From Microbacterium galbinum (GTDB lineage Bacteria; Actinomycetota; Actinomycetes; Actinomycetales; Microbacteriaceae): 64,000 nt of DNA. This document shows, piece by piece, positions 1 through 64,000 of the stretch. A program made the translations under genes and the position numbers. The notes beneath the pieces were generated by a model. It was not told the origin of the DNA. It saw nothing but the letters and a program-made list of their open reading frames with translations, and did not search any database. The stretch lies in the NCBI RefSeq assembly GCF_023101185.1, contig NZ_CP078077.1, forward strand, positions 1,269,630 to 1,333,629. Direction: 5' to 3'. Within the stretch, counting starts at the first letter, position 1. Every line of letters starts with the position of its first letter.

Positions 1-81
1 AGGCGCCGTACCACCGGCGCGCCGCGTCGCCGAGAGCGCGACGAGTTGCCCCCGGGTCCCCAGCCCGGCGTCGACCTCTGA
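1..81 (+). CDS. C-terminal end of an unidentified protein (partial)
   Basis: The frame open from base 1 runs 26 codons to a TGA at 79-81. It encodes an arginine- and proline-rich tail (RRRTTGAPRRRERDEL, then a Pro/Gly stretch). A perfect stem-loop begins 15 bases after the stop, which supports a real plus-strand gene ending here. The N-terminal part lies outside the window, so family and function cannot be judged. The tail looks disordered. Confidence 0.4.
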   Translation, partial: RRRTTGAPRRRERDELPPGPQPGVDL

Positions 82-96
82 CGCGGCTGCAAGGGC

Positions 97-127
97 GGAT
101 GCCCCGTGCCCCCAGCGCGGGGCATCC
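97..127 (+). terminator. Stem-loop terminator after the partial gene
   Basis: A perfect 10-bp stem, GGATGCCCCG at 97-106 paired with CGGGGCATCC at 118-127, with an 11-base loop. There is no clear U-run, as is common for actinobacterial hairpin terminators. The stem is built from the GGATGC/GCATCC word that recurs through the window. Confidence 0.6.
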
Positions 128-137
128 GTCGTGCCCG

Positions 138-221
138 TTCACAACTCCGGAGATCCGCGCTGCATCCGGTCGAGGAGTCCCCGAATTCACCGATTCCACG
201 TGGATTCTCCGGAGTTGTGCA
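138..221. repeat. Palindromic intergenic repeat, CTCCGGAG family, copy A
   Basis: Inverted arms at 138-153 (TTCACAACTCCGGAGA) and 206-221 (TCTCCGGAGTTGTGCA) enclose about 52 bases. The surrounding interval of about 100 bases is repeated at 554-652 with about six mismatches. No coding role is evident. It lies directly upstream of the small open reading frame at 257. Confidence 0.75.
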
Positions 222-256
222 CCGCGCCCGATGAGACCGAACCCGTTCATGGGAGC

Positions 257-505
257 ATGTCCCCTGTGAAATCTCCTGCGATCTACCACATCGTTCTGCT
301 CGAGAACACAACCCTTCTGGTCAAGCGAGAAACGGAGGACTGGCGTGACTTGAATGCCGAGTTCGGCGATCTCAAAGCCAGCCTCGGCCCCTGGACGTTC
401 GAGGACGCGTGCGAGTGGATGGTCGAGGAGTGGGGGTCCCGCGCCTTGAGCAACCCGTGGCTTTCGGCCTTCCCTTCGAGCACCGCAACGATCATCAGTG
501 TCTGA
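257..505 (+). CDS. Small protein of unknown function (82 aa)
   Basis: I do not recognise this protein. The ATG at 257 is preceded by GGGAG at a short distance, and this start avoids translating repeat copy A. The product is mixed in character: a hydrophobic start (YHIVLLENTTLLV), an acidic middle and a short Ser/Thr-rich end. Residues WTFEDACEWMVEEW could form an amphipathic helix. There is no signal peptide or membrane span. It sits alone between two copies of the same palindromic repeat, downstream of a terminator. A spurious frame cannot be excluded, but codon use looks genuine for this genome. Confidence 0.5.
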   Translation: MSPVKSPAIYHIVLLENTTLLVKRETEDWRDLNAEFGDLKASLGPWTFEDACEWMVEEWGSRALSNPWLSAFPSSTATIISV

Positions 506-560
506 TCCCGACGACGCGCTCTCCAGTTCTGAGGAGCGACCTCCGTTCGGGTCGCGCCCG

Positions 561-644
561 TTCACAACTCCGGAGATCTGCGCTGGATCCGGTCGAGGAG
601 GCCCCGAATCCACCGATTCCACGTGGATTCTCCGGAGTTGTGCA
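561..644. repeat. Palindromic intergenic repeat, CTCCGGAG family, copy B
   Basis: Arms at 561-576 and 629-644 are identical to those of copy A. The interior is the same apart from a few substitutions, so the two copies form a direct repeat of about 100 bases spaced 423 bases apart. Confidence 0.75.
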
Positions 645-652
645 CCGCACCC

Positions 653-740
653 GTGCACTAACTCAGGAAATCCCTCACCGAACTCCCCCGAACCAGCCCG
701 AAACCACCCCCAAACCCGCGCTTTTCCTGAGTTGGTGCAC
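653..740. repeat. Palindromic repeat, CTCAGGAAA subtype
   Basis: Arms at 653-670 (GTGCACTAACTCAGGAAA) and 723-740 match 17 of 18 bases as an inverted repeat around a 52-base interior. The size (88 bases) and arm pattern (GTGCAC..ACTC.GGA) match the CTCCGGAG elements next to it, but the arm sequence is a distinct variant and the interior is different. Confidence 0.65.
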
Positions 741-770
741 ACCCCACCCACGCCCCCACCCGAGAAACGC

Positions 771-806
771 CGAACGCCCCCTGTCCCGAAGGGCAGAGGG
801 CGTTCG
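771..806 (-). terminator. Terminator of the rpsF-rplI operon
   Basis: CGAACGCCC at 771-779 pairs with GGGCGTTCG at 798-806, extended inward by CTG/CAG. It lies 37 bases beyond the rplI stop codon in the direction of transcription. Confidence 0.7.
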
Positions 807-842
807 CACTTCGACGGGCTCAGTGACCCAGCGAAGACGGAA

Positions 843-1295
843 TTACTTCGCGGCGACGACCTGCAGCGTGATGACTGCGGTCACGTCGTCGTGCAGACGA
901 ACCGTGGCCTCGTGGTCACCGGTCGACTTGATCGGCGAGGTGATGTGCACCTTGCGCTTGTCGATCGAGCCGAGGCCCGCAGCGGCGACGGCGTCTGCGA
1001 CGTGCTCGGTCTTGACCGAGCCGAAGAGACGACCAGCGGCGCCGGCCTTGACGGCCAGACGGACCTTGGTGCCCTCGAGGGCGTTCTTCAGTGCGACAGC
1101 GTCGTCACGATCGTGGATCGCGCGTGCCTGACGCGCGGCCTGGATCGATGCGACCTGCTTTTCGCCACCACGGGTCCACGCCGTAGCGAAGCCCTGGGGG
1201 ATGAGGTAGTTACGGGCGTACCCGTTCTTGACCTCGACCACGTCACCGGCGCTACCCAGCCCGGCGACCTCGTTCGTGAGAATCAGCTTTGCCAT
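843..1295 (-). CDS. rplI: 50S ribosomal protein L9
   Basis: Large-subunit ribosomal protein of 150 aa, the usual length. It has the L9 signature at the N-terminus ([22 protein letters not shown], then [14 protein letters not shown]), the 23S-rRNA-binding domain, a connecting helix and a C-terminal domain ending in VVAAK. It is the last gene of the rpsF-ssb-rpsR-rplI operon, 11 bases after rpsR, and is followed by a terminator hairpin. The gene assignment is secure. Confidence 0.97.
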
Positions 1296-1306
1296 CTCGA
1301 TACCCC

Positions 1307-1561
1307 TTACCGGCCGGCGCCAGCGTAGGGCAGGAGCGCCATTTCGCGCGCGTTCTTGATCGCCGTGGCGATCAGACGCTGCTCCTGCACCGAGACACCG
1401 GTGATACGACGGGCACGGATCTTGCCGCGCTCCGAGACGAACTTGCGAAGGGTGGCGACATCCTTGTAATCGATGACTCCGACCCGGATCGACTTCGCGG
1501 GAGCGGTGGGCTTGCCACCCTTCCGCGGCTTGCGGCGGTCGCCGCTCGACTTTCCAGCCAT
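1307..1561 (-). CDS. rpsR: 30S ribosomal protein S18
   Basis: Small-subunit protein of 84 aa that binds 16S rRNA as a heterodimer with S6. Typical elements are [26 protein letters not shown] and the basic C-terminus (LLPYAGAGR). The lysine-rich, low-complexity N-terminus is usual for the zinc-free S18 type, since no CxxC pair is present. It follows ssb after a 75-base gap that contains a dispersed intergenic repeat. Confidence 0.97.
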
Positions 1562-1584
1562 GGTTTTTCCTTAGTTATGAGCGG

Positions 1585-1608
1585 CCCTTCGACAAGCTCA
1601 GGGACCCA
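1585..1608. repeat. TGAGC/GTCGAAG dispersed repeat inside the ribosomal operon
   Basis: The sequence CCTTCGACAAGCTCAGGGAC, in the ssb-rpsR gap, is a member of a family also seen near 807, 12856, 31800, 52206 and 61249. Its presence within a ribosomal-protein operon is unusual because an inverted-repeat insert could alter mRNA processing between ssb and rpsR. Confidence 0.7.
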
Positions 1609-1636
1609 CACGGGTCATGAGCTCAGGGCCAGAGAA

Positions 1637-2143
1637 TTAGAACGGGGTGTCGTCGCCGAAGCTGCCCGGAGTGCTCCAGGCGTCGGCGCTGGTCGACGAG
1701 CCGGGGGTAGACCACGGCTCCTCCGACACCTGCTGCTGCTGTGCGGGGCGAGACTGTCCTCCGCCGCCACCGCCGTTCGAGGCCGCACGGGTGACCTGCG
1801 CGGTCGCGTAACGGAGCGAGGGGCCGATCTCGTCGACCTCCAGCTCGATCGCGGTGCGCTGGTTGCCCTCGCGGTCCTGGTAGGAGCGCTGACGCAGACG
1901 GCCCTGCGCGATGACGCGCATGCCCTTCGTCAGCGAACCTGCCACGTGCTCGGCGAACTCGCGCCAGACGGATGCGCGGAGGAACAGCGCTTCGCCGTCC
2001 TTCCACTCATTCGCGGCACGGTCGAAGTTCCGAGGCGTCGATGCGATGGTGAAGTTCGCCACCGGCAGCCCGTTCTGCGTGTACCGCAGCTCGGGGTCGG
2101 CCGTGAGGTTTCCCACAACGGTGATGACGGTTTCGCCGGCCAT
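1637..2143 (-). CDS. ssb: Single-stranded DNA-binding protein
   Basis: SSB coats single-stranded DNA at replication forks and recruits partner proteins through its C-terminal tip. The protein has 168 aa. The OB-fold covers about residues 1-110 ([45 protein letters not shown]). A Gly/Gln/Ser-rich disordered linker follows, and the acidic tip ends DDTPF, matching the consensus DDxPF tail. It lies 5 bases downstream of rpsF in the ribosomal operon, the standard actinobacterial arrangement. This is probably the essential housekeeping SSB. Confidence 0.96.
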
Positions 2144-2148
2144 GGGAC

Positions 2149-2517
2149 TTAGGCCTTCGCAGCCTTGGCGGCCTTGCGAGCAGCCTTCTCTTCGGAGCGC
2201 TTGGCTTCCGAAGCGACCATCGCCTGAGCCTCTTCCGAGCGGAGGACCTTGGTGCGCATGATCTGCTCGTTCAGCTTGAGCTGACGGTCGAGCTCCTGCG
2301 TGGCCTCGCTGGTAGCGGTGAAGTTGACGACGGCGTAGATGCCCTCGTTCTTCTTCTGGATCTCGTAGGCCAGACGGCGCTTACCCCAGATGTCGACCTT
2401 GTCAATCGAGCCACCATCGTTGGTGATGACCTTCAGGAACTTGTCGAGCGTAGGTGCGACCTGGCGCTCGTCGATCTCGGGGGTCAGAATGACCATGAGT
2501 TCGTACTGGTGCGTCAC
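2149..2517 (-). CDS. rpsF: 30S ribosomal protein S6
   Basis: Small-subunit protein of 122 aa, partner of S18. The motif [18 protein letters not shown] at the N-terminus and [18 protein letters not shown] in the middle identify the family. The alanine/lysine-rich C-terminal extension is usual in Actinobacteria. Translation starts at a GTG (2517-2515) preceded by a near-perfect AGGAGG seven bases away. First gene of the operon. A leader of about 95 bases may carry the S6:S18 autoregulatory structure known from other bacteria, but that is inference. Confidence 0.96.
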
Positions 2518-2611
2518 TTACCCACCTCCTTCGGACTAGAACGGCTTCCGAGGATTTCTCGAAAGCAGGAGGGTGTGTGAACGTGCCTGCCAGAAGGCAG
2601 ACAACCTCGAC

Positions 2612-2640
2612 AGTCTAGCGGACGCAACCCTGAGCTTCCA
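2612..2640 (-). promoter_or_regulatory. Candidate rpsF promoter
   Basis: On the minus strand a -35-like TGGAAG (2640-2635) is followed after 17 bases by a -10 TAGACT (2617-2612). The implied leader of about 90 bases contains a CTGCC-AGAA-GGCAG hairpin at 2587-2600. Confidence 0.5.
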
Positions 2641-2719
2641 CCGCGCGTCACCCTGCCCCTTTGGCATGCTTGTCTGCGGTGGCCGGTGACCGTCATCGGC
2701 CACGTGAAGGGGGGACGCC

Positions 2720-3430
2720 ATGCGCGTCAACATGTGGAAGGCCGGGGCCGTCGTCGCCGCCGCGATCCTGCTGGCAGGATGCTCGGCACCGAGCGGAAAT
2801 GGCAACGAGAGCAAGCCCAGCAGCACGAGCAGCTCCTCGTCGTCGGAGGAGACGTCGACGGCATCCGACTGCCCCGAGCTGAAGGAGGGCGAGACGGTCG
2901 ACATCGCCGACCTCAGCACCTGCTCGGCTGACCGGATGAAGGAATCCGCCGGTTATGCGGCCACGTCGACCACCATGGGAATGGTCTCGACCGCGCGCTA
3001 CGACTCGGCCAACGACGCCACCGAGGTCATCTCCGACATGGGCTCGATGATCATCATCGGTGACGACACCTGGGTGAAGAGCCCGACCAGCGAATGGCAG
3101 GTCGCCGACCCGAACGCCAGTGACCCCGTGATCGCGGCGCTCAGCACGGCCGCGCAGAACGCCGCGTCGCTCGATCCCGCGACGGCGGCCGCCGCTCTCT
3201 CGGGCGAGTTCACCGTGACCGGCACCGGCGAGCGCCTCGGCCAGAAGGTCTACCTCGTCACCGGTACCGCTGAGACGCAGGGAGTCGAGGTCGACGCGAC
3301 CTTCGAGGTCACCGCGGACTACATCATGCTCGCGACCTCGACGAAGACCGAGGTGCAGGGTCAGGCGATCGAGTCGGTCCTCGAGATCACCGACTGGGAC
3401 GTGAAGCAGGACATCGTCGCCCCGATCTGA
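2720..3430 (+). CDS. Putative lipoprotein (236 aa)
   Basis: The product has a lipoprotein signal peptide with a lipobox LAGC placing the lipidated cysteine at about residue 21. A Ser/Thr/Glu-rich linker (about 25-50) follows, then a globular domain of about 185 residues. Alternating hydrophobic strands and a final TDWDVKQDIVAP are compatible with the LppX/LprG-type fold of actinobacterial lipoproteins, but I cannot confirm the family. Expected location is the outer face of the membrane. The ATG at 2720 is preceded by AAGGGGGG. It is divergent from rpsF and ends at a strong bidirectional hairpin. Confidence 0.8.
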   Translation: MRVNMWKAGAVVAAAILLAGCSAPSGNGNESKPSSTSSSSSSEETSTASDCPELKEGETVDIADLSTCSADRMKESAGYAATSTTMGMVSTARYDSANDATEVISDMGSMIIIGDDTWVKSPTSEWQVADPNASDPVIAALSTAAQNAASLDPATAAAALSGEFTVTGTGERLGQKVYLVTGTAETQGVEVDATFEVTADYIMLATSTKTEVQGQAIESVLEITDWDVKQDIVAPI

Positions 3431-3433
3431 TCG

Positions 3434-3486
3434 GCGACGCGGAAGGGCCCGGCATCCACCACGGATGCCGGGCCCTTCTGCGTCGC
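3434..3486. terminator. Strong bidirectional terminator hairpin
   Basis: Arms at about 3434-3457 and 3463-3486 pair over some 24 bases, including GAAGGGCCCGGCATCC with GGATGCCGGGCCCTTC, around a 5-base loop. It serves both the lipoprotein gene and the convergent ABC transporter operon. Confidence 0.85.
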
Positions 3487-3487
3487 G

Positions 3488-4327
3488 TCAGTTCAGGACG
3501 GGCGGGATCTCCGACCACACCTCGCGGTCCTCGGTCGACGGGGCATCGGGGATGCGCCCGGCGCCGTCGGGTTCGGGGATCGCCGCGAGCAGGGCCTGCG
3601 TGTACGGATGCTGGGGCGCCGCCCAAAGTTGATCGGTCGGACCCGACTCGAGCACCCGACCGGAGTACATGACGAACGTGCGATCGGCGATGCGCCGCAC
3701 GACGGCCAGGTCGTGCGAGATGAAGAGCATGCCCGCGCCCGACTCGGCGACGAGGTCGCGCATGAGGCCGGCGACACTGGTCTGAGTCGACGCATCCAAT
3801 GCCGAGATCGGCTCATCGGCGACGAGCAACGATGGCCGCGCCGCGAGTGCGCGGGCGATCGCGAGGCGTTGCTTCTGGCCGCCCGAGAACTGGTGCGGGA
3901 AGCGCGAGGCGACCGAGGTCGGCAGCCCGACGCGCTCGAGCCACTCCTCGACGGTGGAACCGGCGGCACCGCGCGCTCGCGCGGTGGCGATGCCGTCGGA
4001 GATCTGGTCGCCCACCCGCCGGCGCGGGTTGAGCGAGGTCGACGGGTCCTGGAACACCATCTGGATGCCGGTGAGCGCGGTCGCCCGGCGACGGATGCCG
4101 AGGGGCGAGACCGGCGCGCCGTTGAACAGCACCGTTCCCCCCGCGGTCTTCTCGATCCCGACGACGGCGCGAGCGAAGCTCGACTTGCCGCTGCCGGATT
4201 CGCCGACGAGCGCGACGGTCTCGCCGGCGGCGACGGTCATCGAGACGCCGTCGACGGCGATCACGGGCGGATGCCCCGGGTAGCGCACGACCATATCCTG
4301 CGCGTCGAGGACGGAGACCTCACTCAT
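3488..4327 (-). CDS. Oligopeptide/dipeptide ABC transporter, ATP-binding protein (F type)
   Basis: One of two ATPases of a peptide or nickel-type (Opp/Dpp) importer. In 279 aa it has Walker A GESGSGKS (42-49), signature FSGGQKQR (147-154), Walker B LLVADEP (167-173), D-loop SALD and switch histidine ISHD (about 205). The C-terminal HPYTQALLAAIPEPD region is diagnostic of OppF/DppF-like subunits. Its start overlaps the end of the upstream ATPase gene by 8 bases, so the two are translationally coupled. It is the last gene of the five-gene operon. The substrate is not deducible; peptides are most likely. Confidence 0.93.
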   Translation of the reverse strand: MSEVSVLDAQDMVVRYPGHPPVIAVDGVSMTVAAGETVALVGESGSGKSSFARAVVGIEKTAGGTVLFNGAPVSPLGIRRRATALTGIQMVFQDPSTSLNPRRRVGDQISDGIATARARGAAGSTVEEWLERVGLPTSVASRFPHQFSGGQKQRLAIARALAARPSLLVADEPISALDASTQTSVAGLMRDLVAESGAGMLFISHDLAVVRRIADRTFVMYSGRVLESGPTDQLWAAPQHPYTQALLAAIPEPDGAGRIPDAPSTEDREVWSEIPPVLN

Positions 4328-5108
4328 CAGCGTCCTCCTCGATGCGGGAACCGGGCAGTGCGGCGAGCAGCATCCGCGTGTACTCGTGCTGCGGATCGCG
4401 GAACAGGGTCTCCCTGTCGGCCTTCTCGACGATCAGGCCGTCCTTCATGACGGCGACCTCGTCGGCGATCGCGCTCATCACGCCGAGGTCGTGCGTCACG
4501 AGCAGCACGGCGAGCCGGCGCTCGACGGCCAGGTCGCGCAACAGCTGCAGGATGCCGGCCTGCACCGTGACGTCGAGCGCGGTGGTCGGCTCGTCGGCGA
4601 GCAGCACCTCGGGGTCGCACGCCAGAGCGCAGGCGATCGCGATGCGCTGACGCTGACCGCCCGAGAACTGGTGAGGGTAGCGCTTCAGGGCCTCGGTCGG
4701 GTTCGGAACCTGCACGGTCTCGAGCAGCTCGACGGCGCGCGCCCGGGCGGCGGCGCCGCGCAACCCCAGGTGCACGCGCATGTGATCGGTGAGCTGGCGG
4801 CCGACCGGCAGCTGCGGGTGCAGCGACGCCGAGGGGTCCTGGAAGACCATCGCGACGCGCTTTCCGCGCACCCGGTTCATGCCGCGGCGCCCCAGACCGA
4901 GGATCTCGTCCCCCGCGAGCGCGATCGATCCGCCGGTCTTCGCCTGGCGCGGCAGCAGGCCGAGCACGGCGAGGGAGGTGAGGGTCTTTCCCGAGCCGGA
5001 TTCACCGGCGAGGCCATGGATGCGACCGGCTTCGAGGTCGAGCGAGACGCCGCGAACCAGCGGGCGCCCGATCTCGATCGTCAGGTCGCGGATGCTCAGC
5101 GCGGTCAT
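4320..5108 (-). CDS. Oligopeptide/dipeptide ABC transporter, ATP-binding protein (D type)
   Basis: Second ATPase of the importer, 262 aa. It has Walker A GESGSGKT (35-42), signature FSGGQRQR (148-155), DEPTTALD (172-179) and VTHDLGVMSAIADEVAVMKDG. It is short for the DppD family, because the usual zinc- or substrate-associated C-terminal extension is reduced to PQHEYTRMLLAALPGS. It overlaps the upstream permease gene by 4 bases and the downstream ATPase gene by 8 bases, so the operon is very compact. Confidence 0.93.
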   Translation of the reverse strand: MTALSIRDLTIEIGRPLVRGVSLDLEAGRIHGLAGESGSGKTLTSLAVLGLLPRQAKTGGSIALAGDEILGLGRRGMNRVRGKRVAMVFQDPSASLHPQLPVGRQLTDHMRVHLGLRGAAARARAVELLETVQVPNPTEALKRYPHQFSGGQRQRIAIACALACDPEVLLADEPTTALDVTVQAGILQLLRDLAVERRLAVLLVTHDLGVMSAIADEVAVMKDGLIVEKADRETLFRDPQHEYTRMLLAALPGSRIEEDADE

Positions 5109-6013
5109 GCGGGCACCCCCGCGGCATCCGTCTTCTCGGCCTGCTTCTCGTGCGTGACCTCGGCCGTCGGGTCGAGGATGTCGCGCATCGCGTCACCGAG
5201 GAAGTTGAACGCCAGCACGACCGTGAGGATCGCGAGACCCGGGAAGACCCCGAGCCACCAGGCGTCGAAGTTCTGCATGGCCGACGAGATCATCGAACCC
5301 CATTCCGCCGTGGGCGGCTGCGCGCCGAGGCCGAGGAACGACAGCCCCGACAGCAGCAGGATGGCGGCACCGATGTCGAGCGTCGCGAGCACCAGCACGG
5401 GGCCGGCGATGTTCGGCAGGATGTCGACGAACAGCGTGCGCAGCGGCGAGTGGCCGAGCAGGCGTCCGGCGATGACGTAGTTCTGCCCGCGGAGGCCGAG
5501 CACGATGCTGCGGGTCACACGCGAGTACTGCGGCCACGAGACGACGATGGCCGCGATCACCGCGTTGAACAGCGACGGTCCGAGGGATGCCGCGACCACC
5601 ATCGCGAGGATCACCGTCGGGAACGCCATGAAGAGGTCGGTGATGCGCATGAGCGTCTCGTCGACCCAGCCCCCGAAGTATCCGGCGAGCGCACCGATGA
5701 GGGTGCCGATGATCATGGCGGCGACGACGAGCATGAGCGCGAGCGGCAGGCTCACGGTCGCACCCGTCATGAGGCGCGAGAAGATGTCGCGGCCGTTGCC
5801 GTCGGTGCCGAGCAGGGTCTCGACCCCGGGCTCCTGCAGGCGCGGGAAGATCTGCGCGTTGGGGCCGTAGGGCACCCACCACTGCGCGGTGAAGGCGACG
5901 ATCACCCAGGCACCGGCGATGACGGTGCCGATGATGCCGAGGGGCGTGCGCCAGGCGCGCGGCCAGCGGAACCGGAACCGGAAGCGACCGGATGCGGCGT
6001 CGATGCGGCTCAT
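5105..6013 (-). CDS. Peptide ABC transporter permease (DppC/OppC type)
   Basis: Inner-membrane permease of 302 aa. The start chosen is MSRIDAAS at 6013, which overlaps the upstream permease stop as ATGA. Longer in-frame extensions are arginine-rich shadow sequence. The protein has one N-terminal membrane span followed by the binding-protein-dependent permease domain with five predicted spans and the EAA-type loop (QNYVIAGRLLGHSPLRTLFVDILPN). LLLSGLSFLGLGAQPPTAEWGSM is characteristic of DppC proteins. It forms the translocation pore with the product of the next gene upstream. Confidence 0.94.
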   Translation of the reverse strand: MSRIDAASGRFRFRFRWPRAWRTPLGIIGTVIAGAWVIVAFTAQWWVPYGPNAQIFPRLQEPGVETLLGTDGNGRDIFSRLMTGATVSLPLALMLVVAAMIIGTLIGALAGYFGGWVDETLMRITDLFMAFPTVILAMVVAASLGPSLFNAVIAAIVVSWPQYSRVTRSIVLGLRGQNYVIAGRLLGHSPLRTLFVDILPNIAGPVLVLATLDIGAAILLLSGLSFLGLGAQPPTAEWGSMISSAMQNFDAWWLGVFPGLAILTVVLAFNFLGDAMRDILDPTAEVTHEKQAEKTDAAGVPA

Positions 6014-7071
6014 GCGATCCTCACTCTCGGGTCGAGGACGCCGTAGAGCATGTCGACGACGAAGTTGATGAGGAGATAGATGAACCCGACCACGAGACCG
6101 ACGCCCATGATGCCGGGCAGGTCGAGGTTCGCGGCGGAGTTGTAGGCGTAGGTGCCCAGGCCCGGCCACGCGAAGACCGACTCGACGAGCACGGTGCCCG
6201 AGAGCAGGGTTCCGAAGGCGACGCCGACGACGGTGAGGATCGGGAGGGATGCGCCTCGCAGCACGTAGTCGAGGATGACGCGCATCGCGGGGAGGCCCTT
6301 GGCGCGGGCGGCGCGCACGTAGTCGCTGCCGAGCACCTCGAGCACCGAGGTGCGGATGAAGCGGGTGAGCAGACCGATCGTCACGAGCGACAGCACCATG
6401 ACCGGCAGGGCGAGGTGGGCGAGGGCGTCGAAGTAGCCGACGGCGTCGCCGTTGAGCAGGTAGTCGACCGTGTAGAGCCCGGTCACGCGCGGCGGCGGGG
6501 TGATCGACGGCGAGATGCGGCCCGACCCGGGGGCGATGCGCAGCTCGAGGAAGAAGACGTAGAAGCTGACCAGCGCGAGCCAGAAGGTCGGCACGCTGAG
6601 GCCGACGAGCGTGACGACGCGGATGACCTGGTCGGTCACGAGTCCGCGACGGTACGCGGCGAGCGTGCCGAGCACGATGCTGACGACGAGACTCAGGATG
6701 ATCGCGCCGATGGCGATCTCGATCGTCGCCGGCACGGCGGTGGAGAGGTCGCTGGTGACCGCACGGCCGGTCACCAGCGACGTCCCGAGGTCCCCGCGGA
6801 GCAGGTTCCCCATATAGATGAAGTACTGCACGATCAACGGCTGATCGAGTCCGTGCTCCCGGATGAACGCTTCTCGCGTCGCCGGGTTCTGCGATGCGCC
6901 CTCACCGAGCGCGGCCGAGACCGGGTCTCCCGGCACCAGGTTGGTGAGCAGGAACGTGACGATCGTCACGCCCACCAACAGGAGCAGGGAGGTGCCGGCC
7001 CGCCGCAGCAGGTATCCGATCAGGGGAGACCGACGCCTGCGCGCCTGTCTCTGCACCGCCACCGTTGTCAT
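6010..7071 (-). CDS. Peptide ABC transporter permease (DppB/OppB type)
   Basis: Inner-membrane permease of 353 aa. The N-terminal motif LLRRAGTSLLLLVGVTIVTFLL and the NLVPGDPVSAALG segment mark the DppB/OppB family. The conserved loop SDYVRAARAKGLP contacts the ATPase, and the C-terminus ends DPRVRIA as usual. The periplasmic-side loop around residues 180-220 is somewhat enlarged. It lies 14 bases after the substrate-binding lipoprotein gene. Confidence 0.94.
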   Translation of the reverse strand: MTTVAVQRQARRRRSPLIGYLLRRAGTSLLLLVGVTIVTFLLTNLVPGDPVSAALGEGASQNPATREAFIREHGLDQPLIVQYFIYMGNLLRGDLGTSLVTGRAVTSDLSTAVPATIEIAIGAIILSLVVSIVLGTLAAYRRGLVTDQVIRVVTLVGLSVPTFWLALVSFYVFFLELRIAPGSGRISPSITPPPRVTGLYTVDYLLNGDAVGYFDALAHLALPVMVLSLVTIGLLTRFIRTSVLEVLGSDYVRAARAKGLPAMRVILDYVLRGASLPILTVVGVAFGTLLSGTVLVESVFAWPGLGTYAYNSAANLDLPGIMGVGLVVGFIYLLINFVVDMLYGVLDPRVRIA

Positions 7072-7085
7072 GCGTCGCTATCCGT

Positions 7086-8669
7086 TCAGCCGGCCGGGGT
7101 GATCTCGGCGATGTCCATCTCCCACACCGAGTTGTACACGGCGCCCGAGACGGCGGATGCCGAGGCGATGTTGCGACCCGGAACGATGAGCGGCACGAAC
7201 GGACCCTCGGCCTGCATGGCCTCGGCGAACTCGGTGAACAGGGCGGTGCGCTCGTCGGCATCCGTCGCACTGGCCGCGTTCGCGGCGATCTCGGCGATCT
7301 CCGGGTTCGCCTCGGCTGCCCAGCCGGCACGGAGGCCGACTTTCAGGCCCGGGCCGAACGGCAGGAAGTTCGCGGAGTCCGCGTAGTCCGGACCCCAGAA
7401 CCACAGGCCGAAGCCCTCGGTGCCGTTGACGTAGGCGTCGAGCTCGGTGGCGAACGGCGCCGGGGCGAGCTCCACCGCGATGCCGGCATCCTCGAGCTGC
7501 GCCTGGATGCGCTCGGCGAGCGGGGTGAACTCCACGCCGCCGACCGGGTAGTCGTTCGGGAACTGCAGCTTCAGGGTCTGGCCCGTGTAGCCGGCCTCGG
7601 CGAGAGCGGCCTTCGCCGCGTCGAGGTCCTGCGAGACGCCGCCGTCGAGCGAGCCCTCGAATCCGGGCGGGATGACGCCGGTCGCCTGCACCGCGCCGGC
7701 ACCGGCCAGCTCGAGCAGTGCGTCGTAGTCGAGCGCGTAGCGGATCGCCTCGGCGATCTTGACGTTCGCGAGGTCGCCTCCCGCCTCGCCCTGGTTGAGC
7801 AGCAGGAAGATCGTCTGGCCCGAGGGCACGGAGTCGACCGTGAGGTCGTCGCCGAGGCCCGCGACCTGGTCGCCGTTCAGGTCCATCGCGACCATCGAGT
7901 CGCCGCCCTTGAGGTTGGCGAGCTGCGTGGCGCTCTCCGAGACGTTGCGCACGACGACGCGGTCGTAGGCCGACTCCTCGTCGCCGTTGTACTCGTCGTT
8001 CTTGGTGAGCACGACCTGCGACGAGAGGTCGAGGGTGTCGAGCACGAACGGACCGGAGCCCGCCGACTCGCCGTCGAGGAAGCTCTGCGCACTGTCGGAA
8101 CCGTCGGTCGCGCCGCCGTTCTCGATCACGACGTCGGAGTTGACGATGCCGAGCGCCGGGTTCGCGAGGATCGCGGGCAGCTGCAGCAGCGGGGTCTCGG
8201 ACGTGAAGGTGATCGTCTTGTCGTCGACCTCGGTGATCGTGATGCCGGCGAGCAGGAAGTTGGGCTTGGCGTCCTCCATGCCCTGGATGCGCTGCAGCGA
8301 GAAGACGACGTCCTTCGCCTCGATCGGGGTGCCGTCGGAGAAGACGCGGTCGCCCTCGAGCGTGAACGTGAACTCGGTCGCGGCGTCGTTCTGCTCCCAG
8401 GAGGCGAGTCCGGGAACCGGGGTCGAGACGTCGGAGCCCTCGAAGTCGACGAGGGTCTCGTAGATCGCCTTGGCGATCATGTTGCCGGTCGGGTCGTAGG
8501 TGTGACCCGGGTCGGTCGTCTCGATCGAGAACGCGGTGTCGATGACCAGCGAGCCGGAGCCCGACGAGTCATCGCCGTTGTTGGCGGAGTTTCCTCCCGA
8601 GCAACCGGCGAGCGCGAGGAGCGCGACCGCTCCGAACGCGAGCGCAGGCAGAGTGCGGCGTGACGACAT
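7086..8669 (-). CDS. Peptide ABC transporter substrate-binding lipoprotein (SBP family 5)
   Basis: Extracellular solute-binding lipoprotein of 527 aa. The ATG at 8669 is preceded by GGAGG, and a lipobox LALAGC places the acylated cysteine near residue 23. The family 5 (OppA/DppA/NikA) fold is indicated by DPTGNMIAKAIYETLVDFEG, VFSDGTPIEAKDVVFSLQR and PFVPLIVPGRN near the end. It is first in the importer operon, as is typical. It probably captures oligopeptides, but nickel or other ligands cannot be excluded from sequence. Confidence 0.94.
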   Translation of the reverse strand: MSSRRTLPALAFGAVALLALAGCSGGNSANNGDDSSGSGSLVIDTAFSIETTDPGHTYDPTGNMIAKAIYETLVDFEGSDVSTPVPGLASWEQNDAATEFTFTLEGDRVFSDGTPIEAKDVVFSLQRIQGMEDAKPNFLLAGITITEVDDKTITFTSETPLLQLPAILANPALGIVNSDVVIENGGATDGSDSAQSFLDGESAGSGPFVLDTLDLSSQVVLTKNDEYNGDEESAYDRVVVRNVSESATQLANLKGGDSMVAMDLNGDQVAGLGDDLTVDSVPSGQTIFLLLNQGEAGGDLANVKIAEAIRYALDYDALLELAGAGAVQATGVIPPGFEGSLDGGVSQDLDAAKAALAEAGYTGQTLKLQFPNDYPVGGVEFTPLAERIQAQLEDAGIAVELAPAPFATELDAYVNGTEGFGLWFWGPDYADSANFLPFGPGLKVGLRAGWAAEANPEIAEIAANAASATDADERTALFTEFAEAMQAEGPFVPLIVPGRNIASASAVSGAVYNSVWEMDIAEITPAG

Positions 8670-8822
8670 GTGAGCCTCCAAGGGCGAGGAGTACATTCGG
8701 GTGTCGGCCGCCACTGGTGTGGACGACCGTGGATCAGATTCGCATCATATGCGACGATGTGTCCAGCAAGTGTCCGGGATGACCGACACGGTCTGTCCAG
8801 ATCATCAACCGTGGGGAGCAAT
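8670..8822. promoter_or_regulatory. Divergent promoter region with TGTCC repeats
   Basis: This 153-base region separates the importer operon (minus) from an Lrp/AsnC-type regulator (plus). It contains TGTCCAGCAAG at 8760-8770 and again at 8824-8834 (across the regulator start), plus TGTCC at 8771 and TGTCCAG at 8794. Repeated half-sites in a divergent spacer are what an Lrp-family protein would bind. The assignment is inference. Confidence 0.45.
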
Positions 8823-9410
8823 ATGTCCAGCAAGGATGCCGAAGCATCGAAGCATTCTGGACGAAGTGCCACCGGGTTGGACGAGATCGCGTACAAGATT
8901 CTCGAAGTGCTCCGTGATAACGGTCGCATCTCGATCGCCGCACTCGCCGACAGGGTGGGGATCTCCCGCGCCAGCGCTTATTCGCGAGTCGAATCATTGG
9001 TGAGCGACGGCGTGATCACGGGCTTCAGCGCCCGGGTCGATCAGGCCAAGGCGGGTCTCTCCATCGGCGCCCTCGTCTTCGTCACGGTGCTGCCGCAGGC
9101 CTGGGCGTCGTTCCGTGATCGCGTGAGCGAGATGCCCGACGTCGAGTGGTGCGCGATCACGACCGGCGAGCACGATGCCATGCTGCTCATCCGTGCCGTC
9201 GACGTCAGCGGGGTGCACGAGTTCTCGACCGGGGTGATCGCGCAGCTGCCCGAGGTGCGCACCGTCGTCAGCGTCGTGGTGCTCGACGAGGTCATCCGTC
9301 GGCCCTACCTGCTGCCCTCCGACATCCCCGAGCGTCACGCCGAGATCCCCCTCGGCATGACGCGCTGGACGCCGGCATCCCCCGGGCGCGACGCGCTACC
9401 GCCCCGCTGA
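8823..9410 (+). CDS. Lrp/AsnC family transcriptional regulator
   Basis: DNA-binding regulator of 195 aa. The ATG at 8823 is preceded by GGGGAG. The N-terminal helix-turn-helix covers about residues 20-70 (LDEIAYKILEVLRDNGRISIAALADRVGISRASAYSRVESL), and a C-terminal RAM/AsnC effector-binding domain covers about 80-160 (SIGALVFVTVLPQAW, LLIRAVDVSGVHEF). A tail of about 30 residues is less conserved. Family members sense amino acids, and the divergent peptide-importer operon is the obvious candidate target. Confidence 0.9.
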   Translation: MSSKDAEASKHSGRSATGLDEIAYKILEVLRDNGRISIAALADRVGISRASAYSRVESLVSDGVITGFSARVDQAKAGLSIGALVFVTVLPQAWASFRDRVSEMPDVEWCAITTGEHDAMLLIRAVDVSGVHEFSTGVIAQLPEVRTVVSVVVLDEVIRRPYLLPSDIPERHAEIPLGMTRWTPASPGRDALPPR

Positions 9411-9415
9411 TCCGG

Positions 9416-9772
9416 TCAGGCGGGGATCTCCTCGCACACGCTCAGCTGCGGCAGGCCGTGCATCTCGTAGTGCTCGACGAGGCGGATGAGTCCGTCGTCG
9501 GTGAGCTCGAGCTCGCTCTCCCCGTCGCCCGTGACGACCTGGCCGTCGGCCACGAGCACGTGCACGAACGACACCCAGATCGTGTCGGCGGTGCGGGTTC
9601 CCACGAACTTGCCGAAGGTCACCGTGTCGCCGGTGTACCCGCCCCAGATCGCACCGTCCTTCTCGAAATACTCGAAGATGCTCGGCGCCTCGGGGTCGAC
9701 CGCCGAGGTCGTGGACGAGATCATCCGGAAGCGGCGGCCATCGAGCGAGGGAAGGGTTGCAGTCGCAGTCAC
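9416..9772 (-). CDS. Conserved protein of unknown function (118 aa)
   Basis: The sequence LDGRRFRMISSTTSAVD, FEYFEKDGAIWGGYTGDTVTFGKFVG and VSFVHVLVADGQVVTGDGESELE follows the pattern of a small bacterial beta-rich family often mislabelled n-acetylglutamate synthase. Members are about 110-120 aa, and no enzyme activity is established. There is no signal peptide or membrane segment. It starts with GTG at 9772, and a CATAAT hexamer lies six bases upstream of it, suggesting a leaderless transcript. It converges with the Lrp-type gene, only 5 bases from its stop. Confidence 0.75.
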   Translation of the reverse strand: MTATATLPSLDGRRFRMISSTTSAVDPEAPSIFEYFEKDGAIWGGYTGDTVTFGKFVGTRTADTIWVSFVHVLVADGQVVTGDGESELELTDDGLIRLVEHYEMHGLPQLSVCEEIPA

Positions 9773-9778
9773 CCTTCG

Positions 9779-9784
9779 ATTATG
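9779..9784 (-). promoter_or_regulatory. -10 hexamer of a probable leaderless gene (start 9772)
   Basis: CATAAT on the minus strand, followed by six bases and then the GTG start codon. Confidence 0.45.
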
Positions 9785-9807
9785 GCGGGCGCATCACACC
9801 TCCCGGG

Positions 9808-9813
9808 TACCGT
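9808..9813 (+). promoter_or_regulatory. -10 hexamer of a probable leaderless gene (start 9820)
   Basis: TACCGT followed by six bases and the ATG at 9820. No Shine-Dalgarno sequence is present. Confidence 0.5.
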
Positions 9814-9819
9814 GGTCGC

Positions 9820-10794
9820 ATGGAGTGGATCGCGAACCCGACCGTCGGCGACTGGCTGCGGAAGCGGCTCGACACTCGCGCGGGCACCATGCACGCCGCC
9901 GTTCCGCAGGGGTTCGAGGCCTATGCGCGCGTGTTCCATCGGGGCTTCACCCGGTCACTCCCCGGTCGCGCGGTCCCCGCTCCCGAGGAGTGGGAACGGA
10001 TGCCGAACGCCGAGCGCGAGCGCCTGCAGGGGGAGTTCGTCGACGCCGAGGTCACCTGGGCCGAGACCGCTGCGGCGTTCGGCACGACGATGCATGCGCT
10101 CGCGCAGTGGCATCGCCTCGTGCGCACCCCGATGGCCGGCGACTGGCGCACGCGCATCGCCCCGGACGGCCGCGAGTTCGACGCCCCGACCGAGGGCGAG
10201 CTCGATCCGTCGCTCCTGCCCGTGGTGGCCGACGTGCTCGCCGCGCACACCTCGACCCCGGATGCCGGGTTCGCAGCGCTCTGGGAGGGATGGGGCAATC
10301 TCGTGGGCCACCTCGGCATGCCCGCGAATCCGGGCCTGTTCGGTCCGTCCGGAGGCGACGACCCGCACCACCAGGCGATGCTCGGACGCAGCACGCACGA
10401 TCCGTTCAACAACGTCTTCCGCAAGCCGACCTGGCAGGAGGGTCTGCTGCCCCGCGAGGTCTCCGAAGGACCGCGGCTGGAGTTGCCCGACCGTGCCCAC
10501 GTGCTCTTCTCCGCCGGGCCGCGCGCGTTCGCCGACCCGGACTGGGTGCTCGGCGCGCCGTGGCGCGACCGCCCGTCCGAACAGGACGGCTTCCCCGCCT
10601 ACGCGCAGAGTCCGAATCTGATCTGGCCCGAGGATCGGGCCTGGGTGATGGTCACCGAGATCGACGCCGACTCGACCGTCATCGCCGGGTCCGGCGACCT
10701 CATCCGCGCGCTGTGCGCCGACGACCGCATCGAGGCCCTCCCGCTGCGTGAGGGTTCTGCGCTGACCTGGGATTCCGACGAGGTGAATCGATGA
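9820..10794 (+). CDS. Conserved protein of unknown function (324 aa)
   Basis: I do not recognise a characterised family. The start at 9820 (MEWIANPTVGDWLRKRL) is chosen because a TACCGT -10 hexamer lies six bases before it; longer frames read repetitive sequence. The protein is soluble, tryptophan- and proline-rich, with no signal peptide. Segments such as MHAAVPQGFEAYARVFHRGF and PFNNVFRKPTWQEGLLPREVSEGP look well conserved in style. The end (YAQSPNLIWPEDRAWVMVTEIDADSTVIAG) resembles a small beta domain. Its stop overlaps the start of the next gene as ATGA, so the two are probably coupled. Confidence 0.8.
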   Translation: MEWIANPTVGDWLRKRLDTRAGTMHAAVPQGFEAYARVFHRGFTRSLPGRAVPAPEEWERMPNAERERLQGEFVDAEVTWAETAAAFGTTMHALAQWHRLVRTPMAGDWRTRIAPDGREFDAPTEGELDPSLLPVVADVLAAHTSTPDAGFAALWEGWGNLVGHLGMPANPGLFGPSGGDDPHHQAMLGRSTHDPFNNVFRKPTWQEGLLPREVSEGPRLELPDRAHVLFSAGPRAFADPDWVLGAPWRDRPSEQDGFPAYAQSPNLIWPEDRAWVMVTEIDADSTVIAGSGDLIRALCADDRIEALPLREGSALTWDSDEVNR

Positions 10795-11918
10795 GTTCGC
10801 CGCAGCATCCGGCATCCGCCTTCGACGCCCGCGCACTGACCGGCCCGGTCGATCCGCGGGCGGTCGGGGCGTTCACGGCCGACCTCAAGGCACGACGCGC
10901 TCCGGCCTCCGCCGGCACGATCGCCGGAACGGTGATCGGCGTCATCGCGCTCGGATTCGTCGCTCTCGTGGGCGTCGTCGTGCTCGGCGGAGTCGTCACC
11001 AGCACCCTGCGCACGGGAGGATCGACGGGCGCCTCGATCTTCGCCGTGCTCCTCGTGCTCGCCCTCGGCGCCGCCGCCGTGATCACGTTCTTCACGGTGC
11101 GCGCCAACCGCATCCGCCGCTATCGGATCGGCATGTTCGCTCAGGCGAACGGTATGAGCTACACCGAGCGCATCGCGAACCCGCCGCTGCCGGGCATGAT
11201 CTTCAGCCTCGGCTCGGGGCGGCTGGCGACCGACCTGGTGCGCGGAACGCAGCCGCGGTTCGTCGAGTTCGGCAACTACCAGTACACGGTCAAGCACGGC
11301 AAGAGCTCGACCACGTACCGCTGGGGCTACATCGCCGTGAAACTCGACGTGCCGCTGCCGAACATCGTGCTCGACGCGCTCGGCAACAACGGTTTCGGCT
11401 CGAACCTGCCGGCGTCGTTCCAGCGCGCGCAGCGCCTGTCGCTCGAGGGAGACTTCGACCGGCACTTCACGCTGTACTGCCCCGAGGGGTACGAGCAGGA
11501 CGCGCTCTACCTCTTCACACCCGACATCATGGCGCGGTTCATCGACCATGCCGCCCAGCTCGATGTCGAGATCGTCGACGACTGGATGTTCCTCTACACG
11601 AGGCGCCAGGCGTCGACGCTCGACCCGGCGACGTGGGCCTGGTTGTTCGGCGTCGTCGGTGCGCTGATGACGAAGTTCGACCAGTGGGCGCGCTGGCGCG
11701 ACGACCGCCTGCGTGCGCAGCATCGGCAGATATCGGATGCCGTCGCGCCGGGTGCCGCGGCATCCGCACCCCTGCCGTTCGCGCCGCCGGCCGGGCTGCT
11801 CACTCCCCCACCGGGCGTCGCCCCGCAGGGCCGACGACTGAAGCGCCGGGTGACGTGGATCCCGCTCGTCATCGTGATCCTCATCGGCGTCGCGTACGCG
11901 TTCATGTCGATGCGCTGA
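10791..11918 (+). CDS. Membrane protein of unknown function (375 aa)
   Basis: The protein has two N-terminal membrane spans (about residues 42-70 and 82-104), a soluble domain of about 200 residues (ANRIRRYRIGMFAQANGMSYTERIANPP onward), a proline-rich stretch (about 320-350) and a C-terminal span (VTWIPLVIVILIGVAYAFM). The soluble part (FGNYQYTVKHGKSSTTYRWGYIAVKLD) suggests a beta-rich domain similar to DUF3137-like proteins, but I am not sure. It is translationally coupled to the preceding unknown gene, suggesting a joint role at the membrane. Confidence 0.8.
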   Translation: MSSPQHPASAFDARALTGPVDPRAVGAFTADLKARRAPASAGTIAGTVIGVIALGFVALVGVVVLGGVVTSTLRTGGSTGASIFAVLLVLALGAAAVITFFTVRANRIRRYRIGMFAQANGMSYTERIANPPLPGMIFSLGSGRLATDLVRGTQPRFVEFGNYQYTVKHGKSSTTYRWGYIAVKLDVPLPNIVLDALGNNGFGSNLPASFQRAQRLSLEGDFDRHFTLYCPEGYEQDALYLFTPDIMARFIDHAAQLDVEIVDDWMFLYTRRQASTLDPATWAWLFGVVGALMTKFDQWARWRDDRLRAQHRQISDAVAPGAAASAPLPFAPPAGLLTPPPGVAPQGRRLKRRVTWIPLVIVILIGVAYAFMSMR

Positions 11919-11948
11919 CCCGGTCCGGCGGTGCCGGTATCGAGTGTG

Positions 11949-11984
11949 GGGGTGGGTGCCGTTCTGGGGACCAGCGCCCACCCC
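11949..11984 (+). terminator. Stem-loop terminator
   Basis: GGGGTGGGTGC (11949-11959) pairs with GCGCCCACCCC (11974-11984) with one G-U pair. It lies 30 bases after the stop of the membrane-protein gene. Confidence 0.6.
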
Positions 11985-12170
11985 ATCCCCCCTCGGGATC
12001 AGAAGAAGTTCGACTCTCCCTCTGCAGACGGCCTCTGCCGTCAACGCCTTCGCCTGCTGGGGACAAGCGGTATATCGGCGCTTGTGAAAATGGTATGCCG
12101 GGCCACGTTGCATTTCGTTGCACAGTTATTCAGTCTTCACGAACAGTCGGTCGCGTCCGCGCTCCACGCG

Positions 12171-12203
12171 GTTCCTGAGCGAGCGCAGCGAGACGAAGGG
12201 CCC
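12171..12203. repeat. TGAGCGAG dispersed repeat
   Basis: The sequence runs GTTCCTGAGCGAGCGCAGCG and continues with AGACGAAGGGCCC. It is a member of the family seen at 12879-12946, 31742-31822 and 36867-36899. It lies only 8 bases upstream of the promoter hexamer of the Pr6Pr gene. Confidence 0.75.
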
Positions 12204-12211
12204 ACCCTCAC

Positions 12212-12217
12212 TAGGGT
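12212..12217 (+). promoter_or_regulatory. -10 hexamer of a probable leaderless gene (start 12225)
   Basis: TAGGGT followed by seven bases and the ATG at 12225. Confidence 0.5.
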
Positions 12218-12224
12218 GAACGTC

Positions 12225-12866
12225 ATGCCCGACGCACCCGCACCCGTCCCCTCGCGCGCCGTCGGCCTCACCCGAATCGTCGTCGGGCTCTCCGTCATCA
12301 CCGTGCTCGTGCACACCTATCTGCTGGGCATCAGCGCCGGGCGCACGAGCCTGATCGACTACTTCGGATACTTCACGAACCTCACGAGCCTGCTCACGAG
12401 CGCCCTGCTCCTCGTGTCCGGAGCGATCGCGCTGCGCGGTCGACGGCATCCCCTCTGGTTGTCGTACGGGCGCGGCGTCGCCGTCACCTGCATGCTGCTC
12501 GTGGCCGTGATCTACAACCTGATCGTGCCGGGAACCGGGTCGGCGCCGGCGTGGGTGAGCGCGGTGCTGCACGCCGTCTTCCCGCTGCTCGTCGCGCTCG
12601 ACTGGCCGCTGATCCGCGACCGCCCGCCGCTGGCCTGGCGACACCTGTGGGTCGTTACGGTCTACCCGCTCGTGTGGATCGTCGTCGTGCTCATCCGCGG
12701 CGCGACCGACGGCTGGGTGCCGTACGGATTCCTCCTGCCGTCGCACGGCCCGGCCGTGCTCGCGGCGCACGTCGCCGGGCTCCTCGCCGCCCTGCTCGCC
12801 CTCGGCGCACTGGTCTGGCTCGCGAGTCGCTACCGTCTCGTCCGTCGCAAGCAACTGGGTCCCTGA
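12225..12866 (+). CDS. Pr6Pr family membrane protein
   Basis: An integral membrane protein of 213 aa with about six predicted spans and a pattern typical of the Pr6Pr family. It has IVVGLSVITVLVHTYLLG near the N-terminus, DYFGYFTNLTSLLTSALLLVSG, YNLIVPGTG in the middle and a late WVPYGFLLPSHGPAVLAAHVAGLLAALLALGALVWL. The biochemical role of the family is unknown. The start at 12225 is supported by the TAGGGT hexamer seven bases upstream; earlier in-frame codons read through the dispersed repeat. It converges with the DUF779 gene. Confidence 0.85.
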   Translation: MPDAPAPVPSRAVGLTRIVVGLSVITVLVHTYLLGISAGRTSLIDYFGYFTNLTSLLTSALLLVSGAIALRGRRHPLWLSYGRGVAVTCMLLVAVIYNLIVPGTGSAPAWVSAVLHAVFPLLVALDWPLIRDRPPLAWRHLWVVTVYPLVWIVVVLIRGATDGWVPYGFLLPSHGPAVLAAHVAGLLAALLALGALVWLASRYRLVRRKQLGP

Positions 12867-12878
12867 GCCCGTCGAAGG

Positions 12879-12946
12879 CCCTTCGTCTCGCTTCGCTCGC
12901 TCAGGAACCGGTTCCTGAGCGAGGAGCGCAGCGACGAGACGAAGGG
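12879..12946. terminator. Head-to-head dispersed repeats forming a bidirectional terminator
   Basis: Two oppositely oriented copies of the TGAGCGAG...GACGAAGGG repeat (12879-12909 and 12910-12946) meet at AACCGGTT and can fold into a long stem with a 6-base bulge. A further TGAGCCCGTCGAAGG fragment precedes it at about 12862. It sits exactly between convergent genes. Confidence 0.75.
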
Positions 12947-12959
12947 ACGTCCGCGAGCC

Positions 12960-13348
12960 TCACGCCAACCCGAAGTACTCCAGCTCCTGGTCGTCGAGCA
13001 TCCGCGACCGGATCAGGAACCGCATGCCCGTCGGCCCCTCGACCGAGAACCCGGCACCGCGCCCCGGGACGACGTCGATGGTGAGGTGCGTGTACTTCCA
13101 GTACTCGAACTGCGACTCCGACATGAAGACCTCGACCTCTGCGTCCAGCCCGACGTCGAGACCCCCGAGCTGCACGTCGCCCGGCCCGGTGAGGAACATC
13201 CCCACCGGGTAGCACATGGGCGACGAGCCGTCGCAGCATCCGCCCGACTGATGGAACATGAGCGGGCCGTGCTGCGCCGTGAGGTCGCGGATGAGGGATG
13301 CCGCAGCATCCGTCACCGCGACCCGCTGGTAGGTGCCGATGTCGACCA

Positions 13349-13349
<1 letters not shown>
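12960..13349 (-). CDS. DUF779 domain-containing protein
   Basis: A 129-aa protein of the DUF779 family, which is regularly encoded beside NAD-dependent aldehyde dehydrogenases and is thought to assist them. The cysteine-rich segment HQSGGCCDGSSPMCYP (about residues 33-48) is the family hallmark and could bind metal. The start ATG overlaps the dehydrogenase stop by one base (TGATG), so translation is coupled. The actual biochemical function is unknown. A much longer open frame on the same strand is only a shadow of the dehydrogenase gene. Confidence 0.92.
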
Positions 13350-14899
<1,550 letters not shown>

Positions 14900-14961
14900 C
14901 GTGACTCCTCGGGCTGGGCCGCGCCTCGGTGCGCGGCTGTCCTTCGACGGTAGGTCGCGCG

Positions 14962-15000
14962 ACGTTGCACCCGGGTGCGCAACGTTGCGCCCGGTTGCGG
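14962..15000. promoter_or_regulatory. Palindromic operator candidate upstream of the aldehyde dehydrogenase
   Basis: Two adjoining palindromes: GCACCCGGGTGC (14967-14978) inside GTTGC...GCAAC, and the perfect GCGCAACGTTGCGC (14977-14990). Four GTTGC/GCAAC half-sites occur within 40 bases, 63-101 bases before the dehydrogenase start. The adjacent GAF-domain regulator is the likely ligand. It could also fold as an RNA hairpin after the regulator gene. Confidence 0.5.
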
Positions 15001-15007
15001 ATGCTCC

Positions 15008-16330
15008 TCAGGCCTGCGCGCGCTCGAGTCGCTCGATCCGGGCGACCAGTCCGGGCCGCTTCGGCGAGCGCGCCGGCAGCATCTCGAGCGCGAGGCGCAG
15101 CGCCTCGGCATCCGACTGTCCCTCGGGGATCTCGGCGTACGAGAGCAGCACGTCGAGGCTCGCCTCCGACAGCATCGCCTCCCGCAGCGCAGCTCGCGCC
15201 GTGTCACGGAACTCCTCGACTCCGGGCGAGGTCGACTCGGGCAGCACCGGACCCCGGTAGGCGGTGAGCGCGACGCGGTGCGCGCCGCGGTCGAGCAGCG
15301 ACATCACGTCCTGTGCGTCGGTGTCGAGGGTCACCGGCAAACGGTACGGTCTCGACTCGGGAACCAGCTCCGGCATCCGCTGTTCGAGCACCTTGCGCAG
15401 CCGCACCATCTCGGGGCGCAGCGTGTCGGGCGAAACGTCGGCTCCGTAGACGAGCTCGGTGAGGCGCTCGGCCGACAGTCCCTGCCGATGGACGGCGAGC
15501 ATCAGCAGGATGGCCGCGTGGCGGGCGCTGAGCTCGATGACGGATTCCTCATGATCGGATGCCGTCTCGAGCCGCGCCCTGTCGCGACCGAGCACGTGCA
15601 GGGTCGCGCGCGCCGCGGCGCGGGTGCGCGTCGGCGCAGGGTGCACCCGGGGCGCCACCTCGGCCCGGGCGCGCAGGCGGGTGATCAGCAGTTCGGACTC
15701 GACGGCACGGGCGGTCGCATCCACGAGCAGTCGTGCCTGCGGGGTCACGACCTCCGGCCCGCCCGTGATGTCGATCACTCCGAGCACGCGCTGCGTCTCG
15801 GGGTCGCGCACCGGTGCCGCCGTGCACGACCACGGGTGCACCAGGCGGTTGTAGTGCTCGGCGCCGCGGATCTGCACAGGCTGTCCGAGGGCGAGCGCGG
15901 TGCCCGGGGCGGTCGTGCCGACGGCATCCTCCGCCCAGTTCGCACCCGCGACGAAACCCATGTCGTCGGTGAGGCTCTGCAGCTGGCGGTCTCCCTCGAT
16001 CCACAGCAGTCGACCGGCCTGGTCGCCGATCGCGATCACCACTCCCGCGTCTTCCGGAGTGCCCGGCAGCAGCAGGCCGCGGATCGTGTCCATGACGGCG
16101 GCGAGCGGGTGCGCACGCCGATACTCCTCGAGCTCGTCGAGGCCGAGTTCGAGCGCGGGCGGGCTCTCGGGGCCGACGCGTCCGCGCCATGACCGCTCCC
16201 ATGACGCCCGCACGAGCGGACGCACCTGCTGCAGGCGCTGGTCGTCGAGGTTGCCGGCGAGCAGCTCTTCGTGCGCACGCTCGATGATCAGGCGAGAGGC
16301 CTCAGGCGAAGACTGCCACTGCGACGGCAC
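15008..16330 (-). CDS. GAF-domain transcriptional regulator of the aldehyde dehydrogenase
   Basis: A 440-aa protein beginning with GTG (16330). Residues about 1-200 resemble the N-terminal sensory half of AcoR-type activators (RLIIERAHEELL, RPLVRASWERSW, and a GAF domain with IAIGDQAGRLLWIEGD and NWAEDAVGTTAPGTALALGQPVQI). The AAA+ sigma-54 domain of true AcoR proteins is absent. Instead, after an Arg/Ala linker, a C-terminal domain (about 280-430) has a winged-helix-like segment (LSARHAAILLMLAVHRQGLSAERLTELVYG, then LRPEMVRLRKVLE) reminiscent of OmpR/BTAD-type DNA-binding. Likely controls the downstream aldehyde dehydrogenase-DUF779 pair. Confidence 0.85.
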   Translation of the reverse strand: MPSQWQSSPEASRLIIERAHEELLAGNLDDQRLQQVRPLVRASWERSWRGRVGPESPPALELGLDELEEYRRAHPLAAVMDTIRGLLLPGTPEDAGVVIAIGDQAGRLLWIEGDRQLQSLTDDMGFVAGANWAEDAVGTTAPGTALALGQPVQIRGAEHYNRLVHPWSCTAAPVRDPETQRVLGVIDITGGPEVVTPQARLLVDATARAVESELLITRLRARAEVAPRVHPAPTRTRAAARATLHVLGRDRARLETASDHEESVIELSARHAAILLMLAVHRQGLSAERLTELVYGADVSPDTLRPEMVRLRKVLEQRMPELVPESRPYRLPVTLDTDAQDVMSLLDRGAHRVALTAYRGPVLPESTSPGVEEFRDTARAALREAMLSEASLDVLLSYAEIPEGQSDAEALRLALEMLPARSPKRPGLVARIERLERAQA

Positions 16331-16381
16331 AGGGACTCCGTTCCTCGGGGGTGGAGCGTGCTCCCAGTGTAGAAGCGGAGG

Positions 16382-16409
16382 TCGCCCGTGGGAACCCTCC
16401 CACGGGCGA
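16382..16409 (-). terminator. Stem-loop terminator after the CCA-adding enzyme gene
   Basis: TCGCCCGTGGGA (16382-16393), loop ACCC, TCCCACGGGCGA (16398-16409): a perfect 12-bp stem, about 70 bases beyond the stop at 16477. Confidence 0.7.
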
Positions 16410-16476
16410 GCGAGGAGGTTCTGGCGCGAGGCGAAAGATCCGTGCGTCCGCCGTCATCTCCGCCCGCGTCGGTGCC

Positions 16477-17904
16477 TCAGGCGCGCGCCGCCCACCAGGC
16501 GCGCAGACGCTCCTCGGCGACGTCCGTCCCGAGCACGCCCTCGTCGAGGCGCAGGTCGAGCAGGAACTTGTAGGCCTCGCCGACCTCGCGACCAGGACGG
16601 ATGCCGAGCACCTCCTGGATGCGATTGCCGTCGAGTTCCGGACGCATCGCGTCGAGTTGCTCCTGTTCGGCGAGCGCCGCGATGCGCGACTCGATGTCGT
16701 CGTACGCCGACGACAGTCGCGCCGCCTTGCGCTTGTTGCGCGTGGTCACATCCGCACGGGTGAGGATGTGCAGGCGTTCGAGCAGGGGGCCCGCATCGCG
16801 CACGTAACGGCGCACCGCGGCATCCGTCCAGGCGCCCTCGGCGTAGCCGAAGAACCTCAGGTGCAGCTCGATAAGGGTGGCGACGGCATCCGTCGTGGCG
16901 GTGTCGAACCGCAGGGCCTGCAGGCGCTTGCGCGCCATGCGGGCGCCGACGATGTCGTGGTGGTGGAACGTGACCGCTCCGCCGTCTTCGAGCTTGCGTG
17001 TGCGGGGCTTGCCGATGTCATGCAGCAGAGCCGCGATGCGCAGCGCCACGTCGGGCTCGGCACCCGGATGCCGGGAGTGCTCGAGCGAGATCGCCTGGCG
17101 CAGCACCGTCAGGGAGTGCTCGTAGACGTCTTTGTGGTGGTGGTGCTCGTCGACCTCGAGCTTGAGGGCGCTCACCTCGGGCAGGAATTCGTCGATCAGT
17201 CCGGTCTCGACGAGAGCGCGGATGCCGCGCACCGGGTCGTCGGTCTGCATGAGGCGCACGAGCTCGGACTGGATGCGCTCGGGGCTGACGATCTCGAGCG
17301 TCGCCCGCAGCCGCGTGATCGCGTCGGCGGTGTCGTCGTCGATGCGGAAGCCGAGCTGTGCGCTGAACCGGGCGGCCCGCAGCATGCGCAGCGGGTCGTC
17401 ACCGAACGAGACGTCGGGGTCGGTCGGGGTGCGGAGCAACCCCGCGATGAGGTCTTCGACCCCGCCGGTCGGGTCGACGAGCTTCACCGAGGGCACCTGC
17501 AGCGCCATCGCGTTGACCGTGAAGTCGCGACGCACCAGATCGGCGTCGATCGTGTCGCCGAACTCGACGGTGGGCTTGCGCGTCACCCCGTCGTAGCTGT
17601 CGGCGCGGTAGGTCGTGATCTCGACCTGCTCCTTCTGCACGCGCGCACCGATCGTGCCGAACGCACGGCCGATGTCCCACTGCGCGGTCGAGATCGGGGT
17701 GACGATGCGCAGGATGTCGTCGGGCCGAGCATCGGTCGTGAAGTCGAGGTCGTGGGTCGGACGCCCCAGCAGCGCATCGCGCACGGGACCGCCGACGACG
17801 GCCAGGTCGAACCCGGCATCCGCGAACGCCGTGGCGAGGGTGCGCACCACCGGATGCGCGGCGAGCGCGCCGAGACGGTCGAGGCCTTCGGCCATGTTGA
17901 GCAT
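16477..17904 (-). CDS. CCA tRNA nucleotidyltransferase
   Basis: Adds or repairs the 3' CCA end of tRNAs. In 475 aa it has the nucleotidyltransferase head (VVGGPVRDALLGRPTHDLDFTTDARPDD, residues about 36-63), the conserved RRDFTVNAMA motif, the neck/body (DPLRMLRAARFSAQLGFRID) and an HD domain (LLHDIGKPRTRK), which some family members use as a phosphohydrolase. The start at 17904 is supported by a TACGCT hexamer seven bases upstream. The very long frame extending upstream is a shadow of the phosphoesterase gene. It is a class II enzyme close to the oriC region, as in other Actinobacteria. Confidence 0.95.
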   Translation of the reverse strand: MLNMAEGLDRLGALAAHPVVRTLATAFADAGFDLAVVGGPVRDALLGRPTHDLDFTTDARPDDILRIVTPISTAQWDIGRAFGTIGARVQKEQVEITTYRADSYDGVTRKPTVEFGDTIDADLVRRDFTVNAMALQVPSVKLVDPTGGVEDLIAGLLRTPTDPDVSFGDDPLRMLRAARFSAQLGFRIDDDTADAITRLRATLEIVSPERIQSELVRLMQTDDPVRGIRALVETGLIDEFLPEVSALKLEVDEHHHHKDVYEHSLTVLRQAISLEHSRHPGAEPDVALRIAALLHDIGKPRTRKLEDGGAVTFHHHDIVGARMARKRLQALRFDTATTDAVATLIELHLRFFGYAEGAWTDAAVRRYVRDAGPLLERLHILTRADVTTRNKRKAARLSSAYDDIESRIAALAEQEQLDAMRPELDGNRIQEVLGIRPGREVGEAYKFLLDLRLDEGVLGTDVAEERLRAWWAARA

Positions 17905-17911
17905 GGGTTCC

Positions 17912-17917
17912 AGCGTA
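17912..17917 (-). promoter_or_regulatory. -10 hexamer of a probable leaderless gene (start 17904)
   Basis: TACGCT on the minus strand, then seven bases to the ATG. Confidence 0.5.
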
Positions 17918-17939
17918 GTCGGGCGGTGTGGTCGTGCCC

Positions 17940-18233
17940 TCAGAACAGCGGGTTCTCTCCCCGGGCCCTGTCGATCGCCTGCACCCGGCCCTGGATGAGG
18001 CGCAGCAGCATCATGCTCAGCACGCCGCCGCCGATCACGGCCACCGCGACGAGGAACCAGATGCCGACCTCGGGGTCGATGAGCTCGAACCCGTAGATGA
18101 GCACGGCTCCGAGCAGCAGCACCGGCCCCTCGATCAGCGCGAACGTGATGAAGAGGCGGGTCTGGCGCGAGAGGTAATCCTTCTCGACGGCTCTGACACG
18201 TGCATCGACCGAGGAGTCTCCCGCGTGGCTCAT
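17940..18233 (-). CDS. Small two-span membrane protein of unknown function (97 aa)
   Basis: A short hydrophilic N-terminus (MSHAGDSSVDARVRAVEKDYLSRQ) precedes two predicted membrane helices (LFITFALIEGPVLLLGAVLIYGF and GIWFLVAVAVIGGGVLSMMLL) and a basic cytoplasmic tail (IQGRVQAIDRARGENPLF). No family is recognised. The start at 18233 is preferred over one 13 codons upstream because a TACCGT hexamer lies six bases before it. It is divergent from the phosphoesterase gene, with about 70 bases between start codons. Confidence 0.75.
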   Translation of the reverse strand: MSHAGDSSVDARVRAVEKDYLSRQTRLFITFALIEGPVLLLGAVLIYGFELIDPEVGIWFLVAVAVIGGGVLSMMLLRLIQGRVQAIDRARGENPLF

Positions 18234-18239
18234 GCATCC

Positions 18240-18245
18240 ACGGTA
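18240..18245 (-). promoter_or_regulatory. -10 hexamer of a probable leaderless gene (start 18233)
   Basis: TACCGT on the minus strand, then six bases to the ATG. Confidence 0.5.
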
Positions 18246-18294
18246 CCGATGCGACGGGATGCGTTCCAGCATTCCGCCACCGTGCTCCCCGCCA

Positions 18295-18300
18295 TAGGAT
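18295..18300 (+). promoter_or_regulatory. -10 hexamer of a probable leaderless gene (start 18307)
   Basis: TAGGAT followed by six bases and the ATG at 18307. Confidence 0.5.
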
Positions 18301-18306
18301 CACCCC

Positions 18307-20103
18307 ATGGCCGACGACAGCACCCCTCCCCCGGCATCCGATCCGGCATCCGACCGGAATCCCGACGCTGCCCGCACCCCGTCGCGGCGCGGGTTCCTCA
18401 AGATGGGCGGGGCCGCGTTCGCCGGCGCCGTCGTCGGCGGTGCGGCGGGAGCGGCCATCGGCGCATCCGTCGCCGCGCAGAATTCCCGCAACGGCTTCGC
18501 GTCCGAACCCGACCCCTTCGCCGCCCTCACCCCGCGCAGCGAGCCCGGGTTCGACCACCTCGTGGTCGTCATGGGCGAGAACCGCTCCTTCGACAACCTG
18601 CTCGGCTACCTGTACTCGCCGCAGACGCTGCCAGCCGGCGAGACGTTCGAGGGGCTCGCGTTCGGCAAGCACAGCAACACGGCATCCGATGGCACCATCG
18701 TCGACGCCCACGTGTACACCGGCGACACCGATCGCATCATGAGCCTGCCCGATCCCGACCCGGGCGAGGAGTACCCGCACGTCAACACGCAGATCTTCGG
18801 CACGGTCGACCCGAAGGGAAACGCCGATCTGTTCGTCGACGAGATGACCGCCCCGTTCAACGCTCCGACGCACGGCGAGAAGGCCACGATGTCGGGGTTC
18901 CTCGAGGACTACATCATCAACTTCCGTCGCCTGCGCAAGGGCACGGAGCCGAAGCCCGAAGAGGCCGCGCACATCATGGGCTCGTTCTCGCCCGAGATGC
19001 TCCCGGTGCTCTCGACACTCGCGAGCGAGTTCGCGGTCTTCGACCACTGGTACGCCGGCGTGCCCTCGCAGACCTTCTGCAATCGCTCCTTCTTCCACGC
19101 GTCGACCTCGCATGGCTTCGTCACCAACCAGGCCGGCGGCGGCTACAAGAAGTGGCTCGACGCTCCCGCCGCCCCGACCGTCTTCAACCGGCTCGAAGAG
19201 AAGAAGGTGAGCTGGAAGATCTACATCGACAAGCTGCAGCTCGTCTCGTTCACCGGGATGCTGCACGCCGCCGTGCTCGAGAAGTACTGGCGCACCGACC
19301 ACTTCGGCACCATGGAGGACTTCTACGCCGACACGAAGAACGGCACCCTCCCCGCCTACGCGTTCATCGAGCCGCGCATGGTCTACGACCACAACGACTT
19401 CCACCCGCCGTTCGGCTCGCCCCGCGAGAGCACGGTCGACGGAGAGCCGGTCTACGACAGTGCGATCTCCGACGTGCGCGCCGGCGACCGACTCATCCAC
19501 GACATCTACGAGGCCGTGCGCACGAGCGCCTCACCGAAGGGGTCGAACGCGGTCAACACCCTGCTGCTCATCACCTTCGACGAGCACGGCGGATGCTACG
19601 ACCACGTGCCGCCGCCCGCCGCGACCAAGCCGACCGCCGACACCGGTGCCGGCGAGATGGGGTTCACCTTCGACCGCCTCGGATGCCGCGTTCCCGCGAT
19701 CGCCGTGTCGGCGTACACGAAGCGCGGCACGATCGTGCACGACGAGATGCATCATGGCACCGTCACCGCCACGCTCTCGCGGCTCCACGGATTGAAGCCT
19801 CTCAACGACCGCGACGCCTCGGCGAACACGCTGTTCGAGGCCATCAACCTCGATCAGCCGCGGCATCCGTCGGACTGGCCCGTCACGACTCCCGCCTACA
19901 CGCCGCCGAACCCCGAGGAACTCGAGCCGAAGCCGGGAGACCCCTCCGGCATGAAGCCCCTCACACCGCCCGCGCGGGGACTCCTCGGCCTGCTGCTGTC
20001 GCGCTATGGGAAGCCCGGAGAGCCCGACCCCGAGACGTTCGCCGACGCCTACCGCCTGCTGCACGAGCACGGCGAGGAGCTGTTCGGGCCGCCCGCCTCC
20101 TGA
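18307..20103 (+). CDS. Tat-exported phosphoesterase (phospholipase C / acid phosphatase family)
   Basis: A 598-aa secreted enzyme of the phosphoesterase family that includes phospholipase C and acid phosphatase AcpA. A twin-arginine signal (RRGFLKMGGAAFAGAVVGGA, R27-R28) implies export in folded form. The catalytic metal region VVVMGENRSFDNLLGYL is intact, followed by FDHWYAGVPSQTFCNRSFFHAS, YAFIEPRM and LLLITFDEHGGCYDHVPPP with metal-binding Asp/His residues. Substrate may be phospholipid or other phosphoesters. The C-terminal domain of phospholipases C is missing, which favours a phosphatase-type role. It is followed 21 bases later by the ASCH gene, which has its own -10 hexamer. Confidence 0.9.
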   Translation: MADDSTPPPASDPASDRNPDAARTPSRRGFLKMGGAAFAGAVVGGAAGAAIGASVAAQNSRNGFASEPDPFAALTPRSEPGFDHLVVVMGENRSFDNLLGYLYSPQTLPAGETFEGLAFGKHSNTASDGTIVDAHVYTGDTDRIMSLPDPDPGEEYPHVNTQIFGTVDPKGNADLFVDEMTAPFNAPTHGEKATMSGFLEDYIINFRRLRKGTEPKPEEAAHIMGSFSPEMLPVLSTLASEFAVFDHWYAGVPSQTFCNRSFFHASTSHGFVTNQAGGGYKKWLDAPAAPTVFNRLEEKKVSWKIYIDKLQLVSFTGMLHAAVLEKYWRTDHFGTMEDFYADTKNGTLPAYAFIEPRMVYDHNDFHPPFGSPRESTVDGEPVYDSAISDVRAGDRLIHDIYEAVRTSASPKGSNAVNTLLLITFDEHGGCYDHVPPPAATKPTADTGAGEMGFTFDRLGCRVPAIAVSAYTKRGTIVHDEMHHGTVTATLSRLHGLKPLNDRDASANTLFEAINLDQPRHPSDWPVTTPAYTPPNPEELEPKPGDPSGMKPLTPPARGLLGLLLSRYGKPGEPDPETFADAYRLLHEHGEELFGPPAS

Positions 20104-20112
20104 TCGGATGCC

Positions 20113-20118
20113 TAGGCT
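20113..20118 (+). promoter_or_regulatory. -10 hexamer of a probable leaderless gene (start 20125)
   Basis: TAGGCT followed by six bases and the ATG at 20125. Confidence 0.5.
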
Positions 20119-20124
20119 GAGGTC

Positions 20125-20601
20125 ATGATCACCGCCGACCCCACCGCCCTCGCCTCGTTCTGGGAAGGGGTGCGGTCGGAGCATCCGGAGCTTCCCGCCG
20201 CCGTGCCCCTGGCCTGGGCCTTCGGCGCGACCCCCGCGCACGCGGATGACCTGCTGGCTCTGGTGCTCGACGGCATCAAGACGGGCACCGCCTCATCGGT
20301 CTGGGACTACGACGCAGCAAGCGATCCAATCCCCGTCGAGGGCGAGCTGAGCATCATCCTCGACGGCACCGGAGCACCGCGCGCGGTGATCGAGACGACG
20401 AGCATCCGCATCGTCCCCTTCGACGAGGTCGAGGCCGCGCACGCCCACGCCGAGGGTGAGGGCGACCGCACGCTCGAGTACTGGCGCGCCGCGCACGAGC
20501 GGTACTGGCGCGCGCACTCCGAGAATCCGCGGGGTTTCGCGCCGGATATGCCGATCCTGTGCGAGCTGTTCCGGCTGGTGCACCCGGCCGGGCGTCCCTA
20601 A
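20125..20601 (+). CDS. ASCH domain-containing protein
   Basis: A soluble protein of 158 aa. The ASCH (PUA-like, putative RNA-binding) domain is indicated by AWAFGATPAHADDLLALVLDGIKTGTASSVWDYD, the conserved GKKTxT-like IKTGTAS, IETTSIRIVPFDEV and the late EGDRTLEYWRAAHERYW. Members are proposed to bind RNA or act as nucleoside-modifying hydrolases, but the role here is unknown. A TAGGCT hexamer six bases before the ATG suggests it is transcribed without a leader, independently of the phosphoesterase gene. Confidence 0.9.
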   Translation: MITADPTALASFWEGVRSEHPELPAAVPLAWAFGATPAHADDLLALVLDGIKTGTASSVWDYDAASDPIPVEGELSIILDGTGAPRAVIETTSIRIVPFDEVEAAHAHAEGEGDRTLEYWRAAHERYWRAHSENPRGFAPDMPILCELFRLVHPAGRP

Positions 20602-20682
20602 TTCCGGAGAAAACTGCTTCAGCACTCCGAACACAATCGAATCCGGCCGTGAACGCCCAGATTCTCAGGAGTTGTGAACGCG
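20601..20682. repeat. Degenerate CTCCGGAG/CTCAGGAG family repeat
   Basis: The interval between two convergent genes has a left half ATTCCGGAGA (20601-20610) and a right arm ATTCTCAGGAGTTGTGAACG (20661-20680), matching the arm pattern of the elements at 138-221 and 561-644. It is a decayed or hybrid copy. Confidence 0.5.
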
Positions 20683-20695
20683 AAGAACGGATGCC

Positions 20696-22708
20696 TCACC
20701 CCTCGTCGCGACCACGTGCCCGCCGACGCGACACGATGAGCAGCGTCGCGCCGAGCAGCAGCACGACCGCTCCGCCGGCCGCCCACGCGAAGGTCTCGGG
20801 GCCGAGGCCCGTACCGGGGAGCGTTCCGGTGCCCGCACCACCCGTGCCCGGCGCCGGCGGTGCGACGGGCGTCGTCGGCGGGTCAGGATCCGGCGACGGG
20901 CTGGGCTCGACCACGACCGCGGCGAGCACGAAGTCCTGGGCGATGACGGTGCCGCCGCCCTGTGGCAGGAAACCGAACGAGCGGCGCGCGAAGTCGACCG
21001 CCTGCGTGCCCTCGGGCGGGACGACGGTCAGGACGTAGTCTCCCGGCGCGAGACCGCCCAGGCTGTAGGAGCCGTCTTCCGCCGACACGAGCTGCCGCGT
21101 TCCGCCCGGACCCTCGAGCGTGAGGGCGACCCCGGCGACCGGGGCACCCGATGCATCCCGCACAGTTCCCGAGAAGCTCCCCAGCAGGGCGAGCTCGAAG
21201 TTCACGTCGGTCAGGGACTCACTGCCGAGCTCGACCGTCGCGCTGGTGGGTCCGAGTGGCGCGTAGCCGCTCGGCGGCGTGATCGTGACCGTGTAGTCGC
21301 CCGGCGGAAGGCGCGGGATCGTGTACTCGCCGAGCGGGCGGGTAACGGTCGTCGCGACGATGTTCCCGTCGGGGTCGGTGACGGTCACCACCGCCCCGCT
21401 CACGCCGATACCCGTCGCCGGCGATGTGACGACGCCACTCAGATCGGCGTTCGTCAGCAGGACGAAGTCCTCTTCCGGCGGGATCGTGATCGGATCCTCG
21501 CTGTCGTCCGGCACCGTGATCGAACGCGTGTCGTCGGCGGTCGAGAAGCCGCCCGGCGGGGTGACGCGCACGAGGTGGTCGCCGACGGGCACGGTGTCGA
21601 AGAGGTATCGCCCGTCCGATCCGGTGATGGCGGTGAGCTCGGTGCCGTCGATCGTCACGGTGACCCCGCCGACGCCGTCGCCGTTCTCGTCGACCACCCG
21701 TCCGGAGACCGCGACGGGCACGATGTCGCGCACGACGAAGTCGACGCCGACGGCATCCGTCTCACTGAGGTCGACGGGTCGGGTCGAGGGGCCTTCCGCG
21801 ATCTTTCCCTCGGGTGCGCTCACTCGCACGGTGTACCCGCCGCTGCCTTGGATGCCGGGGAAGGAATAGGTGCCATCGGCGCCGGTCGTCGTCGAGGCGA
21901 CGACCCGACCGTTCGCATCGGTCAGTATGAGATCCACATCCGCTTGCGGTGCATCGGCGTCGTCGACGACGGTTCCGCTGACGTCGCGCGCGAGCGAGGC
22001 GAACCACGTCTGGTACACCGGCAGACCCGAGCGGCGGGTGAAGACGAAGCTCAGGGTCGTGATGGGGGCGGAGGGTTCGAACCAGGCCGCCGCACCCGAG
22101 GTGTCGACCGCACCGGCGTTGCCGGTGAGCGTGAGGGTCGTGTCGTCCCAGGTGGGCACATCGGTGGCCGATCCGGTGCAGGACGGCTTGCCGACCACGC
22201 CGGGAGCGCAGTAGTTGAAACCGCCGCGGAACCCGAGCTCGTCGGCGGTGAGCGCCTGTCCGTCGGGACCGGTGGCCTGGATGCGCACGGCGTCGGCGTC
22301 GATGTCACCGAGCACGAAGGTCCAGCCTGCGGTGGGTGTCGGGTCGAGGAAGGAGTACGTCGTCGTCGACGATCCGGTCGGGGTGTCGGCCTGCGGGCGC
22401 AGGTTCAGATAGGGCTGGTCCCGGCTGGATCCGTACTTCGCGCCGACGGGGGTGCCCTGCGAGAGCCAGGTCGATGCGCCCGAGATCACGCCGACCTGGC
22501 CGGAGCGCGAGGTGCTGGTCACGATCGCGACCATGGACGGGTCGGGAGTGATCTGCACCGAGGTCGAATACGCACCGCTCGTGCCTGTCAATGGCTGCCA
22601 GGTCGCCCACTGCGTCGTGGTCGCGGCCGACGCGGGGCTCGCGACCACCGCGACAGCAGCCACCAGGGCCAGGACTCCGATGACGATGCTGCTTCGCTTC
22701 GCGCGCAT
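20696..22708 (-). CDS. LPXTG-anchored surface protein with carboxypeptidase-regulatory-like repeats
   Basis: Secreted cell-wall protein of 670 aa. The N-terminal signal peptide ends ASPASAATT. An N-terminal domain (about 30-235) of unknown fold contains one Cys pair. Four tandem carboxypeptidase-regulatory/Cna-B-like beta domains follow (about 236-600; recurring pattern SGTVxDxxGxPVxGVxVTL...DGxYxF...GDYTVxVTPP). A Pro-rich linker leads to a sorting signal LPGTG (630-634), a membrane span and the SRRRARGR tail. A sortase elsewhere in the genome should anchor it. Likely a structural or adhesive stalk. A TAGCCT hexamer six bases upstream of the ATG supports this start. Confidence 0.88.
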   Translation of the reverse strand: MRAKRSSIVIGVLALVAAVAVVASPASAATTTQWATWQPLTGTSGAYSTSVQITPDPSMVAIVTSTSRSGQVGVISGASTWLSQGTPVGAKYGSSRDQPYLNLRPQADTPTGSSTTTYSFLDPTPTAGWTFVLGDIDADAVRIQATGPDGQALTADELGFRGGFNYCAPGVVGKPSCTGSATDVPTWDDTTLTLTGNAGAVDTSGAAAWFEPSAPITTLSFVFTRRSGLPVYQTWFASLARDVSGTVVDDADAPQADVDLILTDANGRVVASTTTGADGTYSFPGIQGSGGYTVRVSAPEGKIAEGPSTRPVDLSETDAVGVDFVVRDIVPVAVSGRVVDENGDGVGGVTVTIDGTELTAITGSDGRYLFDTVPVGDHLVRVTPPGGFSTADDTRSITVPDDSEDPITIPPEEDFVLLTNADLSGVVTSPATGIGVSGAVVTVTDPDGNIVATTVTRPLGEYTIPRLPPGDYTVTITPPSGYAPLGPTSATVELGSESLTDVNFELALLGSFSGTVRDASGAPVAGVALTLEGPGGTRQLVSAEDGSYSLGGLAPGDYVLTVVPPEGTQAVDFARRSFGFLPQGGGTVIAQDFVLAAVVVEPSPSPDPDPPTTPVAPPAPGTGGAGTGTLPGTGLGPETFAWAAGGAVVLLLGATLLIVSRRRARGRDEG

Positions 22709-22714
22709 GGCGCC

Positions 22715-22720
22715 AGGCTA
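22715..22720 (-). promoter_or_regulatory. -10 hexamer of a probable leaderless gene (start 22708)
   Basis: TAGCCT on the minus strand, then six bases to the ATG. Confidence 0.5.
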
Positions 22721-22768
22721 CATCGGTATACCAACGAGGCGGAGAAAAACTTCCGCCCCGGCCGGCCG

Positions 22769-23419
22769 TCAGTTCGCGCGCGAGAACGTGATGTGCACGA
22801 CGCCGGACTCGGCCGTCTCCGACGCAACGGAGTATCCGGACTCGAGTCCGCGCAGGTCGTCCCACAAGCGGATGCCGCTGCCGATGAGGATCGGGGTGAT
22901 GCCGACGTGCAGCTCGTCGACGAGACCCGCGCGCAGGTACTCGCGCACGGTCGTCGCTCCGCCGCCCACCCGCACGTCTGCGCCCTCCGCAGCCTCGACC
23001 GCGCGTCGCAACGCCTCTTCGGGCGCCGCGTCGATGAACTCGAACGACGTGCCGTTCGCGAACTCGATGCGCTCGCGCGGGGTGTGCGTGAGCACGAACA
23101 CCGGCGCGTGGAAGGGCGGCTCGTCGCCCCACCAGCCGCGCCAGTCGGGGTCATCGGGGTTCGCGTGCAGACCGAACATCCCGGCGCCCATGATCTCGGC
23201 GCCGATGTTCTCGAAGTAGCGTGCGGCGTACTTCTCGTCGACCCCGGTCGTGCCCGCACCGCTCGTGTCGTGGAACACCCGCTCACGGAACGTGCGCGTC
23301 GCGGCATACGCCGCCGTGAGACGACCCCAGTCCTCGCCGAACGGGTTCTCCGGGGTCTGGTCGGTGGTCGTGGCGAAGCCGTCGAGAGAGATGTTGAGAT
23401 CGACGCGAACGCGGGTCAT
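22769..23419 (-). CDS. Dihydrofolate reductase / RibD C-terminal family protein
   Basis: A 216-aa oxidoreductase of the RibD_C/DHFR-like superfamily. It starts VRVDLNISLDGFATTTDQTPENPFGEDWGRL and carries PVFVLTHTPRERIEFANGTSFEFI and the nucleotide-binding VRVGGGATTVREYLRAGLVDELHVGITPILIGSG. It probably uses NADPH, but the substrate is unknown; stand-alone members are not riboflavin enzymes. GGAG five bases before the ATG is a clear ribosome-binding site. The region between this gene and the next holds an 18-bp palindrome (23442-23459). Confidence 0.9.
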   Translation of the reverse strand: MTRVRVDLNISLDGFATTTDQTPENPFGEDWGRLTAAYAATRTFRERVFHDTSGAGTTGVDEKYAARYFENIGAEIMGAGMFGLHANPDDPDWRGWWGDEPPFHAPVFVLTHTPRERIEFANGTSFEFIDAAPEEALRRAVEAAEGADVRVGGGATTVREYLRAGLVDELHVGITPILIGSGIRLWDDLRGLESGYSVASETAESGVVHITFSRAN

Positions 23420-23441
23420 GGGGTCTCCGATGTCCGAGGAG

Positions 23442-23459
23442 CGGATGCCGCGGCATCCG
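23442..23459. repeat. Perfect 18-bp palindrome of GGATGCC words
   Basis: CGGATGCCGCGGCATCCG, lying between the stop of the flavin oxidoreductase gene (23574) and the start of the reductase gene (23419). It may act as a terminator or operator, or simply reflect the over-represented GGATGC word. Confidence 0.55.
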
Positions 23460-23573
23460 ACACGGCGAACCCACTGTCGACCATCCCGCGCGCGGTGTCA
23501 ACGGCCGGCCGGTCCCGGCGAGCGCCCACTCCCGAGACGCCGAGCCGGGAACGGATGCCGCGCCCGACGCGTC

Positions 23574-24632
23574 TCAGACGACCGGGTCGCCCTGCACCGG
23601 CCCCTCGGTGTTCGGCTTCCAGCCGAGCGCCGGCGCGACGTGCTTCGCGAACGACTCGAGCACGTGCAGGTTGTATGCGGGGCCGAGCTGGTTCGGGATC
23701 GTGAGCAGCAGCGTGTCGGCGGCCATGACGGCCGAGTCGTTCTTCAGCTGCTCGATGAGCACGTCGGGTTCGGCGGCGTAGGTCTTTCCGAACGTCGAGC
23801 GGTAACCGTCGATGATGCCGATCTGGTCGCCGCTGTCCTCGCTGCGCAGACCGAAGTACGCCCGGTCCATGTCGGTGATCAGCGGGAAGACGCTGCGGCT
23901 CACCGAGACGCGCGGCGAGCCGGTGTGACCGGCCTCCTTGTAGGCCGCGCGGAACAGCGCGATCTGCTCGCTCTGGAGTTCGTGGAACGGCACGCCCGTG
24001 GCCTCGGTGAGCAGCGTCGAGCTCATCATGTTGAGGCCCTTGCGCCCGGTCTCCTCGGCGGTGGCTCGGGATCCCGAGCCCCACCAGATGTGGTCGCGGA
24101 GCGTGGGCGACTGCGGCTCGATCTGCAGGTAGCGTCCGGCGCCGACCATCCGCGGGTCGCCGGGGGCGAGGCCCTCGCCGTCGATCGCGCGCAGGAACAG
24201 GTCGAACTTCTCACGAGCCATCACGCCGCCGCGCTCGGGATCCTCCTCATCGTGGAAGCCGAACGTCTCGTAGCCGCGCAGAGCCGTCTCGGGTGACCCA
24301 CGGCTCACGCCGAGCGCGATGCGTCCGTCGGCGATCAGGTCGAGCGCGGCCGCCTCTTCGGCGAACTGGAACGGGTTCTCGTACCGCATGTCGATCACGC
24401 CGGTGCCGACCTCGATGCGCTTCGTGCGTGCGGCCATCGCCGACAGCAGCGGCATGGGCGAGGCGGCCTGGCGGGCCCAGTGGTGCACGCGCACGTAGGC
24501 GCCGTTCACCCCGATCTCATCGGCGCCCTCGGCGATCTCGATGGTCTGCTTCAGCATGTCGCCCGCGGTGCGGGTCGCCGAACCCTGGACATCGGCGTAG
24601 TGACCGAAAGAGAGGAATCCGAAAGCCTTCAT
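23574..24632 (-). CDS. LLM-class flavin-dependent oxidoreductase (luciferase-like monooxygenase)
   Basis: A 352-aa member of the bacterial luciferase-like family, which uses reduced flavin and O2 or F420. Motifs include FGFLSFGHYADVQG at the N-terminus, VRVHHWARQAASPMPLLSAMAARTKRIEVGTGVIDMRYENPFQFAEEAAALD and GRIALGVSRGSPE. The later DHIWWGSGSRATAEETGRKGLNMMSS is typical of the group. The start at 24632 (MKAFGFLSF) matches the usual family N-terminus; longer frames are shadows. The ribosome-binding site is weak. The substrate is unknown. Confidence 0.9.
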   Translation of the reverse strand: MKAFGFLSFGHYADVQGSATRTAGDMLKQTIEIAEGADEIGVNGAYVRVHHWARQAASPMPLLSAMAARTKRIEVGTGVIDMRYENPFQFAEEAAALDLIADGRIALGVSRGSPETALRGYETFGFHDEEDPERGGVMAREKFDLFLRAIDGEGLAPGDPRMVGAGRYLQIEPQSPTLRDHIWWGSGSRATAEETGRKGLNMMSSTLLTEATGVPFHELQSEQIALFRAAYKEAGHTGSPRVSVSRSVFPLITDMDRAYFGLRSEDSGDQIGIIDGYRSTFGKTYAAEPDVLIEQLKNDSAVMAADTLLLTIPNQLGPAYNLHVLESFAKHVAPALGWKPNTEGPVQGDPVV

Positions 24633-24661
24633 GGTGTATTCGAACGCATGAATACCGCGGG

Positions 24662-26158
24662 TTATTCCGCCGCAAGGAACCCGTCGATCAGCAGCGCCCG
24701 GATCCGCGGCTCCAGCTCGGCCCACAGATCGGCGAGCGGCACGTCGAAGAGGTCGGCGAGGGCCGCGGCGATCTGTCCGACCGTCAGCTCGCCGTCGCAG
24801 GCGCCCACGAATGCGGCGAGCGCCGGGTCGACGTTCACCGTGCGTCCGAAGCCGCCGCCCTGACGCAGTTCGATCACGCTGGGGTCGTCGTTGCCGGGCA
24901 GCAGGTGCCGGGCCTCGGTGACATCGGATGCCGTGACGAGGGTCGCGGGGATCCCGCTCGCGAGCAGGTCGTGCGCCACGAGTCCGCGGCCCAGCGCCTC
25001 GCCCACACCCGACACGGCCTGGCCGACGTGCTCGCTGCGACGCAGCACGGGGGCGTCTCCGCGACGGATGAGCACGTACCCGAAGCCGATCGCGGTCACT
25101 CCGCGTGCGGCGAAGTCGTCGAGCCAGGCGGTGAGCAGCGGCGTGAACTCCGCATCGCGCGGGGTGGTGCCGCCGTCGCGGATCCACAGCTCGGCGTAGG
25201 CGAGGGGCGAGAGCTCCTCGCGCTCGACGACCCAGAGGTCGAGGTCGCCCGGCACCCAGGCGTCCAAACGCGCCAGGCCCTTCACCCCGTCGCGTGACTC
25301 CCAGTTGCCGAGCAGCTGGGCGCTTCCGCCCGCGGTGAGGAAGGCGGGTGCGGTGCGCACGAACTGTTCGACGAGCGCGTCTCCGATGAGTCCACCGTCG
25401 CGGTACTCGTACTCGGGCACGCCCTCGGTGCGCGGCGTGATGACGAAGGGCGGGTTCGAGACGATCAGGTCGAACGCCTCCCCCGCGACGGGCTCGAACA
25501 TGCTGCCCAGACGGAACTCGATGTTGCCGATCCCGTTCAGGCGTGCGTTGAGCTCGGCGTAGGCCAGGGCCCGAGAGGAGATGTCGGTCGCGACGACCCG
25601 TCCGGCACGGCGCGATACGAGCAGCGCCTGGATGCCGCATCCGGTGCCGAGGTCGAGCGCGCGCTCCACCTCGATCGGCACGACGATCTCGGCGAGGGTG
25701 CGCGAGGCGCCGCCGACTCCGAGCACGTGGTCGGCGGGCAGTGCGGTGCCGAGCGCGACCTCATCGAGGTCGCTCGCGATCCACCACTCCCCGACCCCGT
25801 CCGCGTCGACGAACGACTGCGGGCGCAGGAGCGCGGTGGGCGTGACGACGGTGTCGGATGCCGTGGCGAGACCGAGAGCCGTCAGCCCGTCGACGCCGAG
25901 ACGCGGAAGCGCCTCCTCGACGGAGCGTCGCGGCTGCGGCATCCCGAGCACGAAGAAGCGCCCCAGGGTCGCGAGAGTTCCCTCGTCACCCTCGATCGCG
26001 CGCAGGATGGGCTCGCGCATGCCGCGGGCCAGGGCGTCGTCGGCCTCTTCGCCCCACAGGCGGCGCAACGGCGCGGAGCGCAGGTCGGCGGCGTCGAGGT
26101 CGGCGGCGAGCGAAGCGCATCCGAGCGGGTCGGGAACGGGCATTGCAGAGGCGGACAC
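24662..26158 (-). CDS. SAM-dependent methyltransferase of the small-MTS type with DUF7059-like N-terminus
   Basis: A 498-aa protein. An N-terminal domain of about 140 residues (LRRLWGEEADDALARGMREPILRAI) precedes a class I methyltransferase domain with the SAM-binding ERALDLGTGCGIQALLVSRRAGRVVATDIS and the catalytic FDLIVSNPPFVITP, an NPPF motif as in RsmC/PrmC-like N-methyltransferases. A C-terminal region of about 170 aa is actinobacterial. The target may be rRNA or a protein glutamine. I prefer the GTG at 26158, because a TAGAGT hexamer lies seven bases upstream; the GTG at 26167 would fall inside that hexamer. Confidence 0.85.
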   Translation of the reverse strand: MSASAMPVPDPLGCASLAADLDAADLRSAPLRRLWGEEADDALARGMREPILRAIEGDEGTLATLGRFFVLGMPQPRRSVEEALPRLGVDGLTALGLATASDTVVTPTALLRPQSFVDADGVGEWWIASDLDEVALGTALPADHVLGVGGASRTLAEIVVPIEVERALDLGTGCGIQALLVSRRAGRVVATDISSRALAYAELNARLNGIGNIEFRLGSMFEPVAGEAFDLIVSNPPFVITPRTEGVPEYEYRDGGLIGDALVEQFVRTAPAFLTAGGSAQLLGNWESRDGVKGLARLDAWVPGDLDLWVVEREELSPLAYAELWIRDGGTTPRDAEFTPLLTAWLDDFAARGVTAIGFGYVLIRRGDAPVLRRSEHVGQAVSGVGEALGRGLVAHDLLASGIPATLVTASDVTEARHLLPGNDDPSVIELRQGGGFGRTVNVDPALAAFVGACDGELTVGQIAAALADLFDVPLADLWAELEPRIRALLIDGFLAAE

Positions 26159-26165
26159 GGCCGTC

Positions 26166-26171
26166 ACTCTA
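26166..26171 (-). promoter_or_regulatory. -10 hexamer of a probable leaderless gene (start 26158)
   Basis: TAGAGT on the minus strand, then seven bases to GTG. Confidence 0.45.
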
Positions 26172-26204
26172 CGCGTCTTCAGGGTTCTCCTCCGGCGCGC
26201 CTTC

Positions 26205-26210
26205 TAGAAT
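26205..26210 (+). promoter_or_regulatory. -10 hexamer upstream of the DUF6049-murJ operon
   Basis: TAGAAT about 57 bases before the start codon at 26267. Here a conventional leader with a ribosome-binding site is implied. Confidence 0.45.
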
Positions 26211-26266
26211 CACAAGGTCAGTACTCACGATTCCGCCCTCTTCCCGGGCGTTCGAGGAAGACCTTC

Positions 26267-28423
26267 ATGACCGCGAGCACCCCCGACAGACGCCTCCGTG
26301 CGCGTCTTCGGCGACTCACGAGCGCGGCCGCCGCGTTCGCCCTCGCGGCCGGTCTCGGCGCGGTCGCGTCTCCGGCGATGGCGGCCGACGGCGACGACGA
26401 GACGACGGATGCCGGCATCGTCGAGCTCTCCGTCGCGATAGGCTCGCACGGCAGGATCACCCCCGGTGCGTCGGCCACGGCATCCCTCTCGCTGCAGAAC
26501 GACACCGATGCCCGCCTGTCGACCGGCACCGTCACGGTCGAGATCAACCGCACTCCGCTCTCCGACGGCACGGCCGTCTCGACCTGGCTCGACGAGACGT
26601 CGGCGCCCGGAGAGTTCGAGACGCTCGGATCGAAGGCGACGGATGCCGTCGAAGCCGGCGGCTCCGATCGCGTCTCGGTCGACATCCCACCGGAGTCCCT
26701 CGCCGAGCTCGCCCCCGGTGTCTATCCGATCCGGGCGGAACTGAGCGGAGCGAGCACCGGCACGGTCGGCAGCGATGACTTCGTGTCGCGCAACGTCTCG
26801 GCCGACAGCGTGCTCGTCGTGACCGCCGATGCCGTGCAGGTCGGCGTGATCGTGCCCATCACCGCGACTCCTGCCGACGGCGTGCTGCTCACGGCCGACG
26901 AGCTCGCCGAGCTCACGGCGGCCGACGGGGCACTCACGGCCGCTCTCGACGGCGTCTCGGGCACGGCGGCCGTGATCGCCATCGACCCCGCGATCGTCGC
27001 GGCGATCCGGGTGCTCGGCACCTCGGCGCCGGCGAACGCGACCGATTGGCTCGAGCGCTTCGACGATCTCCCCAACGAGCGCTTCGCCCTGCAGTTCGGC
27101 GACGCCGATGCGACGGTGCAGGCGCAGGCGCAGCTGCCGGAGCTGCTGCAGCCCACGACCCTCGCGCCCTTCGTGAACCCCCTGAGCTTCCCGAGCACCC
27201 CGGCGACTGCCACGCCGACCCCCGGCACCTCCACGCCATCTCCGACGCCCTCCGCGACCGACGCGCCCGTGCTGCCGGACGACGAGACGCTCACGGCCAT
27301 CGACGACGCCATCGAGGGAATCGTCTGGCCGCTGGCCGGCGCCCGCTCCGAAGACCTCGCGACGTTCACCTCTTACTTCGGCGGCGAGGTCACGACGATC
27401 GTCTCGTCGTCGGCGACGGATGCCGTCGACACCGCGCACGCGACCACCGACGGGCACGACCTGCTCGTCGTCGACGAGGCGATCTCCGCCGCGATCTCCG
27501 GTGCCGCGAGCGAATCGGCCTCGGGCGCCCGGCAGCGCTGGCTCGCCGCAGCGAGTGCACAGCTCTACTTCGCCGGACAGGCGGCGCCGCAGGGCCCGCT
27601 CCTGGTCGGCCTCGACCGCGACGAGACCCGAGACGCCGCAGCCCTTCGTGAGGCGATCGCCGCGGTCGACTCCCCCGGCTTCGACCTGTCGTCGGTGCGC
27701 TCGGCTCCTGCCGCGGGCGTCGCTCTCACCGGCGCCGTCGACGACCTCCGCGTCAGCGCTCTCCAGAACATGCTGGTCGACGAGGGCACACTCGCCACCT
27801 TCGCGACGATCCTCGACGACCCGCAGGTGCTGCTCAGCCGAGAGCGCATCCGCGTGCTGCGCGAGATCGCGGTCGGCGTGCCCGAGACGAAGTTCAGCAC
27901 CAACGTCGCCGTGCACCGTGCGGCGACGAACGACACGCTCCACGCCGTCAGCATCCCCCCGTCGAGCACGATCCAGCTGCTCAGCGCCAATGCCGACCTC
28001 CCGTTCAGCGTGCGCAACGACCTGCCGTGGCCGGTCAATCTGCGCCTGACGGTGGCGCCCACCGACCCCCGCCTCGAGGTGCAGGGCAGCAACGACGTCG
28101 TCGTGCAGGCCAACTCCAGTGCCCGGGTGAAGGTTCCCGTCTCTGCGCGCGTCGGCAGCGGCGAGCTCGATCTGCGCCTGAACCTCTACAGCCCCACCGG
28201 CGCACTGATCGACGGCCCGCAGACGGTACGCGTCGCGGTGCGCGCCGAGTGGGAGACGATCGGTCTCGTCATCTTCGGCGGTCTCGCCGTGCTGCTGATC
28301 GTCGGCGGTGTGATCCGCACGGTGCTCCGTCGACGTCGGGAGTCCGCGGTCGAGGGTGGCGAAGCGGATGCCGCGGCGGATGCTGACGCCCTCGACGAAT
28401 CCGGAGAGAAAGAAACCACGTGA
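26267..28423 (+). CDS. DUF6049 family secreted membrane-anchored protein
   Basis: A 718-aa exported protein of the family found in front of murJ in Actinobacteria. Signal peptide with cleavage near SPAMAADG (about residue 39), a long extracellular part, a Thr/Pro/Ser-rich linker (about 305-335), a C-terminal beta domain (PFSVRNDLPWPVNLRLTVAPTDPRLEVQG) and a C-terminal membrane span (TIGLVIFGGLAVLLIVGGVIRTVL) followed by an acidic cytoplasmic tail. The start at 26267 has GAGGAAG upstream. The 3' end overlaps murJ by 4 bases (GTGA), implying coupling and a role alongside the lipid II flippase; the exact function is unknown. Confidence 0.9.
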   Translation: MTASTPDRRLRARLRRLTSAAAAFALAAGLGAVASPAMAADGDDETTDAGIVELSVAIGSHGRITPGASATASLSLQNDTDARLSTGTVTVEINRTPLSDGTAVSTWLDETSAPGEFETLGSKATDAVEAGGSDRVSVDIPPESLAELAPGVYPIRAELSGASTGTVGSDDFVSRNVSADSVLVVTADAVQVGVIVPITATPADGVLLTADELAELTAADGALTAALDGVSGTAAVIAIDPAIVAAIRVLGTSAPANATDWLERFDDLPNERFALQFGDADATVQAQAQLPELLQPTTLAPFVNPLSFPSTPATATPTPGTSTPSPTPSATDAPVLPDDETLTAIDDAIEGIVWPLAGARSEDLATFTSYFGGEVTTIVSSSATDAVDTAHATTDGHDLLVVDEAISAAISGAASESASGARQRWLAAASAQLYFAGQAAPQGPLLVGLDRDETRDAAALREAIAAVDSPGFDLSSVRSAPAAGVALTGAVDDLRVSALQNMLVDEGTLATFATILDDPQVLLSRERIRVLREIAVGVPETKFSTNVAVHRAATNDTLHAVSIPPSSTIQLLSANADLPFSVRNDLPWPVNLRLTVAPTDPRLEVQGSNDVVVQANSSARVKVPVSARVGSGELDLRLNLYSPTGALIDGPQTVRVAVRAEWETIGLVIFGGLAVLLIVGGVIRTVLRRRRESAVEGGEADAAADADALDESGEKETT

Positions 28424-30036
28424 GCAGTCTCGGGCGCGCGAGCGCGATCATCGGCGCCGGCACCCTCGTCTCCCGCATCACGGGGCTGCTCCGCAGCATC
28501 GTGCTCGTCGGGGTGCTGGGGTCGGTCGCCTCCGAGGCGGCGGACGCCTTCACCTACGCGAACCAGCTGCCGAACAGCGTCTTCTCCCTGATCTCAGTCG
28601 GCATCCTCACCGCGGTGATCGTCCCTCAGATCGTGAAGGCCACCGCGGATGCCGACGGCGGCAACGCCTTCATCTCGAAGCTGTTCACCCTGGGCACCGT
28701 CGTGCTCGTGGTCGTGACCGCGATCGCGACCGCGGCCGCGCCCTGGCTCGTGCACCTCGTGGCCGGCAAGGCGAGCGATGATGCGCTGGCGCTGGCCACC
28801 GCCCTCGCCTACTGGTGCCTGCCGCAGATCCTGCTCTACGGCCTGTACGCGATGCTGGGCGAGGCGCTCAACGCCCGCAAGATCTTCGGCCCCTTCACGT
28901 GGGCCCCCGTCGTCAACAACATCGTCTCAATCGCCGGCTTCCTCGCGCTCGGCGCCCTCTTCGGCCCGGTCTCCACCCGGGCCGCCGACTGGACGCCCGA
29001 GATGATCACCGTGCTCGGCGGCACCGCCACGCTCGGCATCGCGCTGCAGGCCCTCGTGCTGCTCGTGTTCTGGCGCCGCACGGGACTCGCCCTCAAGCCC
29101 GACTTCCGCTGGCGCGGTGTCGGTCTCGGCAACGTCGGTCGGCTCGCCGGATGGACGTTCCTCATGGCGTTCGCGAGCCTCGCGGCGGGCATGTACCAGG
29201 GCTATCTCGTGAGCGAGGTGTCGGGCCTCGGGGCCTCGGCCACCGTGACCGCCAACGCCTGGCTCATCTTCATGCTCCCCTACTCGGTGATCGTGCTCTC
29301 GATCGGCACCCCGTACTTCACGCAGATCAGCGCGCACGCGGCGGCCGGACGAGACGACGAGGTGCGCGCGGACATCGCGCAGAGCATCCGCACCCTGCTG
29401 TTCTTCATCGTCGCCGCCACCGCCGCCGTCGCCGCGGCCGCGATCCCCGCCTCCCGCGTCTTCACCGACAACGCCGACGACGCCCAGGCGGCCGCCCTCG
29501 TGCTGATCGCCTACCTGTTCGGCCTCATCCCGCTCACGATCCTGTTCATCGTGCAGCGCACCTTCTACGCCTACGACGACACCCGCACGCCGTTCTGGTT
29601 CACGATCTTCCAGTGCGTGCTCATCGTCGGCACGGCCCTCGGGGCTCTCGGCCTGCGTGAGGCGGGCATCATCCCGCTGACCTCGCTCGCCGCCGCCGTC
29701 GCCCTCGGCCAGTCGATCGCGAGCATCGTGCAGACGATCCTCGCCACCTGGCTGCTGCACCGCAAGATCGGCGGCCTGCAGATCCGCTCCTGGATGGCCG
29801 CGATCGGCCGCTTCGCCCTCGCCGGCATCCCCGCGGGCTTCGCCGGATGGGGCGCCTTCGTGCTGCTGGGTGGCGTCGACGGCTGGACGATGGCCGACAA
29901 GTTCCAGGGCGCCCTCGGTACCGCGATCGTCGGACTCGTCGTCGTGGTCGTCTACCTCGGCATCCTCGCCCTGCTCCGCGCTCCCGAACTGAAGGCCGCC
30001 GGAGCCCTCGCCCGGCGCTTCCTGCCCGGTCGCTGA
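28420..30036 (+). CDS. murJ: Lipid II flippase MurJ (MviN family)
   Basis: A polytopic membrane protein of 538 aa with about 14 predicted spans, which moves lipid-linked peptidoglycan precursor across the membrane. N-terminal SLGRASAIIGAGTLVSRITGLLRSIVLVGVLG and the loop ADAFTYANQLPNSVFSLISVGILTAVIVPQI are characteristic. QRTFYAYDDTRTPFW in the second half is strongly conserved. It starts with GTG overlapping the DUF6049 stop. It lacks the C-terminal pseudokinase extension seen in mycobacterial MviN. The next gene is trxB, the standard actinobacterial arrangement. Confidence 0.95.
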   Translation: MSSLGRASAIIGAGTLVSRITGLLRSIVLVGVLGSVASEAADAFTYANQLPNSVFSLISVGILTAVIVPQIVKATADADGGNAFISKLFTLGTVVLVVVTAIATAAAPWLVHLVAGKASDDALALATALAYWCLPQILLYGLYAMLGEALNARKIFGPFTWAPVVNNIVSIAGFLALGALFGPVSTRAADWTPEMITVLGGTATLGIALQALVLLVFWRRTGLALKPDFRWRGVGLGNVGRLAGWTFLMAFASLAAGMYQGYLVSEVSGLGASATVTANAWLIFMLPYSVIVLSIGTPYFTQISAHAAAGRDDEVRADIAQSIRTLLFFIVAATAAVAAAAIPASRVFTDNADDAQAAALVLIAYLFGLIPLTILFIVQRTFYAYDDTRTPFWFTIFQCVLIVGTALGALGLREAGIIPLTSLAAAVALGQSIASIVQTILATWLLHRKIGGLQIRSWMAAIGRFALAGIPAGFAGWGAFVLLGGVDGWTMADKFQGALGTAIVGLVVVVVYLGILALLRAPELKAAGALARRFLPGR

Positions 30037-30129
30037 GCGTCTCCCGTCGCGGGAATGCCGCGCGGTTACCATGGGTTGAAGCTGTCGGACATCATTCGAT
30101 GGCATTGCAGTTCTCACAGGGAGCATTTC

Positions 30130-31104
30130 ATGCGTCAGGTCGTCATCATCGGCTCCGGCCCCGCCGGTTTCACCGCCGCCATCTACGCGGCGCGCGCGAA
30201 CCTCGAGCCGCTGCTCATCGCGAGCTCGGTCGAGGTCGGCGGTGAGCTGATGAACACCACCGAGGTCGAGAACTACCCCGGCTTCCCCGATGGCATCCAG
30301 GGCCCCGAGCTCATGGCCAAGTTCCAGGAACAGGCCGAGAAGTTCGGCACCGAGGTCGTCTACGACGACGTCGCGTCGCTCGAGCTCGACGGACCGGTCA
30401 AGAAGGTCACCCTCGGCAGCGGCACGGTGCACGAGACCCAGACCCTCATCTACGCGACGGGCTCGGCGTACCGCAAGCTCGGCATCGAGGGCGAAGAGCG
30501 CCTCTCCGGCTACGGCGTCTCGTGGTGCGCCACCTGCGACGGCTTCTTCTTCCGCGAGAAGACGATCGCGGTCGTCGGCGGCGGCGACTCGGCGATGGAA
30601 GAGGCCACGTTCCTCACCCGCTTCGCCGACAAGGTCTACGTGATCCACCGCAAGGACACCCTCCGCGCGTCGAAGATCATGCAGGAGCGCGCCTTCGCGA
30701 ACGAGAAGATCGAGTTCATCTGGAACAGCGAAGTCGCCGAGATCCTCGGCAAGGACTCGGTCGAGGGCGTGCAGCTGCGCTCCACCGAAGACGGCACGCT
30801 ACGCGACCTGCCCCTCGACGGTCTCTTCGTCGCCATCGGCAACGACCCGCGCACGCACCTCGTGCACGACAAGCTGAAGCTCACCGCCGAGGGCACGATC
30901 TGGGTCGACGGCCGCTCCTCGGTCACCTCGGTTCCCGGTGTCTTCGCCGCCGGCGACGTGATCGACCCCACCTACCGTCAGGCCATCACGGCTGCCGGTT
31001 CCGGAACGGTCGCCGCCCTCGACGCCGAGCACTTCCTCGCCGACCTCGAAGACGCCTCCGTCGAGTTCCCCGCGGCTGAAGCGGCCGAGATCATCACCGC
31101 CTGA
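30130..31104 (+). CDS. trxB: Thioredoxin reductase
   Basis: NADPH-dependent flavoenzyme of 324 aa that reduces thioredoxin. FAD-binding VIIGSGPAGFTAAIYAARANLEP at the N-terminus, redox-active pair CATC in SWCATCDGFFF (about residue 135), NADPH-binding VVGGGDSAMEEATFL, and FAAGDVIDPTYRQAITAAGSG. The ATG at 30130 is preceded by GGGAG. It forms a pair with trxA 66 bases downstream, keeping cytosolic thiols reduced. Confidence 0.97.
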   Translation: MRQVVIIGSGPAGFTAAIYAARANLEPLLIASSVEVGGELMNTTEVENYPGFPDGIQGPELMAKFQEQAEKFGTEVVYDDVASLELDGPVKKVTLGSGTVHETQTLIYATGSAYRKLGIEGEERLSGYGVSWCATCDGFFFREKTIAVVGGGDSAMEEATFLTRFADKVYVIHRKDTLRASKIMQERAFANEKIEFIWNSEVAEILGKDSVEGVQLRSTEDGTLRDLPLDGLFVAIGNDPRTHLVHDKLKLTAEGTIWVDGRSSVTSVPGVFAAGDVIDPTYRQAITAAGSGTVAALDAEHFLADLEDASVEFPAAEAAEIITA

Positions 31105-31170
31105 CCTGCGGGAACACTTTCCCCCGGTCGGCTGTTGTATCCGACGAACCTCGAACAAGGAGAAACTCTG

Positions 31171-31494
31171 ATGAGTGCACAGGCTACGAGCCAGGCGACC
31201 TGGGAGCAGGACGTACTGCAGGCCGAAGGTCCCGTTCTCGTGGACTTCTGGGCCGAATGGTGCGGACCGTGTCGTATGGTCGCCCCGGTCCTGGACCAGA
31301 TCCAGGCCGACAACCCCGACAAGATCACCATCCTCAAGCTCAACGTCGACGAGAACCCCGAGCTGGCGATGAAGTACCAGATCACGTCGATCCCGGCGAT
31401 GAAGGTGTTCCAGGGCGGTGAGGTCAAGACGACCATCATCGGCGCGAAGCCGAAGCCGGCCCTCGAGAAGGACCTCGCGGCCTTCATCGGCTGA
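31171..31494 (+). CDS. trxA: Thioredoxin
   Basis: Small redox protein of 107 aa, electron donor for reductases such as ribonucleotide reductase. Active site FWAEWCGPCRMVAPVLDQI, cis-proline region TSIPAMKVFQGG. The start at 31171 has AAGGAG at proper distance; upstream codons are leader. It is the substrate of the TrxB encoded just before it, and a terminator hairpin follows at 31510. Confidence 0.97.
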   Translation: MSAQATSQATWEQDVLQAEGPVLVDFWAEWCGPCRMVAPVLDQIQADNPDKITILKLNVDENPELAMKYQITSIPAMKVFQGGEVKTTIIGAKPKPALEKDLAAFIG

Positions 31495-31509
31495 GTCTGA
31501 GAACTTTCG

Positions 31510-31546
31510 GGCCGTCGTCTCCTTCGGGAGGCGGCGGCCTTCTCTG
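31510..31546 (+). terminator. trxA terminator
   Basis: GGCCGTCGTCTCC (31510-31522), loop TTCG, GGAGGCGGCGGCC (31527-31539), followed by TTCTCTGT. The stem has two G-U pairs. Confidence 0.75.
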
Positions 31547-31577
31547 TTCTACGGATGCTTTCGGTGACGGGCTCCGG

Positions 31578-31651
31578 GATGTTCCCCTCTCTCGCAGAAC
31601 GGGGACCCTCCCGCTTCGCGGGCCCCTCCCGATGCTCGTTCGGGGAACATC
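31578..31651. repeat. CCCGCTTCGCGGG-core palindromic element, copy 1
   Basis: Short inverted arms GATGTTCCCC (31578-31587) and GGGGAACATC (31642-31651) enclose a 54-base core nearly identical to those of the copies at 36367-36465 and 38258-38356 (GCAGAACGGGGACCCTCCCG and so on). The arm sequences differ from those of the other copies. Confidence 0.75.
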
Positions 31652-31741
31652 TCTGCGCCCGCGGACACGGACGATGGGGTGTTTCGTAGCTGGTCGCAGC
31701 GTCTCGCTTCGCTCGACGGACTGCGCCCGATCAACGCCCCC

Positions 31742-31822
31742 GGTCCCTGAGCGAGGAGCGCAGCGACGAGACGAAGGGCCCACCACGCAGCAGCTGGGTC
31801 CCTGAGCCCGTCGAAGGGCCCG
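31742..31822. repeat. Tandem TGAGC-family dispersed repeats
   Basis: Two same-orientation members: GGTCCCTGAGCGAGGAGCGC and onward to GACGAAGGGCC (31742 on), then GGGTCCCTGAGCCCGTCGAA up to 31822. They lie 3' of the GrpB gene (minus) and may help terminate its transcription. Confidence 0.7.
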
Positions 31823-31826
31823 GCGG

Positions 31827-32354
31827 CTACTTGTCCGACACCTCGACCCGCGGCAACCCCCGGGCCGTGCGCGCGCGATCCACGATCTCCTGGATCACCG
31901 GGGTCTTCGCGGCGCTGTAGCTCGACGTGCCACGGGCAGCGGCGGCCACGGCATCGCACTTCGCGTGCCGGTAGCGATCGGCATCCGCGGGGTGCTCGAG
32001 CAGCCAGTCCCGCAGGATCCTCTGGTTCACGGCATCCCAGTCCGCCGCGGTGAAGAAGTGCGCGATGTGCGTGCGCACGCCGTCCCTCTCGCGGAGCATC
32101 ACCGGGTGACTGCGCACCGCGCTCCCCCGCCGCCAGCCCGACCTCTCGAGCGCACTCCGGTGCATCTCGAAGTCCGCGGCATCCGCGACGCGCACCGCGA
32201 GGTCGATGATGGGCTTCGAGCGCATACTGGGGATCGCGGTCGAACCGATGTGCTCGATGACCCAGTCCGGGTCGCCGTGCGAACGCAGCTGAGCGGCGGC
32301 AGCCGCGAACTGCTCGGGCCATGACGGATCGTAGGCGACGAGCATCCGTGGCAT
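31827..32354 (-). CDS. GrpB family protein
   Basis: A 175-aa protein of the GrpB/UPF0157 family, which belongs to the nucleotidyltransferase superfamily and has uncertain function. Signature features are MLVAYDPSWPEQFAAAAAQL, VIEHIGSTAIPSMRSKPIIDLAVRV and LRDWLLEHPADADRYRHAK. The start MPRMLVAYD at 32354 lies 2 bases after the stop of the upstream unknown gene, so the two are likely cotranscribed; the longer frame overlaps that gene. Confidence 0.9.
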   Translation of the reverse strand: MPRMLVAYDPSWPEQFAAAAAQLRSHGDPDWVIEHIGSTAIPSMRSKPIIDLAVRVADAADFEMHRSALERSGWRRGSAVRSHPVMLRERDGVRTHIAHFFTAADWDAVNQRILRDWLLEHPADADRYRHAKCDAVAAAARGTSSYSAAKTPVIQEIVDRARTARGLPRVEVSDK

Positions 32355-32356
32355 CG

Positions 32357-32692
32357 TCAGGAGGCGTCCGCGACCGTCGGGTCCCACCGGCGGTAGCGCT
32401 GCTTGTCGTCGAGCAGGCCCCACACGGCCGGCGTCAGCTCCGGGTACTCGAGGGCGATCTGCCGCAGCACCCGGTAGTGCCGGGCTTCGTTCGGCCGCAC
32501 CCCGTCGTTCGCGCTGATGTTGTCGGCGCGCAGCAGGTAGACGACGAGCTCATCGATGCTGGGGAGCTCCTCCATGAACTCCCACGGGTCCTCCCCGCCC
32601 AGCAACCGCTCCTGCACGATCACGGCGAGTTCGTCGGATGCCTCGGCACGCAGTACTTCCAGGCTGGCGCGACGGGGGACGGACTCGCTCAT
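32357..32692 (-). CDS. Conserved actinobacterial protein of unknown function (111 aa)
   Basis: Soluble, mostly helical, acidic protein: RASLEVLRAEASDELAVIVQERLLGGEDPWEFMEELPSIDELVVYLLRADNI. No catalytic motif is visible. Short proteins of this type in related genomes sometimes carry an unsupported tryptophan-synthase label, but nothing here resembles TrpA. It is located between the sugar transporter gene (10 bases) and the GrpB gene (2 bases), all on the minus strand. Confidence 0.75.
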   Translation of the reverse strand: MSESVPRRASLEVLRAEASDELAVIVQERLLGGEDPWEFMEELPSIDELVVYLLRADNISANDGVRPNEARHYRVLRQIALEYPELTPAVWGLLDDKQRYRRWDPTVADAS

Positions 32693-32702
32693 GCCTTCCA
32701 GC

Positions 32703-34151
32703 CTACGCGCGTGCGCGACGGGGTCGGCGCTCGACCTTCACATCCTCGCTCATGTCCTCGAGCTCCTTGCCCTTGGTCTCGGCGACCTTGAAGTACACGA
32801 AGAAGAACGACAGCAGTGCGAAGAACGCGTAGAAACCGTAGGCGAACGGCAGGCCGATGTTGGCGAACGCGGGGAACGTGGTCGAGATGAAGAAGTTCGC
32901 CGCCCACTGCGCCGCCGCCGCGACCGCGAGGGCCCCCGCGCGGATCGAGTTCGGGAACATCTCGCCCAGCAGCACCCACACGAGCGGGCCCCAGGTGGCC
33001 CCGAAGAACACGACGAACGCGTTGGCGCAGATCAGCGCCACTGTCGACCAGGGCTCGGGCAGCGTGACGGCACCGGCGGAATCGAGGGTGCCGAACGAGA
33101 ACGCGAGAGCCATGAGGCCGAGAGAGATCGTCATGCCCACCGATCCGACGAGCAGCATGATGCGCCGGCCGACCTTGTCGACGAGCAGGATAGCGACGAT
33201 CGTCACCACGATGTTCGTCACGGAGGTGATCACCGTGATCAGCAGCGCCTCGGATTCACCGAAGCCGACCGACTGCCACAGCGTCGTCGAGTAGTAGAAG
33301 ATGACGTTGATGCCGACGAACTGCTGGAAGACCGAGAGCAGGATGCCGACCCAGACGATCGGCTTGAGGCCGAAGCGGTTGCCGCGCAGGTCGCGCAGGG
33401 ATTCCTTCTTCTCCGTGTCGATCGTGCCGGTGATCTCGGAGATCTTGGCCTTCACATCGACCGTGCCCGTGACGGTCGTGAGCACCTCGGATGCCTTCTC
33501 GATGTCGCCCTTGCGCACGAGATAGCGCGGGGATTCGGGGAGATTCAGCGCCATGATTCCGTAGACGATCGCCGGGATCGCCTCCGCGATGAACATCCAT
33601 CGCCAGGCGTACAGGCCCCAGAGCGACTCGGCAGCCCCGCCGGCGACCTCGGCGAGCAGGGCGTCCGACAACAGGGCGACGAAGATACCGCTCACGATCG
33701 CGAGCTGCTGCAGCGAGCCGAGTCGACCGCGCATGCTGGCGGGAGAGACCTCGGCGATGTACGCCGGCGCGATGACGGATGCCGCGCCGACACCGAGGCC
33801 ACCGACGATGCGCCAGATGATCAGGTCGACGACGCTGAAGGCCAGACCGGAACCAATCGACGACACCAGGAAGAGGACCGCAGCCGCGACCATGATGGGG
33901 ATGCGTCCGTACCGGTTCGCCAGCGGACCGGCGAACCACGCGCCGACCGCACAACCGATGAGGGCCGACGAGACGGCGAAGCCCTTGAGGCCGGCGCCGA
34001 GGTCGAAGCCCGACTGGTTGCCGGCGAGAGCATCCACCGCGCCGTTGATGACCGCTGTGTCGAATCCGAAGAGGAATCCACCGAGGGCCGCGGCGATGCT
34101 GATCGCGATCACCTTCCCCTTGATGCCGGATCCGGATGCTGTCGCTGACAT
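32703..34151 (-). CDS. Sugar porter family MFS transporter
   Basis: A 482-aa proton-coupled sugar symporter with twelve predicted spans. Sugar-porter signatures are present: GFLFGFDTAVINGAV in helix 1, GPLANRYGRIPIM (loop 2-3), PAYIAEVSPASMRGRLGSLQQLAIVSGI, PESPRYLVRKG, FQQFVGINVIFYYSTTLWQ in helix 7 and DKVGRRIMLLVGS. The C-terminus has PETKG-like AETKGKELEDM. The ATG at 34151 is preceded by GGGAGGG. Xylose, glucose or arabinose are possible substrates. Confidence 0.93.
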   Translation of the reverse strand: MSATASGSGIKGKVIAISIAAALGGFLFGFDTAVINGAVDALAGNQSGFDLGAGLKGFAVSSALIGCAVGAWFAGPLANRYGRIPIMVAAAVLFLVSSIGSGLAFSVVDLIIWRIVGGLGVGAASVIAPAYIAEVSPASMRGRLGSLQQLAIVSGIFVALLSDALLAEVAGGAAESLWGLYAWRWMFIAEAIPAIVYGIMALNLPESPRYLVRKGDIEKASEVLTTVTGTVDVKAKISEITGTIDTEKKESLRDLRGNRFGLKPIVWVGILLSVFQQFVGINVIFYYSTTLWQSVGFGESEALLITVITSVTNIVVTIVAILLVDKVGRRIMLLVGSVGMTISLGLMALAFSFGTLDSAGAVTLPEPWSTVALICANAFVVFFGATWGPLVWVLLGEMFPNSIRAGALAVAAAAQWAANFFISTTFPAFANIGLPFAYGFYAFFALLSFFFVYFKVAETKGKELEDMSEDVKVERRPRRARA

Positions 34152-34187
34152 GTTGCCCTCCCATGGGTCGTCCTCAGCGAGTCTAGA

Positions 34188-34200
34188 ACTCCGGAGAATC
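34188..34200. repeat. Single arm of the CTCCGGAG repeat family
   Basis: ACTCCGGAGAATC upstream of the transporter gene. No matching inverted arm is nearby, so this is a solo half-element. Confidence 0.4.
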
Positions 34201-34240
34201 TCGCGGGGGTGCTTGACATCGAGGGCCGTCAACGAGAAAT

Positions 34241-34275
34241 GCGCCCGACTCCCCGTGATTCAGGGGGTCGGACGC
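34241..34275 (-). terminator. parAB terminator hairpin
   Basis: CCGACTCCCC (34245-34254) pairs with GGGGGTCGG (34263-34271), with outer GCG/CGC extension. It lies 23-57 bases beyond the parB stop. Confidence 0.6.
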
Positions 34276-34297
34276 GATTCTCTGCAGTGGATCCGGC

Positions 34298-35275
34298 TCA
34301 GTTGCCGTAGCTCTCCTCGCCGAGCTCACTGAGGATGCGGTTGAGATCCTGGATCGAAGCGAAATCGATCGTGACCTGGCCTTTGCGCGAACCGAGGGAG
34401 ATCTTGACCCGCGTGTTGAGGCGATCCCCGAGCTTGCCGGCGACCTCATCGAGGTAGGCGCGGCGCGCTCCCGGCGTCGCCTTCGTCGTCTTGGTGCCAC
34501 TGCTCCACTGCGTCTTCGCGGCCTCCTCGGTCGCACGCACCGAGAGGTCTTCGTTCACGACCTTGTCGGCGAGGCGCTGCATCGATTCGGGCGTCTCGAG
34601 GCTGAGGATCGCGCGAGCGTGGCCCGCGGTCAGCACGCCGGCCGCGACACGCTGCTGCACGGGCACCGGCAGCTTGAGCAGACGGATCGTGTTGCTGATC
34701 TGAGGACGGGAACGACCGATGCGCGTCGCGAGTTCCTCCTGCGTGATGCCGAAGTCCTCGAGCAGCTGCTGGTAAGCGGACGCCTCTTCCAGAGGGTTGA
34801 GCTCGGAACGGTGGAGGTTCTCGAGCAACGCGTCGCGCAGGAGATCCTCATCGGCGGTCTCGCGCACGATCGCGGGGATGGCGGTGAGGCCGGCCTCCCG
34901 AGCGGCGCGCGTGCGCCGCTCCCCCATGATCAGCTCGTAGTCGCCCTCGGAGTTGGTGCGCACGACGACCGGCTGCAGCACGCCGAACTCCCGCACGCTG
35001 TGCACCAGCTCGGCGAGATCATCGGCATCGAAGTGGGTGCGCGGCTGGCGCGGGTTGGCGACGATCTTGTTCGGGTCGACCTGCACGAGGTGGATTCCCG
35101 GCACGACGGTGAGGTCGACGGCATCCGCATCCTCGGCGGATGCCTCGGCCGTGGTCGTCGACTCCGACGGACGGATGCTCGCGCCGGGGAAGAACACGTC
35201 GACCGGACGCTCCGTCTGGTCGGCCGTGGGGATGAGTGCGCCGATTCCGCGGCCCAGACCAGTGCGCTTCGCCAT
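34298..35275 (-). CDS. parB: Chromosome partitioning protein ParB
   Basis: CTP-dependent DNA clamp of 325 aa that loads at parS and spreads. N-terminal KRTGLGRGIGALIPT (ParA-interacting region), CTP/arginine motif GERRTRAAREAG (about residues 120-131), helix-turn-helix ITQEELATRIGRSRPQISNTIRLL, and a C-terminal dimerisation segment ending GEESYGN. Two adjacent ATG codons exist; the second (35275) is better spaced from AAGGAG and overlaps the parA stop by one base. The ten parS sites in this window are its binding targets. Confidence 0.96.
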   Translation of the reverse strand: MAKRTGLGRGIGALIPTADQTERPVDVFFPGASIRPSESTTTAEASAEDADAVDLTVVPGIHLVQVDPNKIVANPRQPRTHFDADDLAELVHSVREFGVLQPVVVRTNSEGDYELIMGERRTRAAREAGLTAIPAIVRETADEDLLRDALLENLHRSELNPLEEASAYQQLLEDFGITQEELATRIGRSRPQISNTIRLLKLPVPVQQRVAAGVLTAGHARAILSLETPESMQRLADKVVNEDLSVRATEEAAKTQWSSGTKTTKATPGARRAYLDEVAGKLGDRLNTRVKISLGSRKGQVTIDFASIQDLNRILSELGEESYGN

Positions 35276-36198
35276 CATTTCTCCTTGCTCTGCGCCGCAC
35301 GCGACGCGATTTCGACAGCGGCCTCACGGTATGCGATCGCGCCGGCGGACTGACCGTCGTAGGCGATCACCGTCTGGCCGAAGCTCGGGGCCTCCGACAC
35401 GCGCACCGACCGCGGGATCATCGTCTCGAGCACCTGCTCGGGGAAATGACCGCGCACCTCTTCGGCCACCTGCTGCGCCAGGCGGGTACGGCCGTCGTAC
35501 ATCGTCAACAGGATGGTCGAGAGGTGCAGACCCGGGTTCAGGTGCTTCTGGATCATCTGGATGCTGCCGAGCAGTTGGCTCAGACCCTCCAGCGCGTAGT
35601 ACTCGCACTGAATGGGAATGAACACCTCGGATGCCGCGGTGAACGCGTTGATCGTGAGGAGACCGAGCGACGGCGGGCAGTCTATGATCACGAAGTCCAT
35701 CGGCGTGCTCTTGAGGTACTCGTCGAGTGCTGTGCGCAGTCGATGCTCGCGCGCCACCTGCGCCACGAGCTCGATCTCGGCGCCGGCGAGGTGAATCGTG
35801 CTCGGCGCGCAGAAGAGGTTCTCGTCCTCGGGGCTCTGCTGAACGATCTCAGCGAGGGGCGTTCCCTCGATCAGGACGTCGTAGATGCTCGCGGTCTCCG
35901 CATTGTGCGGGACTCCGAGCGCCGTCGACGCATTTCCCTGCGGATCGAGGTCGATCACGAGGACCTTCGCCCCCAGCCCGGCGAGGGCCGAAGCCACGTT
36001 CACCGCGGTCGTGGTCTTACCGACCCCGCCCTTCTGGTTGGAGACCGTCATCACCCGCGTCTCTCCGGAGAACTCCACCTTCGTGGACTCCAGAGCACGA
36101 CGTCGAGCTGACAGGTCGGCGAGCTCCCGCGCGAGCGGTGTATCCATCCCGAATGATTCACTCGGGGATGCCTTTTCGGACTGTTTCACGTGAAACAT
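35275..36198 (-). CDS. parA: Chromosome partitioning ATPase ParA
   Basis: ATPase of 307 aa that drives origin segregation with ParB. Deviant Walker A SNQKGGVGKTTTAVNVASALA (about residues 52-72), Walker A' LVIDLDPQGNAS, and Walker B FVIIDCPPSLGLL. The first codons (MFHVKQ) are encoded by a perfect parS site, so ParB bound there would cover the start region. An internal start, MDTPLAREL at codon 18, is possible and would place parS in the leader. Forms an operon with parB. Confidence 0.95.
   Translation of the reverse strand: MFHVKQSEKASPSESFGMDTPLARELADLSARRRALESTKVEFSGETRVMTVSNQKGGVGKTTTAVNVASALAGLGAKVLVIDLDPQGNASTALGVPHNAETASIYDVLIEGTPLAEIVQQSPEDENLFCAPSTIHLAGAEIELVAQVAREHRLRTALDEYLKSTPMDFVIIDCPPSLGLLTINAFTAASEVFIPIQCEYYALEGLSQLLGSIQMIQKHLNPGLHLSTILLTMYDGRTRLAQQVAEEVRGHFPEQVLETMIPRSVRVSEAPSFGQTVIAYDGQSAGAIAYREAAVEIASRAAQSKEK
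36182..36197. other. parS site 1 (perfect), overlapping the parA start
   Basis: TGTTTCACGTGAAACA, the exact palindromic ParB-binding consensus. It covers the first codons of the annotated parA start, which predicts autorepression of parAB. Confidence 0.92.
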
Positions 36199-36312
36199 CC
36201 ACTCCTTTCGGGGCCGCGTTCCACTCTAATCGCTTGGACCGACGTCGGAACGCCGAGGGTGCGGTTCCTCGGGCTGTCGAGAGCTGTATCTCGGGTTTCC
36301 TCGGCACTCTTC

Positions 36313-36389
36313 GGGGTGTGGGGGTGCAGTACTCCTTGGGGTGTGGAGGTGCAGTAGTCCTTGGAGGTGTGGAGGTGAAGCGCTCCCTT
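36313..36389. repeat. Three tandem 25-bp repeats of the GTGTGGAGGTG arm
   Basis: Units begin at 36313, 36338 and 36363 and follow GGGGTGTGGAGGTGCAGTA plus CTCCTT with few changes. The third unit is the left arm of the adjacent 99-bp palindromic element, so arms appear to have duplicated in tandem. Confidence 0.7.
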
Positions 36390-36465
36390 CGTTCGCAGAA
36401 CGGGGACCCTCCCGCTTCGCGGGCCCCTCCCGATGCTCACTCCCGGGAGTACTTCACCTCCACAC
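36367..36465 (+). repeat. 99-bp palindromic element, copy 2
   Basis: Inverted arms of 21 bases at 36367-36387 (GTGTGGAGGTGAAGCGCTCC...) and 36445-36465 differ at two positions. The 57-base core contains the hairpin CCCGCTTCGCGGG. It is the same length as copy 3, which lies in the opposite orientation. Confidence 0.8.
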
Positions 36466-36512
36466 GGCTTCTTTGCGTCAGTCAGTCGAGGTTGGTGTCG
36501 GCATCTCTACGA

Positions 36513-36528
36513 CGTTTCACGTGAAACA
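36513..36528. other. parS site 2 (one mismatch)
   Basis: CGTTTCACGTGAAACA, differing from consensus only at the first base. Confidence 0.88.
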
Positions 36529-36806
36529 CGGCTACTCGACGGGAGGAGCATCGGTCGCCAGGGGTCCGGCGGAACCACCGCAAACTTCGCGATCTACCGG
36601 ACTGGCGCCTGTCGGAGTGGGTGCCCTCAATCCTGAGTCGCCCTCATCGACATGCACCTCTTGCAGCTGACGTGCCGGACCTCCGCCCCAAGGTGCGGGT
36701 GCGCTCCTCTGGGGCCATAGTTGGGACTCGCTTGGCGGACCAGTCGGTTGGTTGCCTACTGCTCGGAGTCGCACAGGCCCAGTTTTCGCCGCCGCGGCTG
36801 CATACA

Positions 36807-36822
36807 CGTTTCACGTGAAACA
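36807..36822. other. parS site 3 (one mismatch)
   Basis: CGTTTCACGTGAAACA. Confidence 0.88.
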
Positions 36823-36866
36823 CAGGGGGATGAGTGTTTAGCGGGCCCGCGGTGAGAGACACTCAC

Positions 36867-36899
36867 GGTCCCTGAGCGAGCGAAGCGAAACGAAGGGCC
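36867..36899. repeat. TGAGCGAG dispersed repeat
   Basis: GGTCCCTGAGCGAGCGAAGC, continuing GAAACGAAGGGCC, between parS sites 3 and 4. Confidence 0.65.
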
Positions 36900-36956
36900 G
36901 CCAGCGAGGAACAGTCAGCTACGCTCCCCCGCGCAGTACCTCCGTCGTCACTCTCC

Positions 36957-37065
36957 ATCCCCCGTTCCCCACTCCCCTCTCCCCTCTCCCCTCGCCACGC
37001 TCCCCGCTTCTCTCGCCACGTGCTCCGCACTCCTCGCCACGTTCCCCGCGCTCCTCGCCAGTCCC
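36957..37065. repeat. Pyrimidine-rich degenerate array
   Basis: A C/T-rich stretch with recurring CCCCTCTC and CTCGCCACG units (CTCGCCACG near 36998, 37012 and 37036). Low complexity with no coding character. Confidence 0.6.
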
Positions 37066-37095
37066 CGGCCACCGTCTCGGCGATGAGGACTCCTA

Positions 37096-37111
37096 TGTTT
37101 CACGTGAAACA
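37096..37111. other. parS site 4 (perfect)
   Basis: TGTTTCACGTGAAACA. Confidence 0.92.
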
Positions 37112-37315
37112 AGTTCAGATGGGCCCAAGCTGCGGCGCTCCGAGCCTTTGATCATCACCGATTGCTTCCGCCGAACGGAAGTGGGGTACTTCCCCAACCG
37201 GCAGCGGTAGCCCGCAACGCGGCGCCCGCCCCACCCCGCCCCGCCCCGTCCCGTCCGCCCGTGCCGTACAGCCGCCCCGCCGCCTCCCGCCGTACCCTTC
37301 CCCGCGTCCCCCGCG

Positions 37316-37610
<295 letters not shown>

Positions 37611-37681
37611 AGCGCCACCGGTCCCCACACCTCCCCCACACTCCGTTCACTGTTCGTCGCTATCCCGGCCGCAACACCACA

Positions 37682-37697
37682 TGTTTCACGTGGAACA
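37682..37697. other. parS site 5 (one mismatch)
   Basis: TGTTTCACGTGGAACA, with G replacing A in the right half. Confidence 0.82.
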
Positions 37698-37932
37698 TCG
37701 CCCCAAGAGTCCCGACAACGGCGCAGCGCGCAACGACAGGTGATATGGACTGCAGAGGCAACTAGGTGCGCCAGGGCCTAACGTCGCCCGACCCGCGGGG
37801 CGGCGGGCCCCCGGCTCTACTGAGCGAGCGGACCACAAGAAACAATAAGAAGCGAACGAAGTCACAAGCGAAGGGAACACTACCGCTGCGCACCAGCTAC
37901 CTCGAACCCTCTGATCGGGCTCTCTAACCAGA

Positions 37933-37948
37933 TGTTTCACGTGAAACA
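37933..37948. other. parS site 6 (perfect)
   Basis: TGTTTCACGTGAAACA. Confidence 0.92.
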
Positions 37949-38181
37949 GAGCCAGCCGACACCAGCAGCCCCTCAACGCACTCGCCCTCCGCGCGCTGCT
38001 GCATCAGATTGAGCGAGCTTAGTGCGCTCCCTCACCTGAGCATCGGCACGAACTCGCGAGGTAGTAACGCCTCAGGCGCTCCTCACACGAGCGAGAAGTA
38101 CTCGAGAGCCGCAACCCAACCGACCAACCCTGCCGCTCCCGACGTCTTCGCACTGGAGATGACGAGCTTCATCGGGAACGA

Positions 38182-38197
38182 TGTTTCACGTGAAACA
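38182..38197. other. parS site 7 (perfect)
   Basis: TGTTTCACGTGAAACA. Confidence 0.92.
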
Positions 38198-38257
38198 CAG
38201 ATATGCAGAGGCCGTCACCGCCCGGTCCCCCCTGCTCGCACAGGCCTACAAGCCACT

Positions 38258-38356
38258 GTGTGGAGGTGGCGTACTCCCGGGAGTGAGGATCGGGAGGGGC
38301 CCGCGAAGCGGGAGGGTCCCCGCTCTGCGAACGAAGGGAGTACGCCGCCTCCACAC
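38258..38356 (-). repeat. 99-bp palindromic element, copy 3 (inverted)
   Basis: Arms 38258-38278 and 38336-38356 match at 20 of 21 positions as inverted repeats. The 57-base core is the reverse complement of the copy 2 core with only two differences. Exactly the same total length as copy 2. Confidence 0.8.
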
Positions 38357-38386
38357 CCACAAGAAACGCACGAAAGCAGTCACCGG

Positions 38387-38402
38387 TGTTTCACGTGAAA
38401 CA
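38387..38402. other. parS site 8 (perfect)
   Basis: TGTTTCACGTGAAACA, immediately 3' of the acetyltransferase gene. Confidence 0.92.
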
Positions 38403-38408
38403 CCAGAA

Positions 38409-38852
38409 CTACGAGGACTCCACTCCCCCACGAACCATGAAGACGTCCACGGCATCCTCACTCTCGAGCCTGAATCCATGACGCTCGTAGAGACGCCGAG
38501 CGGCACTCCCCTGCAGTACGTTCAGGCGGAAGGGGAGCCCGGTGCCATGCTTCTCGAGAAGGTGAGTGAGCACCGCAGTCCCCACACCCTTGCCCTGCAC
38601 GTTCGGGTCCAGATAGAAGTGCTCGATCCATACGGCATCCGGCTCGTCGCGAACGGCAACAGATCCCACGTCGCGCCCATCGAGGACGATGACCCAGGTG
38701 TTCTCCGGCACGAAAGCCCTCAGGAAGCGTTCACGCACCCAGGTCGGGTCGTACCTGTCGAGGCGCTCGAGATCCGGACGCATCACCACGGCGCGCAGCT
38801 CGGCTATCCAGGCCGCATCACTCGGCGTGCTCGTGCGCAACGTCCAGTCCAT
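38409..38852 (-). CDS. GNAT family N-acetyltransferase
   Basis: A 147-aa acetyl-CoA-dependent transferase. Motif A is IEHFYLDPNVQGKGVGTAVLTHLLEKH (acetyl-CoA pyrophosphate loop QGKGVG), followed by LNVLQGSAARRLYERHGF. The substrate is unknown. Two ATGs lie six bases apart; 38852 (MDWTLRTST) has the better spacing from GGGAGG, and 38858 is the alternative. Longer frames would translate two parS sites and are rejected. The gene is embedded in the parS cluster, between sites 8 and 9. Confidence 0.88.
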   Translation of the reverse strand: MDWTLRTSTPSDAAWIAELRAVVMRPDLERLDRYDPTWVRERFLRAFVPENTWVIVLDGRDVGSVAVRDEPDAVWIEHFYLDPNVQGKGVGTAVLTHLLEKHGTGLPFRLNVLQGSAARRLYERHGFRLESEDAVDVFMVRGGVESS

Positions 38853-38903
38853 GTCCATACCCTCCCGACCGCGAACACTCTGATCTGAAGCGAATCCGGG
38901 CAA

Positions 38904-38919
38904 CGTTTCACGTGAAACA
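38904..38919. other. parS site 9 (one mismatch)
   Basis: CGTTTCACGTGAAACA, in the leader region of the acetyltransferase gene. Confidence 0.88.
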
Positions 38920-38958
38920 TCGTCGACCTCGGGCCAGAGCCCTCCCTCGGCGATGTGA

Positions 38959-38974
38959 TGTTTCACGTGAAACA
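38959..38974. other. parS site 10 (perfect)
   Basis: TGTTTCACGTGAAACA, seven bases beyond the rsmG stop codon. Confidence 0.92.
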
Positions 38975-38981
38975 TCGCCGC

Positions 38982-39626
38982 TCAGGCGCGCACGAAGGCC
39001 CGGATCACGCGGGTGATCTCCGGGAGAACGCCCTCACCGAGCACCTCGACCCGCACGTCGCTGAGCTTGTACTTCTTGATCTGCTTCTGCGCGGCGTCGA
39101 TCTCGTTCGCCGCGTTCATCCCCTTGAGGAGAGTCACCTCTCCACCATCGCGCGCGAGCGGCGCGGTGAGAGGAAGCAGTGTGCGCAGAGCGCTGACGGC
39201 ACGCGCGGTGACCACGTCGAAGGCGCCGGGTCGGCCCACATCCTCGGCACGAGCGCGCAGGATCTCGACGTTCTCGAGGCCGAGCGCGTCGACCTGCTCG
39301 GTCAACCACGTCACGCGTCGTTCCATGGGCTCGATGAGGGTCCAGTGCACATCCGGTCGGGCGATCGCCAGCACCAGCCCCGGAAGTCCCGCTCCAGAGC
39401 CGATGTCGGCAACACGGCCGTGGAAGAGAGGTGCCGCGATCGCACTGTTCAGAATGTGACGCGTCCACAGTCGCGGCAGTTCCAATGGGCCGATCAGACC
39501 ACGCTGCTCTCCCTCACGGGCGAGCGCATCGGTGAAGGCACGCGCGGTGTCGATCCGATCACCGAAGAGCGTGGCCGCAACGGCCGGTTCCGCCTCGAGC
39601 CCACTCATGCCGAGTACATCCGACAT
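38982..39626 (-). CDS. rsmG: 16S rRNA (guanine-527-N7)-methyltransferase
   Basis: A 214-aa methyltransferase that modifies G527 of 16S rRNA. It has the N-terminal helices (GDRIDTARAFTDALAREGEQRGLIGPLELPRLWTRHILNS), the SAM-binding VADIGSGAGLPGLVLAIARPD, and DVVTARAVSALRTLLPLTAPLARDGGEVTLLKG. The start at 39626 lies 13 bases after the jag stop; 39608 is an alternative, as ribosome-binding signals are weak for both. The gene is in the standard order rpmH-rnpA-yidD-yidC-jag-rsmG-parA. Confidence 0.94.
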   Translation of the reverse strand: MSDVLGMSGLEAEPAVAATLFGDRIDTARAFTDALAREGEQRGLIGPLELPRLWTRHILNSAIAAPLFHGRVADIGSGAGLPGLVLAIARPDVHWTLIEPMERRVTWLTEQVDALGLENVEILRARAEDVGRPGAFDVVTARAVSALRTLLPLTAPLARDGGEVTLLKGMNAANEIDAAQKQIKKYKLSDVRVEVLGEGVLPEITRVIRAFVRA

Positions 39627-39639
39627 CGATCGTTCGATG

Positions 39640-40131
39640 TCAGCGACGGCGCAGAACCGTGTGACGGTCCGCGCCCTCACCGTACGACTCGGAAACGAGT
39701 CCGCGTTCCGCCGCGATGTCGTGCACGAGCTTCCGCTCGTAGCTGGACATCGAGGGCAGCGACGCCTGAGACGCACCCTCATCGAGCTTCGCTGCAGCGG
39801 CATCCACCAGCGTCTCGAGCTGACGACGACGCGTGTCGCGCGAACCGCCGATGTCGAGGATCAGGCGGGAGAACGAGCCGGTCTTGCTCTGCACGGCGAG
39901 GCGCGTGAGCTCCTGCAGCGCCTGAACCGTATCGGGAGCCGACAGGAGGCTGAGCCCGTCGCCCTCCGCCTCGACCGAGACGTACGCACGTCCCTGACGA
40001 ACATCGAGATTCAGGTCGCCGTCGATGTCGGCGATGTCGAGCAACTCTTCGAGGTAGTCCGCGGCGATGTCGCCCTCGTTCTCGAGCTCGGCCACCGTGG
40101 GCTCGACGTTCTCGGTCACGCTCTCGCTCAT
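39640..40131 (-). CDS. RNA-binding protein Jag/KhpB (R3H domain)
   Basis: A 163-aa protein of the Jag (SpoIIIJ-associated) family, with a KH-like domain (YVSVEAEGDGLSLLSAPDTVQALQELTRLAVQ) and a C-terminal R3H domain (LPSMSSYERKLVHDIAAERGLVSESYGEGADRHTVLRRR). It binds RNA and, in Gram-positive bacteria, influences cell elongation and division. The acidic N-terminus lacks the Jag-N domain, typical for Actinobacteria. The start ATG overlaps the yidC stop by one base. Confidence 0.93.
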   Translation of the reverse strand: MSESVTENVEPTVAELENEGDIAADYLEELLDIADIDGDLNLDVRQGRAYVSVEAEGDGLSLLSAPDTVQALQELTRLAVQSKTGSFSRLILDIGGSRDTRRRQLETLVDAAAAKLDEGASQASLPSMSSYERKLVHDIAAERGLVSESYGEGADRHTVLRRR

Positions 40132-41195
40132 CAGGAGCCCTTCTTCTTCGCGCGCTTCTTGCCCACCGGCTGCTGACGCTTCGGTGCTTCGGCCTTCGCC
40201 TTCTCCGCCTCGTCGAACAGACGCTTCTGCTCGGCCTCGTACGCGGCCATCGGAACGACCTTGCCCGAGGAGTCGATCGCCTTGCCCTTGCGAGCGAGGC
40301 GCTCCTCGCGGGCCTTGGCTGCTTCGGATCCGGGGGTCGGCATCTCGCGGATGACGAGGAACTGCTGCCCCATCGTCCACAGGTTCGAGATGAACCAGTA
40401 CACGACGACGCCGAGCGGGAAGAAGATACCCGAGAAGATGAAGCCCAGCGGCAGAACGTAGAGCATGATCTTCTGCATCTGGTACGCCTGGCCGGTCTTG
40501 GCCTCGGGCGACAGGTTCTTCGAGATGATCTGCAGCTGGGTGAAGAACTGCGAACCGATCATCAGCACGACGAGCGTGACCAGGATGATGATCGCCGTGG
40601 TGTTGCCGGCGTCGACCGCGTTGCCGAGCGTCTCGTGCAGCGAGGCGACACCGAAGAGCTTCGCGTCGTAGAACTGCTCGGTGAGCTCGGCGTTGAGGAG
40701 GCCCACACCGCCGATGCCGGCCGCGTGGTGCTTGGTGACATCGCTGAGCACGCTGAAGAGCGAGAAGAAGACCGGCATCTGCACGAGGAGCGGGAGACAG
40801 CTCGACATCGGCGTCGTGCCGTGCTTCTTGTAGAGGGCCATCGTCTCGCGACTCATGGCCTCACGGCTGAGCTGGTCGCGCTTGCCCTTGTACTTCTCCT
40901 GGACTTTCCGCAGTTCAGGAGCGATTTCCATCATCTTTCGCTGGCTCTTGATCTGCTTCACGAAGAGCGGGATCAGAGCAGCACGCACCACGATGACGAG
41001 ACCGACGATCGACAGGACCCAGGTGATGCCCGACGCTGCCGGCAGGCCGACGGCGGTCAGCAGCCAGTGCCAGGCGACGAGCACCAGCTCGACCAGCCAC
41101 TTGAGCGGCCAGAGGATGGTTCCGATCAGATCGAAACCTCCGGAGGAGGGAGCCGGCGACGGTGAGACGCTGGCGAGCAGAAGGTCGAGACCCAC
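40131..41195 (-). CDS. yidC: Membrane protein insertase YidC
   Basis: A 354-aa insertase of the YidC/Oxa1/Alb3 family that inserts and folds membrane proteins, with or without Sec. It has about five core spans: LKWLVELVLVAWHWLLTAVG, TWVLSIVGLVIVVRAALIPLFVKQIKSQRKM, LPLLVQMPVFFSLFSVL, then two further downstream. The positively charged groove arginine lies in VVRAALIP. The lysine-rich tail (KKRAKKKGS) fits ribosome binding. GTG start at 41195. It is located between yidD and jag, as expected. Confidence 0.95.
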   Translation of the reverse strand: MGLDLLLASVSPSPAPSSGGFDLIGTILWPLKWLVELVLVAWHWLLTAVGLPAASGITWVLSIVGLVIVVRAALIPLFVKQIKSQRKMMEIAPELRKVQEKYKGKRDQLSREAMSRETMALYKKHGTTPMSSCLPLLVQMPVFFSLFSVLSDVTKHHAAGIGGVGLLNAELTEQFYDAKLFGVASLHETLGNAVDAGNTTAIIILVTLVVLMIGSQFFTQLQIISKNLSPEAKTGQAYQMQKIMLYVLPLGFIFSGIFFPLGVVVYWFISNLWTMGQQFLVIREMPTPGSEAAKAREERLARKGKAIDSSGKVVPMAAYEAEQKRLFDEAEKAKAEAPKRQQPVGKKRAKKKGS

Positions 41196-41198
41196 CGG

Positions 41199-41549
41199 TC
41201 AGTCCTTTCGAGCGGGAACGACGAAACCATGGGCGGTCAGGTCGTGGCGGAAGTGTTCGTGCGGTTTCACGTCGTCGACGCCCCCGCGGGTCCAGGGATT
41301 GCAACGGAGGATGCGCCATGCCGAGAGCAGTGTTCCCCGCACGGCACCGTGCTGTTGCACCGCACCTACAGCGTAAGCCGAACAGGACGGGTAGTACGCA
41401 CAGACATCTCCATACATCGGGGAGATCACCTTGCGGTACCCGGTGAGGAACCCGAGCACGAGATTGCGCGGGATCAACGGGATGCTGCGCATCAGATCAC
41501 CCGTGTGCAGGTGTCCCGTCCCGATGGAGGATGCCGGCAGCGCGGTCAT
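41199..41549 (-). CDS. yidD: Membrane protein insertion efficiency factor YidD
   Basis: A 116-aa YidD protein that assists YidC-dependent membrane insertion. The conserved core is IPLIPRNLVLGFLTGYRKVISPMYGDVCAYYPSCSAYAVGAVQQHG and RILRCNPWTRGGVDDV, with the cysteines of the family (CAYYPSCS, RCNPW). The start at 41549 overlaps the rnpA stop as ATGA; an internal ATG at 41492 (MRSIPLIPRN) would give the typical short form. It lies three bases before yidC. Confidence 0.92.
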   Translation of the reverse strand: MTALPASSIGTGHLHTGDLMRSIPLIPRNLVLGFLTGYRKVISPMYGDVCAYYPSCSAYAVGAVQQHGAVRGTLLSAWRILRCNPWTRGGVDDVKPHEHFRHDLTAHGFVVPARKD

Positions 41550-41893
41550 CGCGCGTCCGTCGGTGCGAGTCGGGAGAAGCAGCGCTCGACATCGGCCTGG
41601 AGCTCGGCATAGGTCGCGGTCGCGGACGAAGGAAGGGCACGGATGACGACATCCGTGCCCTGGGGTACGCGAGACAGCGCTTCGGCGCACACAGCTTTCA
41701 GTCGACGCCGGATGGTGTTTCGAACCACCGCCCCGCCGACCTGCTTGCTGATGATGAAGCCGAAACGCGCGGCCCTGCTCTCATCCGTCGTCATCATCGA
41801 GGTGATGACGCGCGCCCCGCCACAGCGTGAACCGCGACGAACGACCAACCGGTAGTCGCTCCCGCGGGTCAGCCGATAGGCGCGGGCGAGCAC
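41546..41893 (-). CDS. rnpA: Ribonuclease P protein component
   Basis: A 115-aa basic protein that helps the RNase P RNA cleave 5' leaders of tRNA precursors. It has the N-terminal LTRGSDYRLVVRRGSRCG, the family RNR-type motif region ARFGFIISKQVGGAVVRNTIRRRLKAVCAE and a beta strand GTDVVIRALPS. It starts with GTG at 41893, six bases after the rpmH stop. Confidence 0.94.
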   Translation of the reverse strand: MLARAYRLTRGSDYRLVVRRGSRCGGARVITSMMTTDESRAARFGFIISKQVGGAVVRNTIRRRLKAVCAEALSRVPQGTDVVIRALPSSATATYAELQADVERCFSRLAPTDAR

Positions 41894-41899
41894 AGCGGA

Positions 41900-42037
41900 T
41901 TACGCGGAGAGCTCGGTGCGGCCCTTCGCACGACGCGCGGCGAGGATGCCACGACCCGCACGGGTACGCATACGGGCGCGGAAGCCGTGCTTCTTGGCGC
42001 GACGACGGTTGTTGGGCTGGAAGGTGCGCTTGCTCAT
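41900..42037 (-). CDS. rpmH: 50S ribosomal protein L34
   Basis: A 45-aa, very basic large-subunit protein ([18 protein letters not shown] and on to RTELSA). GGAG lies seven bases before the ATG (42037-42035). It is first in the run rpmH-rnpA-yidD-yidC-jag-rsmG and divergent from dnaA across an origin-type intergenic region, as in most bacteria. Confidence 0.96.
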
Positions 42038-42198
42038 AAGATCACTCCGGGAATGCTGCCACCGGATTCACTGCGACCGGAGACAATTTTGGGAACTGCC
42101 GAAAAGGCATAAGTCAACCGACTAAGGGTACGTCGCGGCGGCGCACAGAGCAAATCTGCGCGCTTCGCCGCGGTGGATCGGTGAGTACCGCACAGCCA

Positions 42199-42207
42199 TT
42201 ATCCACA
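42199..42207 (+). other. DnaA box (perfect)
   Basis: TTATCCACA. Confidence 0.85.
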
Positions 42208-42299
42208 ACCTCGAACGCCGGGCGTGGCACAACACGCGCGTTGATTTTCCAGGGCAGGTTGCCGTTCCCGGCTGCGATGACTACCGTTGGCATCCGTAG

Positions 42300-42308
42300 T
42301 TATCCACA
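42300..42308 (+). other. DnaA box (perfect)
   Basis: TTATCCACA, 50 bases before the dnaA start. Confidence 0.85.
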
Positions 42309-42357
42309 GGGGCGACCCGCGTCTCGCAGCCCCTCACCGATCCCCGCCCGGAGCGTC

Positions 42358-43749
42358 ATGTCCTCACCTGCCCAGCCCGACGTCCCGATCTGGACCACGG
42401 TGCAGGAGTTGCTTGTCGATGACGATCGGGTCACGCCGCAGCTGCAGGGCTTCCTGAGTCTCGCCGTCCCGGCAGGGGTCATGTCGGCCACCCTCTATCT
42501 CGAGGTGCCCAACGACCTCACCGCGGCACAGATCAACAAGCGTCTGCGGCTGCCGATCATGGAGGCCCTCACCCATATCGGTGAAGAGGTCACCTCTTTC
42601 CGCGTCGTGGTCAACCACGAGCTCGCCGAGCAGCCCACCGCCCCCATCGCCGTCGCCGACTTCGGGCGACAGGAGAACGTTCGGGTCGAGTCGCCGATGG
42701 AGCAGCCCACCCCGCTGCGCCACGAGTCGCGCCTCAACCCCAAGTACACGTTCGACAATTTCGTCATCGGTCAGTCCAACCGTTTCGCGCACGCGGCGGC
42801 GGTCGCCGTGGCCGAGGCGCCGGCCAAGGCGTACAACCCCCTCTTCATCTACGGCGACTCGGGGCTGGGCAAGACCCACCTCCTCCACGCGATCGGCGAC
42901 TACGCACAGTCCCTCTATGCGGGGGTCAAGGTGCGCTACGTCTCGAGCGAGGAGTTCACGAACGACTTCATCAACTCGATCGCGAACAACCGCGGCGCCG
43001 CGTTCCAGGCGCGCTACCGCGAGGTCGACATCCTGCTCATCGACGACATCCAGTTCCTGCAGGGTCGCGCCGAGACGCAGGAAGCGTTCTTCCACACCTT
43101 CAACACCCTCCACGACCACAACAAGCAGGTCGTGATCACGAGCGATGTCGCACCGAAGCACCTCACCGGCTTCGAGGACCGCATGCGCAGCCGCTTCGAG
43201 TGGGGTCTGATCACCGACGTGCAGGCGCCCGACCTCGAGACGCGTATCGCCATCCTGCGCAAGAAGGCGCAGAGCGAGGCCCTCCACATCCCCGACGAGG
43301 TGCTCGAGTACATCGCGACCGTGGTGTCGTCGAACATCCGCGAACTCGAGGGCGCACTCATCCGTGTCTCGGCCTTCGCGAGCCTGAACCGCTCGGCGCT
43401 CGACATCTCCCTCGCCCAGACAGTGCTGCGAGACATCGTCGACACGGCGGAGGACAACATCATCTCGCCGACCGACATCATCACGGCGACCGCTCAGTAC
43501 TTCAAGCTCACGGTCGACGACCTCTACGGATCGAGCCGCTCGCAGCAGATCGCGACCGCGCGTCAGATCGCCATGTACCTCTGCCGGGAGCGCACGAGTC
43601 TCTCGCTGCCGAAGATCGGTCAACTGTTCGGCAACCGCGACCACACCACGGTGATGTACGCGTACAAGAAGATCAGCGACCTCATGAAAGAGCGTCGCTC
43701 CATCTACAACCAGGTGACCGAGATCACCACACAGCTCGGTCGACGCTGA
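42358..43749 (+). CDS. dnaA: Chromosomal replication initiator DnaA
   Basis: AAA+ initiator of 463 aa that binds DnaA boxes and opens oriC. Domain I (about 1-85), a short linker, domain III with Walker A GDSGLGKT (166-173), Walker B VDILLIDDIQFLQ and the arginine-finger region FEDRMRSRFEWGL, and domain IV with the DNA-binding motif RQIAMYLCRERTSLSLPKIGQLFGNRDHTTVMYAYKKI. The start at 42358 has GGAG upstream and gives the usual N-terminus for Microbacteriaceae. A classic terminator follows. Confidence 0.97.
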   Translation: MSSPAQPDVPIWTTVQELLVDDDRVTPQLQGFLSLAVPAGVMSATLYLEVPNDLTAAQINKRLRLPIMEALTHIGEEVTSFRVVVNHELAEQPTAPIAVADFGRQENVRVESPMEQPTPLRHESRLNPKYTFDNFVIGQSNRFAHAAAVAVAEAPAKAYNPLFIYGDSGLGKTHLLHAIGDYAQSLYAGVKVRYVSSEEFTNDFINSIANNRGAAFQARYREVDILLIDDIQFLQGRAETQEAFFHTFNTLHDHNKQVVITSDVAPKHLTGFEDRMRSRFEWGLITDVQAPDLETRIAILRKKAQSEALHIPDEVLEYIATVVSSNIRELEGALIRVSAFASLNRSALDISLAQTVLRDIVDTAEDNIISPTDIITATAQYFKLTVDDLYGSSRSQQIATARQIAMYLCRERTSLSLPKIGQLFGNRDHTTVMYAYKKISDLMKERRSIYNQVTEITTQLGRR

Positions 43750-43779
43750 CCGCTCGAACCGCAGTCAGCGCCTCGACAC

Positions 43780-43821
43780 GGGGGACACGGCATCCGTTCA
43801 CGGGTCGTGTCCCCCTTTTTT
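43780..43821 (+). terminator. dnaA rho-independent terminator
   Basis: GGGGGACACG (43780-43789) pairs with CGTGTCCCCC (43806-43815), followed by TTTTTT (43816-43821). It is one of the few hairpins in the window with a true U-run. Confidence 0.88.
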
Positions 43822-43868
43822 CGGACTTGACGACGATCCGCGGCATCCGATAAATGCCTCTATGCACA

Positions 43869-43877
43869 TGTGGATAA
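43869..43877 (-). other. DnaA box (perfect, reverse)
   Basis: TGTGGATAA on the plus strand. A near-match, TGTGGATGG, follows at 43880-43888. Confidence 0.85.
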
Positions 43878-43879
43878 CT

Positions 43880-43888
43880 TGTGGATGG
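43880..43888 (-). other. DnaA box (near-consensus, reverse)
   Basis: TGTGGATGG on the plus strand, two mismatches from the reverse consensus; 11 bases from the preceding box. Confidence 0.55.
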
Positions 43889-43931
43889 TTGTGAATCACA
43901 TCGGGATGAATGAGGTCCGAAGACCCAAACC

Positions 43932-43940
43932 TGTGGATAA
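43932..43940 (-). other. DnaA box (perfect, reverse)
   Basis: TGTGGATAA on the plus strand. Confidence 0.85.
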
Positions 43941-44047
43941 CTTGGGGGGACCGATCGGACGGTCGGATGCCTCGAACCCGCGGTTTCCTCAGGGATTCCA
44001 CAACTGACAAGCGTGTAGTTCCCTACTCGCGACTACTATCCACCGAG

Positions 44048-44056
44048 TTATCCACA
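44048..44056 (+). other. DnaA box (perfect)
   Basis: TTATCCACA, directly followed by GTATCCACA. Confidence 0.85.
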
Positions 44057-44065
44057 GTATCCACA
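44057..44065 (+). other. DnaA box (one mismatch)
   Basis: GTATCCACA in tandem with the box at 44048. Together they form a head-to-tail pair facing the GTTAA repeats. Confidence 0.7.
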
Positions 44066-44068
44066 GCT

Positions 44069-44099
44069 GTTAACACCGTTAAGGAGTTAACCCGGTTAA
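44069..44099 (+). repeat. Four GTTAA repeats at 8-9 bp spacing: candidate unwinding element
   Basis: GTTAA begins at 44069, 44078, 44086 and 44095, immediately after the tandem DnaA boxes at 44048-44065. Position and periodicity suggest a duplex-unwinding or DnaA-oligomer loading element. Inference from architecture only. Confidence 0.5.
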
Positions 44100-44264
44100 G
44101 GCGCGATCCGATCACCAGACGGTGGGGAGAACCACCCCGAACGACAGATTCCCGTCGGCGTAGGGATCCGAAGGACTGTGGGGCTAGCATGGGAAGCCCT
44201 GCGGTGGGCTCACCTCGCAGCAGTACCGACGACACCGTCCTAGATCGACGACAAGGGAGCACCC

Positions 44265-45410
44265 GTGAGGTTTCAGGTCAACCGCGATGTCTTCAGCGAG
44301 GCAGTGTCGTTCGTCGTCAAGCTGCTGCCGCAGCGCAACCCGCAGCCGATCCTCGCCGGAGTGCTGATCGAGGCGGACGGTTCAGGTCTGACCCTCTCGG
44401 CCTTCGACTACGAGGCATCCGCCCGCACCACGATCGAGGCCACCGTCGACACCCCCGGCACGATCCTCGTGCACGGCCGTCTGCTCTCCGACATCGCCAG
44501 CCGTCTGCCGAACGCTCCGATCGAGATCGCGGTCGAGGAAGACGGCGGCATCACGGTCACCTGCGGATCCGCCCGATTCACCCTCGCGGCCATGCCCGTC
44601 GAGGAGTACCCGTCGATCCCCGAGGTCGCCGGCTCCTCCGGTGTCGTCCCGGCCGACGACTTCGGCACGGCGATCGCCCAGGTCGGCTTCGCCGCTTCGC
44701 GTGACGACGTCACCCCGGTTCTCACGGGTGTGCAGCTCGAGGTATCGGGCCAGAGTCTGAGTCTCGTCGCGACCGACCGCTACCGCGTATCGCTCCGAGA
44801 CGTGCCGTGGGACGGCGAATCCGCTGCGGATCAGACCGCACTCGTCCCCGCCCGCACGCTCGTCGAGGTTGGAAAGACCTTCGGTCACGCCGGAACCATC
44901 CAGATCGCGTTCTCGGGTGCCGGCGATCGCGAGATCATCGCGTTCACCGCGGGGAACAAGACCGTGACCTCGTTGCTGATCAAGGGCAACTTCCCGCCCG
45001 TGCGCCGCCTGTTCCCCGAGCAGACCGACCACTACGCGGTCGTCAACACCGCCGACCTCATCGAGGCCGTGCGTCGTGTCGCCCTCGTGCTCGATCGCGC
45101 GGCTCCGCTGCGGTTCACGTTCTCCAGCGACAGCGTGACGATGGATGCCTCGGGCAGCGAGCACGCTCGCGCCTCCGAGTCGGTCGACGCGATCCTCTCC
45201 GGTGGCGAAGAGGTCGTGCTCGGCCTCAACCCCCAGTACCTGATCGAGGCGCTCGGTGCCGTGAAGAGCGAGTTCGTGCGCGTCACGTTCACCTCGAGCG
45301 ACAACGCCAACAAGCTCAGCCCCGTGCTGATCACGAGCCAGACCTCGGTCGACCAGGCGGGTCTCGACTCGTTCAAGTACCTCCTGCAGCCGAACCTCCT
45401 GCTGCGCTGA
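44265..45410 (+). CDS. dnaN: DNA polymerase III subunit beta (sliding clamp)
   Basis: The processivity clamp, 381 aa, with three repeated domains. Characteristic segments include LLPQRNPQPILAGVLIEADGSGLTLSAFDYEASART, GVQLEVSGQSLSLVATDRYRVSLRDVPW and the C-terminal YLLQPNLLLR. GTG start at 44265 with AAGGGAG upstream. The downstream order differs from the usual dnaN-recF (sometimes with gnd), because a cohesin/dockerin pair intervenes. Confidence 0.97.
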   Translation: MRFQVNRDVFSEAVSFVVKLLPQRNPQPILAGVLIEADGSGLTLSAFDYEASARTTIEATVDTPGTILVHGRLLSDIASRLPNAPIEIAVEEDGGITVTCGSARFTLAAMPVEEYPSIPEVAGSSGVVPADDFGTAIAQVGFAASRDDVTPVLTGVQLEVSGQSLSLVATDRYRVSLRDVPWDGESAADQTALVPARTLVEVGKTFGHAGTIQIAFSGAGDREIIAFTAGNKTVTSLLIKGNFPPVRRLFPEQTDHYAVVNTADLIEAVRRVALVLDRAAPLRFTFSSDSVTMDASGSEHARASESVDAILSGGEEVVLGLNPQYLIEALGAVKSEFVRVTFTSSDNANKLSPVLITSQTSVDQAGLDSFKYLLQPNLLLR

Positions 45411-45493
45411 GCCCCCTGCGCTGAGCCCCGGATCCGGCCGTTACGCGCCGGAAACCGCAGCGCTCAGAATGCGAAACACCCGACTGCGAGAGT

Positions 45494-45570
45494 CAGCCGT
45501 ACCCCCTGAGCACGGCTGCTCCGCGTAGCCGTGCAGCCGAGCTCGTCTCTCCAGACGAAAGACGCTCCGC
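45494..45570 (+). promoter_or_regulatory. Possible structured leader of the cohesin gene
   Basis: Two stem-loops precede the cohesin gene: GCACGGCT (45510-45517) with AGCCGTGC (45527-45534), and CGTCT-CTCC-AGACG (45544-45557). No strong ribosome-binding site follows. It could be a cis-regulatory RNA or a dnaN terminator plus leader. No known riboswitch consensus is matched by eye. Confidence 0.35.
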
Positions 45571-46341
45571 ATGCCCGAGATCCCCCCTGCCCGATTCCGC
45601 CGGTTGCGAGCGCTCGCATCCGGCGTCGCATTCACGGCCGCGACTCTGCTCGCGTTCGGTGCGACATCACCCGCCTCGGCCGTGGTCGTGCCCGACTCGT
45701 ACGAAACCGCCACCTTGACCGCCGCTCCGACGTCGGTGTCCGTCGGTGACACGATCACCGTCAGCGCGGTGTTCACCGGTCTGGTCGACGCCTACGCGTA
45801 CGAGCTCGACATCGCCTACGACCCCGACCTGCTCGCGTTCGTCGCGGACAGCGAGATCCTCCCGACCGGCGGCTTCGGATCGGCGACCGACTCGGGCAGT
45901 GAGATCGCGGTCGCCGCGACCCGGCTCGGCACCTCCCCCGGTCTGACCGGCACGCAGACCCTGGTCACACTCACCTTCACCGCACTCGAGGCGGGCGACG
46001 CCTCGCTCGACATCGCGAACGGACGCATCGTCGACTCGAGCACCGCATCGTCGACGGTCGATTCCGATGCGCCGGGCACGTCGACGACGGTGGAGATCAC
46101 CGCCGATGAGGACACCGAGCCGGGGCCCGGTGACGGAGGCTCCGATGGTGGCTCCGATGGCGGCGATCCCGACACCGGATCGGGTTCGGATTCGGGCTCG
46201 GGTTCCGGATCGGGCACGACGACGGACGGCTCGCTCGCCGTCACGGGCGCGGATGCCGCACCCTGGCTGATCCTCGGTGCGGGAGCCATCGCCGCCATCG
46301 CGGCGGGCACCGTCATCGCCGTTCGACGGAGGACCCGATGA
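45571..46341 (+). CDS. Cohesin-domain surface protein with LAxTG sorting signal
   Basis: Exported protein of 256 aa. Signal peptide with cleavage after SPASA (about residue 37), one cohesin-type domain (about 46-176; SVSVGDTITVSAVFTG, AYAYELDIAYDPDLLAF, TLVTLTFTALEAGDASLDIANGRIVD), a Gly/Ser/Asp linker (180-220), sorting motif LAVTG (222-226), a membrane helix and an RRRTR tail. LAxTG is recognised by class E sortases of high-GC Gram-positives. Cohesins bind dockerins, and the overlapping next gene encodes a dockerin-bearing amidase, so this looks like a one-site anchoring scaffold. Sits between dnaN and recF. Confidence 0.88.
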   Translation: MPEIPPARFRRLRALASGVAFTAATLLAFGATSPASAVVVPDSYETATLTAAPTSVSVGDTITVSAVFTGLVDAYAYELDIAYDPDLLAFVADSEILPTGGFGSATDSGSEIAVAATRLGTSPGLTGTQTLVTLTFTALEAGDASLDIANGRIVDSSTASSTVDSDAPGTSTTVEITADEDTEPGPGDGGSDGGSDGGDPDTGSGSDSGSGSGSGTTTDGSLAVTGADAAPWLILGAGAIAAIAAGTVIAVRRRTR

Positions 46342-48203
46342 CCGCGCACGACACCCGAGCAGAGAAGCCGAGAACCAGGAGAGACACCACTGTGAAGAAG
46401 ACCACACTGCGGATCGTCGCCGCCGTCTCGGTCGTGGGTTCCACGATCGTCGCGGCGGGGATGGCGAGCGGAGCAGCGACGGCGGCGGCACCGGCCACCG
46501 TCAGCCTCCCCCCGTACTACAGCGAGCTCGACGTGACCGGTGACGAGATGGTGACGGCCGCGGATCTGTCCGTCGCCGCCGAATCCCTCGGTCTCACGGA
46601 GTCGTCGCCGGACTGGTCCCGAGTTGCCGTTTTCGATACCGATGCCGACGGCGAGCTCACGATCCTCGATCTCGCCGATCTCTCGCAGCGGATCATCTAC
46701 GACGACGGTCCCTTCGAGCTCGTCGAAGCATCCGTGATCGACATGCAGGCCGCGATGAATGCGGGAGTCGCGACCTCCCAGAGCATCACCCAGGAATACC
46801 TCGACCGGATCGCCGCGTACGACCGCACGGTCGTGCCCGGCGGAAGCCGTCCGCTCAACTCGATCATCACGGTGAACCAGAAGGCCCTCGCGGATGCGGC
46901 TGCGGCCGACGAGATCCGTGCATCCGACGGCATGACGAGCATGCTGCTGGGCGTGCCGATCGCGCTGAAGGACAACTACGACACGGTCGACATGGTCACC
47001 ACCGGTGGATGCGCCTGCTGGAACGAGAACCAGACCGCGACCGACGCGTCGATGGTCAGCGGACTCCGCAGCGACGGCGCCGTGATCCTCGCGAAGGCCA
47101 GCCTCGACGAGTTCGCCTACGGATTCGTCTCGGAGTTCTCCTCGTTCCAGGAGCCGGGAGCGACGTCACTCGTGGCGAGCCCGTACGACACCACCCGGAC
47201 GGCCGGCGGATCCAGCGGTGGCACGGGAGCCGCGATCTCCGCGAACCTCGCGGGCATCGGCTTCGGCACCGACACGGGCGGGTCGATCCGTGTCCCGTCG
47301 TCGTACAACCAGCTCGTGGGTGTCCGCCCCACGGTGGGTCTGGCCAGCCGCGACGGCATCATCCCGCTGGCCCTCTCGCAGGACACCGGTGGGCCGATGG
47401 CTCGTTCCGTCATCGATGCCGCCGTCGCTCTCGACGCGGTGGTGGGAGTCGATGACGCCGATCCCGTCACCGCACGACAGGAGGGCCTCGTGCCCGAGTC
47501 GTACACCTCGTTCCTCGACGCGGATGCGCTCCAGGGCGCGCGGATCGGCTATGTCTCGTCGATGGTGGGAACCAACGCCGGCACCGTGCGGCTCTTCTCC
47601 GAGGCGACCGCAGCGCTGACCGCGCAGGGCGCGACCGTGGTGCCGATCACTCCTCCGTCCGGGTTCTCCGCCGTTCTGAACGAGGGCTCCGGGTCGACGA
47701 ACGAGTTCGTCCACGATCTCGATGAGTACATCGCCACGCATCTCGGCCCCGATGTCGAGGCGCGCACTCTCACCGACATCCTCGCGACGAACAGCTTCGT
47801 CACCTCCCGGCGGTCGATCTACGTGGCGCGCAATGCGGTCACGGACGCGACCTACGAGGGCTGGGCGGGCGAGACCGGTACGCACACCGTGCAGCTCGCG
47901 GCCGGCAAGACGCTCGTGACGCAGATGATGGAGGATCTCGACCTCGACGCGATCGTCTATCCGAGCACGAACGCCTACGGGACCCAGGGGACCAACATGC
48001 GGCTGAGCCCGAACACCGGGATGCCGTCGGTCACCGTGCCGATGGGGCAGACGATCGCGGGTGAGACGCTGCCCGGCAGCGGCGTGAACCTCGAGTTCCT
48101 CGGACGCGACTTCGACGAGGGAACCCTCCTCGGTCTGGCGTACGCGTTCGAGCAGGCGACGGATGCCCGCACGGCGCCGTCGCTCTACGGCCCGCTGCCG
48201 TGA
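46338..48203 (+). CDS. Exported amidase with N-terminal dockerin domain
   Basis: A 621-aa amidase-signature enzyme. Signal peptide (VKKTTLRIVAAVSVVGSTIVAAGMASG) followed by two dockerin-type calcium-binding repeats, DVTGDEMVTAADL (65-77) and DTDADGELTILDL (100-112), then the amidase domain (about 130-610). The catalytic triad is intact: K211 (PIALKDNYD), cis-Ser 292 in GGSSGG and Ser 316 in TDTGGSIRVP. The ATG at 46338 overlaps the cohesin gene as ATGA and has GGAGG five bases upstream; a GTG at 46392 is an alternative that gives a cleaner signal peptide. It hydrolyses amide bonds; the substrate is unknown. Confidence 0.9.
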   Translation: MTAHDTRAEKPRTRRDTTVKKTTLRIVAAVSVVGSTIVAAGMASGAATAAAPATVSLPPYYSELDVTGDEMVTAADLSVAAESLGLTESSPDWSRVAVFDTDADGELTILDLADLSQRIIYDDGPFELVEASVIDMQAAMNAGVATSQSITQEYLDRIAAYDRTVVPGGSRPLNSIITVNQKALADAAAADEIRASDGMTSMLLGVPIALKDNYDTVDMVTTGGCACWNENQTATDASMVSGLRSDGAVILAKASLDEFAYGFVSEFSSFQEPGATSLVASPYDTTRTAGGSSGGTGAAISANLAGIGFGTDTGGSIRVPSSYNQLVGVRPTVGLASRDGIIPLALSQDTGGPMARSVIDAAVALDAVVGVDDADPVTARQEGLVPESYTSFLDADALQGARIGYVSSMVGTNAGTVRLFSEATAALTAQGATVVPITPPSGFSAVLNEGSGSTNEFVHDLDEYIATHLGPDVEARTLTDILATNSFVTSRRSIYVARNAVTDATYEGWAGETGTHTVQLAAGKTLVTQMMEDLDLDAIVYPSTNAYGTQGTNMRLSPNTGMPSVTVPMGQTIAGETLPGSGVNLEFLGRDFDEGTLLGLAYAFEQATDARTAPSLYGPLP

Positions 48204-48209
48204 TCCACG

Positions 48210-48246
48210 ACCGGCGACTGCTCTAACAGCTCGGGCAGTCGCCGGT
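48210..48246 (+). terminator. Terminator after the cohesin-amidase pair
   Basis: ACCGGCGACTGC (48210-48221) pairs perfectly with GCAGTCGCCGGT (48235-48246). It separates the pair from recF. Confidence 0.8.
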
Positions 48247-48281
48247 TCGGCTCCGCCGGGGAAGATGTCGGACCCCGAAGG

Positions 48282-48287
48282 TAGGCT
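48282..48287 (+). promoter_or_regulatory. -10 hexamer of recF (probable leaderless, start 48294)
   Basis: TAGGCT, then six bases to the GTG. Confidence 0.5.
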
Positions 48288-48293
48288 GACTCC

Positions 48294-49469
48294 GTGATCG
48301 TGGAGCATCTGAGTCTGGTGGATTTCCGCAATTACGCGACCGCCGAACTCGCTCTGCACCGCGGACCGAACGTCCTGGTCGGCCGGAACGGGCAGGGAAA
48401 GACGAATCTCGCCGAAGCCGTGGTCTTCCTCGCCACCCTGGGCTCGCACCGGGTCTCGTCCGACGCCCCCATGGTGCGCGACGGACAGGAGTTCGCGATC
48501 ATCCGCGCGCGACTCTCGCACGGGGAGCGCAAGGTGCTCGCCGAAGTCCAGGTGAATCGACAGGGCTCGAACAAGGCGCGCATCAACGGCTCCCCGTCGA
48601 AGACCAACGAGCTGCCGCGTTACGCGCACGTCGTGCTCTTCGCCCCGGAGGATCTTCAGATCGTGCGTGGCGACCCGTCGTCGCGCCGCCGTTTCGTCGA
48701 CCAGTTGCTCATCCAGCGCACGCCTCGCCTCGCCGCCGTGCTCGCGGACTACGACCGTGTGCTCAAGCAGCGCAACGCGCTGCTGAAGTCGGCCCGGGCC
48801 CGCGGCATCCGGGGTGAGGGACTGAGCACTCTCGACGTCTGGGACGACAAGCTGGTCGCACTCGGCTCCGAGATCATCGTCGCGCGCCAGCGCCTGGCCA
48901 ACGACCTGCAGCAGCCGGTCGCCGATGCGTACGCCGCGATCGCGGGTGCCGATCATCGACCCCAGCTCGAGTGGGCGCTGTCGATCCGCGGCGGGGACCC
49001 CGAAGAAGACGAAGACACAGCCACCGCGCCCGAGGATGCCGTGACGCCGGCAGCCGTCGCCGAGCAGTTCCGCGCGTCGCTCGCGTCGAAGCGCTCGAAC
49101 GAGCTCGATCGGGGTCTGACGCTGACGGGTCCGCATCGAGACGATCTGGTGCTGCGCGTCCGCTCGCTCCCGGTGAAGGGCTACGCCTCGCACGGCGAAT
49201 CCTGGTCCGTCGCGCTCGCGCTGCGTCTCGCCTCGGCCGAGCTCCTGCGCAGCGAATCCCCGGCCGGCGACCCGGTGCTGATCCTCGACGACGTCTTCGC
49301 CGAGCTCGACGCCGATCGTCGTCAGCGGCTCGCTGCGCTCACCGCGGGCTACGAGCAGGTGGTGGTGACCGCGGCCGTGGAGGAGGATATCCCCGAGGTG
49401 CTGCATGCGCACGTCGTGCGGATCACCGCGGGAACCATCAGCGACGAGCGGTCGGGGGGCGACGAATGA
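48294..49469 (+). CDS. recF: DNA replication and repair protein RecF
   Basis: SMC-like ATPase of 391 aa that helps load RecA at gaps. N-terminal EHLSLVDFRNYATAELAL, Walker A VGRNGQGKTNLAEAV, mid-region VVLFAPEDLQIVRGDPSSRRRFVDQLL, and C-terminal signature and Walker B ASHGESWSVALALRLASAELLR and DPVLILDDVFAELDADRR. GTG start preceded by TAGGCT at six bases, so it is probably transcribed from its own promoter. The 3' end overlaps the DUF721 gene as ATGA. Confidence 0.96.
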   Translation: MIVEHLSLVDFRNYATAELALHRGPNVLVGRNGQGKTNLAEAVVFLATLGSHRVSSDAPMVRDGQEFAIIRARLSHGERKVLAEVQVNRQGSNKARINGSPSKTNELPRYAHVVLFAPEDLQIVRGDPSSRRRFVDQLLIQRTPRLAAVLADYDRVLKQRNALLKSARARGIRGEGLSTLDVWDDKLVALGSEIIVARQRLANDLQQPVADAYAAIAGADHRPQLEWALSIRGGDPEEDEDTATAPEDAVTPAAVAEQFRASLASKRSNELDRGLTLTGPHRDDLVLRVRSLPVKGYASHGESWSVALALRLASAELLRSESPAGDPVLILDDVFAELDADRRQRLAALTAGYEQVVVTAAVEEDIPEVLHAHVVRITAGTISDERSGGDE

Positions 49470-49993
49470 ACGACATCGTGAATCCGGCATCCGTTCCGGC
49501 ATCCGAGACCTCCGCCCCCGAAGCGCCCGAGACGGTGGCGACCTATCTGCGTCTGCGGGGACTCAAGCCCAGCGCCAAGAACTGGCGCAAGAAGAAGCGC
49601 GTCTCGATCGACGACGAGAACGCCCCGTTCGCTCCCGGCCGCGACCCCGGTGCCCTCGGTGCCGTGCTCGACAAGCTCAGCCGCGACTCCGGTTGGCAGA
49701 TCACGCTCGCCCGGGAGGACCTCGTGCGTCAGTGGGCCGATCTCGCCGGCGCCGACACCGCGAAGCACTCGGAACCGGTCTCGCTCGAACGCGGGCTGCT
49801 AACGGTGAAGTGCGATTCCACCGCGTGGGCGAAGAACCTGCAGTACATGCGGGCGACCATCCTCACCGAGATCGGACGACGGTATCCGGATGCCGGCGTC
49901 GAGAACCTCCGCTTCATCGGACCGGACGTCCCCTCCTGGAAATGGGGTCCCAGAGTCGTTCCAGGGCGGGGCCCGCGCGATACCTACGGGTAG
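49466..49993 (+). CDS. DUF721 domain-containing protein
   Basis: A 175-aa protein of the DUF721 family, regularly found between recF and gyrB in Actinobacteria; proposed to be nucleic-acid-associated, with function unproven. The family core is GALGAVLDKLSRDSGWQITLAREDLVRQWADLAGADTAKHSEPVSLERGLLTVKCDSTAWAKNLQYMRATILTEI. The N-terminus is disordered, and KNWRKKKR is strongly basic. Coupled to recF by a 4-base overlap. Confidence 0.92.
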   Translation: MNDIVNPASVPASETSAPEAPETVATYLRLRGLKPSAKNWRKKKRVSIDDENAPFAPGRDPGALGAVLDKLSRDSGWQITLAREDLVRQWADLAGADTAKHSEPVSLERGLLTVKCDSTAWAKNLQYMRATILTEIGRRYPDAGVENLRFIGPDVPSWKWGPRVVPGRGPRDTYG

Positions 49994-50072
49994 GGCACCA
50001 TGCAAGGGGGTAAAACCTCTCAGAGGCCCACACGCGGCCGTTGAGCGATATTTCGAGAGAAAACCCGGCTAG

Positions 50073-52196
<2,124 letters not shown>

Positions 52197-52205
52197 CGCC
52201 ACCCT

Positions 52206-52231
52206 GGGTCCCTGAGCTTGTCGAAGGGTCC
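52206..52231. repeat. TGAGC/GTCGAAG dispersed repeat between gyrB and gyrA
   Basis: GGGTCCCTGAGCTTGTCGAA, continuing GGGTCC. It lies in the 77-base gyrB-gyrA spacer and may separate the two transcripts. Confidence 0.7.
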
Positions 52232-52273
52232 CGGATGCTTCGACAAGACTGAACGACCGGAATCGAAAACCAC

Positions 52274-54832
52274 ATGACTGACGAAGAACGCCCCGTCCCC
52301 GAGCACGACCACGGCCGGATCGACCAGGTCGACCTGCAGTCGGAGATGCAGCGCAGCTACCTCGACTACGCGATGGCCGTGATCGTCGGCCGCGCGCTGC
52401 CGGATGTGCGCGACGGCCTCAAGCCGGTGCACCGCCGCGTGATCTACGGCATGTACGACGGCGGGTTCCGCCCCGACAAGTCGTTCTCGAAGTGCGCCCG
52501 TGTCGTCGGCGAGGTCATGGGTCAGTACCACCCGCACGGCGACTCGGCGATCTACGACGCCCTCGTCCGTCTCGTGCAGCCGTGGTCGCTGCGGTACCCG
52601 CTGGCACTCGGCCAGGGCAACTTCGGGTCGCCCGGCAACATGGGAGCCGCCGCCCCTCGATACACCGAGACCAAGATGGCCCCACTCGCGCTCGAGATGG
52701 TGCGCGACATCGAAGAGGACACGGTCGACTTCACCGACAACTACGACGGTCAGACCCAGGAGCCGACGGTCCTCCCGGCCCGGTTCCCGAACCTCCTCGT
52801 CAACGGCTCGGTCGGTATCGCGGTCGGTATGGCGACGAACATCCCGCCGCACAACCTGCGCGAGGTGTCGGAGGCCGCGCTCTGGGCCCTCGACAACCCC
52901 GACATCACCCGCGAAGAACTGCTCGACGGCCTGATCCAGCGCGTTCCCGGCCCGGACTTCCCGACCGGCGCGCAGATCCTCGGCACCAAGGGCATCCACG
53001 AGGCGTACCGCACCGGCCGCGGATCGATCACGATGCGCGCCGTCGTCAACGTCGAGGAGATCCAGGGTCGTACGTGCCTGGTCATCACCGAGCTGCCGTA
53101 TCAGGTGAACCCCGACAACGTCGCGGTCAAGATCGGCGACCTCGCCCGCGACGGCAAGATCACGGGCATCGCCGACATCCGCGACGAGTCCTCCGACCGC
53201 ACGGGTCAGCGACTGGTCGTCGTGCTCAAGCGCGATGCCGTCGCCAAGGTCGTGCTCAACAACCTGTACAAGCACACGCAGCTGCAGGAGAACTTCGGCG
53301 CGAACATGCTCGCGATCGTCGACGGTGTGCCCCGCACCCTCGCGATCGACGGGTTCATCAGCCACTGGATCGCGCACCAGATCGAAGTGATCGTGCGTCG
53401 CACGCAGTTCCGCCTCAACGAGGCCGAGAAGCGGATGCACATCCTGCGCGGATATCTGAAGGCGCTCGACGCTCTCGACGAGGTCATCGCGCTCATCCGC
53501 CGGTCGCAGACCACGCAGGAGGCGAACGAGGGACTCCAGAAGCTCCTCGACATCGACGAGATCCAGGCCGAGGCGATCCTGCAGATGCAGCTCCGTCGCC
53601 TCGCCGCCCTCGAGCGTCAGAAGATCATCGATCAGGCGAACGAGCTCGAAGCGCTCATCACCGACTACAAGGCGATCCTCGCCGACGAGGGCCGCCAGCG
53701 CACGATCATCCGCGAAGAGCTCACCGGCATCGTCGACAAGTTCGGTGACGAGCGCCGCACGCACATCCTGCACGGCTACGACGGCGACGTCTCGATGGAA
53801 GACCTCATCGCCGAGGAGGAGATGGTCGTCACCGTCACGCGCGACGGCTACATCAAGCGCACGCGCAGCGACAACTACCGCTCCCAGCACCGCGGCGGCA
53901 AGGGCATCAAGGGTGCCCAGCTGCGAGCGGATGACATCGTCGAGCACTTCTTCGTCACGACGACGCACCACTGGCTGCTGTTCTTCACGGACAAGGGTCG
54001 CGTGTACCGCGCCAAGACCTACGAGGTGCCCGAGGCCGGCCGCGACGCGAAGGGCACGCACGTCGCGAACCTGCTGGCGATGCAGCCCGACGAGAGCATC
54101 GCTCAGATCCTCGACATCCGCGACTACGCGGTCGCCGAGTATCTGGTGCTCGCCACGCACAACGGTCTCGTCAAGAAGACCCGCCTCGAGGCGTACGACA
54201 CCAACCGTCAGGGCGGCGTCATCGCGATCCGCCTGAACGACGACGATGCACTGGTCGGCGCTCTGCTGGTCGATGCCGAGGACGACATCCTCCTCATCAG
54301 CCGCAAGGGCATGTCGGTGCGCTTCCAGGCCACCGATGAGGCACTGCGTCCCATGGGTCGAGCGACCGCGGGTGTGAAGGGCATGAAGTTCCGCGAGGGT
54401 GACAGTCTGCTCTCGGCATCCGTCGCCGCCCCCGGCCGATTCGTGTTCGTCGTCACCGACGGCGGGTACGCGAAGCGCACGGCCGTCGAGGAATACCGCG
54501 TCCAGGGACGCGGCGGATTCGGCATCAAGGTGGCCAAGCTGCACGACGATCGGGGCACTCTCGCGGGTGGTCTGATCGTCTCCGCAGACGACGAGGTCCT
54601 TGTGGTTCTGTCCAGCGGCAAGGTGGTACGCTCTGCCGTGGCCGAGGTGCCCGCCAAGGGCCGAGACACCATGGGAGTGGTGTTCGCCCGGACGACGGAA
54701 GCCGACCGGATCCTCGCGATCGCCCGCAACGGCGAACGTGGCCTCTCCGACGAAGACGACACGGATGAGGCGGATGCCGCAGCAGACGTCACCGAGACGA
54801 CAGAGACCCCCGAGGAGAGCACGGACGCATGA
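52274..54832 (+). CDS. gyrA: DNA gyrase subunit A
   Basis: DNA cleavage subunit of gyrase, 852 aa. N-terminal [35 protein letters not shown], winged-helix and catalytic tyrosine in [10 protein letters not shown], and six-bladed C-terminal domain with the GyrA-box [13 protein letters not shown]. The quinolone region reads [12 protein letters not shown], with Ser and Asp at the positions equivalent to E. coli 83 and 87, i.e. no classical resistance substitution. An acidic tail (about 35 residues) ends in EESTDA. It overlaps the DUF3566 gene by 4 bases. Confidence 0.97.
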
Positions 54833-55233
54833 GCACGGTAGCCGACAAGCTCGCGAAGAAATCCACCCGTAAGACCGGTGGCAAGCAGGTTCGCCTGCGC
54901 CTGGTCTACGTCGACTTCTGGTCGGCCGTGAAGCTCTCCTTCCTCGGAGCTGTGGCCCTCGCCGTCGTCACGATGGTGTCGTTCTTCCTGATCTACCTCG
55001 TGCTGCAGGCGACGAACGTGCTGACCACGGCCGATTCGTTCCTCGCGGGCATCACCGACAACGCGTTCAAGCTCACCGAGGTCGTCGGACTGCCGCAGGT
55101 GATGGCCTTCGCGGCCGTCGTGGCGATCCTCAACCTCATCGTCTTCACGGTGCTCGGCGCCGTGATCGCGGGGATCTACAACCTCGCGGTGAAGGTCACC
55201 GGCGGCCTGCTCGTCGGCTTCATGTCGAACTGA
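54829..55233 (+). CDS. DUF3566 domain-containing membrane protein
   Basis: A 134-aa protein of the DUF3566 family that follows gyrA in Actinobacteria; its role is unknown. A basic N-terminus ([36 protein letters not shown]) leads into a first span ([20 protein letters not shown]), an extracytoplasmic loop and a second span ([29 protein letters not shown]). The start overlaps the gyrA stop (ATGA), so it is coupled to gyrase expression. Confidence 0.93.
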
Positions 55234-55246
55234 CCGATTTTCATGG

Positions 55247-55274
55247 AGGGGCGGATGCTGCGGCATCCGCCCCT
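55247..55274 (+). terminator. gyrBA-DUF3566 terminator
   Basis: AGGGGCGGATGC (55247-55258) pairs with GCATCCGCCCCT (55263-55274) around a short loop. Another hairpin built on GGATGC/GCATCC. Confidence 0.8.
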
Positions 55275-55350
55275 TCGTCGTTCACGGGGGTAGGGAAAAC
55301 CCGAACACAGGTGTCCGGGTTCCTCGGTGTCGGCGCGATCTGCGCGCCCG

Positions 55351-55356
55351 TACCTT
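55351..55356 (+). promoter_or_regulatory. -10 hexamer of the two-component operon (probable leaderless, start 55363)
   Basis: TACCTT, then six bases to the ATG. Confidence 0.5.
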
Positions 55357-55362
55357 GGAATC

Positions 55363-56631
55363 ATGACGACACAGACTGCGACCCCGCCGCAGGCGACGGC
55401 CGTGAAGCCGCCGCTGAGGATCCCGCTCACCATCCTGCATCTCGCGGGAGTGGGCGTCATCGGCGGCATCATCAACGCGACCCTCATCGGGATACTCGGA
55501 ACCGGCCTCGGACTGCTCTTCGCCTTCGGCATCGGGCTGGTCTTCCTCGTCGGCCTGGTCTACGCGCTCTTCGGCGTCGGTTGGTTCGAGGTCGCCCGGG
55601 TGAGCGCGCTCTACCGCACACCGATCGCCCCGCTGCGTCTGCGGCCGCGCGAACGGCCCGGCTTCGGCGGGTGGCTCCGTGCTCTCGGTCGCCAGACGAT
55701 CGACGGACGCATGTGGCGGGCGCTCGCGAACTTCGCGATCGCCGTGGTGCTGGGCTTCATCGTGCTGCGTCTCGCCGCCGCGTTCGCGTGGTCGGTCGTG
55801 ATCTCGTTCGCTCCCCTCACCTCCGCGGAATCGGTGGTCGGCCCGTTCGGCGGTGGCGCACTGCTCGTCGCCTGGGCACCGCTCGTCGGTATCCTCGGGA
55901 TCGCCGCATCGGTCGCCGGCATGATCGGTCTCGCGCTTCTCCACCGCACGCTGTCGCTCGCGATCGTGGTGCGCAGCCGTGAGGCCGAGCTCACCGAGCA
56001 GGTGCGCACGACCACCGCGCAGCGTGAGGGAGCCGTGCGCGCCGCCGACGTCGAACGCACCCGCATCGAACGAGACCTGCACGACGGCGTCCAGCCGCGA
56101 CTCGTCTCGGTCGGCATGACGCTCGGGCTCGCCCAGCAGAAGATCGAGACCGATCCCGATGCGGCGAAGGAACTGATCGCCGAGGCGCACACCTCCACGA
56201 AGGCCGCCATCACCGAACTCCGACAGCTCGCCCGCGGCATCCACGCCTCGGTTCTCGACGACCGGGGACTCGACGCGGCCCTGTCGGCACTCGCCGGTCG
56301 CTCGCACATCCCGGTCTCGCTCGACGTCCGCATGGACGGACGATGCAGTCGTGAGGCGGAGGCGGCCGTGTACTTCTCGATCGCCGAGTCGCTGACCAAC
56401 GCCGCGAAGCACTCGCGGGCCAGCGAAGCGCGAGTGACGGTGCGGATCCGCGAGGGCAACACGCTCTGGGCCCGCGTCGAGGACAACGGCATGGGCGGCG
56501 CGCAGGTGCAGCCCGGTGGCGGACTCGACGGGATCGCCAACCGCGTGCTCGCCGCGGGAGGGACCTTCCGCCTCGAGAGCCCGCAGGGCGGCCCGACCAG
56601 CCTGGAGGTGAACGTGCCATGCGCATCCTGA
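55363..56631 (+). CDS. Sensor histidine kinase (NarL/LiaS-type)
   Basis: A 422-aa kinase. The N-terminal half has four predicted spans and a sensor domain (AGVGVIGGIINATLIGILGTGLGLLFAFGIGLVFLVGLVYALFGVGW onward). Then a coiled stretch (SREAELTEQVRTTTAQREGAVRAADVERTRIERDLHDGVQPRLVSVGM) holds the phosphorylatable histidine in ERDLHDG (HisKA_3), and a GHKL ATPase domain with YFSIAESLTNAAKHS, VEDNGMGG and GGLDGIANR. The start at 55363 is supported by TACCTT six bases upstream. It overlaps the response regulator by 13 bases. Probably senses cell-envelope stress, by analogy with Lia-like systems. Confidence 0.92.
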   Translation: MTTQTATPPQATAVKPPLRIPLTILHLAGVGVIGGIINATLIGILGTGLGLLFAFGIGLVFLVGLVYALFGVGWFEVARVSALYRTPIAPLRLRPRERPGFGGWLRALGRQTIDGRMWRALANFAIAVVLGFIVLRLAAAFAWSVVISFAPLTSAESVVGPFGGGALLVAWAPLVGILGIAASVAGMIGLALLHRTLSLAIVVRSREAELTEQVRTTTAQREGAVRAADVERTRIERDLHDGVQPRLVSVGMTLGLAQQKIETDPDAAKELIAEAHTSTKAAITELRQLARGIHASVLDDRGLDAALSALAGRSHIPVSLDVRMDGRCSREAEAAVYFSIAESLTNAAKHSRASEARVTVRIREGNTLWARVEDNGMGGAQVQPGGGLDGIANRVLAAGGTFRLESPQGGPTSLEVNVPCAS

Positions 56632-57308
56632 TCTGCGAGGACTCGGTCCTGCTGCGCGAAGGTCTCGTGCGTCTGCTCGAGGACGCCGGCCACGAGGTCG
56701 TCGCGGCACTCCCCGACACCTCGGGACTCGCCGAGGCGGTCGCCACGACGGATCCGGAACTCTGCATCCTCGACGTGCGCCTGCCCCCGACGTTCACCGA
56801 CGAGGGCATCCGTGCGGCGCTCGGACTGCGGTCGACGCATCCGTCGCTCGCCCTCCTCGTGCTCTCGCAGTACGTCGAGGAGCGCTACGCCTCCGACCTG
56901 ATCGCCGCGCAGGGCGGCCCGCTCGGCTACCTGCTCAAGGACCGGGTCGCCGATGTCGCCGAGTTCCTGCAGTCGGTGCAGCGCATCGCCGAGGGCGCGA
57001 CCGTGCTCGACCCCGAGGTGGTGGCGCAGCTGCTCACACGGCGCAATCGCGACGATCGGATGCTGCGGCTCACCGAGCGCGAACGCACCGTGCTGGCGTT
57101 GATCGCGGAGGGCAAGTCGAACCAGGCGATCGCCGGACTCCTCTTCGTGTCGGAGGCGAGCGTCGAGAAGCACATCACCTCCATCTTCCAGAAACTCGGG
57201 TTCGAGCAGGACGAGTCGGGAAACCGCCGCGTGCTCGCCGCCCTCGCCCACATCGAGAACACCGGCGGTCCCATCCCGCCGGCCACCCAGAACGGAGCGG
57301 CGCGATGA
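56619..57308 (+). CDS. Response regulator (NarL/FixJ family, LuxR-type HTH)
   Basis: A 229-aa regulator. The receiver domain has the acidic pocket CED at the N-terminus, the phosphorylated aspartate in CILDVRLPP (about residue 51) and YLLKD. The C-terminal LuxR-type helix-turn-helix is LTERERTVLALIAEGKSNQAIAGLLFVSEASVEKHITSIFQKLGF. It overlaps the kinase gene by 13 bases and the DUF4097 gene by 4 bases, so the three proteins are made together. Confidence 0.94.
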   Translation: MRILICEDSVLLREGLVRLLEDAGHEVVAALPDTSGLAEAVATTDPELCILDVRLPPTFTDEGIRAALGLRSTHPSLALLVLSQYVEERYASDLIAAQGGPLGYLLKDRVADVAEFLQSVQRIAEGATVLDPEVVAQLLTRRNRDDRMLRLTERERTVLALIAEGKSNQAIAGLLFVSEASVEKHITSIFQKLGFEQDESGNRRVLAALAHIENTGGPIPPATQNGAAR

Positions 57309-58255
57309 GCACCGACCAGAACGACCACCAGGGCGGACACACCCCGCTCACTCCCCCGCCGGCGTCCGCGCCGCCCCAGCCGACGGCATCCGTTCCGCCC
57401 ACGCCTCCGCCGACCGCGTCCGGCGGGCCGGCCGGTACCGGTGCACGATCGGGCGGGGTGACCGCGATCGCGATCGTCACCGCGGTGGTCGGCGGAATCG
57501 CCCTCGTCGGCACGGCGGGGACGGCGGCGATCGGCGCGATGAGCAACGTCAGCGTCGCGAGCAACGCGGGTGGTGACACCGTGCAGGGCATCGACGTCGA
57601 CGGCATCGACTCTCTCACCGTCGACGCCGATGCGAGCAGCATGCGTGTGGAGTTCGGTGACGTCGATCAGGCGGAACTCTCCATCTCGAACCGCCGTGGC
57701 CCGGACTGGACCATCGAGCGCGACGGTGACGAACTGGTGGTGCGCAGTCCCGACAATCGCTGGGACTGGTGGTTCGGCGACTGGGGCCGCGAGGGCGAGG
57801 TCGCCGTGCTGACCCTGCCGGAGGCTCTCCGCACCGACGCGATCGACGCCGACCTGACGCTCGACGCCGGAAGCCTCGACGTCGTCGGTGACTTCGGTGC
57901 TCTCGACATCGACGTGAGCGCGGGGGCGCTCGACGTCGAAGGATCGGCGACCGCTCTGGCGGTGGACATGAGCGCGGGCCGTGCCGACATCGTCCTCGCC
58001 GACGTCGACGACGCGTCGCTGAGCGTCTCGGCCGGAGAACTCAATGTCGAACTGAACGGAACCGCCCCGACGCGGACGACGGTGGAGGTGAGCGCGGGTT
58101 CGGTCGACCTCACGGTGCCGGATGTCGCGTACGACATCACCCAGAGCGTCGACGCCGGGTCCCTCGATGCTCGGGTCGAGCAGTCCGCGAGCGCCCGACG
58201 CAGCATCGAGGTCTCGCTCTCGGCCGGTGGCGTGACGATCCGTCCGGGCCGCTGA
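57305..58255 (+). CDS. DUF4097 domain-containing membrane protein
   Basis: A 316-aa protein, third in the two-component operon. A disordered Pro/Thr-rich cytoplasmic N-terminus (1-50) precedes a membrane span (GVTAIAIVTAVVGGIALVGTAGTAAIGAM) and an extracellular right-handed beta-repeat domain of the DUF4097 type. The latter has recurring LxxDAGSLDVVGDFGALDIDVSAGALDVEGSATAL-like rungs. DUF4097/LiaF-like proteins often modulate their cognate kinase, so a sensing or feedback role is plausible. A strong terminator follows. Confidence 0.9.
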   Translation: MSTDQNDHQGGHTPLTPPPASAPPQPTASVPPTPPPTASGGPAGTGARSGGVTAIAIVTAVVGGIALVGTAGTAAIGAMSNVSVASNAGGDTVQGIDVDGIDSLTVDADASSMRVEFGDVDQAELSISNRRGPDWTIERDGDELVVRSPDNRWDWWFGDWGREGEVAVLTLPEALRTDAIDADLTLDAGSLDVVGDFGALDIDVSAGALDVEGSATALAVDMSAGRADIVLADVDDASLSVSAGELNVELNGTAPTRTTVEVSAGSVDLTVPDVAYDITQSVDAGSLDARVEQSASARRSIEVSLSAGGVTIRPGR

Positions 58256-58263
58256 TCGCCCAT

Positions 58264-58295
58264 GAGCGCGGGGACTCGCCCGGGTCCCCGCGCTC
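58264..58295 (+). terminator. Terminator of the two-component operon
   Basis: GAGCGCGGGGAC (58264-58275) pairs perfectly with GTCCCCGCGCTC (58284-58295). Confidence 0.85.
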
Positions 58296-58340
58296 GATTG
58301 GGAGTTTCGGCGAATCTCCGGTAAAGTTTCGGAGGTTGAC

Positions 58341-58414
58341 GGGCCCATAGCTCAGGTGGTTAGAGCGCTTCACTGATAATGAAGAGGTCCCAGGTTCAAG
58401 TCCTGGTGGGCCCA
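58341..58414 (+). tRNA. tRNA-Ile (anticodon GAT)
   Basis: A 74-base cloverleaf: acceptor GGGCCCA/TGGGCCC with discriminator A, D-arm with CTCAGGTGGTTAGAGC, anticodon loop CTGATAA with GAT at 58375-58377, T-arm CAGGTTCAAGTCCTG. CCA is not encoded, which suits the CCA-adding enzyme at 16.5 kb. Part of the conserved gyrA-Ile-Ala tRNA pair near oriC. Confidence 0.97.
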
Positions 58415-58439
58415 CACATCAACTCAAGAAATACCCCTC

Positions 58440-58512
58440 GGGGCCTTAGCTCAGTTGGTAGAGCGCCTGCTTTGCAAGCAGGATGTCAGGAGTTCGAATC
58501 TCCTAGGCTCCA
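58440..58512 (+). tRNA. tRNA-Ala (anticodon TGC)
   Basis: A 73-base cloverleaf: acceptor GGGGCCT/AGGCTCC containing the G3-U70 wobble pair that marks alanine tRNAs, anticodon TGC at 58473-58475, T-arm GGAGTTCGAATCTCC. CCA is not encoded. It lies 25 bases after tRNA-Ile, probably one transcript ended by the hairpin at 58531. Confidence 0.97.
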
Positions 58513-58530
58513 CACTGTGTTGAGACAGTT

Positions 58531-58563
58531 CGAGAAGGCCCCGCCAAGTGCGGGGCCTTCTCG
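58531..58563 (+). terminator. tRNA operon terminator
   Basis: CGAGAAGGCCCCGC (58531-58544) pairs perfectly with GCGGGGCCTTCTCG (58550-58563), followed by TTT. Confidence 0.9.
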
Positions 58564-58611
58564 TTTCCACAGGTGTTAACAACTCTGTTAAGAACTTTGA
58601 GGTCGTGCGGG

Positions 58612-59019
58612 TCACGCTCCTCGAGCGCGACTCTGACCGATGATGCTCTGCAGGTAGGTCACACGCTGGAAGGTATCGGCGCGCTGCGCGGCATTCCAGA
58701 CGGGAACGTTCTCGGTGTACGACTGCCCGCCCGGACCCCAGAGCGTCACGTTCACGTATCCACTCACTCGTGGTTCACGAGCGAAAAGGAAGAGCAAGCT
58801 CAGGAGGAAGAACCAGATGAACAGGATCACCATGATGATCGCCCACGCCGGGGTGTGCGTGGTCGTCGCGGTCTGATCCTGCGTGGTCACGTTCACCGTC
58901 GATATCGGCCATGTGCCCGCCGGTGTCACGACCCAGTCCGGGGTGGCATGCACGTTGCCGATGGAAACGAGGTACGGAGACACCGGAAGTCCAGTGCCGC
59001 CTACGGGTTGCATCGTCAT
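58612..59019 (-). CDS. Membrane protein of unknown function (135 aa)
   Basis: An extracytoplasmic-type N-terminal segment (about 1-50, PVSPYLVSIGNVHATPDWVVTPAGTWPIS, then a Thr-rich stretch) precedes one long hydrophobic helix (PAWAIIMVILFIWFFLLSLLFLFA, about 57-80) and a soluble C-terminal domain (VSGYVNVTLWGPGGQSYTENVPVWNAAQRADTFQRVTYLQSIIGQ). No family is recognised. The start at 59019 is set by a TACGGT hexamer six bases upstream; a second ATG two codons later is possible. Confidence 0.7.
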   Translation of the reverse strand: MTMQPVGGTGLPVSPYLVSIGNVHATPDWVVTPAGTWPISTVNVTTQDQTATTTHTPAWAIIMVILFIWFFLLSLLFLFAREPRVSGYVNVTLWGPGGQSYTENVPVWNAAQRADTFQRVTYLQSIIGQSRARGA

Positions 59020-59025
59020 ACCTGA

Positions 59026-59031
59026 ACCGTA
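59026..59031 (-). promoter_or_regulatory. -10 hexamer of a probable leaderless gene (start 59019)
   Basis: TACGGT on the minus strand, then six bases to the ATG. Confidence 0.5.
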
Positions 59032-59179
59032 TCGGCAGATTTCGTAGGATTCTTTGGCACACCGATATTCCATGTGGATAACCTCTGATCAGGGATTTCC
59101 ACATGGAAGACTTCGGGTGCCGACCGTGCAGAGCGGGCGGCTCGTCCGCGTATCGGGCGATCACCGGAGGGGGATTCTC

Positions 59180-59650
59180 ATGGAACAGCAGAAGCAACCG
59201 GCGCCCGCGCGCCCGACCGCCGCGTTCGTCGGGGCATCGTGGGTCGCACTCGGAATCGGCGCCTCGCTCTTCTTCATCGGGCTCTACAATGCACACATGC
59301 TGCTCTCGGAGAAGGGCTTCTACTTCGCCGTCTTCCTTCTCGGTGTCTTCGCCGCCGTCTCGGTGCAGAAGGCGGTGCGCGACCGCGCCGAAGACATCCC
59401 CGTCACGGGCGTCTACCTCGGCGTCTCGTGGAGCATGCTTCTCGCCTCGCTGATCCTCATGACCGCGGGACTCTGGAACGCCGATCTGCTGCTCTCGGAG
59501 AAGCGCTTCGACGGGATCGGCTTCGCGATGAGTCTCTTCGCCGTCGTCGCGGTGCAGAAGAACGTGCGCGACCTGGCCGCCGCTCGCGACGGCGACCCCG
59601 CTCCGGCGCGCCCGCGGCCGCCGCTCTTCCCGCCTCCGCCCGCACCCTGA
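59180..59650 (+). CDS. YiaA/YiaB family inner membrane protein
   Basis: A 156-aa membrane protein with two tandem copies of the YiaAB two-helix domain. The first is GASWVALGIGASLFFIGLYNAHMLLSEKGFYFAVFLLGVFAAVSVQKAVRD; the second is GVSWSMLLASLILMTAGLWNADLLLSEKRFDGIGFAMSLFAVVAVQKNVRD. Function unknown. The C-terminus is a Pro-rich tail. The ATG at 59180 is preceded by CGGAGGGGG, a strong ribosome-binding site; longer frames are unlikely. Confidence 0.9.
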   Translation: MEQQKQPAPARPTAAFVGASWVALGIGASLFFIGLYNAHMLLSEKGFYFAVFLLGVFAAVSVQKAVRDRAEDIPVTGVYLGVSWSMLLASLILMTAGLWNADLLLSEKRFDGIGFAMSLFAVVAVQKNVRDLAAARDGDPAPARPRPPLFPPPPAP

Positions 59651-59719
59651 GTGTCGGACCGAACCTCCGTACCTCCTCCGAGTGCGGGTGATCGACTCGA
59701 TCCCGTGGGTCGGCCTCCG

Positions 59720-59725
59720 TAGCGT
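59720..59725 (+). promoter_or_regulatory. -10 hexamer of a probable leaderless gene (start 59733)
   Basis: TAGCGT, then seven bases to the ATG. Confidence 0.45.
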
Positions 59726-59732
59726 GGGACGT

Positions 59733-60266
59733 ATGGACATCAGACGAGGACTCACCATCGGGGCGGTGCTGACGGTCGGCATCGCCCTCACCGGGTGCAC
59801 CGGCGCGCCGACGGATGCCGGCACGCCTGCGCCCTCGGCATCCGCTTCGCCCGCTCCCACCCCGACGCCCACCCCGACCGCGGATGCCGACACCGACGCG
59901 GCCCTGCTGCCGATTCCCGTCGACGACATCAAGGACTGGGCGGACACCGCCATCACCTGGGCCGACGACGCCCAGGGCACCGGTACGTTCTCGGGGTGGC
60001 TGAGTGAGCACACCTCCGCGCACCACCTGACGAGCTTCTCGTCGGTGCCCGCCGGCACGTACCAGGGGCAGATCGCCTGCCGCGGCGACGGCACCATCAC
60101 CCTCCAGGCGGGCGAGCTCGACAGCGACCCGAGCACCGACCCGATCGAGTGCACGAACGCCACCATCGCCTTCGACCTCACGACCACCGGCACCGGGATG
60201 AGCGTGATGCTCGATCTCGACGGAGCGCCCACCGTCTACGCCGTCGCCCTCCAGCGGGTGGAGTGA
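59733..60266 (+). CDS. Putative lipoprotein (177 aa)
   Basis: Lipoprotein signal peptide with lipobox LTGC (cysteine about residue 22), then an Ala/Pro/Ser/Thr-rich linker up to about residue 55, and a domain of about 120 residues (IKDWADTAITWADDAQGTGTFSGWLSEHTSAHHLTSFSSVPAGTYQGQIACRGDGTITLQAG) rich in beta strands, with two cysteines that may form a disulfide. Function unknown. The start at 59733 has a TAGCGT hexamer seven bases upstream. Confidence 0.78.
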   Translation: MDIRRGLTIGAVLTVGIALTGCTGAPTDAGTPAPSASASPAPTPTPTPTADADTDAALLPIPVDDIKDWADTAITWADDAQGTGTFSGWLSEHTSAHHLTSFSSVPAGTYQGQIACRGDGTITLQAGELDSDPSTDPIECTNATIAFDLTTTGTGMSVMLDLDGAPTVYAVALQRVE

Positions 60267-60282
60267 CCGTCCCGCGCACTTC

Positions 60283-60780
60283 TCAGCGAATGGCGCTGAT
60301 CCGCACCGGTCCGCGTACGTGATCGATGCGCACGGGCTCGCCCTTCTGCGTGACGACGACGTCGCCCTGTGCCGCGAGGGCACCGGCGATCCGGCGCACG
60401 TCGTCCATCGAATCCCGCCACGTGTCGCCACCCACGGTGCGGGCGACGTCGCTCGGGCAGATCGACGACCCCTCCCGTCGGCGCGTGAGAGTGCGGATGG
60501 CGGCGGCGATCCTCTCGTCGAATCCGCTGCCGGTTCGCTGCTCCCACCACGGGTGTCCGCGCTCCCCGAGGGCGACCTTCGCGTCCTGGACGCGCCCCCG
60601 AGCATCCGCTTCCCCGTCCTTGACGGCGCGACGTGCGGCCATCAGTTCGTCGACCAGCTCCTGCCGGAACGAGTCGGGGATCGACGGATCCGTCGCCCGC
60701 CAACGCCGTCCGTCGATCACGAAGTGGTGGCCGTCCGGCGTGCGCTCGGGCTCGGTGCGGGGGTCGGTGGAGGTGGACAT
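60283..60780 (-). CDS. DUF3253 domain-containing protein
   Basis: A 165-aa protein. The C-terminal half matches the DUF3253 pattern: ERIAAAIRTLTRRREGSSICPSDVARTVGGDTWRDSMDDVRRIAGALAAQGDVVVTQKGEPVRIDHVRGPVRISAIR, a winged-helix-like fold. The N-terminal half (HHFVIDGRRWRATDPSIPDSFRQELVDELMAARRAVKDGE) is a helical domain of the type found in such two-domain proteins. It may bind DNA, but no function is known. The start at 60780 has a weak CAGAGT hexamer six bases upstream. Confidence 0.85.
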   Translation of the reverse strand: MSTSTDPRTEPERTPDGHHFVIDGRRWRATDPSIPDSFRQELVDELMAARRAVKDGEADARGRVQDAKVALGERGHPWWEQRTGSGFDERIAAAIRTLTRRREGSSICPSDVARTVGGDTWRDSMDDVRRIAGALAAQGDVVVTQKGEPVRIDHVRGPVRISAIR

Positions 60781-60937
60781 GGAGTCACTCTGCGCGCGGT
60801 TCCCTCGGAGATGAAGGGACTTGACGCGCGGGTGCGAAGGCGTGCACACCCCCTCAGGGGTCAAGACACGCCGTCATCGCCCGCTCGGGCACGGCGCGTT
60901 CTGACCCCTCGCGAGGACGACACGCAGGTAGCGCGAC

Positions 60938-60943
60938 TAGCCT
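60938..60943 (+). promoter_or_regulatory. -10 hexamer of a probable leaderless gene (start 60951)
   Basis: TAGCCT, then seven bases to the ATG. Confidence 0.5.
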
Positions 60944-60950
60944 GGCGCGC

Positions 60951-61229
60951 ATGACCGAGAACAGCGATCTGACCGACGCGAGCACCTTCGAGCTGGCCGA
61001 GCTCTCGATCGGATTCCTCGCCCCGCCCGAGGTCTTCGACGAATTGCACCGCCGCGTGGAGGAGATGCTCGAGACGGAATTCGAGAACGTGGTGTGGGAG
61101 ATGCACATCCGCGAGAACCTCACCGACGACCCCGACCACCGCGAGAACTACGCCGGCCTCTACGAGCAGGTCGAGATCGAGGAGAAGCACGGGTTGCTGG
61201 GCAAGCGGATCGATCCCGGCGAGAGCTGA
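60951..61229 (+). CDS. Small acidic protein of unknown function (92 aa)
   Basis: Soluble, acidic, mostly helical (TFELAELSIGFLAPPEVFDELHRRVEEMLETEFENVVWEMHIRENLTDDPDHRENYAGLYEQVEIEEKHG). No signal peptide, membrane span or recognisable motif. The start is supported by TAGCCT seven bases upstream. It converges with the XRE-family regulator gene, and the gap between them is filled with dispersed repeats. Confidence 0.7.
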   Translation: MTENSDLTDASTFELAELSIGFLAPPEVFDELHRRVEEMLETEFENVVWEMHIRENLTDDPDHRENYAGLYEQVEIEEKHGLLGKRIDPGES

Positions 61230-61248
61230 ATCAGTCGCGCGGGGCGGG

Positions 61249-61346
61249 GCCCTTCGACAGGCTCAGGGACCCAGTCGTGGCTCAGGGACCCAGTCGTGGC
61301 TCCGGGACCCAGTTGCTGCACTGGGTCGCTGAGCATGTCGAAGCGT
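61249..61346. repeat. Cluster of TGAGC-family repeats
   Basis: Contains CCCTTCGACAGGCTCAGGGA, two further partial units (GGCTCAGGGACCCAGTCGTG and GGCTCCGGGACCCAGTTG) and an inverted unit GGGTCGCTGAGCATGTCGAA. The partial tandem duplication and the inverted end allow a hairpin between convergent genes. Confidence 0.75.
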
Positions 61347-61362
61347 CCCCCCACGCGAACCC

Positions 61363-62193
61363 TCAGTCCCTCCGGCGGAAGAACCTCGCGCGGGCGGCGG
61401 CATCCGCCGGGGTGTAGACGACCAGCTGGATGTCGGTCTGGTCGGACGGCCGCAGCTGGTGGTGCTCGAACACGAGCCTGCCCAGTGACGGATGACGGAA
61501 CACGCGTTCGCGCGATTCGAACCCCCGCACGTCGTGGCTCTCCCAGCGTTCGCGGAACTCCGGGCTCGCCTCCATCAGCCGCCCGACGAGGTCGCGATAG
61601 CGCGGGTCTCCGAGTCGCGGCCCCGCCTCGGCGCGGAACTCGGCGAGGAAGCGGCGGCTGGTGTCGTCCCAGTCGTCGAGCAGGTCGCGCACGGCGGGGT
61701 CGGTGAAGATCAGCCAGAGCAGGTTGCGCTTCTCGGGTGGGGTGGTGGCGACGTTCGGATAGAGCGCCTCGTAAGCGGCGTTCCACCCGGCGACGCCCCA
61801 GTCGGGCGCGAGTGCGTATGCCGGGTGCTCCTCCAGCGCATCGAGGAAGCGCTGAACGTGGGCCGGTGCGGTCTCGACCGCCTCACCCGTGCCGGGCCGT
61901 GCGGGTGCGAACCCGGCCAGGCGCAGCGCGTAGTCGTGCTCGGCCACGGTCAGGTGCAGCGCCGTGGCGACGGCATCCAGCACCTGTCGCGACGGATTGA
62001 TGTCACGCCCCTGCTCGAGCCAGGTGTACCAGGTGACGCTGACGCCCGAGAGGTAAGAGATCTCCTCACGGCGCAGACCGATCGTGCGGCCGCGACCGGC
62101 GGGCGGCAGGCCGTAGGCGGTGCGGTCGAGTTGCTCGCGCCGGGCACGCAGAAAAGCGCCGAGTTCCTTGCGCTGCTGCTCGTCGGTGGCCAC
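61363..62193 (-). CDS. XRE-family regulator with MmyB-like ligand-binding domain
   Basis: A 276-aa regulator. The N-terminal helix-turn-helix (about 8-75) reads LGAFLRARREQLDR, GLRREEISYLSGVSVTWYTWLEQGRDINPSRQVLDAVATAL, the pattern of the MmyB-type XRE group. The C-terminal domain (about 105-270; PAYALAPDWGVAGWNAAYEALYP, HPSLGRLVFEHHQLRPSDQTDIQLVVYTPAD) is the MLTR/PAS-like ligand-binding domain. GTG start at 62193 with TAGGTT six bases upstream. CTAGTG repeats next to the promoter suggest autoregulation. It is divergent from ilvD (77 bases between starts). Confidence 0.92.
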   Translation of the reverse strand: MATDEQQRKELGAFLRARREQLDRTAYGLPPAGRGRTIGLRREEISYLSGVSVTWYTWLEQGRDINPSRQVLDAVATALHLTVAEHDYALRLAGFAPARPGTGEAVETAPAHVQRFLDALEEHPAYALAPDWGVAGWNAAYEALYPNVATTPPEKRNLLWLIFTDPAVRDLLDDWDDTSRRFLAEFRAEAGPRLGDPRYRDLVGRLMEASPEFRERWESHDVRGFESRERVFRHPSLGRLVFEHHQLRPSDQTDIQLVVYTPADAAARARFFRRRD

Positions 62194-62199
62194 TCCACA

Positions 62200-62223
62200 A
62201 ACCTAGTGCTCTCACTACTAGTG
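62200..62223 (-). promoter_or_regulatory. Promoter and possible operator of the XRE-family regulator
   Basis: TAGGTT (62205-62200, minus strand) is the -10 hexamer six bases before the GTG start. CTAGTG occurs at 62203-62208 and 62218-62223 on the plus strand, 15 bases apart, around ACTACTAGTG. These repeats could bind the regulator and also face the ilvD promoter. Confidence 0.45.
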
Positions 62224-62269
62224 TCAGCGCCGTCTTCCGGCATCCGTCCCGTCCCGCGAAAGTGGAACC

Positions 62270-64000
62270 ATGCCCACCCCTCTTCGTTCCCGCACCGTCA
62301 CGCATGGCCGCAACGCCGCCGGAGCCCGCGCCCTCTTCCGCGCCGCCGGCGTCAACGCCGCCGACTTCGGCAAGCCGATGATCGCCGTGGCGAACAGCTT
62401 CACCGAGTTCGTGCCCGGCCACACGCACCTGCAGCCGGTCGGACGCATCGTCTCCGACGCGATCTCGGCGGCGGGCGGCATCCCCCGCGAGTTCAACACG
62501 ATCGCCGTCGATGACGGCATCGCCATGGGTCACGGCGGCATGCTCTACTCGCTGCCGTCGCGCGACCTGATCGCCGACTCGGTCGAGTACATGGTCAACG
62601 CGCACCAGGCCGACGCGCTCGTGTGCATCTCGAACTGCGACAAGATCACCCCCGGCATGCTCATGGCCGCGCTGCGTCTGAACATCCCGACGGTTTTCGT
62701 CTCGGGTGGTCCGATGGAGGCCGGTCGTGCGACGCTGGTCGACGGATCGGTGCGCACCCTCGACCTGGTCGACGCGATCTCCGAGGCCGCGAACGACACG
62801 GTGTCGGATGCCGACATCCAGCGCATCGAGGAGAACGCCTGTCCGACCTGCGGATCGTGCTCGGGCATGTTCACCGCCAACTCGATGAACTGTCTCGTCG
62901 AGGCGCTGGGCCTCGCCCTGCCAGGCAACGGTTCGGTGCTCGCCACGCACACCGCTCGTCGCGCGCTGTACGAGAAGGCCGGCGAGGTCGCGGTGCAGAT
63001 CACCCGTCGCTTCTACGACGAGGACGACCGTTCGGTGCTGCCGCGCGAGGTCGCGAGCTTCGCCGCGTTCGAGAACGCGATGGCGCTCGACATCGCGATG
63101 GGCGGATCGACGAACACGATCCTGCACCTGCTCGCCGCCGCCCACGAGGCCGGGATCGACTTCGGTCTCGACGAGATCGATGCGATCTCGCGCCGCGTGC
63201 CCTGCCTCGCCAAGATCGCCCCGAACCCGGCCTACGGCCGCATGTACTACATGGAGGACGTGCACCGTGCGGGCGGCATCCCCGCCGTGCTCGGCGAGCT
63301 GCGTCGTGGCGGTCTGCTGAAGGAAGACGTGAGCACCATCCACTCGGAGTCGTTCGCGGCCTGGCTCGACGACTGGGACATCCGTGGCGGAAAGGCGACC
63401 GACGTCGCGAAGGATCTGTGGTTCGCGGCTCCCGGTGGCGTGCGCTCGTCGAGCGCGTTCTCGCAGTCGGAGCGCTGGGCGGCTCTCGACGAGGACGGCG
63501 AGAACGGATGCATCCGCGATGTCGACCACGCCTACTCGGTCGACGGCGGTCTGGCCGTGCTGCGGGGCAACCTGGCCGTCGACGGCGCCGTGGTGAAGAC
63601 CGCGGGCGTCGACCCGTCGATCCTGGTCTTCTCGGGCCCGGCGGTGGTGTGCGAGTCGCAGGAGGAGGCGGTCGCGAAAATCCTCGGCAAGAAGATCCAG
63701 CCGGGCGACGTGGTCGTCATCCGTTACGAGGGTCCCAAGGGCGGCCCGGGCATGCAGGAGATGCTGCACCCGACGTCGTTCCTCAAGGGCCGCGGACTGG
63801 GCAAGGTGTGCGCCCTCATCACCGATGGCCGCTTCTCGGGCGGCACCTCGGGTCTGTCGATCGGGCACGTCTCGCCCGAGGCGGCATCCGGCGGCGTCAT
63901 CGCGCTCGTCGAGGACGGCGACATCATCTCGATCGACATCCCCACCCGCGGCATGACCCTCGAGGTCAGCGAGGCCGAGCTCGAGCAGCGCCGCGCGCGC
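62270..64000 (+). CDS. ilvD: Dihydroxy-acid dehydratase (3' end cut by window edge)
   Basis: Fe-S enzyme of branched-chain amino-acid synthesis that dehydrates 2,3-dihydroxy acids to 2-keto acids. The frame runs 577 codons from the ATG at 62270 to the last base, and the full E. coli-type protein is about 615 aa, so some 40 residues are missing. Signatures include [46 protein letters not shown] (C123), [20 protein letters not shown] (C191, C194 and C197), [37 protein letters not shown]. The ribosome-binding site is weak. No T-box or leader attenuator is visible upstream. Confidence 0.96.

Follow-up and report, generated by a model that had tools for sequence, protein, structure and literature searches.

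A cohesin protein with a wall-sorting signal and a dockerin-amidase encoded as an overlapping gene pair in Microbacterium galbinum

The calcium-dependent clasp between cohesin and dockerin is the module from which cellulosomes are built. Such clasps are known chiefly from the multi-enzyme complexes of anaerobes (PMC12484212, PMC12997984). Like the pair described below, the X82 single-cohesin/dockerin glycoside hydrolases of Clostridium perfringens use the clasp outside cellulosomes, each cohesin protein having a single cohesin; there, however, a glycoside hydrolase domain sits on the cohesin proteins as well, and these link enzymes to each other (PMC12997984), whereas here the cohesin belongs to a non-catalytic, predicted wall anchor whose partner is a single amidase. 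ScaE of Ruminococcus flavefaciens and cSca5 of Limousia pullorum combine a cohesin with an LPxTG sortase motif and in this resemble our sortase-signal cohesin protein, but the complexes they serve are multi-enzyme ones with many dockerin proteins (PMC12484212, PMC12997984), while here a single dockerin protein was found in the genome, encoded next to the cohesin; moreover, the present pair comes from Actinomycetota and carries a LAxTG signal in most relatives. Cellulosomes share cohesin and dockerin modules with it, but here there is one cohesin, and the dockerin cargo is no glycoside hydrolase. Our literature searches found no report of such a cohesin-amidase-dockerin pair.

The pair lies in the window, a stretch of 64,000 nucleotides of the M. 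galbinum genome, and consists of the following features:

45571..46341, + strand: gene of a predicted wall-anchored single-cohesin protein, 256 aa (open reading frame; Pfam Cohesin)
45571..45681, + strand: signal peptide, residues 1-37, with a putative AxA cleavage motif at 35-37 (conserved A35/A37)
45691..46110, + strand: cohesin domain, which spans residues 41-180 and includes the conserved stretch TRLGTSPG at 117-124 (Pfam, alignment, fold of a relative)
46111..46233, + strand: linker rich in Ser, Gly and Asp (sequence)
46234..46338, + strand: LAVTG (46234-46248; residues 222-226), hydrophobic segment and RRR tail (sequence)
46338..46341, + strand: ATGA shared by both genes (-4 ATG/GTG kept in relatives)
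46338..48203, + strand: gene of the dockerin-amidase, 621 aa counted from the ATG (open reading frame; Pfam Amidase, Dockerin_1)
46392..46394, + strand: alternative GTG start of the amidase, perhaps the main one, directly 5' of the signal peptide (AGGAG upstream)
46506..46733, + strand: N-terminal dockerin module, 76 aa (Pfam Dockerin_1 on the module)
46530..46565, + strand: calcium loop 1, ligands D65, T67, D69, T73 and D76 (alignment, sequence)
46635..46670, + strand: calcium loop 2, ligands D100, D102, D104, T108 and D111, followed by the invariant R118 (alignment, sequence)
46785..47984, + strand: amidase domain with presumed triad K211, S292, S316 (Pfam range; genus conservation)

The overall observation of a paired cohesin protein and dockerin-amidase, made in an initial annotation of the DNA, was confirmed: both open reading frames, their ATGA overlap and the two calcium loops are present where it had placed them. 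The secreted protein with one cohesin and a LAVTG-type signal that it described is borne out by the Pfam Cohesin match (PF00963; 39.2 bits on residues 53-174 versus a cut-off of 24.1) and by the signal readable in the sequence. The same model matches 42 of 46 aligned relatives, a hand-picked subset, at E 0.01, and A35 and A37 are invariant in all 21 aligned cohesin proteins of the genus. The sequence shows the motif layout of a putative class E sortase substrate (LAVTG, a hydrophobic stretch and the basic RRR tail), and the only sortase found in the source genome is of class E; LAXTG is reported as the class E motif (PMC5148588). The NCBIfam sorting-signal models remained below their cut-offs (21 versus 65, 19.3 versus 27 and 12.8 versus 15.9 bits).

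For comparison across species we used 80 named loci (the best 80 of 177 relatives), 69 of which are two-gene pairs; some of these genomes are shared with the genus survey described below, so that the counts are not independent. In this set, which includes L136 and omits L162, an L..TG motif is kept in 68 of the 69 pairs and LAxTG in 54. The sorting signal is absent from a natural fusion protein (G087), and in the Isoptericola cohesin L162 a stop codon comes before any such signal; anchoring is thus not universal.

On the enzyme, Dockerin_1 (PF00404; cut-off 22.9) reaches 26.4 bits with the module alone and 26.0 in the genome search, and 21.8 bits, slightly under the cut-off, in the full-length protein. 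The secreted amidase with two dockerin-like calcium loops thus holds up, both loops being intact and the module scoring over the cut-off. We aligned 51 modules, hand-picked from the window and the 80 loci (best 80 of 177 relatives; L136 is included, L128 and L172, with visibly damaged modules, and L178 are omitted), and Dockerin_1 matches 50 of them at E 0.01. Loop 1 positions 1, 3, 5 and 12 and loop 2 positions 1 and 12 are invariant in all 51, the window's module included, which argues that the loops are more than chance; on this conservation and the co-occurrence of the two genes, a chance match was rejected. The N-terminal position of the dockerin, which had been called unusual, is as described but not unique, since RfGH16_21 is named as another protein with an N-terminal dockerin (PMC12484212).

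The amidase domain was found as claimed, in place of a polysaccharide hydrolase (PF01425, 260 bits), and K211, S292 and S316, which we take to be the Lys/cis-Ser/Ser triad of the amidase signature family, do not vary across the 22 sequences of the genus that were aligned. The closest solved relative is the peptide amidase Pam (1m21; E 1.5e-74 across residues 125-615); this match begins past the dockerin, which is extra here. With a peptide amidase as nearest structure, the enzyme may strip C-terminal amides from peptides, and these may be its substrate.

Matching the expectation of a functional link, the two domains occur together: across 297 genomes of the order, 17 gave a strong cohesin match, and the same 17 have the dockerin within about 2 kb of it, which strengthens the cohesin-dockerin link beyond the first observation. 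Two further genomes (G361, G403) gave weak cohesin-only matches, and in three (G191, G373, G415) the coordinates show a flipped gene order. Among 149 genomes of the genus, 25 carry both genes and one a broken amidase only; a cohesin without amidase partner was not seen in any of them. The check for co-occurrence in relatives thus came out in favour of the pair at both levels. The overlap is present in 67 of the 69 two-gene pairs (best 80 of 177 relatives) and its -4 ATG/GTG form in 65, as in all 21 common-type pairs of the genus Microbacterium. Among the neighbours of the pair in 67 of the 80 loci, even the most widespread cluster reaches at most 5 of 18 genus labels, which speaks against a larger operon and for a self-contained pair. 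Genome G136 has two pairs. Joint damage to both halves is seen in G138, L128 and L172. Decay of one half without the other also occurs: in L136 the cohesin is split across two frames next to an intact dockerin. The fragment lists omit L136, L172 and L178.

Gene trees and distance correlations were computed on a set of 69 pairs of their own, which includes L162 and omits L128, L136, L172, L178 and 7 contig-cut loci. The two trees have 29 of 66 splits in common, 18 of them well supported in both, and 14 pairs of well-supported splits are in conflict. The partial distance correlation is 0.14 for cohesin and dockerin given the amidase and 0.34 for cohesin and amidase given the dockerin; being weak and the lower of the two, the former gives no specific sign of interface coevolution.

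Two natural fusions join the partners in opposite arrangements, cohesin-dockerin-amidase in G087 and dockerin-amidase-cohesin-LAVTG in G336. L172, also a single open frame, was rejected as a fusion, its cohesin tail being frameshifted and its dockerin shortened. We modelled the fused relative G087 with AlphaFold2, rather than a complex of the window's two proteins, from an alignment of 50 cohesins and 8 dockerins taken from a random search (4 successes) and picked for correct alignment and size only. Both domains fold well, and their orientation is not confident (pTM 0.62 and 0.63); this weighs against the display reading, although it is no negative prediction of a complex. The cohesin (pLDDT 83-98 over blocks of ten) matches solved cohesins: in the VIA fold search, rows 1-42 of 50 are cohesin-bearing. 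Nearest to the pair's cohesin are C. perfringens cohesins, by fold 2vo8 (G087 cohesin as query: the best Z, 17.5; 1.7 A across 127 residues) and by sequence NagJ 2jh2 (E 1.8e-9; Foldseek, again with the G087 cohesin, E 3.4e-10). Integrin, YcnI, pilin and other beta-sandwich folds rank under the cohesins. The rows listed in whole-model fold searches cover chiefly residues 1-135 and say little on the dockerin.

It could be argued that the two loops are an EF-hand pair acting as a calcium stabiliser of the amidase, with the cohesin binding another protein or substrate and the adjacency being regulatory. The dockerin profile indeed matches calmodulin EF hands well (the best 60 of 212 matches to solved structures are all calmodulins or calmodulin fusions), the Pfam model EF-hand_7 matches 31 of the 51 modules, and L136 retains its dockerin next to a broken cohesin. 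However, Dockerin_1 matches more modules and with a better best E-value (2e-10 versus 2.6e-6), and position 12 is Asp in both loops of all 51, a residue typical there of dockerins and not of EF hands. Further, the model has just a three-residue turn directly before loop 1 and no helix of at least four residues there, and the co-occurrence persists through gene-order flips and fusions. We therefore regard this explanation as very improbable. Slightly less remote, yet still unlikely, is that the pair binds but anchoring is secondary, the cohesin being an activator, folding partner or regulator and the signal merely keeping the complex near the cell. Here G087, which retains the cohesin beside the dockerin, and L162, both devoid of a sorting signal, suggest that contact may count for more than the anchor; the near-universal L..TG motif of the two-gene pairs (best 80 of 177 relatives) and the LAVTG on the enzyme chain itself in G336 point the other way. 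A cellulosome was rejected: the genome encodes a single cohesin, the only dockerin found is on the amidase, no carbohydrate-active dockerin enzyme was found, and Pfam detected no carbohydrate-binding module in either protein.

Taken together, the joint occurrence of the genes, their conserved overlap, the changes of gene order and the fusions give good support to a dedicated pair that places a single amidase at the wall. Most probably the two genes form a stand-alone surface display system with one receptor and one enzyme. In it, the cohesin protein would be exported and fixed to peptidoglycan at LAVTG by the class E sortase, and the amidase would leave the cell via a signal peptide of its own. 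The dockerin at the N-terminus of the amidase would fold round two calcium ions and dock on the cohesin, and wall retention would be reversible and calcium-dependent. The cargo is predicted to be a serine amidase of the amidase-signature family that may deamidate peptide C-termini. We lean slightly towards the wider reading that a polysaccharide-independent one-cohesin/one-dockerin cassette has spread through one actinobacterial order, in which calcium could govern the retention and release of a peptide-deamidating enzyme, with two lineages adding covalent fusion. If so, a minimal one-to-one actinobacterial clasp would reveal what the clasp does when holding a single enzyme, and specificity studies would gain an uncomplicated display system found in nature, with about 70 matched pairs to draw on (best 80 of 177 relatives); the two opposite fusions render the anchoring hypothesis directly testable. 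Two papers report genomes of Cellulosimicrobium or Cellulomonas as lacking cohesins and dockerins; the pair was found in other members of these two genera (best 80 of 177 relatives), which qualifies these reports.

Regarding translation starts, the GTG at 46392 with its AGGAG yields a signal peptide of normal length, so the ATGA start is possibly not the main one of the amidase, and GTG 46392 may be used instead. A Shine-Dalgarno-like core of at least 4 bases precedes the -4 start in 31 of 65 pairs and at least one internal amidase start in 50 of 68 (best 80 of 177 relatives), a count that favours internal starts as it takes the best among several. The location between dnaN and recF, to which the initial annotation had drawn attention, did not prove meaningful: just 4 of the 25 pair-bearing Microbacterium genomes have the pair there, so we rejected a functional meaning, and the origin location looks incidental. 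The dnaN-recF gap measured 41-850 bases in 28 of the 30 recF loci examined (30 of 57 matches), with both genes in reach.

The pair consists of two overlapping genes, the second of which is counted from the ATG at 46338:

45571-46341, cohesin gene, open reading frame of 256 residues
residues 35-37 of the cohesin protein, AxA of the signal peptide
46338-48203, dockerin-amidase gene, open reading frame of up to 621 residues with signal peptide, dockerin and amidase-signature domain

The initial annotation described the first product as a secreted protein with one cohesin and a LAVTG-type sorting signal, and this holds: besides the AxA signal peptide we found a single cohesin at residues 53-174 (39.2 bits; Pfam cut-off 24.1) and, at the C-terminus, a Ser/Gly/Asp linker followed by LAVTG, a hydrophobic stretch and RRR. 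The Cohesin profile is matched by 42 of 46 chosen relatives, in whose alignment the segment TRLGTSPG is strongly conserved. Of 69 two-gene pairs, 54 carry LAxTG as their sorting motif, 8 LPxTG and 6 another L..TG; one has none. In the genome itself we found one sortase, of class E, ~30 kb downstream of the pair; LAXTG signals are reported as used by class E sortases (PMC5148588).

In the second protein the amidase-signature domain scores 260 bits, and the dockerin 21.8 bits within the full-length protein, slightly below the cut-off of 22.9, and 26.4 bits as an isolated module. The cohesin and the dockerin were each found once across the genome. We aligned 51 modules (the window and 50 picked from 80 loci; the damaged L128 and L172 were left out), in which D65, T67, D69 and D76 of loop 1, D100 and D111 of loop 2, and R118 are invariant, while T73, D102, D104 and T108 are kept in at least 90%. 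With these ligands conserved and Dockerin_1 matching 50 of the 51 modules, the earlier reading of a secreted amidase with two dockerin-like calcium loops is upheld. An EF hand has to be weighed against it: EF-hand_7 matches 31 of the 51, and the best 60 of 212 matches of the module profile to solved structures are all calmodulins or calmodulin fusions, so that sequence alone does not settle the choice. Asp at loop position 12 and a very short turn before loop 1 are dockerin traits. Both loops have Asp at position 12, and in the predicted model of a fused relative only a three-residue turn directly precedes loop 1; we therefore favour a dockerin. The N-terminal placement, which had been called unusual, already has a known example (PMC12484212). 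The closest solved relative of the enzyme is the peptide amidase 1m21 (E 1.5e-74), which makes peptide amides the leading candidate substrate.

For structure prediction we folded the joined cohesin and dockerin segment of G087, a fused relative, in two runs: the first used rows of the cohesin alone (mean pLDDT 79.2, pTM 0.62), the second 50 rows of cohesin and 8 of dockerin (86.7 and 0.63). In the latter, pLDDT by blocks of ten was 83-98 for the cohesin and 84-97 for the dockerin; at these pTM values the domain orientation carries no confidence in either run, and the models speak neither for nor against binding. The folded cohesin resembles solved cohesins, best Clostridium perfringens 2vo8 (Z 17.5, 1.7 A over 127 residues). 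Across the 69 pairs, coevolution of cohesin and dockerin given the amidase was weak (0.14; 1 of 999 permutations as high) and that of cohesin and amidase given the dockerin was 0.34, so the signal is not dockerin-specific.

The expectation that both genes co-occur in relatives was confirmed. Among 149 Microbacterium genomes the cohesin protein query matched 45, many over the linker and sorting signal only; the cohesin domain itself was covered in 25 (22 close, 3 divergent). An amidase with dockerin is present in 26 and adjoins a cohesin in 25; the exception is G138, where the amidase contains stops and lacks the first half of its dockerin, and no cohesin adjoins it. By Pfam profile, a cohesin above cut-off occurs in 17 of the 149, adjoining the amidase every time, and Dockerin_1 in 17 (14 above cut-off); its matches are to the amidase in all but G071 (L120) and G137 (L121), where weak matches lie on other long open frames and the Pfam cohesin search found none. 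In the surrounding order, which we take to be Actinomycetales in GTDB, we searched 297 genomes of 94 genera. Cohesin was matched at E 0.001 in 19, strongly in 17, and dockerin in exactly these 17 (10 genera, 5 families), always within ~2.1 kb of each other; the weak cohesin matches in G361 and G403 (E 4.2e-4 and 2.5e-4) come without a dockerin. Among 346 genomes of the phylum, a dockerin was detected solely in the one that contains the window, and a Pfam cohesin in 2. The pair is thus patchily distributed and, in the genomes sampled, restricted to this order. The sole other Pfam cohesin match in the phylum set (L244 in the distant member G641) is a cohesin of 33.7 bits within a 2131-aa open frame.

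Gene arrangement was surveyed in the best-ranking 80 among 177 named relatives, with a cohesin present at 72 loci. At seven of the other eight (L137, L140, L141, L151, L157, L161 and L166) the contig ends within ~450 bases upstream of the dockerin, at or close to the expected cohesin site; the repetitive cohesin linker may be hard to assemble. At the eighth, L128, a deletion has left little of the cohesin gene and has also taken out the signal peptide of the amidase and part of loop 1. In the 69 two-gene pairs the cohesin comes first; the genes of 67 overlap, with an ATG or GTG at -4 in 65 and an ATG at -1 in 2. The -4 start also recurs in 21/21 common-type genus pairs. A Shine-Dalgarno-like core precedes at least one internal start in 50 of 68 pairs (the best among several starts being counted) versus the -4 start in 31 of 65, from which the overlap may serve coupling, with the main amidase start lying inside. 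The location between dnaN and recF, previously noted as an oddity, has no evident meaning: 4 of 25 pair-bearing genus genomes have it (G000, G128, G077 and G075). We found recF in 57 of 59 genus genomes; of 30 such loci examined, 28 show both genes, separated by 41-850 bases (the largest gap, ~850, at L255 in G034), and the remaining two are one contig end and the window, whose gap is occupied by the pair.

Flanking genes, compared at 67 of the 80 loci, are not widely shared: the broadest cluster of neighbours reaches 5 of the 18 genus labels. G087 (L178, Microbacterium sp. 2FI) has cohesin, dockerin and amidase in a single 773-aa frame without a sorting signal, a possible assembly or recent deletion event since the junction sequence differs from relatives. 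In G336 (L221, L243; G336:C185), a fragmented genome 69% complete, dockerin, amidase, cohesin and LAVTG form a single 980-aa frame. By coordinates the gene order is reversed in G191, G373 and G415, with the amidase first, and in G138, L128 and L172 damage affects cohesin and dockerin-amidase alike. Decay is not always joint, however: the cohesin is split across two frames beside an intact dockerin-amidase in the complete genome of Demequina sediminis (L136), and at L162 it ends at a stop ahead of any sorting signal. Fusions, flips, decay and the lack of recurrent neighbours combined indicate that cohesin and dockerin-amidase are selected together, beyond mere neighbourhood.

In the mechanism we propose, sortase E would attach the cohesin to the wall by putative sorting, and the exported amidase would dock through its calcium-loaded dockerin, both binding and calcium dependence being putative, and thereby be held at the cell surface. 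Wall retention is probably the purpose of the pair; the best evidence is the G336 fusion, since there the enzyme chain itself bears the LAVTG signal. As this chain has both halves of the clasp, it could link head-to-tail into polymers. Among the literature matches listed, no paper deals with such a pair in actinobacteria. A 2009 study of non-cellulosomal modules by Peer et al. could include some of these proteins. Published work describes glycoside hydrolases that bear single cohesins and dockerins in Clostridium perfringens and an LPxTG-anchored cohesin protein in Limousia (both PMC12997984), as well as the sortase-anchored ScaE of Ruminococcus flavefaciens (PMC12484212). Papers on Cellulosimicrobium cellulans F16 (PMC4562250) and a Cellulomonas genome (PMC3544764) report no cohesin or dockerin, unlike what we find in other members of these genera, which carry the pair. 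Named amidase carriers include Microbacterium, Curtobacterium, Cellulosimicrobium, Cellulomonas, Oerskovia, Leifsonia, Georgenia, Mycetocola, Demequina and Isoptericola. The 3.6-kb contig at L141, named Stenotrophomonas maltophilia P13, encodes the amidase at 75% identity; contamination seems likelier than transfer.

A divergent second type of cohesin and dockerin-amidase occurs in G007, G070 and G104 (L086-L088) and as a second pair (L085) in G136. Its receptor is longer, with a membrane segment at the end and no clear L..TG, and the genes overlap by 4 bases. G136, with one common and one divergent pair, offers a natural test of pairing specificity.
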